Positions 1-64,000 of a stretch of DNA of 64,000 bases are shown one piece after another. Numbering within the stretch: the first letter of the stretch is position 1; every line of letters begins with the position of its first letter. The stretch covers positions 2,303,654 to 2,367,653 of the forward strand of contig NZ_CP007201.1 of assembly GCF_000568815.1 (NCBI RefSeq). The letters run 5' to 3'. The notes beneath the pieces are model-generated. The model made no database searches, was not told where the DNA came from, and was given only the letters and a program-made list of their open reading frames with translations. The position numbers were made by a program, and so were the translations under genes. Origin of the DNA: Sulfurospirillum multivorans DSM 12446 (lineage in GTDB: Bacteria; Campylobacterota; Campylobacteria; Campylobacterales; Sulfurospirillaceae).

Positions 1-1
1 T

Positions 2-1165
2 TTGCATATCACGGCTGATGAGCCTGGACATTTTAGACTTTTTTGCGATGGCGATACGATTATTGATGCCGATTATAGACTCTTTTACCAACACAGAGGC
101 ATGGAAAAACTCGCTGAAAACCGTATGAACTATGACCAGATGGGCTATTTGGCTGAGCGTGTGTGTGGCATCTGTGGTTATGCCCATGCCATTGCGTGTA
201 TCGAAGCGGCGGAAAAAGCGATCAACTTAGAGATCCCAGCTCGAGCGCAAGCCATTCGTGTGATCTGTTCAGAAATTGAACGTCTCCACAGCCATTTGCT
301 CAATATCGGACTGGCGTGTGAAGTAACAGGTAACTACAACGCGTTCATGCACATTTTTAGAATCCGTGAATACTCTATGAAACTAGCAGAACTGGTTACG
401 GGTGGACGAAAAACCTATGGTAACGTGGTTATGGGTGGACTTAGACGCGATATCACCGGCGTTGAGATCAAAGAGAGCTTACGCATCTTACAAATCATCG
501 AAACACAAGTTGATGAAGTCTGGGATGCTGTTATGGATGACAAACGCCAAATGAGCCGTTGGAAGGGTGTGGGTATCCTTGATAAACAAGTAGCGCGTGA
601 TTTCTCGCCTGTGGGGCCTAATATCAGAGGAAGTGGAATCAAGCGCGATACCAGATATGACCATCCGTACGACTTTTTCAAACAGATTCAATTTGATGTC
701 GCGGTTGTTGAAGGTGGCGATGTGTTTGCTAGGGAGATGGTTCGTTATATGGAGCTTAAAAGCTCTGTTTCTATCATTCGTCAATGTTTTGAACTTATGC
801 CACAAACACAAATCATCGTCGATCCAAAATTCCATGTCAAACCTGAAAACTACGCTTTAGCGTATGTGGAAGCACCAAGGGGAGAGAATGTTCACTGGAT
901 TATGCAAGGTAGTGCGCAAAAGGTCTTTCGTTGGAGATGTAGGGCTGCTACGTATAATAACTGGCCAAGCCTTCGCTTTCAGTTCCGTGGAAACAATCTT
1001 GCCGATGCCGCCCTCATCGTGTGCAGCTTAGATCCGTGTTATTCGTGTACAGAGCGTGTAACCGTTGTCGATATAAAAAGCAAAAAAAGTAAAATTTTGA
1101 CCAATGACGATTTGAAAAATTTCGCTAGGACACAAAAAGATAGTCCGCTAAAGGATTTAAGATGA
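2..1165 (+). CDS. hyfG: Group 4 [NiFe] hydrogenase large subunit (HyfG/HycE-like), 5' end outside window
   Basis: Catalytic large subunit of a membrane-associated, formate-hydrogenlyase-type hydrogenase that exchanges electrons with H+/H2 at a NiFe centre. The N-terminal nickel cysteine pair is visible in RVCGICGYAH and the C-terminal pair in DPCYSCTER, so both metal-ligand motifs are intact. The frame is open to the window edge; the TTG at position 2 is not a real start, because HycE-family proteins are about 550 residues and only 387 codons are present. The missing part should be the NuoC-like N-terminal domain. The stop overlaps the start of the next gene by 4 bp, so it is translationally coupled to the electron-transfer subunits. 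Hyf rather than Hyc naming is my choice from the usual Sulfurospirillum gene set; group 4 membership is firm. Confidence 0.93.
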   Translation: MHITADEPGHFRLFCDGDTIIDADYRLFYQHRGMEKLAENRMNYDQMGYLAERVCGICGYAHAIACIEAAEKAINLEIPARAQAIRVICSEIERLHSHLLNIGLACEVTGNYNAFMHIFRIREYSMKLAELVTGGRKTYGNVVMGGLRRDITGVEIKESLRILQIIETQVDEVWDAVMDDKRQMSRWKGVGILDKQVARDFSPVGPNIRGSGIKRDTRYDHPYDFFKQIQFDVAVVEGGDVFAREMVRYMELKSSVSIIRQCFELMPQTQIIVDPKFHVKPENYALAYVEAPRGENVHWIMQGSAQKVFRWRCRAATYNNWPSLRFQFRGNNLADAALIVCSLDPCYSCTERVTVVDIKSKKSKILTNDDLKNFARTQKDSPLKDLR

Positions 1166-1701
1166 TGAAACTTCTTGATATCAGCAAAAAATACGGTGAA
1201 ATTACCCATAAATATCCGTTTGAACCTTATAAAGTTTCGGATAATTTCAGGGGGAAACCCGCCTATATCTTTGATTTGTGTATTGGCTGTGCGGCGTGTG
1301 GTATAGCATGCCCCTCCAATGCCATAACGGTTCAATTTAACGACGATAAAAGTAAGCTTGTTTGGGAGTTTGACTGTGGACGTTGTATCTTTTGTGGTAG
1401 ATGTGATGAAGTCTGCCCAACAGGTGCGATTAAGCTCAGTGAAGAGTTTGAACTTGCCGTCAAATTTGATAAATCAGCCCTGATTCAAAGAGGCGAACTT
1501 GATACCCAATATTGCACAACCTGTCACAAACCCTTTAGTGCCAAAAGACTGGTGAAGTATAGCTTTGAGTGTTTAAGCAAAGCCAATGTCAGTGAAAAAA
1601 GGCTTGAAGAAGCTAAAAATTATCTGTGTATGTGTCCTACATGTAAAAAAACTGCTACGGTGGCAACCTTTACCAGTGGCAAAGAGATGGTGATAGAATG
1701 A
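1162..1701 (+). CDS. hyfH: Hydrogenase 4Fe-4S ferredoxin subunit (HyfH/HycF-like)
   Basis: Iron-sulfur electron-transfer subunit, 179 residues, linking the hydrogenase small subunit to the partner oxidoreductase. Two ferredoxin-type cluster motifs follow each other: CIGCAACGIACP near residue 34 and CGRCIFCGRCDEVCP near residue 72. Two further CxxC pairs (YCTTCHKP and CMCPTCKK) lie in the C-terminal third and could bind an extra cluster or zinc. NuoI-like fold by family. It overlaps the large-subunit gene and the small-subunit gene by 4 bp each (ATGA type), as expected for subunits made in fixed ratio. Confidence 0.92.
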   Translation: MMKLLDISKKYGEITHKYPFEPYKVSDNFRGKPAYIFDLCIGCAACGIACPSNAITVQFNDDKSKLVWEFDCGRCIFCGRCDEVCPTGAIKLSEEFELAVKFDKSALIQRGELDTQYCTTCHKPFSAKRLVKYSFECLSKANVSEKRLEEAKNYLCMCPTCKKTATVATFTSGKEMVIE

Positions 1702-2522
1702 AAACGTATGAAATTCCAAACGAAATCGAACTTGCCAATACGTTAGAGCAAAAACTTGAGCTTTTAAAGCAGATAGGCAGAAGTTTTAGTGTTTTCCGTA
1801 TCGACTGTGGCAGTTGCAATGGCTGTGAAATCGAAATTTTTGCTGCCATTACACCGCTTTGGGATCCTGAGCGCTTTGGTTTTAAACTGGTTGCTAACCC
1901 AAGACATGCCGATATTTTACTCTGTACGGGTCCCGTTACTCGTCAGATGTATTACCCACTTCTTCGTGCTTATGAAGCCACACCTGATCCAAAAATTGTT
2001 GTAGCACTGGGTGCTTGTGGTGTAACAGGCGGTATTTTTTACGATGCGTACAGTGTTCTGAGTGGCATAGACAAAATCATCCCTGTTGATGCCTACATTC
2101 CAGGCTGCCCTCCTCATCCTGCAAGTATCATCTATGGACTCACAACAGCACTGGGCGTTTTGGAGCAAAAACTTCATAAAGTAAGTTTTGACCATGATGG
2201 AGATATGCCTCCACTCGTAGAAGACTCCGTACTTGGCAACACACTGTTTGAGAGAGATCTATTGGTTCAGGCTAAAAGGCTTATGAGCTATGTATTTGGA
2301 CGAAAACTGTTTGATAAATACATCAAAGCGCTTGTGCAAAGTGGCAATACCAAAGATGCAAAAGCTACCAAAATCTCTGTCACTGAAGCGATGCAAGTAG
2401 AAGATGATCCACGCTATGCAGAGTGTATGGGTATCTTACACAATGAGATTTATACCCAATATGTCCTGTGCGAAGAGGAAGATAAAATCGACCTCCATCG
2501 CGTTATATGGGGAGCAAAATAA
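1698..2522 (+). CDS. hyfI: Group 4 [NiFe] hydrogenase small subunit (HyfI/HycG-like)
   Basis: NuoB-like small subunit carrying the proximal [4Fe-4S] cluster next to the NiFe site. Cluster ligands are visible in CGSCNGCEIE (near residue 38), GACGVTGG (near residue 104) and PGCPPHP (near residue 137). At 274 residues it is about 20-30 residues longer at the C-terminus than E. coli HycG. The extra tail, after about residue 165, is charged and shows no motif I recognise. The stop codon abuts the GTG start of hycH directly. Confidence 0.92.
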   Translation: MKTYEIPNEIELANTLEQKLELLKQIGRSFSVFRIDCGSCNGCEIEIFAAITPLWDPERFGFKLVANPRHADILLCTGPVTRQMYYPLLRAYEATPDPKIVVALGACGVTGGIFYDAYSVLSGIDKIIPVDAYIPGCPPHPASIIYGLTTALGVLEQKLHKVSFDHDGDMPPLVEDSVLGNTLFERDLLVQAKRLMSYVFGRKLFDKYIKALVQSGNTKDAKATKISVTEAMQVEDDPRYAECMGILHNEIYTQYVLCEEEDKIDLHRVIWGAK

Positions 2523-2876
2523 GTGGTAGAAGTTTACAAACTCATCAAAAGACATCTTGATGGCGCAAAATCAGGTGATGCGAAGGCTGATCAGATCAAA
2601 ATCTTCTCAACCTGCATCGGGCATGGTGTTGGAACGATTGATTTTAGTGAAAAAGTCTTAGAGATTGATGAAGTTGAATACGAACAGATTTTGCAACATG
2701 GTGGCGAATATCTGAAGTTTAAAATTGGACATTTGAGTAAATATTTTGAAATAGAAATCTTTCCCGAACACGCAATGAAGCTTTTACCCGAAATGATGGA
2801 ATGCCCGCTTAAAGAGATACTCAAGGGCTTAAATGAAGGCTACTTGGTTCTTAGAAAAGATTTTAAAAACACATAA
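2523..2876 (+). CDS. hycH: Formate hydrogenlyase maturation protein HycH family
   Basis: Small cytoplasmic accessory protein, 117 residues, of the HycH family, which is needed for processing of the hydrogenase large subunit in E. coli. It starts at GTG immediately after the hyfI stop, with no intergenic base. Family assignment rests on position and overall sequence character (a GHGVGTIDFSEKVLEID stretch); there is no catalytic motif to point at. It lies directly upstream of the endopeptidase gene, as in hyc operons. Confidence 0.75.
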   Translation: MVEVYKLIKRHLDGAKSGDAKADQIKIFSTCIGHGVGTIDFSEKVLEIDEVEYEQILQHGGEYLKFKIGHLSKYFEIEIFPEHAMKLLPEMMECPLKEILKGLNEGYLVLRKDFKNT

Positions 2877-2894
2877 AGTTTAAGGAAAAGCATC

Positions 2895-3341
2895 GTGAAA
2901 AAAGCACTGTTATGTGTTGGCAATGAACTCAGAGGGGATGATGGCGTTGCTATCGCTGTGGGGCGACTGGTTGAAGAACAGTTGCCCCAGTGGAAAGTCT
3001 TTTATGGCTACGATACACCTGAAGATGAGTTTGCACATTTGCGTGACTTCGAACCCGATGTCATCGTTGTCGTCGATGCGATGAGTGGTTTTAAAGAGGA
3101 TAAAATCGAGTTTTTAGACCTCAGCGATGAACGCACGTACATCTACTCCACACACAACCTCCCAACCCCCATTCTGCTTAGTTATCTCAGAGACATCTGC
3201 ACCAAAACAATCTTTTTAGGTATTTGCGTTTTGCTTGAAAATGTCTTGCATTTTACCGAAGGGTTGAGCGAGAATGCAAAAACTTCCGCCATTACAGCCC
3301 TTGATAAACTCAAAGCGTTTGATGCACTCCTTGATGCATAG
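2895..3341 (+). CDS. hycI: Hydrogenase maturation endopeptidase HycI
   Basis: Nickel-dependent protease that removes the C-terminal peptide of the large subunit after NiFe insertion. The family signature GNELRGDDGVA is at residues 9-19, the second metal-ligand aspartate is in VVVDAMSG, and a histidine follows in YSTHNLPTP. Length (148 residues) is normal. Start is GTG preceded by AAGGAAA. This is the last gene of the hydrogenase operon; a hairpin follows about 20 bp after the stop. Confidence 0.9.
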   Translation: MKKALLCVGNELRGDDGVAIAVGRLVEEQLPQWKVFYGYDTPEDEFAHLRDFEPDVIVVVDAMSGFKEDKIEFLDLSDERTYIYSTHNLPTPILLSYLRDICTKTIFLGICVLLENVLHFTEGLSENAKTSAITALDKLKAFDALLDA

Positions 3342-3363
3342 CCGTATTCACTAAACAACTTCC

Positions 3364-3386
3364 AAAGAGGCGTTCTTTGCCTCTTT
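3364..3386 (+). terminator. Possible terminator after the hydrogenase operon
   Basis: Perfect 8-bp inverted repeat AAAGAGGC/GCCTCTTT with a 7-nt loop, 22 bp after hycI. The T-run is only the end of the right arm and is followed by AAAA, so Rho-independent activity is uncertain. Confidence 0.4.
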
Positions 3387-3465
3387 AAAAGCACAAATCT
3401 TTACATGTAAACGTCATACTTCATTTTTTTAAACAAAGTTGTTGTAAAATCGTGCAACTTTTTAG

Positions 3466-3495
3466 TCTCCTACGCAATGGTAGTACGGCTGGAGA
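3466..3495 (+). promoter_or_regulatory. Structured 5' leader of the GT2 gene
   Basis: Between a -10-like TAAAAT (near 3444) and the TTG start at 3526 there is a leader that can fold as TCTCC/GGAGA (3466-3470 with 3491-3495) enclosing CTAC/GTAG with loop GCAATG. It does not match a riboswitch class I know well. Could be an ordinary untranslated leader. Confidence 0.25.
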
Positions 3496-3525
3496 GAACT
3501 CTATCACTTTTTTCGGAGCATACGG

Positions 3526-6060
3526 TTGAAATATTTCAAATACATCCTACTTTCCCTCGTTGTAACATCCCTCATTCAAATTTTATTCTGGACAAGAGCT
3601 GGCGATAAAATCGTCACGTCACCGCAAATTGGTGAAAAACTAGAGTCTCTCTCCTACACACCCTACCGTGGATTTGAAAAGGCGCCTAAGAGCGATCGTG
3701 AAATTGCTGAAGATATGAAAACCATTGAGCACATTGCACGCAAAGTAAGAACTTATGCGATTGATGATGCCAAGCGTGTTTTAGAAAATGTGAAAGATAC
3801 TAAACTCAAAGTCGATGTCGGTCTTTGGCTCTCAGGGGATAAAGGCGCAAACGAATCTGAAATCGAAACGCTTTTTGAATTGACCAAATATTACAGCCCT
3901 AAAATTGCTTCCATCATCGTCGGAAACGAGGTTTTGCTGCGAGCTGATCTGACACCTGAAGAGCTTATGGAGTACATTGATCGTGTCTCAAAACGCACAC
4001 GAATCCCTGTCACCACGGCAGAAGTTCAACACGTTTGGCTCACCAACAAAGAGCTTGCACGTCATGTTGATTTTATTAACGTTCACATTTTACCGTATTG
4101 GGAGAAAATTCCTATTGAGCGAACCCTTGCGTTTGCCAAAGAGAAATACGACTCGATTGCGGCAATGTACCCTAAAAAACCCATTACCATCGGAGAGTTT
4201 GGCTGGCCAAGCAGTGGCTATAACAACGAAAAAGCGGAAGCCACTCTGACCAACCAGATCGCTGCCATTACAGGCTTTTTGGAGATGGCAAACGCTGAGA
4301 AATGGAGCTACAACATCGTTGAAGCGTTCGATCAGCCGTGGAAAGGGGTTCATGAAGGCAGTGTAGGACCGTATTGGGGACTTTTTGACATCAATAAACA
4401 ACCTAAATTTCACTTTATCAAACAGACCATTATCAACCCACTGTGGCGTTACCAAATGGCAGGCTCGGTCTTCTTTGGACTGCTTCTAACGTATTTTGGT
4501 CTTAGAAATCAGCGGGTTAACTTTGCCCATGCCATTACGTATGGTTTTGCAGCGCAAGCGATGGGCTTTGGTATAGCGATGGCTGCAACGTATCCGTTTA
4601 TCTACTACATGAACTTTGGTATGTGGGTTATGTGGACAATGGGAATTTTCTTGATGATTCCTCTGGTCATCATTACCTTAGCTAAGATTAATGAGCTCTT
4701 TAAATGCACCCTTGGTATTGCACCCAAACGTCTTGCACCGCTTAATCTTAAGTCGGATCATATCCCCTTTGTCTCCATTCATGTGCCAGCCTACAAAGAA
4801 CAACCGCAAGTTTTGATCGATACCCTCAATTCACTCGCGCAAATAAAGTACACCAACTATGAAGTTTTGGTGGTGATTAACAACACGCCTGAAGAGTTTT
4901 ACTGGAAGCCTATCGAAGAGCATTGTCAAAAACTCGGCGAAAAATTTGTCTTTTTGAACATTACATGTAAAGGTTTCAAAGCAGGCGCACTCAATGAAGC
5001 ACTTAAACTCACCCATGAAAAAGCAGAGATTTTAGCTGTTATTGATGCAGATTATGTGGTCGATGAAAACTGGCTCGTTGACCTTGTTCCACTCTTTGAT
5101 GATCCAAAAGTGGCTCTTGTTCAAGCACCACAAGATCACCGTGATGGACAAGAATCGCTCATTAAACAGGCGATGAACGCTGAATATGCAGGCTTTTTTG
5201 ACATCGGTATGGTTGAGCGAAATGAAGAAAATGCCATCGTAGCACACGGAACGATGCTGATGGCTCGCTTGTCTGCGATGCACGAAGTGGGAGACTGGAC
5301 AACGTACACGATCGTTGAAGACTCTGAGCTAGGACTTCGCCTTTTTGAAGCGGGTTATACGGCACATTACACCAACCGACGTTACGGTTGGGGACTCTTA
5401 CCCGACACCGTGGAAGCGTTTCGTACACAACGTCACCGTTGGGCGTATGGTGCCATTCAGATCTTAAAACGTCACTGGCGTCACTTTATGCCTTCATCCA
5501 AAACGTTAACGCCGTACCAAAAGTACCATTTCGTCGCAGGTTGGTTCTTCTGGCTTTCTGATGCCTTTGGAGCGTTGACCGCTTTTTTAAATATTTTCTG
5601 GGTGCCATTTATCATTTTTGTCGGTGTGACGATTCCAACACTGCCACTCACCTTGCCTATCTTAGTCGCATTTTTGGTCAACATCTTACATGCGTTTATC
5701 TTGTACCATACCAGAGTCAAAATGAGTGTAAGAGAAACAATGCTGAGTGCCATCGCTTCGATGAGTTTGCAACTGGTGATCTTCAAAGCGGTATACGATG
5801 GATTTGTTAAAGATGGACTTCCGTTTAAACGCACGGAAAAAGGTGGAAATACCAAAAAAGTCAATAAAAGCCCAATTCAGCATGAGATGATTTTAGCCAC
5901 CCTGCTTACCATCTCTTTCTTCGCGCTTTATTTTACCAACTACACACGCATTACCGAAATTTATGTCTTTGCCTTCACCCTTTTGATTCAGAGTGTCCCT
6001 TATTACTCCGCAATTATCCTTCGTATCATCGAACTTCAATCCTTTAAACCTCAAAAGTAG
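3526..6060 (+). CDS. GH17-like / GT2 fusion, beta-glucan synthase-like membrane protein
   Basis: 844-residue membrane protein likely to polymerise or remodel a beta-glucan at the inner membrane. Order: N-terminal membrane anchor; GH17-like domain at about 50-290, with IGEFGWPSSG matching the glycoside hydrolase 17 catalytic-Glu signature; two or three membrane segments at 305-385; a processive family 2 glycosyltransferase domain at about 415-650 with VIDADYV, IVEDSELGLRL and the QRHRW (Q..RW) motif; then four to six more membrane segments. The architecture resembles NdvB/curdlan-type synthases. Start is TTG with CGGAG upstream; no ATG lies near the conserved start. It stands alone, with a hairpin after it. 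The product (beta-1,3 or other glucan) cannot be told from sequence. Confidence 0.8.
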   Translation: MKYFKYILLSLVVTSLIQILFWTRAGDKIVTSPQIGEKLESLSYTPYRGFEKAPKSDREIAEDMKTIEHIARKVRTYAIDDAKRVLENVKDTKLKVDVGLWLSGDKGANESEIETLFELTKYYSPKIASIIVGNEVLLRADLTPEELMEYIDRVSKRTRIPVTTAEVQHVWLTNKELARHVDFINVHILPYWEKIPIERTLAFAKEKYDSIAAMYPKKPITIGEFGWPSSGYNNEKAEATLTNQIAAITGFLEMANAEKWSYNIVEAFDQPWKGVHEGSVGPYWGLFDINKQPKFHFIKQTIINPLWRYQMAGSVFFGLLLTYFGLRNQRVNFAHAITYGFAAQAMGFGIAMAATYPFIYYMNFGMWVMWTMGIFLMIPLVIITLAKINELFKCTLGIAPKRLAPLNLKSDHIPFVSIHVPAYKEQPQVLIDTLNSLAQIKYTNYEVLVVINNTPEEFYWKPIEEHCQKLGEKFVFLNITCKGFKAGALNEALKLTHEKAEILAVIDADYVVDENWLVDLVPLFDDPKVALVQAPQDHRDGQESLIKQAMNAEYAGFFDIGMVERNEENAIVAHGTMLMARLSAMHEVGDWTTYTIVEDSELGLRLFEAGYTAHYTNRRYGWGLLPDTVEAFRTQRHRWAYGAIQILKRHWRHFMPSSKTLTPYQKYHFVAGWFFWLSDAFGALTAFLNIFWVPFIIFVGVTIPTLPLTLPILVAFLVNILHAFILYHTRVKMSVRETMLSAIASMSLQLVIFKAVYDGFVKDGLPFKRTEKGGNTKKVNKSPIQHEMILATLLTISFFALYFTNYTRITEIYVFAFTLLIQSVPYYSAIILRIIELQSFKPQK

Positions 6061-6083
6061 TGGCATTTGGCCACTGCTTTCTT
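6057..6083 (+). terminator. Hairpin terminator of the GT2 gene
   Basis: AGTGGC/GCCACT stem (6059-6064 with 6070-6075), loop ATTTG, followed by GCTTTCTT. It overlaps the stop codon. Short T-rich tail, moderate support. Confidence 0.5.
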
Positions 6084-6143
6084 AAAGTAACTGTGTAAAA
6101 AAAGATATGCTAAAAAAGCATGTTTTTGTTTTAAGGTCTTTCA

Positions 6144-6170
6144 TTGACTTTGCTATTTTCATGCTATAAA
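6144..6170 (+). promoter_or_regulatory. Promoter of the aldehyde oxidoreductase gene
   Basis: TTGACT at 6144-6149 and TATAAA at 6165-6170 preceded by TGC, an extended -10. Spacing is 15 bp, short of optimal, but Campylobacterota promoters lean on the -10. The start codon is 45 bp downstream. Confidence 0.5.
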
Positions 6171-6214
6171 CTTTAAATATTATGGTTGAAACAACCGTAT
6201 TTAAAGGAGTTATT

Positions 6215-7951
6215 ATGGCTGATCTAATTTATCGCGTTAACATGTCAAACCTAAGTTTTAAAATTGAAGAGGTTCCTTCCAAATGGATGGGATTGGGAGG
6301 TCGTGGACTTACTTCTACGATCGTGGCTGAAGAGGTTGATCCTGAGTGTCATCCCTTAGGACCCAATAATAAAATGGTTTTTGCCCCAGGGCTTCTCTCT
6401 GGAACATCTGCTTCCAACTCAGGTCGCAACTCATTGGGTGCGAAAAGTCCATTGACAGGTGGTATTAAAGAGTCCAATGTGGGTGGAACGAGTGCGGGTA
6501 TTTTTTCAAAACTGGGTGTTAAAGCACTCATTATCGAAGGTTTACCAAAAGATGAAAATACCTTCTATCAATTACATGTAACCAAAAACAACGTTGAATT
6601 TATCCCTGTTCCAGAACTGGTTGGCAAAGATAATTATGCCGTATTAGATGCGATGATGGCAAAATATGACAAAAAAGTCGCCGTTATGAGTATCGGTCGT
6701 ATCGGTGAAATGCGCATGAACATCGCGAACGTTTCAGTAAAAGACCCTAGTGGAAAACTCAGAAGTCATGGTCGTGGCGGTTTGGGCGCTGTTATGGGTT
6801 CTAAAAAGATCAAATGTATCACCGTCGATGCGGCTGATTATAAAGAAGTGACGATTGCTGATCCTGAAAAATTCAAAGAAGCAAGTAAAATCTTCACCAA
6901 AGCGCTTCAAGAAAACCCTATCAGCGGACAAGGTTTACCAGCATTTGGAACGAATGTTTTGGTTAACATCCTCAACGAGGCAGGCGGTCTTCCAACCCGT
7001 AACTTTAGACAAGGCAACTGGGAGCACGCTGAAAACATCTGTGGTGAGACGATGGCTGAAAACATTAAAGCCAGAGGTGGAAAAACAACGCATGGCTGTC
7101 ATGCAGGCTGTGTCATCCAATGTTCCCAAGTCTATAACGATAAAGAGGGTAAATACCTCACATCTGGCTTTGAATATGAGACCATTTGGGCACTTGGAGC
7201 GCATTTGGGTATTCAAGATTTAGATCTGATCGCAAAGATGGATGGTCTTATGGATGACTTGGGTGTCGATTCGATTGAAACTTCTGTTGTACTTGGACTT
7301 GCCGTTGATGCAGGCATTCTTGCTTACGGTGATGGTCAAAAAGCGTATGAATTGCTCTCTCATGATATACCAACGGGAACTCCGATGGGGCGAATTCTAG
7401 GAGCAGGAACGCATATTTTGGGAAAATCATTTGGACTCGTACGTGTTCCTACGGTCAAAGGTCAAGGTATTCCAGCCTATGAGCCAAGAGCGGTTAAAGG
7501 TCAAGGCATTACGTATGCTACAACACCTATGGGTGCAGATCATACGGCAGGTTACGCCGTTGCGACTAACATCCTTAACAGTGGTGGACATGTTGATCCA
7601 CTCAAAAAAGAGGGACAAGTGGAACTCGCACGCAATCTCCAAATTGCCACTGCTGCTGTGGATAGTACCGGTATGTGTATCTTTGTTGCGTTTGCCGCAC
7701 TCGATGATGCAAAATGTTTGCCTGCTTTAGTGGATATGATTAATGCGCGCTTTGGCTGTAGTCTCACGATTGATGACGTTGTCAATTTGGGTAAAACCAT
7801 TCTTAAACGCGAACATGAATTTAACATCAAAGCAGGGCTTGGCAAAGCCGATGACAGGTTGCCAGAGTTTATGAAGTACGAAATGCTTCCTCCTCACAAT
7901 GTCACTTGGGACTTCTCAGGTGAAGAGATTGATGCGTTCTGGAATTTCTAA
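6215..7951 (+). CDS. aor: Aldehyde:ferredoxin oxidoreductase (tungsten/molybdenum pterin enzyme)
   Basis: Cytoplasmic enzyme oxidising aldehydes to acids, or reducing acids, with ferredoxin and a bis-pterin tungsten or molybdenum centre. Cluster cysteines appear as HGCHAGCVIQC around residue 288, with the distant fourth ligand probably in DSTGMCIFVA near 485. The N-terminal GGRGLTS and NSGRNSLGAKSPLTGG segments are typical pterin-binding stretches. I choose ATG 6215 because AAAGGAG sits 7 bp before it; the in-frame ATG at 6182 lacks a ribosome binding site. That gives 578 residues, the usual family length. It overlaps the downstream sulfur-carrier gene (TAATG), tying it to cofactor synthesis. 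Tungsten rather than molybdenum is inferred from family only. Confidence 0.92.
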   Translation: MADLIYRVNMSNLSFKIEEVPSKWMGLGGRGLTSTIVAEEVDPECHPLGPNNKMVFAPGLLSGTSASNSGRNSLGAKSPLTGGIKESNVGGTSAGIFSKLGVKALIIEGLPKDENTFYQLHVTKNNVEFIPVPELVGKDNYAVLDAMMAKYDKKVAVMSIGRIGEMRMNIANVSVKDPSGKLRSHGRGGLGAVMGSKKIKCITVDAADYKEVTIADPEKFKEASKIFTKALQENPISGQGLPAFGTNVLVNILNEAGGLPTRNFRQGNWEHAENICGETMAENIKARGGKTTHGCHAGCVIQCSQVYNDKEGKYLTSGFEYETIWALGAHLGIQDLDLIAKMDGLMDDLGVDSIETSVVLGLAVDAGILAYGDGQKAYELLSHDIPTGTPMGRILGAGTHILGKSFGLVRVPTVKGQGIPAYEPRAVKGQGITYATTPMGADHTAGYAVATNILNSGGHVDPLKKEGQVELARNLQIATAAVDSTGMCIFVAFAALDDAKCLPALVDMINARFGCSLTIDDVVNLGKTILKREHEFNIKAGLGKADDRLPEFMKYEMLPPHNVTWDFSGEEIDAFWNF

Positions 7952-8178
7952 TGCACGTTGTCGTTAAACTCTTTGCTCAGTACCGAGAAGGTCGCTTTAA
8001 GGCTGAGCAGAGGGAGTATGCAAATGGTACAACGGCTCAAATGATTATAGAGGCATTGGAGCTTGAGAGCGTATCACCGTTAGGTGTTCTCATGGTCAAT
8101 GGAAGGCATGTTGATACGTCGTATTGCATACAAGAGGGTGATGAAATCGCCCTCTTCCCCAAAGTGGGTGGCGGTTAA
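7951..8178 (+). CDS. MoaD/ThiS-family sulfur carrier protein
   Basis: 75-residue ubiquitin-fold protein ending in KVGGG, the C-terminal Gly-Gly that E1-like enzymes adenylate and thiocarboxylate. Start overlaps the AOR stop (TAATG). By context it probably supplies sulfur for the dithiolene of the AOR cofactor; the E1-like gene at 8491 is a candidate partner. Could equally be a general MoaD paralogue. Confidence 0.85.
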   Translation: MHVVVKLFAQYREGRFKAEQREYANGTTAQMIIEALELESVSPLGVLMVNGRHVDTSYCIQEGDEIALFPKVGGG

Positions 8179-8450
8179 TCCCCTTTAAGCCCAGAGAGAA
8201 GACGAAATGAGCCAGGTGTTCCAGGCGGCAGAAGTGCTACACGGTCATTTTCATGGAGTTCTGTCTCTTTGGGCACAACAGTGTTATTGAGAAAAACTGC
8301 TTCCACCTCTTTTGGCTCAAGCCCTAAAGAATCGATCAAATCAACAATGCGTGTTTTATCCTCAACAACCCATGGAGCATTGAGATAAGGTATGCCTTGT
8401 TGTTTGAGTTTTTCGCGCAAAAATGAAAAAGCATTGAGTATAATGTGCAT
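8175..8450 (-). CDS. Second MoaD/ThiS-like protein with C-terminal tail
   Basis: 91 residues, ubiquitin-fold by sequence (HENDRVALLPPG corresponds to the strand before the usual GG), but the C-terminus continues as GTPGSFRLLSGLKGD instead of stopping at Gly-Gly. ATG 8450 is chosen because AAGGAGATTTC directly precedes it; nine more codons upstream lack such a site. The gene is convergent with the AOR operon (4-bp overlap of the ends) and divergent from the E1-like gene 41 bp away. Without cleavage it cannot act as a standard sulfur carrier; it may be regulatory, scaffolding or processed. Confidence 0.8.
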   Translation of the reverse strand: MHIILNAFSFLREKLKQQGIPYLNAPWVVEDKTRIVDLIDSLGLEPKEVEAVFLNNTVVPKETELHENDRVALLPPGTPGSFRLLSGLKGD

Positions 8451-8490
8451 GAAATCTCCTTCTAGAAAATTATACACTAGGATACAGAAA

Positions 8491-16916: not shown

Positions 16917-18083
16917 ATGAAAACCAATGCTTTTTTGAACAACGACACTCAAAAGTTAGAAGAGAGTTTAGCGCTTTTTTTAAAAGAGTTTAAGCCTCTC
17001 TTTGAAGATTTTTTCACCTCCTTATGCACCAAATTCGATCCAACCATCGAAGCTCATAGTGCAAAAGAGATGGCGATCGCTCTAACACAAAGCCTCCTAA
17101 ACACGCAAGATGCACCTCTTTTGTATGAAAAGATTTTCCTAGCACTGCGTCAAGACCACCCTTCCATAGACTTTGTGATACAAAAATCGATGGTTTATGT
17201 GCTTGAACACTCTGTTATCTTTGCACAAACACATTCGATACCTTTGAACGTTGAGCTTCTATGTGAGCGTCTTTACCAGCTGATTGACTCCCTTGCCTTG
17301 CATGCCAATGCTCTTTCGTTGCAGAGCGATGCCGTGATTGATTATACGGATGTGATGGGGAAAATGCCCTCAAAAGCGTTTCAAAGTGATCTCAGCAATG
17401 ATGTTCTCTTATCGCCACGTTATGAAATGATGAATATCTTTCAGCAAATGCTCGTCGAAAATCAAAAAAACATCTACTGCCTCAACCTTTATGAGGGCAT
17501 TCCTATCAGCTCAGAAGCAACGGTTGTAGAGATTTTGGATGCAAATGTAACGTTTCAAATGAGCCCACTGCAAGAAATAGCCATGCTTTTAGAAAATCAA
17601 GCGTTTCTTGTGAAAAATAGCTATTTTCCCAACCATCTCAAAGCCGATATTGTTCACATTGCTTTCAAAACCAATCACGTCACCTTGACTAATTTTAGAT
17701 ACGTCCAAAGCATGCCCGCACTTCAACGAGAAGGGGTGCGCGTTTATCCTTCCAAAACATCAAACATCGCGTTGTATCAATCAGACGCACTTTATTTAAA
17801 CGGCATTCTCCATGACATTTCAACCAAAGGCTTGAGCATTTTAAGCAATGAAAAAGAGGGACTTCATGCAGGCGAAGATGTGTTGTTGGAGTTTGAGCTT
17901 CAAGACGAAAAGGACTCCATCAATGGGAAGGTTGTGAATATTATCTCCTATACAAACTCTTTTCGATACTGCATTCACATTGTGCCCAACGAAGGCATAA
18001 GCCGCATGATAGCAAACTACATCGAACAGCGCGAAAAAGAGATTACCGCAAAGCTTCAGATGGAACTGCAAAAATACGCCTAA
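16917..18083 (+). CDS. PilZ-domain protein, probable c-di-GMP receptor
   Basis: 388 residues, no membrane segment or signal peptide. The C-terminal third (about 275-375) looks like a PilZ domain: an arginine-bearing stretch LQREGVRVYPS followed by DISTKGLSIL (D/NxSxxG), then a beta-rich part. The first 270 residues are mostly helical and not assigned to a family; they resemble the N-terminal parts of other Campylobacterota PilZ proteins. Stands alone between a terminator and the structured repeat at 18101. The arginine motif is imperfect, so c-di-GMP binding is likely but not certain. Confidence 0.75.
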   Translation: MKTNAFLNNDTQKLEESLALFLKEFKPLFEDFFTSLCTKFDPTIEAHSAKEMAIALTQSLLNTQDAPLLYEKIFLALRQDHPSIDFVIQKSMVYVLEHSVIFAQTHSIPLNVELLCERLYQLIDSLALHANALSLQSDAVIDYTDVMGKMPSKAFQSDLSNDVLLSPRYEMMNIFQQMLVENQKNIYCLNLYEGIPISSEATVVEILDANVTFQMSPLQEIAMLLENQAFLVKNSYFPNHLKADIVHIAFKTNHVTLTNFRYVQSMPALQREGVRVYPSKTSNIALYQSDALYLNGILHDISTKGLSILSNEKEGLHAGEDVLLEFELQDEKDSINGKVVNIISYTNSFRYCIHIVPNEGISRMIANYIEQREKEITAKLQMELQKYA

Positions 18084-18100
18084 GAAGCGCTTGAATATAT

Positions 18101-18181
18101 AGAGTTCTTACAGAACTCTTGACACGTCTTTAAAGCAAAGCTCTAAAGACTACGTTAACACTGCGTTTTCTTCGGCAGAAA
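18101..18181 (+). repeat. Structured intergenic element, copy 1
   Basis: Three consecutive hairpins. A: AGAGTTCT-TAC-AGAACTCT (18101-18119). B: GTCTTTA-a-AGC-AAA-GCT-c-TAAAGAC (18126-18150). Then TACG and C, a weaker stem ending GGCAGAAA. Copy 2 at 34112 has the identical hairpin A and a hairpin B of the same shape with different paired bases. Not a classic terminator; could be a REP/MITE-like element or part of a transcript. Confidence 0.7.
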
Positions 18182-18205
18182 GCTCACGCACCTTTGGCGC
18201 TTTTT

Positions 18206-18233
18206 CTTCTTGCAAAATGAGTTTTGCAAGAAG
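18206..18233. other. 12-bp perfect inverted repeat upstream of pgpA
   Basis: CTTCTTGCAAAA / TTTTGCAAGAAG with loop TGAG, just upstream of an extended -10 (TGCTACAAT near 18240). Lacks a T-run after the stem on either strand, so an operator-like or element-border role is as likely as termination. Confidence 0.5.
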
Positions 18234-18278
18234 TCTTATGCTACAATTCAACCACTAAACTACACACATAGGATCGTT

Positions 18279-18749
18279 ATGCCAAATGCTTTTTTGACTT
18301 TTTTCTACACAGGGCTCTCGCCCAAAGCGCCTGGAACGGCAGGTTCTTTGCTTGCGGTTATTTTGGGAGCGGGAATTATTCGCTATATTTCCATGGAAAC
18401 GCTCGTACTTTTGAGCATTCTTTTTACGCTGATGGCGGTTAAACAGATCAATGCGTATGAAGCAACCAGTGGCAATCACGACGATGGTCGCATTGTTATT
18501 GACGAAGTGGTGGGCGTGTGGATTGCGCTGATTTTAAGCTCAGGCACCCTCTTTCAAATCGTACTCAGCTTTGCTTTTTTCCGTCTGTTTGACATTTGGA
18601 AACCTTCACTCATTGGCAAGATCGACAAAGATGTCAAAGGTGGTTGGGGCGTTATGGGAGACGATATGCTAGCCGGTGTGGTTGCAGGTATCTGCAGTGC
18701 GGGCACATTTCAACTCTTTGGGTATTTTTCAAACACTCTCTTAAAGTAA
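18279..18749 (+). CDS. pgpA: Phosphatidylglycerophosphatase A
   Basis: Membrane phosphatase making phosphatidylglycerol from its phosphate. 156 residues from ATG 18279, with AGGAT upstream; the longer frame to 18210 starts inside a hairpin and is rejected. Family signature APGTAGSL at residues 16-23, IVIDEVVGVW near 78, RLFDIWKPSLI and GWGVMGDDMLAGV. About four membrane segments. Same position after sat as in C. jejuni. Confidence 0.93.
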   Translation: MPNAFLTFFYTGLSPKAPGTAGSLLAVILGAGIIRYISMETLVLLSILFTLMAVKQINAYEATSGNHDDGRIVIDEVVGVWIALILSSGTLFQIVLSFAFFRLFDIWKPSLIGKIDKDVKGGWGVMGDDMLAGVVAGICSAGTFQLFGYFSNTLLK

Positions 18750-18829
18750 AACATTACTTTTACATAATACGAAAGCCATAAGCGTCATACAACTATACTT
18801 TTCATAGATTTTATCAAAAGGACAGACCT

Positions 18830-19396
18830 ATGAAACACCTCTTAAGACTCCTTATGGCGACCACCCTCCTTCTCTCTTTTGCGCAGGCGAAAGAGTTTAT
18901 CATCGACAATGCGCACTCCAATATTGGCTTTTCTATCAAACACATGATGATCTCCAATGTGAAAGGCAATTTCAACGCGTACACGGCAGACATTGACTTT
19001 GATGCAGAGAAAAAAGTCTTTAACAAACTGGGCGCAAAGATTGAAGTGGCGTCCATTGATACGGGCATTACCAAAAGAGATGACCACTTACGAAGTGCTG
19101 ATTTCTTTGATGTGAAAAAATTTAAAACGATTGATTTTGTGATGACATCCATGAAAGATGGAAAAGTACACGGCAAAATCACGATTCATGGTATTACCAA
19201 AGATGTGGTACTTGAGAGCAAAATTCATGGCGTGATCAAAGATTTTCAAGGGCATCAAAGAGTCGGTTTTACGTTAGAGGGTAAACTCAACCGTAAAGAC
19301 TTTGGACTTGTTTGGAATAAAATCTTAGAAGGTGGCGGACTCACGGTCGATGACACCGTCAATTTAACGATTGAAGTCGAGGCTATCGAGCTTTAA
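18830..19396 (+). CDS. YceI-family periplasmic protein
   Basis: 188 residues with a clear signal peptide (cleavage after SFAQA, about residue 20) and a YceI beta-barrel lipocalin-like fold: FIIDNAHSNIGFSIKHMM at the start and FGLVWNKILEGGG near the end. Such proteins bind isoprenoid quinones or similar lipids in the periplasm; ligand unknown here. RBS AAAGGA before ATG and TATACT about 30 bp upstream. Its 3' end overlaps the convergent yigZ gene by 33 bp. Confidence 0.9.
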   Translation: MKHLLRLLMATTLLLSFAQAKEFIIDNAHSNIGFSIKHMMISNVKGNFNAYTADIDFDAEKKVFNKLGAKIEVASIDTGITKRDDHLRSADFFDVKKFKTIDFVMTSMKDGKVHGKITIHGITKDVVLESKIHGVIKDFQGHQRVGFTLEGKLNRKDFGLVWNKILEGGGLTVDDTVNLTIEVEAIEL

Positions 19397-19978
19397 GCGT
19401 TTAAATCCATCGCGTTCAAAAGGGAGAGCAAAGTCTAAAAACTGCGCTTTCTCCTCTTCACTCATCTCTATCTCCCACACAACACCATCACTTTGAAACT
19501 CCCGATGCTTTACATGTAATGCATGATGCAAGCTGTAGTGTTCAAACCGCGGCACAAGCGGATAATCTGTTTTACATGTAAAGATCTCTTTGAAAACAAA
19601 TGGGATGAGCGAAGCCGCGGCAATGACCTCTTTGGCACTGCTTCCATAGGCTCGCACTAATCCACCTGTACCGAGCTTTATGCCACCAAAATAGCGCACA
19701 ATCAACAGCCCAGCATTAACCAGTTCAACCCCTCGCATCACATTTAAAACAGGAGGTCCCGAGGTGCCTTTGGGTTCGCCATCATCGCTATTATTTTCCA
19801 CAATTTGGCGAAATTCATTGAAAAAACGCTTTGCCCAGACAATGTGTGCCGCTTTGGGATGGTCACTTTTGAGCTTTACATGTAAAGCGTCAAAGTCGCT
19901 CATTGGGCAGAGGTATGCTAAGAATGTCGACTTTTTCTCTTCAACCTCCGCAGCAAATATCTGCTCAATGGTCTGCAT
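19364..19978 (-). CDS. YigZ/IMPACT-family protein
   Basis: 204-residue cytoplasmic protein. Family core at NNSDDGEPKGTSGPPVLN and RYFGGIKLGTGGLVRAYG (about 65-115) typical of the UPF0029 N-domain; C-terminal DUF1949-like part. Cellular role is poorly defined in bacteria. Three TTACATGTAA palindromes (19510, 19572, 19876) make this the gene densest in that repeat. Start overlaps the modD stop. Confidence 0.88.
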   Translation of the reverse strand: MQTIEQIFAAEVEEKKSTFLAYLCPMSDFDALHVKLKSDHPKAAHIVWAKRFFNEFRQIVENNSDDGEPKGTSGPPVLNVMRGVELVNAGLLIVRYFGGIKLGTGGLVRAYGSSAKEVIAAASLIPFVFKEIFTCKTDYPLVPRFEHYSLHHALHVKHREFQSDGVVWEIEMSEEEKAQFLDFALPFERDGFKRLKLDSLDFNR

Positions 19979-20799
19979 TAACCCTCTTTTGAGATCACGA
20001 CTTTAATGTCGGCAGGTTTTGCATGATACGGCGAAGAGGTGACAATAAAATCAACCCCCGTTTTGGCATACGCAACAATGTTCTGCTCACCAATGCCGCC
20101 TGTGGCGGAGAGAAGCAGATGCGGAAACTCTTCTTTGAGTGCCACACAACGTTCCAGTGTTTCAAAACTCATCTTTTCACATTGAAGTATCTGCGTTCCC
20201 AGTGTCGCAAAATAATGTGCCTCTTCGTAACTATCCACTTCCACGACAATCTTTTTTTCCAAATACTTCTGCTTCATTTTGGCAAATTGTGCTTCAAACG
20301 CCGCGTCGCTCTCAAAAAAGACACGATGTTGTTTAAAAACTAAAACCGAGTCATACAACCCCAAACGATGATGTGCCCCACCTCCTGCGTAGACCGCTTT
20401 GAGGGCTAACTCTTTGGTGCGAGGGAAAATTTTACGGGTGGTTAAGAGTTCAATTTTAGGATTAACTTCGCGCGCAAGGGTGATCATTGTGTTGGTTTTG
20501 GTCGCAATACCGCTTAAAAACTCTAAAATATTTTGAGAGACTTTCCATGCTTTGTGCGTCGCGTCCGCTCTACCATACGCTTCTAAGATCAGCTCACCTG
20601 CTTCTAGTCTATCGCCACACGCTTTGTAGGCATAGGTTTCAAGTCCGAGCTTTTGACACATCTCCGTAACAAACTCTACCCCACACAGCACGATAGGCTC
20701 TTTAGAAGCAAACGAAATCTTGGCTTTGTGAGACCCAATATCTAATCCAACCGTGGTCATGTCGATCAAACCGACATCTTCACGTATCATATCCATCAT
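19978..20799 (-). CDS. modD: ModD, nicotinate-nucleotide pyrophosphorylase-like protein
   Basis: 273-residue NadC-fold protein found in molybdate operons; the enzymatic role is not established. Segments such as IFPRTKELALKAVYAGGGAHHRLGLYDSVL correspond to the quinolinate phosphoribosyltransferase core (GGxxxHRxGL), and LLSATGGIGEQNI to the phosphate-binding end. ATG 20799 is preferred over the TTG at 20805 because AAAGGT is 6 bp before it. Last but one gene of the mod operon; overlaps yigZ. Confidence 0.85.
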   Translation of the reverse strand: MMDMIREDVGLIDMTTVGLDIGSHKAKISFASKEPIVLCGVEFVTEMCQKLGLETYAYKACGDRLEAGELILEAYGRADATHKAWKVSQNILEFLSGIATKTNTMITLAREVNPKIELLTTRKIFPRTKELALKAVYAGGGAHHRLGLYDSVLVFKQHRVFFESDAAFEAQFAKMKQKYLEKKIVVEVDSYEEAHYFATLGTQILQCEKMSFETLERCVALKEEFPHLLLSATGGIGEQNIVAYAKTGVDFIVTSSPYHAKPADIKVVISKEG

Positions 20800-20841
20800 A
20801 AGCAAACCTTTACTAAATTATAATATTGTAACACAAGAAAA

Positions 20842-21519
20842 TTAAAGAAACTGCTCCTCTTTTTGAAAAAAATGCAGCGCTGTAAAAACCGCCAACGAGA
20901 TGACGATAAGAATCGCACACAAGAGCAGTGCCAAGCGGTATTCGCCATCAAAAACGGCATTGTAGATGGCAAGCGAGATCGTATCGGTTTTGCCGATTAA
21001 ATTTCCTCCAAGCATCAACGTAATGCCTACTTCGCCCAAAGCACGAGCCAAAGCAATTAAAAGTGCCGCTACCACACTTTTTTTAATGCAGGGAAGGATA
21101 ATAAAAATAAAGGTATAAAACCTGCTTCTACCACCCATATAGGCGGCTTCTTTAATGGTTTTGGGGAAAAGTTCGATGGCAGATTGAAGTGGCTTGACCA
21201 TCAAAGGAAGCGCGGCAACAAACCCCGCGATCACAAGTCCTTTAAATTCAAAGATAAAACGTATGCCCATCGCATTAAAATAGCTTCCAATCCAGCCCTG
21301 TTTTCCTAAAAGAAGCAGCAGTAAAAAACCAATCGCAATGGGTGGAAAGATCAAGGGAAGCGTCACGAGTGTTTCAAGAAGCCATTTGTATTTTAGCTCT
21401 TCTTTGGAGAGATAATAAGAAAGTGGTATACCCAAAAAAACCAAAAGGAGTGCAACCACACCGATGGTTTTCAGGCTTAGCACCAAAGGGTGCCAAACCT
21501 GAACCATTTCATAGCCCAT
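20842..21519 (-). CDS. ABC transporter permease, ModB/TupB-like (second set)
   Basis: 225-residue permease with about five membrane segments and the EAA-type loop EAAYMGGRSRFYTFIFIILP that contacts the ATPase. Partner of the binding protein encoded immediately upstream (11-bp overlap). No second ATPase gene is present, so it probably shares ModC. Substrate molybdate, tungstate or a related oxyanion is inferred from context. Confidence 0.85.
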   Translation of the reverse strand: MGYEMVQVWHPLVLSLKTIGVVALLLVFLGIPLSYYLSKEELKYKWLLETLVTLPLIFPPIAIGFLLLLLLGKQGWIGSYFNAMGIRFIFEFKGLVIAGFVAALPLMVKPLQSAIELFPKTIKEAAYMGGRSRFYTFIFIILPCIKKSVVAALLIALARALGEVGITLMLGGNLIGKTDTISLAIYNAVFDGEYRLALLLCAILIVISLAVFTALHFFQKEEQFL

Positions 21520-22222
21520 ATTTTGTAAATATCTCTTTCGCTTTAGGTGTTTTCAAAAAAGCAACAAATGCTTGACACGCTTGATCGGCTTCGCAGGTAC
21601 TTAAACTTCCTGCAACGATCTCAATGGGCGTGTAATAGGTTTGTGGGATTTTGATGTAGCCACCCATTTTATCGATGCTATCCAGCGCTGCAGTAAGGTT
21701 CATAATGCCCACATCCACCTCGTGTGTGGCGACATACGAACTCACTTGTGGCACTGTCGCTACAACCAAAAGCTTCTCTTTGACACGCGCATACAGCTTT
21801 GCATTGTTTAAAAATTCCATACCTGCATCGCCATAAATCGCTTTTTTGGCTTCAGGCATAGCAATGCTTTTAATACTCTCTTTGGTGAGATCTTCGATGC
21901 TATCAAAACTCACTCCTTTGGCATACGCGATAACTGCGACTCCCGTGCCAATGGTTTGATACGTCGCAAAACTCAGCTCTTTTTGCTTCTCAAGAAATTT
22001 CTTATCGGCTATCACTAAGGAAATTTCAGCCTGTTTGGCATGGGCAAAAATCTGCGCCATATTGCCATACATCGCGTCTATCTTTCCATTCCCACTCGCT
22101 TCGTACGCTTTGAGCACTTCCACAACGGGTTTTTTGTACCCTGCTCCCACGGCAATTTTAAGATCATCTGCACACACATGGCTTAACAGTGCCACACATA
22201 AAAATACTAAGATTTTTTTCAT
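21509..22222 (-). CDS. Periplasmic oxyanion-binding protein, ModA family (second set)
   Basis: 237 residues, signal peptide cleaved after about SHVCA (residue 18), then LKIAVGAGYKKPV. It carries ModA-type features (PEAKKAIYGDAGMEFL, VDVGIMNLTAA) but is clearly diverged from the first ModA at 24167. Overlaps modC by 4 bp. Two cysteines near the C-terminus (STCEADQACQ) could form a disulfide. A different oxyanion preference, for example tungstate, is plausible but unproven. Confidence 0.82.
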   Translation of the reverse strand: MKKILVFLCVALLSHVCADDLKIAVGAGYKKPVVEVLKAYEASGNGKIDAMYGNMAQIFAHAKQAEISLVIADKKFLEKQKELSFATYQTIGTGVAVIAYAKGVSFDSIEDLTKESIKSIAMPEAKKAIYGDAGMEFLNNAKLYARVKEKLLVVATVPQVSSYVATHEVDVGIMNLTAALDSIDKMGGYIKIPQTYYTPIEIVAGSLSTCEADQACQAFVAFLKTPKAKEIFTKYGL

Positions 22223-23085
22223 GATTTTTCCTTCAATCGTTGAATCATAGGGGCAAATGCTTTCGTTCCAATGCTGACGATGTCGCCTACATGTAAATCA
22301 TTCGCCTCACCGCCATCAAGGACCACTTCGACGATCTGCTGACCAATGGCGATGATCGCGATGTATATGACATCAACCTTCACAATGTCCAAAAGCTCTC
22401 CCTCAAAAGAGAATTTTTGACTGCCTTGGGTGCGAAGTAGTACACTTTTTGCATCGCCATCTTGCATCACTTTACCTTGTGAAAGAACCACAACGCGTGA
22501 ACTCAAACGGTAAATTTCACTCGGATCATGACTGACCATAATGGTCGTCGTACCAAAGTTTTTATGAAGCGTTAAAATCTCATGTTGCAATTTGTTGCGC
22601 ATGGTTGGATCAAGCGCAGAGAGCGGTTCATCCATCAAAAGGAGCTTGGGTCTATTCATCATCGCGCGGCACAAACTCACGCGTTGCTTTTGACCGCCCG
22701 ACAACGTTGCAGGCTTACGACTTGCTAGCTCTGCAAGCTCAGTCAACTCTAAAAGCTGTTTGGCTAGTTCTCTGTCTTTGCGCACAAAAAGAAGATTTTC
22801 CAAAACGCTCATATTGGGAAACAGAGCGTAGTCTTGAAAAACAAACCCGATACCTCGTTGCTGAGGCGCTAAGCAGTTCGCACCATCAAGCCATAGCTCA
22901 TCATCGACCCTAATTTTACCTTGTGCATTTTCAAGCCCTGCGAGAATGCGAAGCAGTGTCGTTTTACCACTACCACTTTGACCTGAAAGCGCCACAAAAT
23001 TTTTGCTCTCAATGCTAAGGTTGACATCCAGCTCCATCTTGCCCATAGAGCCTAAAAGCTCTTTGTGAACATCAATTTCTATCAT
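22219..23085 (-). CDS. modC: Molybdate/tungstate ABC transporter ATP-binding protein
   Basis: 288 residues. Walker [10 protein letters not shown] near 36, Q-loop [12 protein letters not shown], signature [10 protein letters not shown], Walker [13 protein letters not shown], and a C-terminal MOP/TOBE domain (about 225-288) that binds oxyanion. The only ATPase in the cluster, flanked by two permease/binding-protein sets. Overlaps modB by 4 bp and the second binding protein by 4 bp. Confidence 0.93.
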
Positions 23086-23780
23086 GAAAGCCCTCCTACA
23101 TGATGGCTTTGATTGCGGTTAAACATATATACCAACAGCAGCACCAAAAAGCTAAGACTTACCATAATTCCACTGTAAATATGCGCACTCGTATAATCCA
23201 TAATTTCGACCATCTCATAAATTGCTACCGACGCCACTTTTGTTTCACCAGGAATGCTTCCACCCACCATCAAAACGACACCAAACTCGCCAACCGTATG
23301 GGCGAAGGTAATGACAATCGCCGTCATTAATGAAGATTTGATATTGGGAAGTGCTACAAACAGAAGTGTTTGAAGTCTATTTTTACCCGCGATATATGAG
23401 GCTTCCAACATATTTTTAGGCAATGCTTCAAAACCACTTTGAAGCGGTTGCACCATAAAAGGAAGCGAATAAAAACAGCTTGCGACCACAAGTCCTGTGA
23501 AGTTAAAAACCAATTTCAGACCAAAAACATCTTGGAAAAATTGCCCAATGGGTGAGTGAAACGAGAGTGCATAGAGAATGTAAAAGCCCAAAACGGAGGG
23601 AGGCAAAACAATTGGAAGCGCAGTAATGGACTCAAAAACAGGTTTGAATCGCGATTTGCTTTGCGATAAATTCCAAGCGATAAAAAGGGAAATCACAAAG
23701 AGAATTGCGGTGGTAATGGACGCGAGTTTAAATGAAATGAGAAAAGGGGTAAACTCCAATGCCATCAGCTTTTCAAGCAT
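23082..23780 (-). CDS. modB: Molybdate ABC transporter permease
   Basis: 232 residues from ATG 23780, the start matching family length; the frame to 23834 lies inside the upstream gene. Five membrane segments and EAA loop [37 protein letters not shown] near 170 is a typical ModB stretch. Overlaps the Mop-domain gene by 8 bp and modC by 4 bp. Confidence 0.93.
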
Positions 23781-24174
23781 TGAGCACCTCCAAAACAAAC
23801 AGCTCGCTTGCTTTGATAAGCAACGTAACCTCATCGTTTTTTTGAAGATTCATCCGCGTTGAAGAGCTTAACGTGATAAAACTTTGCACCTCATTTCCGT
23901 TTACATGTAAAAGAATAGTGCTGAGCAATTTTCCATTTTCGATGCTCACAATCGTCGCAGGAAGTTGGTTAGCATAACTGAGCTCACCTCGAAGATTTTT
24001 CGCAATGGCAACATGCGAAGGCTTGATGCCAAGGGTGACATGTGCGTTTACATGTAAACCCTTTGGCAGATCAAGACCCATCATTTTTAGGCTCACACCT
24101 TCATAATCGAAACTAATGATATGAAGATTTTGCTCGCCCTCAATATGCGTCACAACGGCACTAAGTCTATTCAT
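23773..24174 (-). CDS. Molybdopterin-binding (TOBE/Mop) domain protein
   Basis: 133 residues from ATG 24174: one or two Mop/TOBE-type beta domains ([15 protein letters not shown] and [17 protein letters not shown]), no DNA-binding part. Such proteins bind molybdate or tungstate in the cytoplasm. Same place, between modA and modB, as in C. jejuni. Two TTACATGTAA copies inside, both reading as Leu/Val-His-Val-Asn-type codons. Confidence 0.8.
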
Positions 24175-24916
24175 TGACCACATATCCATAATTTTTAAAG
24201 ACTTCTTTTGCTTTAGCGCTGAGAACAAAGTCATAGAACGCTTTTGCATCAGCATTTTTCTCTGCTTGTTTTAAAAGAACGATACCTTGAGCAATAGGTT
24301 TGTAGAGTTTTGGATCAACATCAACCCATTGAACTCCTTTTTTGTACTCTTTCATTTTGTCGCTGTAAAAAGCAGACGCATTAACAAAACCAACATCAGC
24401 CGCTGTCAATGAAAATTGTAATGCTTGTCCAATACTATCGCCTTGAACCAATTTTGGCTCAACTTTATCTAAAACATTTGCGTTTTTAAATGCTTCAATA
24501 CTGGCAGTTCCATACGGCGCTGTTTTTGGATTGGCAATCGCTACTTTCTCGACTTTTGGATCTGTAAGTAGCGCAAGACCTTTACTTAAATCAAGACCTC
24601 GTGTACTCACCATAGCTAAAGCGCCACTCGCATAGACAACAGGTTTTGTCACAGCAATGCCATCCGCATATAAGCTTTCAGGGAATTTCATATCGGCACT
24701 TAAGAAAACATCAAAGGGAGCACCGTTTTTAATTTGGGTAGTAAATTTGCCGCTGGCACCTAAAACGGTATTGACTTTGATCGCTGGGTTTGTTTTAGCA
24801 AACTCCGTTTTAAGCGACTCAACCGCATCCGTCAAATTGGCAGCAACCGCAACACTAATCTCTCCTGCAAGCAAGCTTGCACTTAAAATAACACTAGTTA
24901 AAAATAGTTTTAACAT
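24167..24916 (-). CDS. modA: Molybdate-binding periplasmic protein
   Basis: 249 residues; signal peptide MLKLFLTSVILSASLLAG then EISVAVAANLTDAVESL, the canonical ModA start. GASGKFTTQIKNGAPFDVFLSAD and PKTAPYGTASIEAF are the ligand-binding loops. First transport gene after modE (22-bp gap). Confidence 0.93.
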   Translation of the reverse strand: MLKLFLTSVILSASLLAGEISVAVAANLTDAVESLKTEFAKTNPAIKVNTVLGASGKFTTQIKNGAPFDVFLSADMKFPESLYADGIAVTKPVVYASGALAMVSTRGLDLSKGLALLTDPKVEKVAIANPKTAPYGTASIEAFKNANVLDKVEPKLVQGDSIGQALQFSLTAADVGFVNASAFYSDKMKEYKKGVQWVDVDPKLYKPIAQGIVLLKQAEKNADAKAFYDFVLSAKAKEVFKNYGYVVNE

Positions 24917-24937
24917 AGAAACTCCTTCATAAGATTT

Positions 24938-25717
24938 TTATTTTCCGATTAAAATACTACTGGATTTGATGATGGCGCAGACGCGAGAACCAACCCCAAG
25001 GCTTAAAGCTCTGACCGATTCTGATGTAATGGTGGAGACCACCACATCGTTTTGACCGATGTCAATGCTTACTTGTGCATTGACTTCACCGATTTTGATA
25101 TCTGTGATCACGCCTGCAAGCTTGTTGCGTGCACTCGTTGCGATGTCAAGAACATTGGAAATTAACACCGAAGAGGCTTTAATGATGCCAACCACTTCAT
25201 CGCCAATCTCAAGCCCTAACTCTTCGACCGCGCTGTTGGTGATGGTGGAGACAAGAATCACCCCACTTTTGAGCACAATGCTCACCTCTGCATTCACTTT
25301 GGCTTGTTTGATCTCACCGATTTTTCCCATCAGCTGATTACGCGCACTGATCTGCATAGCAATCCTTTGTATGTGTTTTAAACTGTTCATCTCAAAGTCA
25401 CCGACCGTCGAAAGTCTATTTAAAAATCTTTCATACTCTTTTTTTAAAACGCTGTAGTTGGCAATCACCTCAATACCTAAGGGTGTTAGGGTTGTTCCGC
25501 CGCCTCCACTACCACCTGTAACACGTGTCACAAGAGGATGGTTGGAGAGGTTATTCATCGTATCAACGGCTTCCCATGTCGCTTTATAACTCAGCCCCAC
25601 TCTTTTGGCGGCACTGCTGATGGAACCTGTCTCGGCAATCGCCTCAAGGAGCCTAATGCGCTTTTCTAAAAGGGCTGGTTTGTCAAAACTCATCACACCA
25701 GAGGTAATCCCTTCCAT
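24938..25717 (-). CDS. modE: Molybdate-responsive regulator ModE
   Basis: 259 residues: N-terminal LysR-like winged helix (about 15-110, with GSISSAAKRVGLSYKATWEAVDTM and the glycine-rich wing TGGSGGGGTTLTPLG) and two C-terminal Mop domains (QISARNQLMGKIGEI and IATSARNKLAGVITDI). Expected to repress the operon it heads when molybdate or tungstate is plentiful. Candidate operators lie 63-92 bp upstream. Confidence 0.93.
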   Translation of the reverse strand: MEGITSGVMSFDKPALLEKRIRLLEAIAETGSISSAAKRVGLSYKATWEAVDTMNNLSNHPLVTRVTGGSGGGGTTLTPLGIEVIANYSVLKKEYERFLNRLSTVGDFEMNSLKHIQRIAMQISARNQLMGKIGEIKQAKVNAEVSIVLKSGVILVSTITNSAVEELGLEIGDEVVGIIKASSVLISNVLDIATSARNKLAGVITDIKIGEVNAQVSIDIGQNDVVVSTITSESVRALSLGVGSRVCAIIKSSSILIGK

Positions 25718-25779
25718 ATATCTTCCTTATGTAATTAAAGTATATAACGGTAGATCGTACTTAAACTATTTGGAGCATT

Positions 25780-25809
25780 ATAACGTTATTACCTTAAGCG
25801 TTATAACGC
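25780..25809. promoter_or_regulatory. Candidate ModE operator(s)
   Basis: Two perfect palindromes, ATAACGTTAT (25780-25789) and GCGTTATAACGC (25798-25809). Their halves CGTTAT and ATAACG also pair as CGTTAT-N13-ATAACG, close to the E. coli ModE box CGTTAT-N12-ATAACG. A further TATATAACG is at 25741-25749. Located between modE and the divergent dacA-like gene. Confidence 0.6.
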
Positions 25810-25920
25810 ATTCTGTTTATTTTTTCACCATTTGAGGCAAAGTGGCTATTTTAGCCATTTTAAAAGGGGAATTTTAAGAAATTTTTACTAAAATCAAAAA
25901 TCTATTTTTAAAAGAGCCTT

Positions 25921-26835
25921 ATGACACACAAAATTTTATCGCTTATCTGCGGCGCATGCATTATCACAAGCTCCCTTAGTGCAGCTTACCTTGACAAAGA
26001 GACCGCGGATCGTATTAGACGCAACACCGATTCGATCATTGCAAAAGACTTAAGTACAAAACAACTTATCTTCGCCAAAGATGAACAAAAAATCAACCAA
26101 CCCGCAAGTTTAACCAAAATTATGACCGCCCTGTTAGCCCTAGAGAGTGGTCGTATGAACGAGGTTGTAACGATTACCCGTGAAATGATCCAAGTTGAAC
26201 CCACTAAAGCAAACCTTCGTGTGGGTGAAAAATTCTACTTAAGAGACCTTGTTAAAGCGGCAATGGTCATGTCTGCTAATGATGCTGCGATGAGCATTGG
26301 CGTCTTTTTGGGGGATGGGGATGTCGATAAATTTGTAGTACAAATGAATAAAAAAGCCAAAGCCATTGGCATGAAAAATACCAACTTCACCAACCCATGC
26401 GGATTTGACATTGGTCGTCACTACTCCACCGCACTGGATCTTTTAACGATGAGTGAATATGCAATTAAAAACAACAATTTTAACGAGATGGCAAAACTAA
26501 AGCGTCACGATTTTAGAGCGATCAATACCAAAAGATCGTATGCCGCCTACACCCATAATAAACTGCTCAACAACTACAAATACGCCGTCGGAATCAAAAC
26601 AGGCTACACCCAAAAAGCAGGCCCATGTCTCATTGCGCGTGCTAAAAATGGGAAAAAAGATATCTTAGTGGTGATGCTCAACTCCGAACACCGTTGGAAT
26701 GACATTAGAACCATTTTTGAAGATGTTCTACCTGACATCACCCACTCTAAAGTAGCCTCTCAAAAAGCAACTGCGCCATCAAAAAGCAAAAAGAAAACCA
26801 CCGCAAGCAAGAAAAAAGCACAAAAAATCGCGTAG
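25921..26835 (+). CDS. D-alanyl-D-alanine carboxypeptidase (PBP5/6 family)
   Basis: 304 residues, signal peptide to about residue 20. Active-site SxxK in PASLTKIM near 60, SxN in MSANDAAMS near 120, KTG in VGIKTGYTQ near 223. Trims peptidoglycan stem peptides. The C-terminus is a Lys/Ser/Thr-rich tail (SKSKKKTTASKKK) rather than an amphipathic membrane anchor. Convergent with proC; shared hairpin between them. Confidence 0.92.
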   Translation: MTHKILSLICGACIITSSLSAAYLDKETADRIRRNTDSIIAKDLSTKQLIFAKDEQKINQPASLTKIMTALLALESGRMNEVVTITREMIQVEPTKANLRVGEKFYLRDLVKAAMVMSANDAAMSIGVFLGDGDVDKFVVQMNKKAKAIGMKNTNFTNPCGFDIGRHYSTALDLLTMSEYAIKNNNFNEMAKLKRHDFRAINTKRSYAAYTHNKLLNNYKYAVGIKTGYTQKAGPCLIARAKNGKKDILVVMLNSEHRWNDIRTIFEDVLPDITHSKVASQKATAPSKSKKKTTASKKKAQKIA

Positions 26836-26855
26836 GCTTGTCAACAGACAAGCCT
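26834..26855. terminator. Bidirectional hairpin between dacA-like gene and proC
   Basis: AGGCTTGTC/GACAAGCCT, 9 bp, loop AACA, followed by TT then mixed sequence. It overlaps the stop codon of the carboxypeptidase gene. Confidence 0.55.
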
Positions 26856-26864
26856 TAATCGTTT

Positions 26865-27611
26865 CTACTTTGAAAAACCCTTTGCTCTCTCATACGATGC
26901 TTCCATCGCTTTGATAAAACTGTCTCGCACTTTTCCCTCTTCCAGTTTGGCATAACCCGCCGCAGTCGTGCCAGCAGGGGACATCACTTTGTCTTTTAAA
27001 AGGGCTGGGTGTTCACTTTTGAGCACTTCGCCCACGCCTTCAAAAAGCGTTGCGATGTATTGGTAGGTAATCTCTCGCTTCATTCCAAGATTGACGGCAC
27101 CATCACTCAGCGCTTCTGCGACCAGTGCGATCCACGCAGGGGCAGAACCAGCGAGTCCTGTTGCGATGTCGAGCTCTTTTTCACTCTCTAACCAAAAACA
27201 ACGACCGATGGAGCTTAGAATATCCATCGCTTCATCTTTAAGTGCCACATCCCCGCACAATGATGTCGCAGATTTGCGTACGAGAGCTGCCATATTGGGC
27301 ATAGAGCGAATGTAATGCTTTGCCATAATGCCCGATTTCAGTTTTTCCAAACTCACACCCGCCATAATGGAAATCACGCCCTCCGCGATGCCTTTGGTGT
27401 GCAGCATGCTAAACGATTGGGGTTTGATCGCAAGGATGACCAGATACCCTTCTAAGGAGGGAATCTCGCTCACAATGGTGATTGTTGGATAAAGCGTTTG
27501 AAGTTCTAGTACTCTTGGTGGGTACGCTTCAACAACTGTAATATCGTTTACATGTAAACCTTGAAGCATCGCTCCACCCATATTGCCCGCACCAATTAAA
27601 AGTAATTTCAT
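26865..27611 (-). CDS. proC: Pyrroline-5-carboxylate reductase
   Basis: Last step of proline synthesis. 248 residues. Rossmann motif LLIGAGNMGGAML at the start; conserved LAIKPQ, SIMAGVSLEKL, RSMPNMAALV, GSAPAW and MSPAGTTAAGYAKLE all present. Slightly shorter than the usual 265-275. Separate from MacAB by 38 bp. Confidence 0.93.
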   Translation of the reverse strand: MKLLLIGAGNMGGAMLQGLHVNDITVVEAYPPRVLELQTLYPTITIVSEIPSLEGYLVILAIKPQSFSMLHTKGIAEGVISIMAGVSLEKLKSGIMAKHYIRSMPNMAALVRKSATSLCGDVALKDEAMDILSSIGRCFWLESEKELDIATGLAGSAPAWIALVAEALSDGAVNLGMKREITYQYIATLFEGVGEVLKSEHPALLKDKVMSPAGTTAAGYAKLEEGKVRDSFIKAMEASYERAKGFSK

Positions 27612-27649
27612 TGATCTTCCTATGCTAATTTTGAAGAATTATAGCGCAA

Positions 27650-28870
27650 TTATTGGTACCGCAACGCATCAATAGGTTCCAGATTGGCTGCTTTTCGTGC
27701 GGGGTAAAATCCAAAAAAGACACCAACCCCTGTTGCAACCAAGAAAGAGATAAGGATGGAATTTTGAGTAATCACCACGCTAATAGGAAAGAAATGCGCC
27801 ACCGTATAAGCTCCACCCACGCCCACACAGACGCCAATGAGACAGCCAATGATCGAGATCATCAGCGCTTCAAGTAAAAACTGCATTAAAATATGACGCT
27901 GTTTCGCGCCAATCGCGATGCGAATACCAATTTCACGGGTACGCTCCGTCACAGAAACGAGCATAATGTTCATAATACCAATGCCCCCAACAAGCAGAGA
28001 AATCGAAGCAATCGCAGCCAACATCAAAGACATCGCTTTAGTCGTCTCTTGCGCTGTATTGGCAAGCGCGGTGAGGTTACGAATCGTAAAATCATCTTCC
28101 GCATTTTCACGCAGTTTATGACGTTGTCGTAAAAGTTCTCTCATCTCTTTTTCGGCTTGATCCATCACGCTATCATTAAGCGCTTCGACCATAATGAATC
28201 GCACGACGCCTTTAAACTGCGTTCCAAAAAGCTTCGTTTGTGCTGTCGTAATAGGCACAATCGCCGTATCGTCTTGGTCCCTGCCATCTAAACTTTGCCC
28301 TTTTTTTGCTAAAATACCCACAACCAAATACGGACTGTTTTTAATTCGTATTGTTTTGCCCACAGGGTCTTCATCGCCAAAAAGATTTTGTGCAATCGTT
28401 TTACCCAAAACCACGACACGTGTGGCACCTCTAACATCCGAGTCCGTAAAAGAGTAACCATTTTCGATCTCCCAGTCGCGCACTTCAAAGTACGAAGGAG
28501 TTGTTCCTGTCACTTGCGTGTACCAGTTCGTGGATTGGTAGATGAATTGAGCAGAGCTCGAAGTGGTGGGAGCTGCGGCTAAAACCGTATCCATCTCTTC
28601 GATGGCAGTCGCATCGGAAGCGGTAAGTGTTTGAACCCCACCACTTCCCAAACGTACCCCGCCTGAGCTCATAGAGCCTGCAAGAACGATAAGCAAATTG
28701 CTTCCCATCGACGCGATGGAGTCTTTGACTTTGGCTTGCGTACCTGCTCCCACCGCGGACATCACAATGACGGCTCCCACGCCGATGACCATGCCAAGCA
28801 TCGTCAAAAAGGTTCTCAGTCTGTTAGCTCCCATGGCGCGCCATGCTTCAAATAACATCGCCAAAATCAT
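27650..28870 (-). CDS. MacB-type ABC transporter permease (without ATPase domain)
   Basis: 406 residues: one N-terminal membrane segment, a large periplasmic MacB_PCD domain (about 45-245) and three C-terminal segments of the FtsX core (SISLLVGGIGIMNIMLVSVTERTREIGIRIAIGA). The ATPase is encoded separately upstream (4-bp overlap). With the adaptor and TolC-like genes it forms a tripartite efflux or export system. Substrate unknown. Confidence 0.9.
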   Translation of the reverse strand: MILAMLFEAWRAMGANRLRTFLTMLGMVIGVGAVIVMSAVGAGTQAKVKDSIASMGSNLLIVLAGSMSSGGVRLGSGGVQTLTASDATAIEEMDTVLAAAPTTSSSAQFIYQSTNWYTQVTGTTPSYFEVRDWEIENGYSFTDSDVRGATRVVVLGKTIAQNLFGDEDPVGKTIRIKNSPYLVVGILAKKGQSLDGRDQDDTAIVPITTAQTKLFGTQFKGVVRFIMVEALNDSVMDQAEKEMRELLRQRHKLRENAEDDFTIRNLTALANTAQETTKAMSLMLAAIASISLLVGGIGIMNIMLVSVTERTREIGIRIAIGAKQRHILMQFLLEALMISIIGCLIGVCVGVGGAYTVAHFFPISVVITQNSILISFLVATGVGVFFGFYPARKAANLEPIDALRYQ

Positions 28871-29577
28871 GCGATCTCTTTTACATGTAACGCTGTTGGT
28901 CCATCGTGCTGAATCCTGCCATCGACGAAATTAACCAACCGTTTAGCGTAACGCGCGATGTCAGGCTCATGGGTTACGAGCACAATCGTAATGCCCTCTT
29001 TTTCGTTTAGATCGCAAAAAAGTTGCATGATCTCTTCACTCGTTTTGGTGTCAAGATTACCCGTTGGCTCATCCGCTAAAATCAGTTTAGGGCGATTGAC
29101 CAAAGCGCGCGCAATCGCAACGCGTTGCTGTTGTCCGCCTGAGATTTGATTGGGCAAGTAGGTTCCAAACGCTTCAAGCCCCACACTTTTAAGGATCTCT
29201 TTGGCGCGAATTTTACGCTCGTGTGCCTTCATGCCTGAGTAGACCAAAGGTAGCGCCACATTGTCGATAAGGTTTTGTCGTGGAATCAGGTTGAAGCCTT
29301 GAAAGACAAAACCGATCATGTGATTTCGAAGGTCAGCAAGCTCATCTCTGCTCAGATTTTTGGTGTCTTTAGCGCCTAAAAAATAGTTTCCACCCGTGAC
29401 TTTATCAAGGCAACCCAATATGTTCATAAAGGTCGATTTTCCAGAGCCTGAGGGTCCCATGATGGCGACAAATTCGCCTTTTTCAATCGTAATATCCACA
29501 CCTTTAAGCACATTAACTTCACCCGCATCGGTGTGATAGTTCTTGCTTAAATCCTGTATCTTAATGATCTCTTCCAT
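28867..29577 (-). CDS. ABC transporter ATP-binding protein, MacB/LolD family
   Basis: 236 residues. Walker A GPSGSGKST near 41, Q-loop GFVFQGFNLIPRQ, signature ISGGQQQRVAIARA, Walker B LILADEPTGNLD. The C-terminus extends a little past the core. Stop and start overlap neighbours (ATGA and TTAAT types). One TTACATGTAA near the end. Confidence 0.93.
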   Translation of the reverse strand: MEEIIKIQDLSKNYHTDAGEVNVLKGVDITIEKGEFVAIMGPSGSGKSTFMNILGCLDKVTGGNYFLGAKDTKNLSRDELADLRNHMIGFVFQGFNLIPRQNLIDNVALPLVYSGMKAHERKIRAKEILKSVGLEAFGTYLPNQISGGQQQRVAIARALVNRPKLILADEPTGNLDTKTSEEIMQLFCDLNEKEGITIVLVTHEPDIARYAKRLVNFVDGRIQHDGPTALHVKEIA

Positions 29578-30767
29578 TAAAAAGGCCTCATGGGAGGATG
29601 AGAACCACCTCCTGTGGCACTCGTGGCCGTCGAATATTTATTCTCTTCCACAATGATTTTATCACCAGCTTTGAGCTCATCCGTGATGATTTCACTCATA
29701 CGATTATCAGAAATCCCGACACTGACTTTGATAGGTTTTGGTACGCCATTTTCAAACACAAACAGTGTGGCACTGCCTCGCTCTTTTTTCTCTTTTTTTG
29801 GCGTAGTAGGTTTGGCATCTTTACTTGGCGGCATCGTTGGTTTATAACGTAAAGCCGCATTGGGCACTATCAAGACATTTTTCTTCTCCGCAAGGATGAC
29901 ATTGACATACGCCGTCATGCCAGGGATGAGGATTTCATCGGGATTTTCAACCGTTACGACCACATCATACGTTACAACATTGGAAACGGTGGTCGCGTTG
30001 AGTCTGACTTGCTTAACCACGCCGACAAATGCATTGTTGGGAAATGCATCGACCGCAAAGGTCACTTTTTGCCCTACTTTGATACGCCCAATGTCTGCTT
30101 CGGCAAAGTTAGAGTCGATCTGCATCTGCCTTAAATCTTGTGCAATTTTAAAAAGCACGGGTGCCGATAAACTCGCCGCGACCGTTTGTCCTACATCGAT
30201 CTGGCGGTCGACCACGACACCTGAAACGGGGGAACGCACAATCGTATATCCTTGGTTGGTGCGATCTTTTTGCGATTGCGCAAGGGCAAGATTGAGCGCC
30301 GCACGCGCCGCTTTAAGCTCTTGGACACTCACGTCTAACTCTTGTTTTGAGATGTACTCTTTAGAAAAGAGTTCGCGAGAGCGTTTTTCATTGGCAATGG
30401 CAAGTTCCAAAGAGGCTTCGGCACTTTGAACGCTTGCGGCACTTTGCGCGGCTTGTGCATCCAAAAGCGCAGGATCAAGTTCGGCTAAAATTTGCCCTTG
30501 TTCCACACGATCGTTAAAATCAACATACAGTTTAATGACTTTTCCTGAGACTTGCGTACCCACCGTAACGAGCACTAACGGGTTCAGCGTGCCATTGGCA
30601 GAGACACTTTGCGTGACATCGCCAAGCTCCAAGGTGTGAAATTTATACTTCGCTTCGAGAGGCGGTTTTGTGTACTCTTCCCAACCATAATACCCACCAA
30701 TACACAGTGCAATCAATGCAAAGATAATAGTAAATTTGTGAAGTAGCATCTTTTTTACAATGTTCAT
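29577..30767 (-). CDS. MacA-type periplasmic adaptor (HlyD family)
   Basis: 396 residues: N-terminal membrane anchor (about 10-28), biotinyl-lipoyl halves, coiled-coil hairpin (about 95-160, QAAQSAASVQSAEAS onward), beta-barrel and membrane-proximal parts. Bridges the MacB permease and the TolC channel. A Lys/Pro-rich insert near 310-325 and a Gly/Ser-rich C-terminus are variable features. Confidence 0.92.
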   Translation of the reverse strand: MNIVKKMLLHKFTIIFALIALCIGGYYGWEEYTKPPLEAKYKFHTLELGDVTQSVSANGTLNPLVLVTVGTQVSGKVIKLYVDFNDRVEQGQILAELDPALLDAQAAQSAASVQSAEASLELAIANEKRSRELFSKEYISKQELDVSVQELKAARAALNLALAQSQKDRTNQGYTIVRSPVSGVVVDRQIDVGQTVAASLSAPVLFKIAQDLRQMQIDSNFAEADIGRIKVGQKVTFAVDAFPNNAFVGVVKQVRLNATTVSNVVTYDVVVTVENPDEILIPGMTAYVNVILAEKKNVLIVPNAALRYKPTMPPSKDAKPTTPKKEKKERGSATLFVFENGVPKPIKVSVGISDNRMSEIITDELKAGDKIIVEENKYSTATSATGGGSHPPMRPF

Positions 30768-32122
30768 GGTTGTCCTTTTATCGTTGAGAAATCAAGTGAG
30801 CCCATCGCTTTGGCGAGGCTTGCTTTGGTAATGTACCAGTTGTAAAGTGACTGGATGTGTTGCTGTTTAGCACTCGCAAGGGCACTTTGAGCGCTTAAAA
30901 GATCAAGAATCGTTCCAACTCCTGCTTTGTAGCGGCCAAGGGCAAGATCGTACGAAGCTTGCGCACTGGCGACCAAATCGTTACTCGTGCGTGTGGCTTG
31001 GGTTTCGCTAATCAAGGTTTGGTACGTTTTATAGACGTCTAAGTTCGCATCTTGGGAGAGCTTTTCATACTCTGCTTCGCTGATTTTGAGCTGTTGTTGC
31101 GCTGCTTGAACTTTGTACTTCGTATTAAAGCCTGAAAAAATAGGAATGCTTACGTAAAGTCCAATGCTGGAACTTCGCTGAGAGGTATTGAACACCGTAT
31201 CGGTATTGCCCGATGTTGCTGAGAGGGAAAAGGAAGGCATGTGATCCGCTTTGGCAGCTTTGAGCTGTGCTTCATACGCTTTGATCTTCGCACTTGCCGC
31301 CATCAAATCGGGACGAAGCCGTTGCGCCTCATCCATCAAAGCTCTGATATTACTCTCAAAAGCGATATCAGGAATAGCAAGACGTGGATTTTGCAGCAAA
31401 ATCGTGGTGTCAGGCATCATGCCCAAAACACTCGCCAGCCCACCTTGCGCGCTTTTCACGCTCCCTTCGGCTTGAATACGGTTGAGCATCGCTTGCGAAT
31501 ACGCCGTTTGCGCTTGCAAGGTATCTGCAGGGGTTGCGGTGCCTACAGAGTAGCGTGTTTTAGCAGCATTGAGACTCTCCAGTGCGGAGCGTTCGGCTTC
31601 AAGACTCGCTTCCAATGAAGCGTTGGAGCCAAAAAGCGTGTAGTAGGCTTCAACAGCGGAGAGAAAAACGCTTTGAATCGTGTCGTTTTCCGAAAAAAGG
31701 GCTGCATCCAAAAGCGCTCTTGCGTTATCGTACGTCGCGTCGCGTTTGCCAAAATCGTAGAGCAAATACGAGAGCGTCACGCTGATATTCTCTTGATCAC
31801 CATTGCGTGTTTCACTGCTTTCACTCTGCAAAATCGAGCCTGAGGCACTCAGTGTTGGCAGATACGCAGAACGACTTACTCCCACTTGTGCTGCTTGGTA
31901 GAGCGATGTTTGCCACGCAATGTTTGTTTGCGGATTGTTGCACAGTGCTGCCATCACGACATCGGACAATTCCAAAGACTTACTCAGATCGGTTGTGGTG
32001 CAGGTCACAAACGTCGCTTGCTGTTTTGGCAACAGCGCGTATGTGCCCAGTGGATCAAAATCCTCCGCTAACAGCACACACGCCACGCCAAAAACCATGC
32101 TCCCTATGAATTTCAAACGCAT
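30764..32122 (-). CDS. TolC-family outer membrane efflux protein
   Basis: 452 residues, signal peptide to about residue 19. Two repeated outer-membrane-efflux domains with long helices (AALCNNPQTNIAWQ early; RYKAGVGTILDLLSAQSALASAKQQ late, the usual second-repeat signature). First gene of the four-gene efflux operon; no regulator gene adjoins. A divergent 130-bp region separates it from the RMD1-like gene. Confidence 0.92.
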   Translation of the reverse strand: MRLKFIGSMVFGVACVLLAEDFDPLGTYALLPKQQATFVTCTTTDLSKSLELSDVVMAALCNNPQTNIAWQTSLYQAAQVGVSRSAYLPTLSASGSILQSESSETRNGDQENISVTLSYLLYDFGKRDATYDNARALLDAALFSENDTIQSVFLSAVEAYYTLFGSNASLEASLEAERSALESLNAAKTRYSVGTATPADTLQAQTAYSQAMLNRIQAEGSVKSAQGGLASVLGMMPDTTILLQNPRLAIPDIAFESNIRALMDEAQRLRPDLMAASAKIKAYEAQLKAAKADHMPSFSLSATSGNTDTVFNTSQRSSSIGLYVSIPIFSGFNTKYKVQAAQQQLKISEAEYEKLSQDANLDVYKTYQTLISETQATRTSNDLVASAQASYDLALGRYKAGVGTILDLLSAQSALASAKQQHIQSLYNWYITKASLAKAMGSLDFSTIKGQP

Positions 32123-32252
32123 TGGTATCCTTACGTCATTGACTGTTTTTTTAGGCTAATATTACCAGTAATTTGTTAACACTTCTTTACATGTAATACT
32201 TTAGTTCTATTTTAGGAGTATCATTTGAAAAGAGTTTTTACAAGGAGTTTTT

Positions 32253-33044
32253 ATGGCTACACCTTTTTCCCTCATCTCAATCTCGCTTCCGACTCCTTTT
32301 ACCAGACAAGAGGTGGAAACAAGGCTCGATTGCACGTTGAAAAAAGGAATCGAAAAGGCGTTTTTTCATCAATACCGCGACACCTTTTTGGTCTATACGC
32401 AGTTCCATGTCCTCACCTTTATCAACTGGAAACAAGAGGCGATGGATGAAGCGCTCGTCAAATTGGGCATCAAAGATGCCTCTTTTTTGGAACAGCGCTA
32501 CATTTTTCAAGACTATCCGATTCTCATTGAGCCCAATTTAGAGTTTACATGTAAAGTCAGTAATGAGCAAATTATCCTCAAAGAACCCTTGCCGCTTTAC
32601 CTCATCATCATAGCGCTTGTCATCTCGCAAAGCGTGGGGTTGGAGAAGTATGAGCAAGACCTTGATGTGCATTTTGAAAAGAGTCAACAACTGCTTGATC
32701 TCACACAGAGTTATGCCCTGCTCAAACGCTCCAAACTCATCGAATTTGCACGCAACCTCACCGCCATTCAACACGGCATGGTGAGTGATCTGTTTTTGCT
32801 TGATAAACCTAATATTTTGTGGGACAACGAAGAAGCAGAAAAGCTCTACAATAGACTTTCATCCATCCTAGAGCTCAAAGATCGCTTCGAGATCGTCGAG
32901 CACAAACTCACTAACCTCAAAGACGACATCAGCATGGCGCTGGATATGTTCAACCACAAACACAGCGAGTTTCTAGAGTGGATCATCATCGGCCTCATCG
33001 GCTTTGAAATCGTGATGGGACTGATCGAGTTTTTTAAACATTAA
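32253..33044 (+). CDS. RMD1/YagE (DUF155) family protein
   Basis: 263 residues with a C-terminal membrane anchor (EWIIIGLIGFEIVMGLIEFF). The middle shows the DUF155 pattern (LYLIIIALVISQSVGLEKYE and NILWDNEEAEKLYNRL). Yeast relatives act at mitochondrial membranes; bacterial role unknown. ATG 32253 has AAGGAG upstream. One TTACATGTAA inside reads as FTCK. Its stop overlaps the convergent DUF2798 gene by 4 bp. Confidence 0.85.
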   Translation: MATPFSLISISLPTPFTRQEVETRLDCTLKKGIEKAFFHQYRDTFLVYTQFHVLTFINWKQEAMDEALVKLGIKDASFLEQRYIFQDYPILIEPNLEFTCKVSNEQIILKEPLPLYLIIIALVISQSVGLEKYEQDLDVHFEKSQQLLDLTQSYALLKRSKLIEFARNLTAIQHGMVSDLFLLDKPNILWDNEEAEKLYNRLSSILELKDRFEIVEHKLTNLKDDISMALDMFNHKHSEFLEWIIIGLIGFEIVMGLIEFFKH

Positions 33045-33268
33045 GATTCAATAATCAGCTTTTTAACAAGCTTTCGCACGATTGGAACAACGATCAAGAT
33101 TGCAGGAAATGCGACTATATAAGCTCTCCAAAAGGCTTTAAACCATTGCAAGAAAAAAGTATCCGTAAAACCTACGTTGATGAGTGTGATAACAAATGAC
33201 ATCAACAAGGTCATAAACAGCGACATAAAAAAGGCAAATGTGATAAACTCATACTTCTTTGGAATCAA
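33041..33268 (-). CDS. DUF2798 family membrane protein
   Basis: 75 residues with two membrane helices (about 8-30 and 45-65) and the family pattern FITFAFFMSLFMTLLMS. Function unknown. Start overlaps the end of mscS by 20 bp on the same strand, suggesting co-transcription. Confidence 0.8.
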   Translation of the reverse strand: MIPKKYEFITFAFFMSLFMTLLMSFVITLINVGFTDTFFLQWFKAFWRAYIVAFPAILIVVPIVRKLVKKLIIES

Positions 33269-34091
33269 ATTTTTCTCCTAAAATTCTTACTTCACGCTGC
33301 GGGTAAGGAATGCTGATATTGTTTACATGTAAAGCGCTATAAAGCGCTAAATTGACCTCATACTGTACCTTAAAATAGCGCTTCGTCGGCACCCAATAGC
33401 GAAGCCCAAGGGTGATGGAACTCTCGCCAAATTGTGCAATGCCAATGACGGGTTTATGCTCTTTGGAAACCTCGCTAAAGCCATCCAAAACCTCGTGCAT
33501 CACGGCAATCGCTTTAGCAGGATCTTCTTCATACGCCACACCAATACTGGTCTCCACAACCCTAAACTCAAACGAGTTGACCAACACATCGCCGATCATC
33601 TTTTTATTGGGAATCGTGATGAGCTCTTCATCTTCATTGCGAAGCACGGTGTAGGAGAGTTTGATCTCTTCGACCACCCCGTAAAAACCACCGATGGAAA
33701 GCGTATCGCCGACTTTAAACGGACGCGAAATGATGAGTAAAACACCTGCTGCATAGTTGGAAACACTGCCTTGAAGAGCCAAACCAGCCGTCAAAGAAAC
33801 CGCACCAATCGCCGCAACAAACGGAGCGATGGAAATGCCAATTTTTCCAAGGGCAATGACGATCATCGCAGTAAAAACCAGCATCTTAACCACGCTCGCG
33901 ACAAACTTAGCCAGCGTGCTATCAAAATGGTTACTCTCAAACAGACGCATCAAAAGCGCATACACATACTTCGCCGCAAACCAACCTAAAACAACGATGA
34001 TCAGCGCCCCCAAAAGCTGAAAACTGTAATGGGTCAAAAACTCAATCACAACCGTGTAAAACTTCTGAAGCGTTTGCAACTCTTTGTCCAT
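33249..34091 (-). CDS. MscS-family mechanosensitive channel
   Basis: 280 residues, close to E. coli MscS length. Three N-terminal membrane helices; the pore-helix Gly/Ala pattern AAIGAVSLTAGLALQGSVSNYAAG, then VGDTLSIGGFYGVVEEI of the beta domain. Protects against osmotic downshock. The structured element copy 2 lies just upstream of its start. Confidence 0.92.
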   Translation of the reverse strand: MDKELQTLQKFYTVVIEFLTHYSFQLLGALIIVVLGWFAAKYVYALLMRLFESNHFDSTLAKFVASVVKMLVFTAMIVIALGKIGISIAPFVAAIGAVSLTAGLALQGSVSNYAAGVLLIISRPFKVGDTLSIGGFYGVVEEIKLSYTVLRNEDEELITIPNKKMIGDVLVNSFEFRVVETSIGVAYEEDPAKAIAVMHEVLDGFSEVSKEHKPVIGIAQFGESSITLGLRYWVPTKRYFKVQYEVNLALYSALHVNNISIPYPQREVRILGEKFDSKEV

Positions 34092-34111
34092 CGCGCACTC
34101 CTCATCTCATG

Positions 34112-34211
34112 AGAGTTCTTACAGAACTCTTTTATCACGGTTTTTAGGCAAAGCCCAAAAACCTACGCTACGCCGCTGTGGCACTAAAGCTTGCCTCTAA
34201 CGAGGCAGAAA
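34112..34211 (+). repeat. Structured intergenic element, copy 2
   Basis: Hairpin A AGAGTTCT-TAC-AGAACTCT (34112-34130) is identical to copy 1. Hairpin B is GGTTTTT-a-GGC-AAA-GCC-c-AAAAACC (34139-34163): same stem lengths, bulges and AAA loop as copy 1, with changed base pairs. TACG follows, then GCCTC-TAAC-GAGGC and CAGAAA. It lies between the cupin and mscS genes, both on the minus strand. Confidence 0.7.
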
Positions 34212-34235
34212 TTTATGTGTATCATTATAACAAAA

Positions 34236-34637
34236 CTATTTTTTAATGGAATAAGCACTCTCTTTCGTCCCCGCATAAAAGACAACGATCTCGACGGACT
34301 CATCGCCCTCATTCACGCCATAATGCCACTTCTCCACCACTTCAATGAGGGCATCACCCGCTTTGAGCTGCAACGTTTTGTTCTCATCCGTCACAACTTT
34401 CAGTGCGCCTTTGACCATATACCCCGCATTGATGATGGGATGCTTGTGAAGCGGAAGCTCCGTGTGAGCAGGAATGGTGATCTTCAAAACCGAAATCTCA
34501 GGCGCCTCTGTGGGGTAAGCGGGCAAGCTAGAGCCATCCCAGCTCTTGTCTGACTTGACAAGGGTTACAGATTCTACATTTCCAGCGGCAAAAACAGCGC
34601 TTGAAAGAAGCAGAAAAAAGCAGAGTAATTTTTTCAT
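34236..34637 (-). CDS. Periplasmic cupin-domain protein
   Basis: 133 residues, signal peptide to about residue 18 (VFAAG). Single cupin fold with metal-ligand-like HTELPLHKHPIINAGYMVKGAL and a later EVVEKWHYGVNEG. Substrate or signal unknown. It may be read together with mscS but the structured repeat sits between them. Confidence 0.85.
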   Translation of the reverse strand: MKKLLCFFLLLSSAVFAAGNVESVTLVKSDKSWDGSSLPAYPTEAPEISVLKITIPAHTELPLHKHPIINAGYMVKGALKVVTDENKTLQLKAGDALIEVVEKWHYGVNEGDESVEIVVFYAGTKESAYSIKK

Positions 34638-34735
34638 GATCGACCTTTTGATGGGAGTTTTGAGACCATTTTACTTTACATGTAAAAGGTTGTCAAGGAT
34701 GATGGAAATGGTTTACATGTAAAGATTGATCACTT

Positions 34736-34987
34736 TTAATAAACCTCTTTACGATGCGCGATGCGGATAATGGTAATGAGCAAAATGGTGCCCTCTTTGA
34801 GATACACAATACGATAATCGCCTGCGCGTTTGCGAAATTTGCCTTTGTGGTTGCCTTTGAGAGCTTTATCGTTCGTAAAATTGCCGACGTTTAACTCTGC
34901 AATTTTTGACCAAATGAGCTGTTGCACGTCATGTTCTAATTGTGCCAACTCTTTAAAAGCTCGTTTGTCAAAAATGACCTCAAACAT
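34736..34987 (-). CDS. RelE/ParE-family toxin
   Basis: 83 residues from ATG 34987. RelE fold pattern: FDKRAFKELAQLE, LKGNHKGKFRKRAGDYRIVY and a C-terminal IRIAHRKEVY with the catalytic-type Arg/His/Tyr. A ribosome-dependent mRNA endonuclease is the likely activity. ATG 34987 overlaps the antitoxin gene by 8 bp; the TTG at 34993 is a less likely start. Confidence 0.9.
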   Translation of the reverse strand: MFEVIFDKRAFKELAQLEHDVQQLIWSKIAELNVGNFTNDKALKGNHKGKFRKRAGDYRIVYLKEGTILLITIIRIAHRKEVY

Positions 34988-35213
34988 TGGCAAGACTCAA
35001 GTTTTTTGCGACCTCTTCTAAGCTCATGACGCCCGCTTTGCCTGATTTGATCTCATCAATGCGCTTATCGGCGATCATTTCATCCAGCGTATCCATGTAG
35101 GCAGAAACCGCTTTTTCGATGATCCACGTACGATTGCGGTCGATTTCTTTGCCGATGGTATCGATCTCATTCAAAAGCGTTTCATCCAACCTGATGTTAA
35201 TTGCTTTTTTCAT
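34980..35213 (-). CDS. Ribbon-helix-helix antitoxin
   Basis: 77 residues: N-terminal RHH DNA-binding part (KKAINIRLDETLLNEIDTIG ... RNRTWIIEKAVSAYMD) and a C-terminal toxin-binding tail. RBS AAGGAGATG before the start. Antitoxin first, toxin second with overlap, the usual order. Palindromes TTACATGTAA flank the pair on both sides. Confidence 0.9.
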   Translation of the reverse strand: MKKAINIRLDETLLNEIDTIGKEIDRNRTWIIEKAVSAYMDTLDEMIADKRIDEIKSGKAGVMSLEEVAKNLSLANV

Positions 35214-35327
35214 GGCATCTCCTTTTTTGTAGCTATTTTACTCCATATGTAGATACATGTCAACTTAAAATCTTTACATGTAAACTAAATTCATGCAAAT
35301 ACGCTACACTCAACAAAAAGGAACACC

Positions 35328-35765
35328 ATGAACTTCAAAACCTTGCATTACACCTGCATTCTTGACGCAAGTCCTGAAGCAGTCTGTGCGTTTCACACCG
35401 ACACACACAATCTTCCGCTGATTACGCCGCCGTCGATTAAGGTGAACATCGTAAAAATGGAGCCAAACAGCGTTATACTTGACATCAAAAAGTTTGGGAT
35501 TACGACACGTTGGGAGATGGCACTGGAGATTAACTGCCCTCAAAGCATTGTCGATGTGATGATCAAAGGCCCTTTTGCGTCGTTTCGACATGAAAGACTT
35601 TTTGTCGCAGAAGGCGAAAATCGCACGCGTATGGACGAAACCATCACCCTCTCATCTCCCCTTCCCGTTTTCCAATCGCTCTTTTTCTGGTTCGTTAAAA
35701 GAGATATGGACGCCATGTTCGCTTACCGCCATGCCAAAACCAAAGCGCATTTTTTAGCTAAATGA
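35328..35765 (+). CDS. SRPBCC-family (START-like) protein
   Basis: 145 residues, cytoplasmic, likely a helix-grip fold with a hydrophobic pocket: CILDASPEAVCAFHTDTHNLPLITPP at the start, FRHERLFVAEG in the middle and a long C-terminal helix. Ligand unknown. Stands alone; TTACATGTAA is 45 bp upstream. Confidence 0.75.
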   Translation: MNFKTLHYTCILDASPEAVCAFHTDTHNLPLITPPSIKVNIVKMEPNSVILDIKKFGITTRWEMALEINCPQSIVDVMIKGPFASFRHERLFVAEGENRTRMDETITLSSPLPVFQSLFFWFVKRDMDAMFAYRHAKTKAHFLAK

Positions 35766-35780
35766 GTTTACATATAAGCC

Positions 35781-36464
35781 TTACTCAATAAAATAACTGT
35801 TCTTAATTTTCTCGTAGTTTTTGCATCCTGTCTCATCTCCCAGCTCGCACGCCTTTTTGAAAAACAAGATGGCGCGCTCTTCATTTTGCTCGACGGCGCC
35901 ACCCACATAGTACATGCTCCCAAGATGCACACATTCACTGGCACCTCCTGCATCACAACTGTTTTGGTAATACGTTACGGCATACTCCATATTGCCATCT
36001 TGCTCGTACAAAAGTCCGAGATGTGCGCAACTACTGCTATCTCCACCATTGCAAGCGCGATCGTAATAATCAATGGCTTTTTGCATATCTTCGCTGACTC
36101 CTTTGCCATTTTCATACAGCATCGCTAAGCTTTCACAACCCGAAGCATCACCATTGACGCATGCGCGTTCATACAATTCTGCCGCTTTTGGAAGGTTGGT
36201 ACCTGCGTGTCCATTTTCGTACATATAGCCTAAACTGGTGCACCCTTTGGAGTTGCCTAAATTGCAGGCTTGCTCGTACAAAGTGCGGGCATGGGAAAAA
36301 CTTTGCAATACGCCTTCCCCGACGTGGTACATGCTTCCAAGTTCCAAACACGCCTTCCCATCGTTATGGTCACATCCATTTTGAAGCTCACTCTCGCGTT
36401 CAAAATCCAGCGCAAACAGTGAAGATGCGATCATTAGAACCATGATACAAAAGAGTTTTTTCAT
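35781..36464 (-). CDS. Cysteine-rich Sel1-repeat protein (Hcp-like)
   Basis: 227 residues with signal peptide (cleavage after about SLFA). Six Sel1-like repeats of about 36 residues, each with a Cys pair (for example ACNLGNSKGCTSLGYMYENG), as in Helicobacter cysteine-rich Hcp proteins, where the pairs form disulfides. Probably a secreted or periplasmic scaffold. The cupin, toxin-antitoxin and SRPBCC genes nearby give no functional hint. Confidence 0.88.
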   Translation of the reverse strand: MKKLFCIMVLMIASSLFALDFERESELQNGCDHNDGKACLELGSMYHVGEGVLQSFSHARTLYEQACNLGNSKGCTSLGYMYENGHAGTNLPKAAELYERACVNGDASGCESLAMLYENGKGVSEDMQKAIDYYDRACNGGDSSSCAHLGLLYEQDGNMEYAVTYYQNSCDAGGASECVHLGSMYYVGGAVEQNEERAILFFKKACELGDETGCKNYEKIKNSYFIE

Positions 36465-36510
36465 GCCCTTCTCCTTGCTAACATTTAAATAATTATATTA
36501 CAATACTTTT

Positions 36511-37320
36511 ATGAACGAGACAAAAACCAATCTGATTTGCTATGAGCAGGCACCTTTTTTGCAGATTCGCCAAACACTTCAAAGTGAGCGCGCGTATGAA
36601 AGTCATGCCCATCCAACCCTTTCCATTGGCTTTATGGTGGAAGGTACAACGACGTTTCAAACGCCCAATGGTTCGTTTTTACTCCAACGCGGCGCCCTTG
36701 CGATCATTCCACCGCACACCCAACACGCGTGCAATCCCTTACCTCATACCAAACGAAGTTACATTATGGTTTATCTAGACGCAGAGCTTTGCGCGCGCAT
36801 ACAAGCCAAACACTTTAAAGAAGCCACAACCCTGCTGCCACTCACCACGCCATTGGTATTTCATAAGGCTTTATTTGAGGCGTTTGAGCGCATTATTACC
36901 GCACTCATAGAGGGGTTTTCATCTTTACATGTAAAAGAGTTAGAGGCATGGTTGGAGCACTTTTTTTGGCTTTACACGAAGCAAGGCGTGAGTCAAAAAA
37001 AAGGCGATGTGCTCCAAGACGTAGCGCACTTTTTAGAGAGTCGCATGGATGAAACACCCCGTCTCGACGAGCTTGCTAAACGCTTTTCCATCAACCCCTT
37101 TGTTCTCGCTCGCCACTTTAAACAGACTTACGGATGTACTCCAAAACACTACGCGCTGGATGTGCGCATCGAACACGCAAAGCAGTTGCTTCGCCTTGGC
37201 ACCTCACTTGCCCTGTGTGCTCAATACTGTGGCTTCGTCGACCAAAGCCACTTCCACCGCTTTTTCAAACGTCACACCGCCCTCACACCCAAAGAGTACC
37301 AAGTCAATTTTATACAATAA
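36511..37320 (+). CDS. AraC-family transcriptional regulator
   Basis: 269 residues: N-terminal cupin sensor (HPTLSIGFMVEGTTTF) and C-terminal double HTH (DELAKRFSINPFVLARHFKQTYG; CGFVDQSHFHRFFKRHTALTPKEYQ). Directly upstream of, and co-directional with, a LysE-type exporter, so it probably controls it in response to an amino acid or related solute. Inference from neighbourhood only. TTACATGTAA inside the gene reads LHVK. Confidence 0.9.
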   Translation: MNETKTNLICYEQAPFLQIRQTLQSERAYESHAHPTLSIGFMVEGTTTFQTPNGSFLLQRGALAIIPPHTQHACNPLPHTKRSYIMVYLDAELCARIQAKHFKEATTLLPLTTPLVFHKALFEAFERIITALIEGFSSLHVKELEAWLEHFFWLYTKQGVSQKKGDVLQDVAHFLESRMDETPRLDELAKRFSINPFVLARHFKQTYGCTPKHYALDVRIEHAKQLLRLGTSLALCAQYCGFVDQSHFHRFFKRHTALTPKEYQVNFIQ

Positions 37321-37365
37321 CTTTTTTCGCGTTTGCTTTATGCTTACATGTAAAAAAGGAATGAC

Positions 37366-37989
37366 ATGTTTGAGCCTCAGTTTTTCACCCTAACATCCAT
37401 CTATTTTTTAGCGCTTTTAAGCCCAGGGCAGGACTTTTTTCTCATTATTAAACACGCGCTAAGTCATGGCTACAAAAAGGCGTGGTGGAGTTGTTTGGGG
37501 ATTGCGAGTGGGAACGCGCTTTACATTGCTTTAGCGTACATTGGGTATGAATTTTTAAGTCGCTACAGGATGATTCTCTCACTCGTTGAAATGGGCGGTG
37601 CGGCGTTTTTGTTTTACCTTGGCTGTCTGCTCTTTTTTGCACCCAAACCACGCCTTGAAAATACGTTACATGTAAACGCAAAAATGGCGTTCAAACTCTT
37701 TGTACAAGGGCTTTTCTCAGCATTTCTCAATCCTAAAAATATTCTCTTTTATTTCTCTTTGCTTTTTACGATCATTCAGCCTGAGACAGCTTTACATGTA
37801 AAGATTTTTTACGCGGCGTGGATGATAGCGTTATTACTCGTGTGGGACATCTTTGTAGCGTTTTTGTTTGGCAATCAAAGAGCGTTAAAACTGCTTCCGT
37901 ACCTTTTCATTGTGCAAAAAGTGGTAGGCGTTGGGTTGATCGGCTTTAGTCTGCACCTTGCGTCAACATGGTTTTTGAACGCCAAATAA
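37366..37989 (+). CDS. LysE/RhtB-family exporter
   Basis: 207 residues with six predicted membrane helices and the family start LLSPGQDFFLIIKHALSHG. Exports amino acids or derivatives; substrate unknown. Palindromes at 37344 (leader), 37666 and 37792. Its end overlaps the convergent lipocalin gene by 44 bp. Confidence 0.9.
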   Translation: MFEPQFFTLTSIYFLALLSPGQDFFLIIKHALSHGYKKAWWSCLGIASGNALYIALAYIGYEFLSRYRMILSLVEMGGAAFLFYLGCLLFFAPKPRLENTLHVNAKMAFKLFVQGLFSAFLNPKNILFYFSLLFTIIQPETALHVKIFYAAWMIALLLVWDIFVAFLFGNQRALKLLPYLFIVQKVVGVGLIGFSLHLASTWFLNAK

Positions 37990-38467
37990 GTTTGGTGGTA
38001 TCAAAACCTAGCGTCGTGGCAAGAGAGAGAATGTGGTCGATGTCAGATTGCGCCATCTCAGGAGTGCGCGAAAGGATCCAAAAATACTCCTTGCTAGGCT
38101 CACTGATAACCGCATAACGGTAATCTTCGGCTAAATCAATAATCCAATAATTGCCGTAAAATGGCCAAAAGAAGGTGACTTTGAGTTTAGAATTGCTTTT
38201 TTCATCGACACTGTAAGCGCGTCCATTGGCTTCTTTGGTACGATTTTCATCGGCTACATAACAGCTGTTTTTAACGCCGATCATGCCATCTTCTCTGAGC
38301 GTGTAAAAGGCTTCAACACGACTGCAGCCACGCTCAAAACGATGATCAAACCGTGCGATCTCATACCAACGCCCCAGATAACGATTGATGTCAACAGATG
38401 CAACCGTCGGCAGTTCTGAAGCGTAAACCAAAAGTGTGCTCAAGCAGAGCACAATCCATTTTGTCAT
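37946..38467 (-). CDS. Bacterial lipocalin (Blc-like)
   Basis: 173 residues. N-terminal signal peptide without a lipobox cysteine, so soluble periplasmic rather than a lipoprotein. Lipocalin motif 1 NRYLGRWYEIARFDHRFERG near 28 and the later FWPFYGNYWIIDL and YFWILSRTP are typical. Likely binds membrane-derived lipids under stress. Confidence 0.92.
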   Translation of the reverse strand: MTKWIVLCLSTLLVYASELPTVASVDINRYLGRWYEIARFDHRFERGCSRVEAFYTLREDGMIGVKNSCYVADENRTKEANGRAYSVDEKSNSKLKVTFFWPFYGNYWIIDLAEDYRYAVISEPSKEYFWILSRTPEMAQSDIDHILSLATTLGFDTTKLIWRSKTMLTQGAD

Positions 38468-38502
38468 TTTTTTCCTTGCTTCAAACGTTTACATGTAAAA
38501 AA

Positions 38503-38859
38503 TTACGCTTGAGTTTTGAGAAACATCGCCAGCTGTGAGTCGATGTTGCGAATGTGCAGATCCAAACGATCGCCCACACCGTTTTTGATGTAGTTTTTGG
38601 CAAACAAAGTATTGCCCTGCATCGCCATTGCTAAGAACTGGCTCATTTCGCCAAGAATTTTTTGGTGCTCCTCAAAATGCTCCATGTAACCTTGAAAATG
38701 AAGCTCTTTCATCAAGCGCTCTTCGTTAGCAAAATGCTCTTTCGTATGGTGGATCAGCGCGCTAAACGATTCCGTAAAATGAGTGTAGTCAAAAGAGCTT
38801 AACAGTTCGTCACACTGAAGATGGTAGGTATCGAGTTCGGGGCAGTTCAGGCTCAGCAT
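38503..38859 (-). CDS. Bacteriohemerythrin
   Basis: 118-residue di-iron oxygen-binding protein. Ligands: His13 in TYHLQCDE, HTKEHFANEE, HFEEHQK and LHIRNIDSQL. Slightly short at the N-terminus compared with the usual 130. Its start codon and ribosome site lie in the 3' arm of a 17-bp inverted repeat (38857-38905) that begins 5 bp after the RND stop. Confidence 0.9.
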   Translation of the reverse strand: MLSLNCPELDTYHLQCDELLSSFDYTHFTESFSALIHHTKEHFANEERLMKELHFQGYMEHFEEHQKILGEMSQFLAMAMQGNTLFAKNYIKNGVGDRLDLHIRNIDSQLAMFLKTQA

Positions 38860-38905
38860 CTATCACTCCTTTTTCACACAGTATACCCAAAAGGAGCGAT
38901 AGATG
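38857..38905 (-). promoter_or_regulatory. 17-bp inverted repeat covering the bacteriohemerythrin RBS and start
   Basis: On the minus strand CATCTATCGCTCCTTTT pairs with AAAAGGAGTGATAGATG (16 Watson-Crick pairs, one G-U). The 3' arm contains the Shine-Dalgarno AAAAGGAG and the ATG. The 15-nt loop holds TATACT (38880-38885 complement), a good -10. No T-run after the stem. Confidence 0.65.
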
Positions 38906-38909
38906 AAGG

Positions 38910-41396
38910 TTATTTTTTGTGCGTCACGCCTTTGCCAAACGGTTTGAAAAAGACCACTAAAAACGGTGAGAAGAGAAGATCGGAGACAATCGCCGTTATC
39001 AAAACGATGACCGTTAAAAGTCCGAAGATAAGGGTGGGGATGAAGTTGGATGTCACCATCACCAAGAAGCCTACAATGGTAGCCAACGAGTAGTAAAACA
39101 TACCAAAAGCAATCGTTCCGTGTGCTCGGTGCATCGAAGCGATGTAGTCACCATCAATTTGAAGCTCTTCACGGAAGCGGTAATAGTAGTGAATCGTATT
39201 GTCCACCGTAATGCCCAGCGCAATCGACGCAATTGTAATGCTCATCATATCAAGAGGAATGTTAGCAAACCCCATGATGCCAAAGATGACACTTACAGGA
39301 ACCATGTTGACGGTCATCGCCAAAAGTGCAATTTTTAAAGAGCGGAAGAGGAACAAAAACATAGCGCCCAAGGAGAGTACCGCCAACCCAAGGGTCGAAA
39401 TCTGTGAGGAGAAGAGGGATTGAAGCATGTTGTTATACAGCACCATCATGCCCACAAGATGATAATTTTGCGGATCAAGCCCGACCTCACTCTGCAACCC
39501 TTTTTGAATACTCTCCAACAGCTCAGAACGCCTGAGCTCTGGGTTGGAGTCTACAACACGCACCACAAAACGCGCTTCGTCATGCTCAATATTGATATAC
39601 GGAGAGAGTAAAATCTTTTTGTATCGCTCAGGCAGTTCATTGTACAAAAGAGCTAGCTCAAAGTTGTCAAAATCGTTGCCATTTTTAACGATGCGCCCTA
39701 CTTTTGCAAGCGTTCCAAGTGAGGAGACATTGCCAATTTCAGGTAACGAGAGCAGATAGTCGTGGACTTTTAAAATAGTCTGCATTTTCTGCGCCGTGAA
39801 CCAATACTGTGCTTCGTTGTTCATGGCATTGAACTCCTCTTCAAACCCATCGATAGCAGAAGCTGCGTCCTCATTGTTTTCTTTCTGCGCAGGTGCTTTT
39901 GGAAATTTAACCACAATTTCTAAAGGAGTCGTTCCACCTAAATTGTTGTCAATCTTCTTCATCCCTTTGTAAATCTCAGTACTCTTTTTAAAGTAGTTGA
40001 TAAAACTGTTTTCAACCACCAACCGAGATGCCCCAAGAATACTAAATAACCCAAGAGCGATGGCCACTGTTACAATGATTCGGCTGTGATGTTCTACAAT
40101 TTTGGCGAAGGTTTCATTGAGGGTAAAGGCTTTGTCAAACACCAAAACGGGTGGCTCTTTTTTGAAAAGCATCATCATCGCAGGGAAAAGGGTATAGGTC
40201 ACGATTAAAGAGATGGTTACACCAATGTTCATCATCGTACCAAGATCGATGATCGGCAAAATACCACACGTCATCAGCGAACCAAAGCCCGCAATAGAGG
40301 TTAAAATGACAAAGATGGAAGGAATACTCATACGCTCAAAGACAATGCCTAAAAGCTCTTTTTGTGACGCATCAGGGTAGAGCGCATACTCTTCTCTGTA
40401 GCAGACGATGAGATGGATGACCAACGAAAGTGTCGTGATAAGCTGCATCGCCACGTAGTTGGAGGAGATAACCGTGACTTCAAGCCCTAAAAGAGCATTG
40501 ATGCCTGTAGTAATGACCACAGCGCTGATCGAGACGATAATGGGCAAAACCACAAAGCGAATTTGACGGAAGATAATCCACAAAATGGCAATCATAATGA
40601 CTAAAATAGCAATACCGTAAATCTTGATGTCATCTTTCACAAAGCTGATCATGTCATCCGCAATCATGATAACTCCACCCAAGAAAAGATCCCCCTCGCC
40701 TTTGTAAGGTGCAATGGTTGCTCTCACCGTTTCAATCAGACGATGCGTCTCATCACGGGTACTATCACGATACGCTTTAAACGCTTTCTTGGCAGCTTCA
40801 TACTGGGTTGTTTCCTCTTGAGTGAGAGCTCTTTCTTGCTCTAAAAGAAGGTATTTGTTGCGATTTGTGAGTAACTCAGTGTAGGTGAAATCATCTTTAA
40901 GATTGACCACAATCGCCGTTGTTTTAAAATCTTCACTGACAAGATTTTGCGCATACAAAGGGCTTGTGGTCAGCTCTTTTTGCACTAAGGCTTTGTCAAT
41001 ACCAGGCGATTCAAGTGTTTGAACATTGCCAATGAGCTCTTGAATCGGTCGAGGGGGACTTTGCAAAAGTGGGACATCTAACAAAGATGTGACGCTCTCA
41101 ACACCTTCAATTTTGAGCAAAGAGGCTTTGAGATTTCGAATGGTGGAAAGCGTGGTATCGGAGAGTAGAGACTCTTTAGGACTAAACGAGATGACTAAAT
41201 AATCGGGACTGATGTAACGAGCATGCACTTCGCGTGTGAGCTTAAGGTCTTGATCATTTTCAAGCAACAGTGTCTCAGCCGAAGCATCAATGCTCAAATA
41301 TTGCGCGTAATAGCCAAAAATGCCCGTAAGAATCGTAACAGCGAACAGTACGGCTTTAAAGTGCTTTGTAATAAAATGGGTATAGTGTTTTAACAT
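38910..41396 (-). CDS. RND-superfamily exporter (MMPL type)
   Basis: 828 residues, about twelve membrane helices in two halves separated by periplasmic loops (about 40-225 and 455-630). Second-half helix 4 has ITIASIALGITVDNTIHYYYRFREE with the conserved Asp of the proton relay. Single-gene MMPL/HpnN-like proteins move lipids or hydrophobic molecules; the C. jejuni relative sits with mla-type genes. Here the upstream neighbour is the lpxR-like gene broken by an IS. Bacteriohemerythrin follows. Confidence 0.85.
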   Translation of the reverse strand: MLKHYTHFITKHFKAVLFAVTILTGIFGYYAQYLSIDASAETLLLENDQDLKLTREVHARYISPDYLVISFSPKESLLSDTTLSTIRNLKASLLKIEGVESVTSLLDVPLLQSPPRPIQELIGNVQTLESPGIDKALVQKELTTSPLYAQNLVSEDFKTTAIVVNLKDDFTYTELLTNRNKYLLLEQERALTQEETTQYEAAKKAFKAYRDSTRDETHRLIETVRATIAPYKGEGDLFLGGVIMIADDMISFVKDDIKIYGIAILVIMIAILWIIFRQIRFVVLPIIVSISAVVITTGINALLGLEVTVISSNYVAMQLITTLSLVIHLIVCYREEYALYPDASQKELLGIVFERMSIPSIFVILTSIAGFGSLMTCGILPIIDLGTMMNIGVTISLIVTYTLFPAMMMLFKKEPPVLVFDKAFTLNETFAKIVEHHSRIIVTVAIALGLFSILGASRLVVENSFINYFKKSTEIYKGMKKIDNNLGGTTPLEIVVKFPKAPAQKENNEDAASAIDGFEEEFNAMNNEAQYWFTAQKMQTILKVHDYLLSLPEIGNVSSLGTLAKVGRIVKNGNDFDNFELALLYNELPERYKKILLSPYINIEHDEARFVVRVVDSNPELRRSELLESIQKGLQSEVGLDPQNYHLVGMMVLYNNMLQSLFSSQISTLGLAVLSLGAMFLFLFRSLKIALLAMTVNMVPVSVIFGIMGFANIPLDMMSITIASIALGITVDNTIHYYYRFREELQIDGDYIASMHRAHGTIAFGMFYYSLATIVGFLVMVTSNFIPTLIFGLLTVIVLITAIVSDLLFSPFLVVFFKPFGKGVTHKK

Positions 41397-41520
41397 TCTG
41401 ATTCAACTTTCTTCTCAAAATATACATGTAAAGGCAAACGCACAGGCTCTCAGTCCCACTCAGTCCCACACCTGTTTTTTCATTATCAGAAGAGGCTGTA
41501 CCTTTTGTTTCAATATCAAT

Positions 41521-41527
41521 TGATTTA
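41521..41527. repeat. Left target-site duplication
   Basis: TGATTTA, repeated directly at 42460-42466 on the far side of the IS. 7 bp fits the IS982 family. Confidence 0.85.
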
Positions 41528-42459
41528 ACCCAAACTGCTAGTTAAACAGAAGAGCTTTTTTGTCATCACTAAGCTTCAAAAAGCAGTTGATAGCATACGC
41601 AGTGATGAAAAGTCTAAGCTTTGTTAAAAAGCCACCAATGGTTGTAGCCTTAATCACTTTACCAAACTTAGCAGTGATCATAGAAAAGGCAGTTTCAACA
41701 CCTTTTCTAATTCTACGCTTGGTAAAATACTCTTCTTTGTTTTCTTGTTGCATGTTGTTACGCCCAATGGGTGAAAGTACAATCTCAAACTGTTTTAAAA
41801 AAGCTTCTAACTTTGATGAAACATACCCTTTATCTCCAATCGTGATTGATTTTTGGGGTAGATAGTGCATAAATTGATACCCCGCCGTAACATCGTGTAT
41901 GGAGCCTTCTGAGATATGTACCATTACAGGCTCTTTATCGGCTGTGACTACCATATGGACTTTAAGCCCATAAAAGAATCTTCCTTTGGATGCATTATAC
42001 CCCTTCAAAGATGGATCACTCCACAATCTGACTCTGCTTTGCCTTGTGATTTGGCACAATTCAACAGGAAAAGAATCAACAGAGTAAATCTTTGCACCGT
42101 TTAATCGCTGAAACAATGAGCCTAAAAACAAAAAAAGTGTGGACAACACGTCATTTATTTTTACTAAGCGGCGCAAAAATCTCGTGTAGTCAATCTCTTT
42201 CACCAAGTGCATCATCTTAACATACTGATGTGCTTTGAAATAGTTGCCATTAAAATCATTCACTGCCATATACCCGATAAGCAGCACTTCTGCATTACTA
42301 ATCTTAGCTCTAACATCATCTTTTATCCCTGATACCTTCAAATACTCATCAATTAAACAATAAACGGCTATAATATCTCGATCCATAATCTCGCCTCCCA
42401 CGGCTTTCTATGGAGTTTAAAGCAACTTTCAAACCATCTTCTCAACTAGCAGTTTGGGT
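41528..42459 (-). mobile_element. IS982-family insertion sequence, complete
   Basis: 932 bp bounded by perfect 16-bp inverted repeats ACCCAAACTGCTAGTT (41528-41543) and its complement (42444-42459), with a 7-bp target duplication TGATTTA. One transposase ORF fills it. Intact repeats, duplication and reading frame suggest a recent insertion. Confidence 0.92.
41538..42386 (-). CDS. IS982-family transposase
   Basis: 282-residue DDE transposase from ATG 42386 (GGGAGG upstream; GTG 42401 is an alternative). Segments KIYSVDSFPVELC, ITIGDKGYVSSKLE and RRIRKGVETAFSMI carry the D, D and E residues in IS982 spacing. Full length with no frameshift. The stop codon lies inside the left inverted repeat. 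Confidence 0.9.
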   Translation of the reverse strand: MDRDIIAVYCLIDEYLKVSGIKDDVRAKISNAEVLLIGYMAVNDFNGNYFKAHQYVKMMHLVKEIDYTRFLRRLVKINDVLSTLFLFLGSLFQRLNGAKIYSVDSFPVELCQITRQSRVRLWSDPSLKGYNASKGRFFYGLKVHMVVTADKEPVMVHISEGSIHDVTAGYQFMHYLPQKSITIGDKGYVSSKLEAFLKQFEIVLSPIGRNNMQQENKEEYFTKRRIRKGVETAFSMITAKFGKVIKATTIGGFLTKLRLFITAYAINCFLKLSDDKKALLFN

Positions 42460-43326
42460 TGATTTAAGATAAAAAGAGACTTTTAACGCATCGTAAAAGA
42501 GGTCAAGTGCCAGTTTTTCACCAATCATATAGTCTAATTTATCAAGATTATACCCCTCATCAATCGCTTCATCAATGATGTAATAGGTATTAAATTTATT
42601 GTAAAAAACACCAAGAGACAACGCCCAATTGAAACTTTTTGTGGGTTCATAATTGAGCAATGAACTCTCATGCGCCCCTATAAAATTTCCAGTGGTGATA
42701 AAACTGCGCATAGGAATACTGCTCAGCCTCAAAGAGGTGCCTACTAACGTTCCCGTGTAAAAATTTCCCAGATCGGCTTTGATATGTGTCGTAAGATCTA
42801 GGCTTAAATCTTGAATCGAAATAGGATCTGTTTTATAACCAATATTATACGAAGCTCCATAGGTAAATTCATCATCCAACTGGTTATCCCAGCCCTCTGG
42901 TTTATCAAATCCAAACACCGAATGAAAGCTTTTTTGTAAGGTGTCGGCTTGTGCAAAGGGACCAACCATGCCGATATTCACACCCACTTCATGAAAGAAA
43001 TTTGCAGATGATTTGTAAGCCAACATGTTTAAGGCGACATAACCAGCATAAGGAGAATCATTTAGATCTCTTGTACGGATGTCTTTGTTTTCAGGTGTAA
43101 AAATCGCATGTGAGATCGAAAAAGCGACATTTTTGTGTTCTAAATCAATAAAAGGCAACAGATCAGGAAACGTCGTATCATGTTCACTCATCCAAGTAAA
43201 ATACATCCCATTAGTATAATGATGGTCTTGCCCAACCATAGCATCATTTTCCAAAACAAGCGACGCGGTGTCCGCATAGACCCAAGAAGTAATTAAAAAT
43301 AAAAAACTTTTTTTTACTAAACCCAT
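42442..43326 (-). pseudogene. LpxR-like lipid A 3'-O-deacylase, 3' end removed by IS
   Basis: 294 codons from ATG 43326 (signal peptide to about SWVYA). The LpxR hallmark LENDAMVGQDHHYTNGMYFTW has the catalytic-region Asn/Asp and YTNG. The last native codons are FYLKS; the IS982 element then supplies TQTAS and a stop. The detached 3' part lies beyond the IS (41400-41527): after joining at the duplication the frame continues with SIDIETKG. The protein may lack the final barrel strands, so function is doubtful. TTG 43344 is a less likely start. Confidence 0.8.
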
Positions 43327-43370
43327 TTTCACTGTTGCCCCCAATAATATTAAATCATGCTAAACCGTGT

Positions 43371-43376
43371 ATTATA
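43371..43376 (-). promoter_or_regulatory. -10 element of the lpxR-like gene
   Basis: TATAAT on the minus strand (GCTATAATAC), 45 bp before the ATG. The intact promoter means the broken gene is probably still transcribed. Confidence 0.5.
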
Positions 43377-43504
43377 GCAAAATTGTCCTATTTTAAGAAA
43401 TTTCTCAGCATTAAATACCTTGAAATAGGCACATTGACGTTTTATCTTCATGGATAGCTATGCCAATGACGCTGGAATGAAAAAAATCAGGGGGAAATAA
43501 AAGG

Positions 43505-43594
43505 TGGCGGACAGAGAGAGATTTGAACTCTCGGTCAGGTTACCCCGACGCATCCTTAGCAGGGATGTGGTTTCAGCCGCTCACCCATCTGTCC
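43505..43594 (-). tRNA. tRNA-Ser (anticodon GCT)
   Basis: Reads GGACAGA...TCTGTCC with discriminator G and encoded CCA. Anticodon stem CATCC/GGATG holds loop CTGCTAA; the long variable arm and T-arm GAGAG-TTCAAAT-CTCTC are typical of class II serine tRNAs. Confidence 0.96.
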
Positions 43595-43632
43595 ATTAAA
43601 AAGTAGAGTGAAAGTATAGCAAAAGTATCTAA

Positions 43633-43666
43633 TAAACGGCTTAAGAGCGTTTTCTTAAGCCGTTTA
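43633..43666 (-). terminator. Terminator after the 47-codon ORF
   Basis: 13-bp perfect stem TAAACGGCTTAAG/CTTAAGCCGTTTA, 8-nt loop, followed on the minus strand by TTAGAT. Starts 5 bp after the small ORF stop. Confidence 0.6.
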
Positions 43667-43670
43667 TCGC

Positions 43671-43814
43671 TTAAACATAAGCGGCATCGTGTGATTTTAA
43701 AAGCTTTTCAAGCAATTTCTGAAGCTTTTGGACACTGGCTTGATCTGTTTTTTTCGCCTCTTCAATCTTGTTTTTAAGCATTACAATCAGCTCAACACCT
43801 TCAATTAAATGCAT
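43671..43814 (-). CDS. Small helical protein, 47 residues
   Basis: ATG 43814 with AAAAGGAG upstream, stop TAA at 43671, then a 13-bp hairpin. The predicted peptide starts MHLIEGVELIVMLKNKIEEA and ends LLKSHDAAYV; it is Lys/Glu/Leu-rich and heptad-like, so probably one or two amphipathic helices. Good ribosome site and terminator argue it is real. Not recognised. Lies just downstream of asmA and may share its transcript. Confidence 0.6.
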   Translation of the reverse strand: MHLIEGVELIVMLKNKIEEAKKTDQASVQKLQKLLEKLLKSHDAAYV

Positions 43815-43824
43815 GGGGTACTCC

Positions 43825-43849
43825 TTTTAGATCGGTATTTGATCTAAAA
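43825..43849 (-). other. Inverted repeat between asmA and the small ORF
   Basis: TTTTAGATC/GATCTAAAA, 9 bp, 7-nt loop. On the minus strand the 3' arm runs into the AAAAGGAG ribosome site of the small ORF. Either a weak asmA terminator or a translation control stem. Confidence 0.4.
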
Positions 43850-43859
43850 AAAGCAAAAT

Positions 43860-45329
43860 TTATTCCCCCAAAGGCGTTGTCGTTACAACAGGATGTTTAA
43901 TGACCCCTTCATAAAAAACCGTACAGTTCTCATCATTTTTTTTGGGTGTGATGGGCGCTGTTTTAGGCTTCGTTGAAAAGGAGAGTATCACATTGCTGAG
44001 TGCTGTTATCGATGCGTCATCAACTTTTAAAGAAGGCTTGGCAAACGATCCGCTCATTTTTTGTTCAAACGTTGCGCATCCTCTTGCGTCTAAAAGCGCT
44101 GTTTTAAGATCGATGAATTTTTCATCAATTATATTAACAGCCCCTTTCATTGCAACACGATTCGTTGCCGTACTGAGTGCTACGTCACTGAGGTGTATTT
44201 CAGAATAGCCTATGTCTATTTTGGTATTGATCTCTTTTAAAAGGGTATTGCCGCCTTTTAAGACACCTGTTGCACCAGAGATAAGATTGCCAAGAGAAAA
44301 CCCTTTTGAGCGCTGATTGGGATCAAGCATGAATGCGATTTTATCGACGTCATACCCTTTAAGTGTCACATCTGTTCCATACAGTTGGACAAAACCGTTT
44401 AAGGTGCTCTTAAATGCGTGAGAATCACCGACAAAGAACGAGAGCCTAAGATCGCCATTGACATTACCTTCAAGCAATTCTTGATTGAGTAATTCACGAG
44501 AGAGCATTGCCAACTTTAAATCAACAATTTTGCTTTTAATCGAAATCTTAGGTTGTTTGCCACTTAAGTCAAATTTGCCACTTCCTTGGATGGGTGTCTC
44601 AAAAAGCGTATAATGGAGGTTTTCGCTGACGGCTATTGCATCTTTGATCTCAAAAGACATCGACAGGTCTTTAAGCGCATAACGACCGTATTGAATCTTA
44701 TCGATATGGGTGTCTGCCGTAAAAAAGAGCGCTTGAAGATGATGTTTTGAAGTATCGTACTGGATGTGATTGATGTCTAAATCGATCTTATCAAAATCAA
44801 TTTGTGTGTTGCTTTTTTGATCAACATAGACAATATTTGCATTACTAAATTTAATTTTTTTAACATTAACAAGGGGGAATCCATCTTCTTGTTCAAGGAT
44901 TATATCTCCCTCTTTAGCCTTCTTATCAGTGATTTTTGGCACGGGAGGCAATTCATAGTTAAACGTGCCCTCTTTGGTCTTTTCAACCAACAAACTGAGG
45001 CTATCAATCGCGATATGTCTTACTTTAATCTCTTTTTTCAGCAAAGCAGAAAGATCCAGTGCCACATCAAAGCTTCCTAGTTTTGCAAAAGGAACTTCAG
45101 CGTGGTAGGATGGATTGGTAATTTCAACATCAAAGATGCTCACCCCAGCAGGTGAGAGAGAAAGCGTGATGTCGCCACGAATCATCACTTCATAGCCCGT
45201 ACTCTCTTTAATCGCTTTTTGAATGCGAGGCTTGTACTCGTTAAAATCAATGACTTTAATAAGCAAGAAAAAAGCAACGATACTAAAGGCAAAAAACAAC
45301 ACGATACTTAACACTATCTTCTGAAACAT
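43860..45329 (-). CDS. AsmA-family protein
   Basis: 489 residues with one N-terminal membrane anchor (about 5-25) and the AsmA start FNEYKPRIQKAIKESTGYEVMIRGDI. The rest is beta-rich periplasmic sequence with the AsmA C-terminal pattern. Relatives bridge lipid transport between membranes. Lies 16 bp after pyrF, so it ends the ribH-nusB-pyrF operon. Confidence 0.88.
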   Translation of the reverse strand: MFQKIVLSIVLFFAFSIVAFFLLIKVIDFNEYKPRIQKAIKESTGYEVMIRGDITLSLSPAGVSIFDVEITNPSYHAEVPFAKLGSFDVALDLSALLKKEIKVRHIAIDSLSLLVEKTKEGTFNYELPPVPKITDKKAKEGDIILEQEDGFPLVNVKKIKFSNANIVYVDQKSNTQIDFDKIDLDINHIQYDTSKHHLQALFFTADTHIDKIQYGRYALKDLSMSFEIKDAIAVSENLHYTLFETPIQGSGKFDLSGKQPKISIKSKIVDLKLAMLSRELLNQELLEGNVNGDLRLSFFVGDSHAFKSTLNGFVQLYGTDVTLKGYDVDKIAFMLDPNQRSKGFSLGNLISGATGVLKGGNTLLKEINTKIDIGYSEIHLSDVALSTATNRVAMKGAVNIIDEKFIDLKTALLDARGCATFEQKMSGSFAKPSLKVDDASITALSNVILSFSTKPKTAPITPKKNDENCTVFYEGVIKHPVVTTTPLGE

Positions 45330-45345
45330 TTCTACCTCTTCGTGT

Positions 45346-46029
45346 CTAAATATTTTCGATAATTTTCTTTACGATGCCCAGCGGATCTGCGCTATAATAG
45401 ATCGGTCGCCCCACCACAATAAAATCAGACTGCTGTGCTTTAGCCATTTCCAAATCAGCAACTCTTTCTTGGTCATTACTGCTCTCACCAAAAGGACGAA
45501 TGCCTGGTGTTAGCGTTAGAAATGAAGACGCCGTATGCGCTTTAATATTTAAGCTCTCATAGACGGAGCAGACCACTCCATTCAAACCACTCTCATACGC
45601 ATCTTTAGCAAAATCAACCGCTTTTTGGGCAATCGGCGTTTTATAAATCGCTTCAAAAGAGGCGTTGTCAAAACTAGTCAATGCGGTTACGGCTAAAACA
45701 ATCGGTGGGTTTGGAAGTGCATTCACACGCTCCATGACCATACGCATCGCTTTAACGCCACTTGAGGCATGAACGTTGAACATATCCACACCTAAACTTA
45801 CCATCGACTCCGCGGCATCTGCCATGGTGTTGGGGATGTCGTGGATTTTGAGGTCTAAAAAGAGTTTAAAATGAGGGTTGATCGCTTTGATCTCATGCAA
45901 AAGTGCTTCGCCGTCTCGAATAAAAGAGCGAAGCCCCACTTTAAGCCAAACGTCTTCACTTTTGAGTTTTTGAATCAGAGCGATATTTTCAGCCTTACTT
46001 GGTAAATCAAGCGCAACACAGAGCTTCAT
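45346..46029 (-). CDS. pyrF: Orotidine 5'-phosphate decarboxylase
   Basis: Makes UMP. 227 residues. Start KLCVALDLPS, catalytic LFLDLKIHDIPNTM (DxKxxDI) near 57-68, and the phosphate-binding LTPGIRPFG and DFIVVGRPI. Adjoins nusB without a gap. Confidence 0.95.
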   Translation of the reverse strand: MKLCVALDLPSKAENIALIQKLKSEDVWLKVGLRSFIRDGEALLHEIKAINPHFKLFLDLKIHDIPNTMADAAESMVSLGVDMFNVHASSGVKAMRMVMERVNALPNPPIVLAVTALTSFDNASFEAIYKTPIAQKAVDFAKDAYESGLNGVVCSVYESLNIKAHTASSFLTLTPGIRPFGESSNDQERVADLEMAKAQQSDFIVVGRPIYYSADPLGIVKKIIENI

Positions 46030-46437
46030 CTATTTGGCTTCTCCATCTTTACAAATCGCGTCTAAAACACCGTTGATAAACTTAGGGCTTGTCTCGTTGC
46101 AGAGCTTTTTCGCCAGTTCAATCGCTTCGTTGATTATGACCGCATTATCGAGTTCTGAGTACAAAACTTCATACGCGCCCAGTCTTAAAATGGCACGTTC
46201 AAGCGTTCCAATTTCACTGAGATTCCACTCTTTCAGATGAAGATTGATCGCTTCATCAATGATGACTAAATGCTCTTTTACACCATGGTACAACCCAAGG
46301 GCAAACTCTTTTTGCTGATTTCGAATCTTTTTTTCTTCAAAAAGTTCATCTATAAATTTTTCAATTCCAGGATTTCCAATATCTTCTGCGTACAAAAGGG
46401 TAATAATGCTCTCTCTTGCTTGATGTCGTGTTGCCAA
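46030..46437 (-). CDS. nusB: Transcription antitermination factor NusB
   Basis: 135 residues, all-helical NusB fold: MATRHQARESIITLLY at the start, ERAILRLGAYEVLY and VIINEAIELAKKL late. Binds boxA with NusE in rRNA antitermination. 9 bp after ribH. Confidence 0.95.
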   Translation of the reverse strand: MATRHQARESIITLLYAEDIGNPGIEKFIDELFEEKKIRNQQKEFALGLYHGVKEHLVIIDEAINLHLKEWNLSEIGTLERAILRLGAYEVLYSELDNAVIINEAIELAKKLCNETSPKFINGVLDAICKDGEAK

Positions 46438-46446
46438 AGCGTTTCC

Positions 46447-46911
46447 TTATAGGTGTTTGTAAAGGCTAATGAGTTCGATCAAACCTGTCATGGCTTCAAA
46501 GCCTTTATTGCCGGCTTTACTGCCCGCACGCTCGATCGCTTGCTCGATATTATCGGTGGTTAAAACACCAAAGGTGACGGGTTTTTGGTACTTAAGTGCC
46601 GTATTGGCAACGCCTTTGGTCGCTTCTGCCGCAACGTAGTCAAAATGAGGCGTACTGCCACGAATAATCGCACCCACACAACACACAGCGTCATACTTGC
46701 CACTGCTTAAGATTTTATCGAGCGCTAAAGGAATTTCATACGCCCCAGGGACTAAAATAAGGTCTAAATTCTTCTCATCGCCGCCATGACGAATAAACGC
46801 ATCTTTCGCACCTTCAACTAAACGATCAGTGATAATATGGTTAAATCGGCTGTTGATAATCGCCACTTTTTCTTTACCATTTAGGGAGAGTTTTCCTTCA
46901 ATAATATTCAT
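46447..46911 (-). CDS. ribH: 6,7-dimethyl-8-ribityllumazine synthase
   Basis: 154 residues, penultimate riboflavin step. Conserved [41 protein letters not shown] and [17 protein letters not shown] present. In C. jejuni kdsA lies directly upstream; here two extra genes intervene. Confidence 0.96.
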
Positions 46912-46982
46912 AATGTTCCTTTTTTACTTTCTCTCATAATACACTATTTTTCGTTACACTTTGATTAGAAGCGGTTGAGGAA

Positions 46983-47591
46983 CTATTTAAAGATGCCTAA
47001 AGGCTTACCAATCGGTAAAAATGACTTTCCAAAATGATGATTGAGCAAAATTGCTCCAGAGCCATAAAACGAGAGAAATGCAATGCCAAGTTCCGCATAA
47101 GCAGCTAGCGTGTGTGCGCCATGAAACCAGCCAAATGTGTCGCCAATCAGCCCTAAAAAGAGAAGATCAATCAAAATAAAAATCGCAAGCAGAACCTTGT
47201 TGGTCTCTACCGCACCAATGGTCATAAAAAGCGTGAAAACAAGATACCCAATGAACGCAAAACCAAGCTGTTTGCCATCAGCTTGTGACGCAATAACTTC
47301 ACCAAAAAGACCCAGCTTAATCATCCACGAAAGCGCCACGCCAAACCAAAAAAAGGCATACGCGCCAAAGGCAGTTGCCCCAAACGTATTATTGTGTTTA
47401 AAGTCAAAGAAACAGGCAATGAGCTGAACAAATGCGCCTAAAAAAATAGCCCAAGGTAAGACGAGTGAAAGACCCAGCGTCAACCCCAATTTTTGCGATG
47501 AAGCGACCAGTGTCACCATAGCCAAACCAAAAAGCCCCAGTGGCGTTGGGTCAGCAACAATAGTTTTAATGTGTTGAATGTCTTGAGTCAC
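46983..47591 (-). CDS. satP: Acetate/succinate transporter, GPR1/FUN34/SatP family
   Basis: 202 residues with six membrane helices and the family signature DPTPLGLFGLAMVT near residue 14. Moves acetate or succinate with protons. Separate promoter region upstream; with ovoA it interrupts the ribH-kdsA neighbourhood. Confidence 0.88.
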   Translation of the reverse strand: MTQDIQHIKTIVADPTPLGLFGLAMVTLVASSQKLGLTLGLSLVLPWAIFLGAFVQLIACFFDFKHNNTFGATAFGAYAFFWFGVALSWMIKLGLFGEVIASQADGKQLGFAFIGYLVFTLFMTIGAVETNKVLLAIFILIDLLFLGLIGDTFGWFHGAHTLAAYAELGIAFLSFYGSGAILLNHHFGKSFLPIGKPLGIFK

Positions 47592-47660
47592 GATACACTC
47601 TCCCTTTATTTAAAATAAAGAGAGAATTGTAGTCTAACGTTCTAATAATCGCGTGACAAT

Positions 47661-49751
47661 TTACTTTTTCTTCCACACGCTTACATGTAAAGATTTTACG
47701 ACCTCTTTTCGCGCACTTTCATGGGTGCTCAAGCGCATTTCCACAGGCGTTACATGTAAATCAAAAAAGGGCGATAAATGCTCGCTTAGTGCATCGAATG
47801 TACTGTATTTTTCGCCATTTTTCTTAACACCACCGAGCCATTTGGCACGAGGTGTTTTGGCTTCATCCCAGTCGTAGCTACTGGCAATAACCAAAAATCC
47901 TTGTGGGTTCAGACGCTCTTTGATCTTCTCTAAAAAAAGCGCAGGATCATACAAGGTATCGAGCACATCATTGGCTAAAATGAGGTCATATCCATCAAAA
48001 TAGGGCTTCATATTGTGCGGATCAGCCTGCCAAAATTCGACTTTTTGAACACGTGGATCAATGCCAAAATCACTCAAATTTCTCTCGATAAAGAGTGCGA
48101 GTTCGCCCTCTTCTTTTAAAGTATATTTGAGTTTGCCACTCTCTTTAAAGTTGGTCGCAAGTCTGACAACGCGTGCGGTGAATTCAATGCCATGCACCAT
48201 CTCAAAATGACGCGCAAGCGCAAAGGTTCCACGCCCTACCCCACAGCCAATTTCAAGCGCTCTGTTTTTTTCGCCACCAAGTGCGATGCAAAACTGAGCC
48301 ATTGTTTCATAGTAGTTGTTCTTTTTTTCTCCAAAATGGGCATCGCACATTTTGGCAAGTGCAAAGTCTGTCTCGTAAAAGACCGAATGTGTCTCCACAG
48401 ACTCATTGGATTCAATGTAGCGAAAACCCGCATGTTGGTAAAAATGACGACGAAACGCGTAACGTGAAGCTCGAATGATTTCATTGCCCGTGCTAATCCA
48501 CGAGCCGCCTTTGATGATGTTATGTCGATCGTCAAACGTCGGAACGGAAAAATCATCGTAGAGCGGATGGACGCAAAAACCATCAAACCCATTCATCGGC
48601 GTCTCACTCCACTGCCACACATTGCCGATCACATCGTAAAAATCACCAAAGGCGAAGGTATCGATAGGCACACTTGAAGCAAAATACTCTAGGTTGATAT
48701 TAGCAGGGGCTTTGTCCCAAAACAGCTCTTCAACCTTTACATGTAAATCTCGAAGAACATACCACTCCTCTTCACTGGGGAGGCGAATAGGTTTGCCTGT
48801 TTTATGACTTTTCCAGTTGCAAAACGCTTTGGCTTCGAGGTAATTAATCTCGACAGGCCAACTCCATGGCATGGGGATTTCTTCTGCCATCAAGCGAAGG
48901 AAATAGCCATCCTCATCTTTGCTCCAAAACAGAGGCATCGTGGCATTTTTGTAGGTTTTCCACTTCCAACCCTCTTCATTCCAGAAACGCTCGTTTTCAT
49001 ACCCAGCATCTTCGACAAAGCCCAAAAATTCGGCATTACTCACAAGGTATTTGGAGGCTTTAAAGTCTTTTACCTCTTTTACATGTAAACCGTATTCGTT
49101 ATCCCAACCGTACAGCGCGTCATCTTTTTTCTTTTCCAAACGAAGCGTTGTGCCGTTTACGCATATCAGTTCATTTTCCACAACAGGCGTATCAAGCGGA
49201 CACGTTTTCCAAAAATCGCTTGGCGTTACACACTCAAGTGGCAGTTGGCGAATCAGCACCGATGACGTCTCTAAATGAATGCGCTCATGCTCAATACCCA
49301 TCATAATCGCCCAAAACGGGCTTTCCCATGAAATTGGCATAACAAGCGGTAAGGTATCAATCAGCTCTAAGATTTTCATTTTCACTTGCTCACGATAAGC
49401 GCGAATTTCAGCAATTCTAGGCCATTTGTAGTGCGATTGGTTCAGATCATCCCAACTCATTTCATCCACACCAATCGCAAAGATCGACTCGAATGTGGGG
49501 TTAATGCGCTTATCAATCAACTTAGCAAGAACCAGTTTATTGATAAAAAAGGTCGCCGTATGACCAAAATAAAAAACCAGCGGATGACGCAGAGGATCTG
49601 CGGTGAGATAATAGCTTTCGTCATCCTTCATCAGCTCAAAGAGTTTCTCATAGACCGTGTAGGTTTGGAGAAAATACTCCCTGATTTCTTGCCTTTTTTG
49701 CTCGCTTGTTCCTTGATTGAGAAGAATGTTGCGCGTTGGGATCAGTTGCAT
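47661..49751 (-). CDS. ovoA: 5-histidylcysteine sulfoxide synthase / methyltransferase OvoA
   Basis: 696 residues, the three-domain ovothiol enzyme: DinB-like part (about 35-165; FGHTATFF and EHERIHLETS supply iron-ligand histidines), formylglycine-enzyme-like domain (about 200-450; GGSWISTGNEIIRAS, YQHAGFRYI) and a C-terminal SAM methyltransferase (about 465-690; ALEIGCGVGRGTFALA). It joins Cys to His with O2 and methylates the mercaptohistidine product. Start is 1 bp from the kdsA stop, so it is coupled to it. Four TTACATGTAA copies inside. Confidence 0.9.
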   Translation of the reverse strand: MQLIPTRNILLNQGTSEQKRQEIREYFLQTYTVYEKLFELMKDDESYYLTADPLRHPLVFYFGHTATFFINKLVLAKLIDKRINPTFESIFAIGVDEMSWDDLNQSHYKWPRIAEIRAYREQVKMKILELIDTLPLVMPISWESPFWAIMMGIEHERIHLETSSVLIRQLPLECVTPSDFWKTCPLDTPVVENELICVNGTTLRLEKKKDDALYGWDNEYGLHVKEVKDFKASKYLVSNAEFLGFVEDAGYENERFWNEEGWKWKTYKNATMPLFWSKDEDGYFLRLMAEEIPMPWSWPVEINYLEAKAFCNWKSHKTGKPIRLPSEEEWYVLRDLHVKVEELFWDKAPANINLEYFASSVPIDTFAFGDFYDVIGNVWQWSETPMNGFDGFCVHPLYDDFSVPTFDDRHNIIKGGSWISTGNEIIRASRYAFRRHFYQHAGFRYIESNESVETHSVFYETDFALAKMCDAHFGEKKNNYYETMAQFCIALGGEKNRALEIGCGVGRGTFALARHFEMVHGIEFTARVVRLATNFKESGKLKYTLKEEGELALFIERNLSDFGIDPRVQKVEFWQADPHNMKPYFDGYDLILANDVLDTLYDPALFLEKIKERLNPQGFLVIASSYDWDEAKTPRAKWLGGVKKNGEKYSTFDALSEHLSPFFDLHVTPVEMRLSTHESARKEVVKSLHVSVWKKK

Positions 49752-49752
49752 C

Positions 49753-50553
49753 TTATGCCTTTAAGCTCTCTTGAATCGTTTTAATATCCTTAATTGCCAA
49801 AGCTAAATCATCAAGATCAAGCATATTCGGGCCATCGCAAAGTGCTTCGCACGGGTTAAAGTGTGTTTCAAAGAAGAAACCATCCACACCAACAGCTGCG
49901 GCTGAGCGTGAAAGAGGTCTTACAAACTCACGTTTTCCACCGCTTTTGCCACCCTCAGCTCCTGGCATTTGTACCGAATGGGTTGCATCAAAAACGACAG
50001 GCGCAAATTCGCGCATGATGCCAAAACTACGTGCATCGACGACTAAATTGCCGTACCCAAACGTTGAACCGCGCTCTGTGAGCCATACGCCTGCTTTTTT
50101 AGCGGCTTCGTAGCCCTCTTCTTTCACACCTCTGGTATCCAACACTTTTTTAACCGAATAGCGCATATCAGCAGGATTCAAAAATTGTCCTTTTTTGATA
50201 TTAACCACGCATTTAGTCTGCGCTGCTGCGACTAAAAGATCGGTCTGGCGACATAAAAATGCCGGAATTTGAAGCACATCAACGACTTCGCCGACAGGTT
50301 TGGCTTGGGTGTAGTCGTGAATATCGGTTAAGAGTTTATACCCAAACTGAGCTCTCACTTCATCCAAAAGCTTCAAACCTTCATCCATCCCAGGACCCCT
50401 GAAACTATCGATACTGGTACGATTGGCTTTATCAAAACTGCTTTTAAAATAAAAATCAATGGTTGGATCTTCGTGATAGCTCATTAATTTCTCTGCAACC
50501 CTAAAAAGGCTGTCTCTGCTTTCGATAACACACGGTCCTGCAATTAAAATCAT
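49753..50553 (-). CDS. kdsA: 3-deoxy-8-phosphooctulonate (KDO-8P) synthase
   Basis: 266 residues; aldol condensation of PEP and arabinose-5-phosphate for lipopolysaccharide core. Conserved LIAGPCVIES, FKSSFDKANRTS, FLNPADMRYS and FDATHSVQMPG. The metal-type Cys-bearing LIAGPCVIES and the downstream pattern fit the family. Overlaps the DMT transporter gene by 4 bp. Confidence 0.95.
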   Translation of the reverse strand: MILIAGPCVIESRDSLFRVAEKLMSYHEDPTIDFYFKSSFDKANRTSIDSFRGPGMDEGLKLLDEVRAQFGYKLLTDIHDYTQAKPVGEVVDVLQIPAFLCRQTDLLVAAAQTKCVVNIKKGQFLNPADMRYSVKKVLDTRGVKEEGYEAAKKAGVWLTERGSTFGYGNLVVDARSFGIMREFAPVVFDATHSVQMPGAEGGKSGGKREFVRPLSRSAAAVGVDGFFFETHFNPCEALCDGPNMLDLDDLALAIKDIKTIQESLKA

Positions 50554-51401
50554 TCTTTCTCCTTTGCGACAATAACGCCGCTAATAATGACCAAGAGTAT
50601 ACCAAATAGTCCAATAATATCTGGTAAACCATCTCCTAATACCACGCCAATAATCAGCGAAAAGAAAATAATCGAATACCCAGCCGCCCCTACAATTCCC
50701 GCTTTTGTGGTCGCAAACGCCTTGGTCATATAGACTTGCCCAATCGCCCCAGACAATCCCATCAAAAGAATATAAAGCCATTGAATCCCCACAGGAGCAA
50801 CGAATTTTCCTAACATAAAATCAAACATCGGTGTGTGAAAGTATTCACTCAAAACCATAAAAAGTGCGGGGAAAAACGTTCCTGTTGAGACAAAGGCTAA
50901 GACAATGACGCGCGTATCGTAGACTCTATTAAGCTCTCTGACACTCGTATACGCAAGGGCGGCGCCCAGACCGCTGAAAAGTCCGAAGAGATCGGTTTTG
51001 GAGAGCATGAGTCCGTTTGGCTTCATCACACAAACAATGCCAATAAAGCCAATAAAAACCGCCACCCACCCTTTCCAACCAATGGTCTCCTTTAAAAAGA
51101 AAAACGCCAAAATAGCGGTGAAAATAGGCGCGGTTCGTGAAAATGTGATCGCATCGGCGAGGGGAATATGCGCGATATTGTAGAAAAAAACCAGCATGGA
51201 AGCAAACCCAATGAGAGCTCGAAAAAGGAGTAACCAAGGCTTTCCACCCACTTGTTTGATGGGAAGTTTGAAGATGCTAAGGGCTACAAAAATCATCGTA
51301 ACGCCATTACGAAAAAAGACCACTTCCACCGAATCCATATTTTGACTGAGCACCTTAGCAAAAGCCCCATCAAACGCAAAACTAAACGAGGAGATCAGCA
51401 T
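50550..51401 (-). CDS. EamA/DMT-family transporter
   Basis: About 283 residues, ten membrane helices in two EamA repeats (first starting MLISSFSFAFDGAFAKVLS, second near LFSGLGAALAYTSVREL). Substrate unknown. ATG 51401 matches the start of helix 1; the frame stays open to a TTG at 51482, which would add a 27-residue hydrophobic leader, so the start is uncertain. Translationally coupled to kdsA. Confidence 0.85.
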   Translation of the reverse strand: MLISSFSFAFDGAFAKVLSQNMDSVEVVFFRNGVTMIFVALSIFKLPIKQVGGKPWLLLFRALIGFASMLVFFYNIAHIPLADAITFSRTAPIFTAILAFFFLKETIGWKGWVAVFIGFIGIVCVMKPNGLMLSKTDLFGLFSGLGAALAYTSVRELNRVYDTRVIVLAFVSTGTFFPALFMVLSEYFHTPMFDFMLGKFVAPVGIQWLYILLMGLSGAIGQVYMTKAFATTKAGIVGAAGYSIIFFSLIIGVVLGDGLPDIIGLFGILLVIISGVIVAKEKE

Positions 51402-51530
51402 AAACAAAACGCCTCTGTTTATACCGCCAATAAACTGTCCCAAAATAACTCCGATCGATCCTAAGTGCGTTATCTTAATCAATTCTGTGTTAAAATCCGT
51501 TGATTTTTCGATCTTGATTAGGGAGAGTAG

Positions 51531-52601
51531 ATGAATCTTCAGCCATTTTTAGAGTACACACTGTTAGGACTCCCCGTTGCCCATATCACCATTGCCCTTG
51601 CCATTTTTCTCTTTGCACTTCTTTTTAAAAATATTCTTGCCGCGATCATTCTAAAACCCTTTAAAACCATTGCAAAACGCACCAAAACGACGACCGATGA
51701 TAAACTGATCCTCGTCGCTGAAGAGCCTTTAAAATTCTCAATCATTCTTGTGGGTGCGTATATTGCGACGTTGTGGCTTCCTTTTTCCAACTTTGATCGG
51801 GTCGTTGATCTACTGATAAAATCTTTTATTACGTTTATGATTTTTTGGATTTTGTACCGTATTGTCGATAGCTTTTCCAATATTTTTAATTTTTTCTCTT
51901 CTAAATTTGGCAAAGAACTGAGCGAAGATATTCAACATTTTATGATCAAAACCATGCGCGCACTGATCATTGTGCTGGGTATTATGGCGGTTTTGCAAGA
52001 GTGGGGAATCAATGTGAGTGCATTTGTCGCCTCTTTGGGACTGGGAGGTTTAGCCTTTGCACTCGCGGCTAAAGACACTGTTGCTAATCTATTTGGCTCG
52101 TTGGTCATTTTTACAGACCGCCCTTTTAAAGTCGGTGATTGGATCGAAACGCCCGCCGTTGAGGGGATGATCGAAGAGATTGGTATTCGCTCCACCAAAA
52201 TTCGCACCTTCGCACAAGCACTGGTAAGCATGCCCAATGCAACCCTTGCCAATACCCCAATTACCAACTGGTCGCGCATGGGAAAACGGCGTGTAAAAAC
52301 GCGTTTGGGGCTGACGTACAACACCTCCGTAGAGCAGATGCAGATGATCCTCAAAGAGATTAAAGCGATGCTCAAAAAACATCCTGACATTCACCAAGAG
52401 ACGATTTTAGTCAGTTTTGATGAGTTTGATAACAGTGCTTTGAGTATTTTCCTCTATTTTTTCACCAAGACAACCGTTTGGTTAGAGTATTTACATGTAA
52501 GAGAAGATGTCAATTTTAAAATCATGGAGATAGTCGCGCGTAACGGTGCGCAGTTCGCCTTCCCTTCTCAGACGCTCTATGTCGAGAGTTTACCAAAATA
52601 A
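51531..52601 (+). CDS. MscS-family mechanosensitive channel (second)
   Basis: 356 residues: four to five N-terminal membrane helices, pore helix VASLGLGGLAFALAAKDTVANLFGS near 165, then DRPFKVGDWIETPAVEGMIEEIG. Longer than classic MscS and closer to YnaI/YbdG-type. RBS GGGAG 6 bp before ATG. Precedes der by 47 bp. One TTACATGTAA near the end reads LHVR. Confidence 0.9.
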   Translation: MNLQPFLEYTLLGLPVAHITIALAIFLFALLFKNILAAIILKPFKTIAKRTKTTTDDKLILVAEEPLKFSIILVGAYIATLWLPFSNFDRVVDLLIKSFITFMIFWILYRIVDSFSNIFNFFSSKFGKELSEDIQHFMIKTMRALIIVLGIMAVLQEWGINVSAFVASLGLGGLAFALAAKDTVANLFGSLVIFTDRPFKVGDWIETPAVEGMIEEIGIRSTKIRTFAQALVSMPNATLANTPITNWSRMGKRRVKTRLGLTYNTSVEQMQMILKEIKAMLKKHPDIHQETILVSFDEFDNSALSIFLYFFTKTTVWLEYLHVREDVNFKIMEIVARNGAQFAFPSQTLYVESLPK

Positions 52602-52648
52602 CAGCAAACACAGAGTATAATCAAGTCAATTATGTACTAAAGGTTACT

Positions 52649-54103
52649 ATGAAAAAAATTGCCATTATCGGGCTGCCCAATGTGGGAAAAAGCTCTTTAT
52701 TTAACCGTATCGCAAAACAGCGCATCGCCATTACGTCTGATTTTAGCGGAACAACGCGCGACATCAAATCGCATCAAGTTTATATCACCGAAAAACCATG
52801 CCTTCTTTTAGACACAGGCGGACTCGACAAATCAACAGAACTCTTTGAAAATGTCCACACGATGTCGATGGAAGCTGCCAAAATAGCCAACATCATCGTG
52901 ATGGTGGTCGATGGTAAAATGCGCCCCAGTGATGAAGAGAAAAAGATCTTTTACGCCCTTCAAGCACGCAAAAAACCGATCGCTTTGGTTATCAATAAAA
53001 TCGACAACGACAAAGAGATGGAGCGTGCGTGGGAGTTTGATGAATTTGGAGCCGAATTTGTCTTCCCCATCTCCGTTTCACACAACCGTGGCGTAAGCGC
53101 TCTTTTGGAGTGGATCGGCGAGCTTCTTCCTGAGGTTGAAGGCGCTACACCACTTCCAATTGAAGAAGAGGACGAGAGCGAAGAAGACGCATTAGACGAT
53201 GAAGATGAATACTGGGACAATGAGGGTGTTGTTGACGATGAAGAAGAGCCCTTACTCGAAGAAATCAAAGAAGAGGTCGAAACCAATCAAATCAATATTG
53301 CGATCATCGGACGTGTCAATGTCGGTAAAAGCTCCCTTCTGAACGCACTGGTTGGTAAACAACGCGCCGTCGTCAGCAGTGTAGCAGGAACAACGATTGA
53401 CCCTGTGGATGAGAGCATCGAGTATGAAGATAAAATCCTCAACTTTGTCGATACCGCAGGACTTCGAAGACGTGGAAAGATCGAGGGCATTGAAAAATTC
53501 GCCCTGATGCGCACCAAAGAGATGCTGGAGCGTGCGAACATTGCCCTGCTTGTTTTAGACACGAGTGAGCCTTTTTTAGAGCTCGATGAGCGTATCGCAG
53601 GACTGGTGGAAGAGAACCATTTGGCATGTATCATCGTCTTAAATAAATGGGACAATCCACTCGCTGATTTTGAAAAAATCACCGCAGAGGTCAGAGATCG
53701 CTTTAAGTTTCTCTCTTACGCGCCACTGATCACCGTTTCTGCGAAGAGCAAGCAAAGAGTCGCAAAAATCAAAGATATGATTTTATCGGTCTATGCGAAT
53801 TATTCACAGCATATTCCAACACGTCAGCTCAACGAGATCATTAAAAATGCTACTATTAAGCATCAGATCCCCAGCGATCACTCTAAAATCGTTAAAATTT
53901 ACTTTGCAACCCAATACCTCACCAAACCGCCTCGCATCGCTTTGGTTATGAATAAACCGCGCTCCTTGCACTTTAGCTACAAGCGCTACCTTGCCAATAA
54001 ATTGCGTGAGAATTTCAATTTAGAGGGCTCTCCAATTTTGCTTTATCCACGCGCAAAAGGTGAGCGAGATAACGAACAGGAAGAGAACGGTGCTGAATCT
54101 TAA
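52649..54103 (+). CDS. der: Ribosome-associated GTPase Der (EngA)
   Basis: 484 residues, two tandem GTPase domains: GLPNVGKSSLF at 8 with DTGGLD, and GRVNVGKSSLL near 220 with DTAGLRRRGK, followed by a KH-like domain. Needed for 50S assembly. An acidic linker (about 170-210, EEEDESEEDALDDEDEYWD) between the domains is unusually long and Asp/Glu-rich. Overlaps aroK. Confidence 0.95.
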   Translation: MKKIAIIGLPNVGKSSLFNRIAKQRIAITSDFSGTTRDIKSHQVYITEKPCLLLDTGGLDKSTELFENVHTMSMEAAKIANIIVMVVDGKMRPSDEEKKIFYALQARKKPIALVINKIDNDKEMERAWEFDEFGAEFVFPISVSHNRGVSALLEWIGELLPEVEGATPLPIEEEDESEEDALDDEDEYWDNEGVVDDEEEPLLEEIKEEVETNQINIAIIGRVNVGKSSLLNALVGKQRAVVSSVAGTTIDPVDESIEYEDKILNFVDTAGLRRRGKIEGIEKFALMRTKEMLERANIALLVLDTSEPFLELDERIAGLVEENHLACIIVLNKWDNPLADFEKITAEVRDRFKFLSYAPLITVSAKSKQRVAKIKDMILSVYANYSQHIPTRQLNEIIKNATIKHQIPSDHSKIVKIYFATQYLTKPPRIALVMNKPRSLHFSYKRYLANKLRENFNLEGSPILLYPRAKGERDNEQEENGAES

Positions 54104-54629
54104 GAATAAAAACATCGTTTTGATTGGCTTTATGGGTGTTGGAAAAGGCACCATCGCTAGAGCGCTGATCAAAAAAACCAAACGTTTTGGGCTGGATACC
54201 GATGATTTGATCGAGAGTATGGAAAATCGAAAAATCAAGGCTATTTTTGACACGGATGGCGAAGCGTACTTTCGCAAACTTGAGAAGAAAACGGCTAAAT
54301 GGCTGGAAAAAAATGTCAAAAATGCCATTATATCCACGGGTGGCGGTTTTTTCAAGGTTGACAATCTGGATGATATTGGAACGATTGTCTACCTTCGCTC
54401 TTCGTTTGATGGCATACTCAAACGACTTCATCAACACGAAAATGCCGATCTTAAACTGGCAAAACGCCCTTTGCTGACCGATGAAGCCAAAGCCAGAGCG
54501 TTATTTAAAGATCGCTCAGTGTTGTACGAAGAAAAAGCGGACATCATCATCGATGTTGAAGATCGAACCATTGAAGCGATCGTCAAAGAGATCATTGCAG
54601 TACTAAAGTTAAAAACAGAAAAAGAGTAG
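54090..54629 (+). CDS. aroK: Shikimate kinase
   Basis: 179 residues; phosphorylates shikimate for aromatic amino acids. Walker A GFMGVGKGT near 14, DTDDLIE, FRKLE and TGGGFF motifs. GTG 54090 is chosen because AGGAAGAG lies 7 bp before it; an earlier in-frame GTG at 54060 has no such site. Overlaps der by 14 bp. Confidence 0.93.
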   Translation: MLNLKNKNIVLIGFMGVGKGTIARALIKKTKRFGLDTDDLIESMENRKIKAIFDTDGEAYFRKLEKKTAKWLEKNVKNAIISTGGGFFKVDNLDDIGTIVYLRSSFDGILKRLHQHENADLKLAKRPLLTDEAKARALFKDRSVLYEEKADIIIDVEDRTIEAIVKEIIAVLKLKTEKE

Positions 54630-54638
54630 GACAGATTG

Positions 54639-55604
54639 ATGAGAGTATTAACAGGCATTCAACCCTCTGGTGCACTTCACATAGGCAACTATTTTGGTGC
54701 GATCAAGCAAATGGTCGATCTTCAAGAAAAAAGCGACCTTTTTATCTTCATTCCTAATTACCACGCGCTCACCTCACTTAAAGATGGCGTGGCACTCAAA
54801 AACAATACCCTTGATGCGGCAATTAATTTTATGAGTCTTGGCATTGACCCGACCAAAGCGACCTTATGGGCACAATCCGATGTCAAAGAGGTGTTGGAGC
54901 TTTACTGGGTACTCTCTGGCTACACGCCGATGGGTCTGTTGGAACGTGCACACGGCTACAAAGACAAAGTCGCAAAAGGCATCGCAGCCAATCACTCTCT
55001 CTTTTCCTATCCTGTTTTGATGGCAGCGGATATTTTGCTCTACGACGCCGAAGTGATTCCTGTGGGCAAAGATCAGATTCAACACGTTGAGATTACGCGC
55101 GATATTGCGATTAAATTCAACAATGAGTTTGGTGACATCTTTAAAGTGCCTGACTTCAAAGTCGATGACAATGTGGCAACGGTTCCAGGTTTGGACGGTG
55201 CTAAAATGAGCAAAAGCTATGGCAACACGATTGATATCTTCTGCACCGAAAAAGAGCTCAAAAAAGCGACGTCACGCATTGTGACTGACTCAACGCCAAT
55301 GGAAGAGCCAAAAGATTATCTTACATGTAACGTGTTTGCGTTGGCTAAACTCTTTTTGGAAAAGGACGAAGTAGTTGCATTGCAGGCACGCTATCAAAAA
55401 GGTGGCGAGGGATATGGGCATTTTAAAGCGTATCTTGCCACACTCATTTGGGACTATTTTGCGCAGGCTCGTGAAAAAAGAGCCTATTATGTAGCGCATA
55501 AAGAGGAAGTATTCGCTATTTTAGATGAGGGAGCTGCAAAAGCGCGTGCCATTGCCTCTGAGAAAATGCGTGTTGTTCGTGATCTTGTTGGAATTTATCG
55601 TTAA
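54639..55604 (+). CDS. trpS: Tryptophanyl-tRNA synthetase
   Basis: 321 residues, class I synthetase. HIGH-type ALHIGNYFG near 14, KMSKS in [11 protein letters not shown] near 190. ATG 54639 with AGTAGGA upstream. Gene order aroK-trpS-serS as in C. jejuni. Confidence 0.96.
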
Positions 55605-55612
55605 GGGAAAGC

Positions 55613-56857
55613 ATGTTAGATATTAAACTCATACAAAATGATTTTGAAAGTGTTGCACAAAGCCTCAGAAAGAAAAAAGTCGATGAGAGCCTTTTAGAAG
55701 AGCTTCGAGCCATTTCGTTGGAACTTAAAAGTGCACGTCTTGTTTTAGAGCCGCTTCAAGCAGAACAAAATTCTAAAAGTAAACTCTTTGGTGTGTATGC
55801 GAAAGAGGGAAAAGATGTTAGCGCGCTTAAAGCGGAACTCTCAGAGAATAAAGCAAAAATAGCTGATGCGCAAGAGGTCGTACGTGCATTGGAAGAGAAA
55901 CTGGAAGCGTTAGCCACTATCATTCCAAACATGCCCTCTCCTCTTGTGCCTGATGGCGAAGATGAGAATGACAATGTAGAACTCAAGCGTGTACTTGAGC
56001 CAAGAGTTTTTTCCTTTACACCCAAAGAGCATTGGGATATTGACAGTGCGCAAAATTGGATCGATTTTGAGCGTGGTGTTAAACTGGCTAAGAGTCGTTT
56101 CAGTGTGTTGAAAAATAAAGCGGCACGACTGGAACGCGCTTTGATTAATTACATGCTTGATTTTAACCGAACACGAGGCTTCGTTGAAGTCGCCGTTCCT
56201 TACATTGTAAATCGTGAAACGCTTATGGGAACAGGACAACTGCCAAAATTTGAAGATGATCTCTTTAAAATTGAGGGCGAAGATCTCTTTTTGATTCCAA
56301 CGGCGGAAGTGCCTGTGACCAATCTTTTTAGAGATGAGATTCTCACAAAAGAAGAACTCCCTCTTAAAATGACCGCCTATTCTGCTTGTTTTAGAAAAGA
56401 GGCTGGTAGTGCTGGCAAAGATACGCGCGGTATGATTCGTCAACACCAATTTGACAAAGTAGAATTGGTCTGCATCACGACACCTGAACAAAGCGAAGCG
56501 GTTTTTGAGGAGATGCTTACATGTGCCTCCGATCTTCTCACCTCCCTTGGACTTCCACATCGTCATTTGATGCTTTGTGGTGGTGATCTTGGCTTTAGTG
56601 CCGCCAAAACGGTGGATCTTGAAGTCTGGCTTCCAGGTCAAAATAGGTACCGTGAAATTAGCTCCGTCTCTAACACGTTTGATTTTCAAGCAAGACGGGC
56701 GAAAATTCGTTTTAAAGACGAGGGTAAAAACCGTTTAGCGCACACACTCAATGGCTCTTCCTTAGCCGTGGGTCGAACGCTTATTGCCATTATGGAAAAC
56801 TACCAAATGGAAGATGGTACTGTCTCCATTCCAGACGTTTTGAAAAAGTACATGTAA
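55613..56857 (+). CDS. serS: Seryl-tRNA synthetase
   Basis: 414 residues: N-terminal coiled-coil tRNA-binding arm (about 30-100) and class II core with [31 protein letters not shown] and the C-terminal [16 protein letters not shown]. 8 bp after trpS. Confidence 0.97.
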
Positions 56858-56858
56858 G

Positions 56859-59201
56859 ATGGCAGAAGAAGTCGTTATCCTCGAAGCGGATCCTTTAAGC
56901 ACAAGCGACGAAGAGGGATTTGCGCCGATAGCAGAGGAAGGCGCTGAAGAAACAGCCGCCGCTTCTGCTGTCCAAAATGAAGAGGATGAGCAAAAAAGCA
57001 AATCGAAGAAAAAATTGCTGATTTTACTCATTTTGGGATCGATACTACTTCTTGGGATAATGATCGCCATTGTAATCATCATCCAAAATAAAAACAGAGC
57101 CGCCAATACGCCTGTGGCTGTAGCGCCAGTGGTGGAAAAACCTGTGCTCAAAGAGCAATTTTCCCCTTCGAAATTGGAAGGTATGATCAAAAAAGCGCAT
57201 CTTTTGTATGAGCAAGGAAACAAAGATGACGCCCTTAAAATCTATGAAAAAATTGCCACCTTTAATGAAGCCATCTCCTACTACAACATCGGTGTCGCAA
57301 AACTTAAAGAACAAAATTTCCCAGAAGCCTTAGAAGCGTTTAAAAAAGCGATTCAAAACAGAGAGCACCGTACCATTAGCGCTATTAATGCTGCGGTATG
57401 CGCACTTGAGATGAAAGATAACACGCTTTTTACCTATTACATCGATCTTGCTTTTGCGTACCTGCCTGAGGAGAGTAACGCCCCACTCTACTCCTATTAT
57501 GTAGGACTGGTGCATTACTATAAAGATTTTTACTATGAAGCACTGAGTGCTGTGTCGCATCCGAGCAATGATTTTTACAAAGAGGATCAAGAGTACCTCT
57601 CGTCTAAAATATTAGCGTCGCTCAATTACAATGCGTATGCCCTCTCAACGCTTGAAAAAATCGAAAAAATGAGCGATTATTTTACCCTTGGTCTTTTGCA
57701 AGCAAAACTAGGCGAGTTTTCAAAAGCGAAAACATCCTTGCTAAAAGCACTTCAAAATGACCGCGAAAATCCAAAAATTAAAATGGCATTGGCGATGGTT
57801 GAAAATAAAATGGGCAACCTCGGTAATGTCGCTTCACTGATGGGCGAAGTCTACAAAGTCCGCGACACGGATGCTCAACCCATCTATAAAATGCACGCTA
57901 TTTTAAAACCGTCTCTTTTTGATGTGGACAAAGCGCAAATCGAGTTTGAAAAAGAGCTCTTTTTCAATGATGAAAATACCTATAGCCTTATCTTTTACTA
58001 TGCTCCGTATAAAGTGTTTGATGCCAAGCAGACGATTGATTACATCCGAAAAGGCAGTATGAATATTTTTATTGATGAGATAGGACCTGCCCTTTCGTAT
58101 TTAAAAGCGAGCTCTACGATCTCTAAAGTCAATATTGCGATCAGCAAAGGGATCAAAAAAGCACTCGATTTTCATGTCTACGAAGCGAATGATATTTTTG
58201 CAAAAATGGTGGAAGAGTATAAAAATCACTCCATTTTGCACTACAATTTAGCCCTCACCTACGCACAAATGGGCGATTATGCCGCAGCGTATAAAAACTT
58301 CTCTAAAAGTTACCATCTCGATAGCAATAACTACCTTGCCGGTGTTTTTGCTTTAATGAGTGGAAATTTGATCGGCAAAGACATCACCAAACTCTCTGAA
58401 GATGTCAAAGAGAGTATTAACAAAAATCAGACACTGGAAAAAGATAACCTTTACGCTTCGCTTACACACCTCACCGATGGAAACCACTTTTCTCTTACAC
58501 GTTGGATTGAAAAAGAGAAAGAAGATAGCCCTCTGAGTCTTATGCTCAACATCATCGCAGCACACAAGCTGAATAATGAGCGCATCTACCGCTTAAGCAC
58601 GCAAAAGCTTCAAGCACTCCTCCCTAAAGATATCATTTCCAATATCATCGCGTTTAATGTAAAGCATAACAAAGAGGACATTAAGAATTATGCGAAAGCG
58701 ATTCAAATGGAGTTTAACCGCCTGCCTTTGGAGTACGATGCCTTCTATTTTGGTCCTAAAATTGTGAAAGAACAGTACATCAAACTGCTTCAAATTGGTG
58801 GTTTACTGCATCAAAAACGCAACAGTGTAAGGGTTAAGATGGAAGAAGAACTTGTTGATATTCCTTCCATCATGCAAACGCTTGCGTACATGGAGATCTA
58901 TACGAACAATTTTGAAGAGGCATTTTCTCTTTACAATAAACTCATTGATGATTATGGGAAGAAAGACACCCATACGATTTTTCTAGCCTCGGTTGCGGCT
59001 ATTAGTGCAGGACATAGTGAAAATGCGATTGCTCTTTTGGAACTCTCAAAGTTGACCGATCCGAGTAATGTGGAGAGTAAATATGCGCTTGGATTGCTGT
59101 ACCAAGAAATAGGAAATTTTGAAGCAGCCAATGCGCAGTATCGTAGTATTGGAAATATTGGTTTTATCTCAGATTATTTTAGTTTTGCGATTCAACGATA
59201 A
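56859..59201 (+). CDS. Membrane-anchored TPR protein (Cj0390/FlgX-like)
   Basis: 780 residues. Acidic N-terminal region (1-50), a Lys-rich stop then a single membrane helix (about 53-77, LLILLILGSILLLGIM), and at least seven TPR-like helical repeats outside. It follows serS by 1 bp, the position of C. jejuni Cj0390, which I recall as a flagellar-assembly factor named FlgX; that link is from synteny and layout, not a residue motif. Ends at a hairpin made of two TTACATGTAA repeats. Confidence 0.75.
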   Translation: MAEEVVILEADPLSTSDEEGFAPIAEEGAEETAAASAVQNEEDEQKSKSKKKLLILLILGSILLLGIMIAIVIIIQNKNRAANTPVAVAPVVEKPVLKEQFSPSKLEGMIKKAHLLYEQGNKDDALKIYEKIATFNEAISYYNIGVAKLKEQNFPEALEAFKKAIQNREHRTISAINAAVCALEMKDNTLFTYYIDLAFAYLPEESNAPLYSYYVGLVHYYKDFYYEALSAVSHPSNDFYKEDQEYLSSKILASLNYNAYALSTLEKIEKMSDYFTLGLLQAKLGEFSKAKTSLLKALQNDRENPKIKMALAMVENKMGNLGNVASLMGEVYKVRDTDAQPIYKMHAILKPSLFDVDKAQIEFEKELFFNDENTYSLIFYYAPYKVFDAKQTIDYIRKGSMNIFIDEIGPALSYLKASSTISKVNIAISKGIKKALDFHVYEANDIFAKMVEEYKNHSILHYNLALTYAQMGDYAAAYKNFSKSYHLDSNNYLAGVFALMSGNLIGKDITKLSEDVKESINKNQTLEKDNLYASLTHLTDGNHFSLTRWIEKEKEDSPLSLMLNIIAAHKLNNERIYRLSTQKLQALLPKDIISNIIAFNVKHNKEDIKNYAKAIQMEFNRLPLEYDAFYFGPKIVKEQYIKLLQIGGLLHQKRNSVRVKMEEELVDIPSIMQTLAYMEIYTNNFEEAFSLYNKLIDDYGKKDTHTIFLASVAAISAGHSENAIALLELSKLTDPSNVESKYALGLLYQEIGNFEAANAQYRSIGNIGFISDYFSFAIQR

Positions 59202-59203
59202 GC

Positions 59204-59235
59204 TTACATGTAAAGGAAAAAACCTTTACATGTAA
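59204..59235. terminator. Hairpin built from two TTACATGTAA copies between convergent genes
   Basis: CTTACATGTAAAGG and CCTTTACATGTAAAG pair across AAAAAA. It lies 2 bp after the TPR gene stop and 15 bp before the leuA stop. No long T-run, but placement suits bidirectional termination. Confidence 0.5.
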
Positions 59236-59249
59236 AGATTTTCAAGAGG

Positions 59250-60809
59250 CTAAATGCCCTCTTCATTGCCCATTTTAAGGGTTCGTAAGTTATCTCGCAT
59301 CGAGATGTAACTGTTGAGTGCGCCAATGTACGCTTTAGCGGTTGCTAGCATCGTATCGACACTTAAACCATGCCCCATAATTGCAGGTTTGCTCTCATCA
59401 AAAACCACTTTTACAAGCACTCTTGCCATCGCATCTTTGCCTTGCGAAACAGCGTCCACTTTATAATCTTTAAGCTCACCACTGACCCCACACACACGAT
59501 CAATCACTTTAAAAATCGCGTCCATCGTGCCATTGCCAATCGCCGCATCGGTGATCTCTTTGCCATCATGCAAAATAGTCACAGCCGCACTCGGAACGCC
59601 TCCAGGTGCACAATCAGAGAGTTGTAAACGTACCAAGTCAAAGACCTGAGGAATTTTCGTGATCTCCTCCGCCACAAGGGCACGCAAATCATCATCAAAA
59701 ATCTCTTTTTTCTGATCGGCCAAAATTTTAAAACGATCAAACGCCTCATTGATCTCTTCATCTTTCAACTCATATCCAAGCGTGCTCAGTTTATCTTTAA
59801 ACGCATGTCGACCTGAATGTTTACCAAGAACGATCGAGTTTTTATCCAATCCAATATCTTTTGCACTCATAATCTCATACGTTTGAGTATGTTTCAACAC
59901 GCCATCTTGATGAATGCCGCTCTCATGCGAAAAGGCATTTTTACCGACAATCGCTTTGTTAGGCTGAGGCTCAATACCCGTAATGGAAGAGACCAATTTA
60001 CTGGTGGGGTAAATCTCTTTAATGTTGATGTTCGTCTCATAACCACTAAAATGATCTTTACGCGTACGAAGCGCCATCACGATCTCTTCTAACGCCGCAT
60101 TTCCAGCGCGCTCACCCAAGCCGTTGATCGTACACTCCACTTGACGTGCACCATTTTCAATACACGCCAAAGAGTTTGCCACAGCAAGCCCTAAGTCGTT
60201 ATGATTGTGTACAGAGATGATCGCACGATTTCCTACAAACTCGCTCAACGATTTGATGATAGCGCCCATCTCTGTGGGCAAACGGTATCCTACGGTATCG
60301 GGAATGTTCAACGTTGTCGCACCCGCATTAATGACCGCATCTAACACCTCTTTCATGAAGCTTACATCGCTTCGTCCTGCATCTTCACAGCTAAACTCGA
60401 CATCATCACAAAATGTTCTAGCATACTGAACCGCTTCCACCGCTTTTTTGATCACTTGCTCGGGTGTCATTTTGAGTTTATATTCCATATGAATCGAACT
60501 GGTCGCAATAAACGTGTGAATCCGATTCATCTTAGCCTTTGCTACCGCCTCACCCGCTGCTTTGATGTCACGATCCAGTGCGCGCGCAAGCGAACAGATA
60601 CGACTCTTGGTTACCGCCTCACTAATGCGCGCAATTGCATCAAAATCACCAGGACTCGCCGCAGCAAACCCTGCTTCGATGACATCAACACCCAATTTTT
60701 GGAGTTGCAACGCAATTTGAATCTTCTCTTCGGTATTCATAGAAGCCCCAGGGCTCTGCTCACCATCACGTAAAGTCGTATCAAAAATGATAATTTTAGG
60801 GTTATTCAT
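59250..60809 (-). CDS. leuA: 2-isopropylmalate synthase
   Basis: 519 residues; first committed step of leucine synthesis. TIM-barrel start [16 protein letters not shown] with metal ligands, HNHNDLG (NxHxHND-type) near 205, [14 protein letters not shown], and a C-terminal LeuA allosteric domain (about 395-510) that senses leucine. A candidate leader peptide lies upstream on the same strand. Confidence 0.95.
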
Positions 60810-60860
60810 CGGTTATTCCTTAGTAGGTTTGTTTGAAAAATTAGAAAAGTAAAAAAGGGG

Positions 60861-60956
60861 TTAGAAGCAGAGGAGGTTTTGCAGGAGAGCGTTTTTAATC
60901 TCTATCTTGGGTAAATTTTTGATCGATTTCATAATGCCAATATCAACGCTGTTCAT
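60861..60956 (-). CDS. Candidate leucine leader peptide of leuA
   Basis: 31 codons, ATG 60956 with AAAGGAG upstream, TAA at 60861, 51 bp before leuA. The end of the peptide reads NALLQNLLCF, with Leu codons CTC-CTG and CTC-CTC close together; 5 of 31 residues are Leu. Its own ribosome site and position are as expected for an attenuation leader. I do not see a clear terminator/antiterminator pair, so the mechanism is open. Confidence 0.5.
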   Translation of the reverse strand: MNSVDIGIMKSIKNLPKIEIKNALLQNLLCF

Positions 60957-61019
60957 CGCTTCTCCTTTAAGTAAGATACGTGAGGTAAAGTAATTTTACC
61001 TCAAAGTACGCGTATTATA

Positions 61020-61754
61020 CTAATTTTTATGAAATTTGGCAACGACGAAGTTATAAATACCGCGCGTCAGACCATACGCTAAATAGGCGGTAATTAAAAA
61101 TGTTCCGACTTCAATCGGATAGAGATAAAGCATTGAAAAAAGAAGAATCAAATAGACCAAAATTTTGATCAAATGACCTTTGTGCATATCGATCTTCTTA
61201 AAGCTTGGATAGCGAATATTGCTCACCATTAAAAAAGAGAGCACGCCCAAACCAATGAGCATAATCCACTCAATGCCGTGCATAAAGGGATGTTCACGGT
61301 AAAGTAAAATCCACATGGAAACAACAACCGCCGCTGTAGGAATGGGAACGCCGATAAAAACGGAGGGTTCAGAGACACCAATCATAATGTTAAAACGAGC
61401 CAACCTAATCGCGCCAAACACGACATACATAGCGCACATCAGTGAGCCTAGTTTGCCATACATATGCCCTACGCTAAAGTAAAACAGCATAGCAGGAGCT
61501 ACGCCAAAAGCAACAATGTCGGCCAAAGAGTCAAACTCAGCACCAAATTTACTCGTAGCATTGGTCATGCGAGCGACCCTTCCATCCAATCCATCAAAAA
61601 TGAGAGAGAGTAAAATATAGACCGCGGCTTTTTCAAATTGTCCATTGGCGGAAGCGATAATACTAATCACACCTAAAAAAGCACTTGCTGCTGTAAAGAG
61701 ATTGGGGAAAATATAGATCAATTGGAGTTTATTGCCATTGCTATTTTCTATCAT
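61020..61754 (-). CDS. pssA: CDP-diacylglycerol-serine O-phosphatidyltransferase
   Basis: 244 residues, membrane enzyme forming phosphatidylserine. CDP-alcohol phosphotransferase motif FDGLDGRVARMTNATSKFG then EFDSLADIVAFGVAPA near 58-90. About seven membrane helices. ATG 61754 preferred to 61772, which lies inside psd. Confidence 0.94.
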   Translation of the reverse strand: MIENSNGNKLQLIYIFPNLFTAASAFLGVISIIASANGQFEKAAVYILLSLIFDGLDGRVARMTNATSKFGAEFDSLADIVAFGVAPAMLFYFSVGHMYGKLGSLMCAMYVVFGAIRLARFNIMIGVSEPSVFIGVPIPTAAVVVSMWILLYREHPFMHGIEWIMLIGLGVLSFLMVSNIRYPSFKKIDMHKGHLIKILVYLILLFSMLYLYPIEVGTFLITAYLAYGLTRGIYNFVVAKFHKN

Positions 61755-62403
61755 CGGTATCCTTATACGCAAGATAGCCTAATACGCTTGACCCTGCTTT
61801 GACTTCATCACTTAATGAAACTTTAATGCGCGTATCAAGAGGCAGTAAAAGTGCCACCTCTCCATCGCGTAAAAAGCCCAATCGTTCACCCGCTTTAAAG
61901 GCGCCTATTTTGGAGAAAAGTGTAATCTTTTGGCTCCATAGACCCGCACTCACAATCATTTTGATAGGGGCAAAAGCACTTTTACATGTAAGCCCTTTGC
62001 GCTCTGCCATCGAGGCAAAAAGAGGTGATGTTGAGGGCATAAATAGCCCAAAACGTTTTTTGACCTCTAAAATTTCCATGCCAAGCGGTGCGCGTAAAAC
62101 ACCCACATCCCAAAAGGATTTTCGAATGACAATGCGCAACGCTTCACTGCCATCACTCAAACTTATTTTCGAAATGTCAGTCACCTTACCATCCAAAGGC
62201 GCAATTAAACAACGCTCATCATCTTCTTCGGCAATACGTTCAGGATTGCGGTAGCTATAAAGTGTTCCTGCAAAAATTAGAAAAAACACCCATGATAAAA
62301 ACGAGAGTGCGTAAAAAAGGAGGAAAACCATAAACGCTAAAACGACTTGGTTCCATCCCTCTTTTGCAATAATGTGTGTTGAAGTAAACGACCCGTTACG
62401 CAT
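61741..62403 (-). CDS. psd: Phosphatidylserine decarboxylase (short form)
   Basis: 220 residues from ATG 62403. N-terminal two-helix hairpin (about 18-50) and a decarboxylase core with the C-terminal self-cleavage GSS in KAGSSVLGYL, which yields the pyruvoyl cofactor. Short archaetidylserine-decarboxylase-like form. Overlaps both ftsH and pssA, so phosphatidylethanolamine synthesis genes are coupled. Confidence 0.9.
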   Translation of the reverse strand: MRNGSFTSTHIIAKEGWNQVVLAFMVFLLFYALSFLSWVFFLIFAGTLYSYRNPERIAEEDDERCLIAPLDGKVTDISKISLSDGSEALRIVIRKSFWDVGVLRAPLGMEILEVKKRFGLFMPSTSPLFASMAERKGLTCKSAFAPIKMIVSAGLWSQKITLFSKIGAFKAGERLGFLRDGEVALLLPLDTRIKVSLSDEVKAGSSVLGYLAYKDTDDRK

Positions 62404-64000
62404 CGGTCTTAGGTTCTTCTTCAGAAATTTTTGACTCGTGTCGCACGAGGGGAGCTTTGAGCTTTGAAGGAATGTTAAATTCAATTTCAAATGCTTCAAT
62501 GACCGCACGTAACTGAACGCCATCAATCGTCTCATACTCACTCAGTTTGGACACAATGCGCTCAATACACTCACGATACTCTTCTAAACGCTCCTTCACA
62601 ATAACGTAGCGCGCTTGAAGCGTCTCTTTAATGTGCTCATCCAGTTTTTCAGCCATTTTTTCACTGTAATCTTTACTAGTTCCACCATTTAAAAAAACAT
62701 TACGCTGTTTTTCAAGAACCATCAATCCTGCAACATCGCTCATTCCGTAAATGCTGACCATCGATTTGATAATGTCTGTTGCACGCTCTAAGTCATTGCC
62801 TGCACCTGTTGAAATTTCGCCTAAGAAAACCTCTTCCGCCGCACGACCGCCCAAAAGCACATCGACTTCAGCAATCAGCTCATGCTTTTGCATTAAAAAT
62901 TTATTCTCTTCGGGTGTATTAAGCGTATAGCCAAGGGCTGCCAATCCTCGTGGGATGATAGAAACCTTCGAAACTCTCTTCGCTCCCTTGGTTGTCTCCG
63001 CAATCAAAGCATGACCACTTTCATGATACGCTACGATGCGTTTCTCCTCTGGATTAATGCGTCTACTTTTTTTCTCCAAACCTGCAATGGCTCGTTCAAC
63101 TGCATCAACTAAATCAATTTGCTCTACATGATCTTTATTTTTACGTCCACCAAGAAGGGCTGCTTCATTAATAATATTAGCAAGATCCGCACCTGCAAGA
63201 CCCGCTGTTAACCGTGCAATCTCTTCAAGATCAATATTTTTACCAAGCTTGATATCCGCACTGTGTACTTTTAAAATATCTTTCCTGCCTTGGAAATCGG
63301 GCTTATCAACCAATACTTGTCTGTCAAAACGACCAGGTCTAAGAAGTGCTGCATCCAAAACTTCGGGACGATTCGTTGCGGCAAGGACAATAACCGGTGA
63401 TTTATCGGAGCTAAAGCCATCCATTTCGGCGAGCAGTTGATTGAGGGTTTGTTCTCTCTCATCATTACCACCCATCATACCGTTCGCAGCTCTACTTTTA
63501 CCAATGGCATCAATCTCATCAATAAAGACAATAGCCGGAGCCTCTTTTTTAGCGTTTTCAAAAAGATCCCTCACACGACTTGCACCCACACCCACAAACA
63601 TCTCGATAAAACTTGAACCTGAAACAGAGAAGAAAGGAACACTCGCCTCTCCTGCAACCGCTTTGGCAAGCAGGGTTTTACCCGTACCTGGAGGGCCTAC
63701 TAACAGGACACCTTTAGGAATTTTAGCGCCTAAACTCATGTAGCGATCCGGGAACTTAAGGAAATCAACAATCTCTTTCACTTCCTCTTTGGCCTCTTCC
63801 ACACCTGCGACATCTTCAAATTTCACTTTTGGTTTTTCTGAATTGACAAGCTTTTTACTGCTTCCCATGCCGAGGATGCCACCACCCATATTTTTTTGCA
63901 TTTTGTTTGCTAAAAACATCCAAATACCAAAGAAAACAAAGACAGGAAGCACCCATGAGAACAGAATCTCGGTTAAGATGTTAGACTCATTGTAACCACC
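62396..64000 (-). CDS. ftsH: ATP-dependent zinc metalloprotease FtsH, 5' end outside window
   Basis: Membrane AAA+ protease. At least 534 residues visible; the frame stays open to the window edge, so the first membrane helix and periplasmic domain are missing. Second membrane helix ([15 protein letters not shown]), Walker A GPPGTGKT, Walker [12 protein letters not shown], second region of homology [20 protein letters not shown], zinc site HESGH. GTG 63952 is not the real start. Confidence 0.96.

Follow-up and report, generated by a model that had tools for sequence, protein, structure and literature searches.

A probable composite intergenic repeat of Sulfurospirillum multivorans: a GTAG REP-like core with hypervariable paired stems inside an IS5-type MITE

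The genome of Sulfurospirillum multivorans DSM 12446 carries a dispersed repeat that we interpret, with a probability of roughly 0.8, as a composite: on the outside a 136-bp MITE mobilised by the IS5 family, on the inside an older, order-wide GTAG REP-like core whose single-stranded fold is maintained. The window, a stretch of 64,000 nt from contig NZ_CP007201.1, contains the two copies dissected below, numbered from its first base. The genome G006 is the closest relative; G008 is a further genome compared.

18098–18100, no strand: copy 1, left target-site duplication (TAT); a single TAT in the G006 empty site, but one at each end of the element in this genome and in G008
18101–18236, − strand: copy 1, complete type I element (MITE) of 136 bp, placed on the strand of the constrained GTAG fold (an earlier note on this DNA had described the + strand)
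18102–18118, no strand: hairpin A, within the left terminal inverted repeat, GAGTTCTTACAGAACTC; its wobble pairs have no strand preference
18126–18150, − strand: REP-like hairpin B, 11 pairs and a 3-nt loop; assigned by covariation, by A·C versus G·T asymmetry and by a G·U pair on the − strand in place of an a/c mismatch
18150–18153, − strand: GTAG tag (CTAC on the + strand) at the base of hairpin B; assigned by tag counts in this genome and in other genera
18162–18186, no strand: hairpin C, loop TCGGC; its arms change in pairs in genus and order, with one T·G pair conserved
18188–18200, + strand: hairpin D and a T run, predicted to be terminator-like; GCACCTTTGGCGC then TTTTT, consensus GCACCTTTGGTGCTTTT
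18206–18236, no strand: right terminal hairpin (CTTCTTGCAAAATGAGTTTTGCAAGAAG at 18206–18233) and right terminal inverted repeat, overlooked in the earlier note
18237–18239, no strand: copy 1, right target-site duplication (TAT), on the same basis as the left one (G006 empty, G008 filled)
34112–34210, − strand: copy 2, type II element with the left end present and the right terminal hairpin lost; it belongs to the second subfamily of about 20 copies
34139–34163, − strand: hairpin B of copy 2, with its GTAG tag at 34163–34166
34192–34207, no strand: second hairpin of type II, TGCCTC-TAAC-GAGGCA; its arms vary yet pair among copies

Copy 1 hence consists, in this order, of the left terminal hairpin, hairpin B, hairpin C, hairpin D with its T run and the right terminal hairpin, and 136 bp is the most frequent length among the intact copies (n = 72). 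The earlier note had let copy 1 end at 18181; its real end at 18236 adds hairpin D and the right terminal hairpin, with a TAT on each side. That hairpin A is identical in both copies was confirmed (GAGTTCTTACAGAACTC at 18102–18118 and 34113–34129), and hairpin B was found in both as described, with the 7-bp stems, an a/c mismatch, a 3-bp inner stem and an AAA loop. What had been called an a/c bulge is indeed a mismatch on the strand then read but no bulge on the opposite strand, where it forms a G·U wobble. The third stem ending in GGCAGAAA that both copies were thought to share could not be upheld, the stems being different and the copies belonging to different subfamilies: in copy 1 these letters are the loop and 3′ arm of the hairpin at 18162–18186, whereas in copy 2 they come after the GCCTC/GAGGC hairpin at 34192–34207. 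Type II elements are laid out as hairpin B, a CACTRTGGCRCTAAAGCTT-like stretch and the GCCTC/GAGGC hairpin, the arms of which differ among copies (e.g. GCCTC/GAGGC, GCCC/GGGC and GACTC/GAGTC). At the place of copy 2 the element is absent from the related loci in G006, G008 and others.

The description as a two-copy element had to be abandoned. A covariance model of hairpin B (R1) recovered about 63 convincing copies in the source genome, and a 142-bp consensus is present in 24/24 Sulfurospirillum genomes. Used as a query, this consensus returned about 40 genome copies, all of one subfamily, and a second query about 20 copies of the other. Chance was excluded, as the window holds 5 matches against 0.17 expected from shuffles and the 3.18-Mb genome 23 near-matches to the 17-nt hairpin A against 1 for a reversed-pattern control. 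Exact core matches in named records come mainly from Sulfurospirillum (S. diekertiae, S. cavolei, strain SCADC and several metagenome-assembled genomes). Further copies in related genomes, which the earlier note had proposed to seek with a covariance model, are present throughout the genus and in other genera of the order, where R1 matched in 39 of 188 sampled genomes; these are a minority of the order's genomes, and copy numbers in the distant genomes are lower bounds. Searches for the element on plasmids gave no blastn match, and one exact pattern had no match in viral contigs. The copies are distributed 39 to 26 over the two replication strands, which is not significant (hand count, origin assumed at base 1).

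The outer layer is best seen at the pgpA locus, with copy 1 between the PilZ gene and pgpA. There G006, whose PgpA is 98% identical, has the empty site GAATCTATGCTAC, while in the source genome and G008 the locus is filled and reads TAT, 136 bp, TATGCTAC. Across the genus the 3-bp flanks are identical in 48/72 two-ended copies (shuffled mean 22.6, maximum 35 in 2000 shuffles) and the 4-bp flanks in 0/72; the duplications are mostly ATT or AAT. A genus-wide search for DDE transposases, followed by a test of the flanks, led to the partner IS, a resident 916-bp IS that occurs in the same genome and in the genus and whose TIR, AGACATCTTGCAAAACTC, is identical to the MITE consensus TIR at 17/18 bases. 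The 916-bp IS and a 907-bp relative have identical 3-bp flanks in 17/18 copies read (AAT, ATT or AGT); in the source genome five copies of the 916-bp-type transposase scored and four were read. The two overlapping frames of this IS are matched by profiles of the IS5 family; both have NF033581 as their best match, at a score that stays below the whole-protein cut-off because the frames are split, whereas PF13359 and PF01609 exceed their cut-offs; PF13613 was also matched. Since its TIR is one base away from that of the IS, the 3-bp duplications are shared and an empty site exists, the outer layer is, as judged from its sequence, an IS5-type MITE. We infer that the transposase of the 916-bp IS mobilises it in trans: an IS5-family DDE transposase would move the 136-bp unit by its TIRs of about 18 bp and leave 3-bp target duplications. 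Target duplication of the IS630 type (TA) was ruled out by the 3-bp duplication. A second, different IS lies at 41520–42467 of the window, with a DDE_Tnp_1 transposase (G000:2345239-2345745) between inverted repeats TTGATTTAACCCAAACTGCTAGTTAAAC and several copies in the genome.

These observations also bear on the idea that the repeats form a REP/BIME family only, with a RAYT-type HUH transposase as its mobiliser and with the terminal repeats as ordinary REP partners. The GTAG tag (CTAC on the + strand) is present in 59/64 copies of the source genome and in 75/80 copies from other genera, tandem arrays with 70–110-nt spacing occur in distant genomes and paired stem changes have already been reported in REPs (PMC3733652, PMC3116915), all of which would fit. 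We nevertheless consider this idea very improbable, as the TIR identity with a resident IS, the 3-bp duplications and the empty site require DDE-type insertion for the type I copies and the resident Y1 transposase has no flanking element copies.

The core is not bound to the IS5-type ends. Some copies in the source genome lack the terminal hairpins, and two of them keep the left end at the orthologous loci of genome G001 (L069, L067); the copies without terminal hairpins are therefore decayed MITEs in which the core is still recognisable. Beyond the genus, 80 core copies read from 22 distant genomes have the same architecture as the Sulfurospirillum core. One layout of the distant copies is YACG, variable stem, GCAAAGC, complementary stem and CTACGCTAACGCTGRG, followed at a distance by TCRGC and GCYCACGCGC; other distant copies follow the layout of the second subfamily, and the cores stand singly or in tandem at about 70–110-nt spacing. 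Terminal repeats around these distant cores were at background level save for a hint in genomes G179 and G209, and most have no IS5-type ends. By comparison of these sequences the core, consisting of hairpin B and the second hairpin, is older than its IS5 packaging and order-wide. In Sulfurospirillum such a GTAG-tagged REP-like core would have become packaged between IS5-type ends.

Near-identical cores were seen at three loci of G179 (L471, L472, L473) and one of G209 (L481), some of them between inverted repeats CATYAAGTTAA, possibly the end of another transposon. A rather speculative extension would have the core as a structured element, RNA or ssDNA, that is strand-specific, occurs order-wide, has private self-complementary stems and was captured repeatedly by different transposon ends, perhaps IS5-type ends in Sulfurospirillum and CATYAAGTTAA in G179/G209, which belong to another family. 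If this were true, the core would be a portable module that aids its carriers to persist or spread beside genes.

The evidence for a maintained fold comes from hairpin B. Among 33 copies of the source genome, 70 cells were changed on both sides of the stem and 2 on one side. In the distant set, 59 distinct copies collected by a structure-aware model and hence biased towards paired ones, 97.1% of cells are paired on the strand opposite to the one first read, with 183 double changes against a shuffled mean of 56 and a covariation score of 0.83 against at most 0.23 when slid. The covariation that the earlier note had seen between two copies is thus real and reaches far beyond them; the selection it was taken to imply is only partly established, given palindrome correction. 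Mismatches on the strand first read are strongly skewed, with 68 A·C against 1 G·T in the distant copies and 151 against 42 in the genus; therefore G·U dominates on the opposite strand, which is where the constrained fold lies. The direction of wobble is less exposed to structure-aware sampling than pairing is, while the priors of covariance models (Infernal) favour G·U on the modelled strand, and the wobble counts, taken over related and hence non-independent copies, carry no p-value. The terminal hairpins of the same elements are not consistently skewed (A·C to G·T 53:49 and 99:128). Hairpin C, one or two T·G-rich positions set aside, tends in the direction of hairpin B, with ratios of 22:6 in distant copies, 8:1 in the source genome and 18:2 in G006/G001. 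In the second hairpins a single position holds a conserved T·G, which there indicates the other strand and counts against our reading.

The asymmetry of 68:1 speaks for the importance of the fold that one strand adopts by itself. Correction of the palindromes as DNA probably adds to the paired changes but leaves the strand asymmetry unexplained. From these sequence patterns we infer that the core may be recognised in single-stranded, folded form, be it as ssDNA by an HUH enzyme of RAYT-like type or as RNA. The fold of the GTAG strand would be kept while the bases of the stem turn over in pairs, through an HUH-type enzyme reading shape in ssDNA, as proposed for REPs, or through a transcript acting as RNA.

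Orthologous loci of the source genome, G006 and G001 were compared to follow this turnover. At L079 the stem is CACCAA/TTGGTG in the source genome, CCCCAA/TTGGGG in G006 and CTTTTC/GGAAAG in G001, and at L042 hairpin B differs wholly from that of G006 despite flanks of 93–98% identity. L060 is type II in the source genome and type I in G006 (G006_L301); L063 is type II in the source genome, and its G006 counterpart (G006_L321) has a type I copy followed by an apparent remnant of a type II tail. These switches reflect either replacement or repeated insertion at one intergenic place. Loops are inverted at L215 and L065. Hence, together with the differences at L079, L042, L060 and L063, point mutation is not the only source of stem turnover, to which local replacement or palindrome correction also contributes. 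Within a single genome REP stems usually vary less than those of this element, a point against our reading. The source genome's own copies at L220 and L221 are visibly decayed beside intact orthologues, so that not all copies are maintained. Mini-inserts of 17 to about 31 nt (AAAACGAAGTTTCTGTGA or longer, e.g. the hairpin AAAACAAGGGCTTTAGCCCGATGTTTCTCTGA) were observed at CT|AAAG sites within element hairpins at L043, L046, L050, L056, L211, L212 and L219 of the source genome and at L394 of G001; they are missing from several orthologous copies.

The loop inversions at L215 and L065, the local replacement of hairpin B at L042 and the rarity of one-sided changes in the source genome would all be expected if the element were a plain IS5-type MITE, its internal hairpins being passengers and their paired changes arising by palindrome correction (replication template switching) rather than by selection. 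We regard this as improbable: other families of the order have the core, with conserved unpaired motifs, but no IS5 ends around it, and template switching alone fails to explain an A·C to G·T ratio that is extreme in hairpin B and absent from the terminal hairpins.

A transcribed cis-acting RNA on the GTAG strand, i.e. a leader, 3′-end or processing element that has spread to many genes, is an unlikely alternative to the composite repeat, although G·U is tolerated on one strand and many copies lie right against the ribosome-binding site of a gene read in the same sense. For instance, rpmJ is immediately preceded by the core in three genomes that belong to one other family (L405, L412, L463), with a tandem duplicate in L412; this may be a leader that has been conserved or a single insertion passed on by descent. 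The gene context is however two-sided: in three sets the hairpin-B side lies by a start in 19, 25 and 41 cases and by a stop in 28, 24 and 53. Moreover, decayed copies stand beside intact orthologues (L220, L221) and there is no Rfam match. At the gathering threshold the Rfam covariance models found only a tRNA in the window, and the element copies scored nothing above chance, which bears on the RNA processing site or new structured RNA that the earlier note had also considered. A universal 5′ leader, suggested by the first copies, was rejected, since the start and stop counts gave no consistent side.

The suggestion of a mobile REP/MITE-like element in the earlier note was apt in both halves, with the IS5-type MITE outside and the GTAG REP-like core inside. 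GTAG REPs, including those of epsilonproteobacteria, the paired changes in their stems and IS-derived MITEs are already known. No description of this element family was found in the literature searched, which was of limited scope. New is a hypervariable-stem REP-type core, conserved order-wide with a second hairpin, inside an IS5-type MITE, by which two classes of small bacterial repeats that are usually treated apart become linked. Moreover, in a palindromic repeat the structurally constrained strand can be told from sequence only by its wobble asymmetry, the terminal hairpins serving as negative control inside the element itself, and stems that are hypervariable but paired throughout an order make it directly testable whether REP recognition follows sequence or shape.

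Another repeat was observed in the same window. The palindrome TTACATGTAA occurs at 35 sites between 3401 and 61982 (e.g. 3401, 8896, 19876, 24048, 34713, 47681 and 59204) against 0.13 expected from base composition, and TTTACATGTAAA 19 times against 0.011. It is also present in loci of other Sulfurospirillum genomes and resembles a highly iterated palindrome such as the cyanobacterial HIP1; no paper describing it in this genus was found in the literature searched.

Among known systems, GTAG REPs are the closest to the core. They have been described from every division of the proteobacteria recognised at the time, the epsilon division (Sulfurovum NBC37-1) among them (Di Nocera et al. 2013, PMC3733652). 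Shared with them are the GTAG at the foot of a 6–9-bp stem, loop ends of the GGC/GCC type, alternative complementary stem residues, G·T pairs, intergenic sites and tandem groups (PMC3733652); the element has a 25-nt hairpin in the roughly 63 copies, many of them intergenic, with the GTAG foot opposite to the strand first read. Unlike GTAG REPs, its core is tied to a second conserved hairpin and has stems that are hypervariable even among the copies of a single genome; the Sulfurospirillum core is moreover enclosed by IS5-type terminal repeats. A RAYT gene flanked by the element was not found in the source genome, which has one Y1 transposase with other flanking repeats. As RAYT loci flanked by REPs are missing in some REP-bearing species as well (PMC3733652), we therefore file the core as REP-like and not as a proven REP. 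The Y1/REP-type tyrosine transposase, the only one found in the genome (252 aa; L024 1462–2220, G000:C1, about 378510–379268), stands between inverted repeats GGGGTCAGGGCTAAA, which is a TIRYT arrangement, and the terminal repeats GGGGTCAG match the TIRYT motif GGGGWSAS (PMC3733652). This transposase was considered as a mobiliser and rejected, the flanking GGGGTCAG repeats being unrelated to the element.

MITEs of IS families, e.g. NEMIS, RUP and ERIC (PMC3733652), are likewise short, non-coding, intergenic and strongly folding, with TIRs that match a resident IS and with target duplications. Unlike in these, the interior of the element as seen here is a REP-like core that is independent in other families and not a deletion product of an IS. 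REPINs (Bertels and Rainey 2011, PMC3116915) share the composite of hairpin repeats and the compensatory changes, but are made of two inverted REPs, whereas the second hairpin of the element is no inverted copy of the first and has a different sequence and no visible GTAG tag. Finally, REPs within palindromes have been described in Anabaena variabilis and Halothiobacillus neapolitanus (PMC3733652), and with these the element has in common that the units are embedded in a longer palindromic sequence; the outer palindrome in those two species has no assigned transposase, whereas the outer repeat of the element matches a resident IS of the IS5 family.
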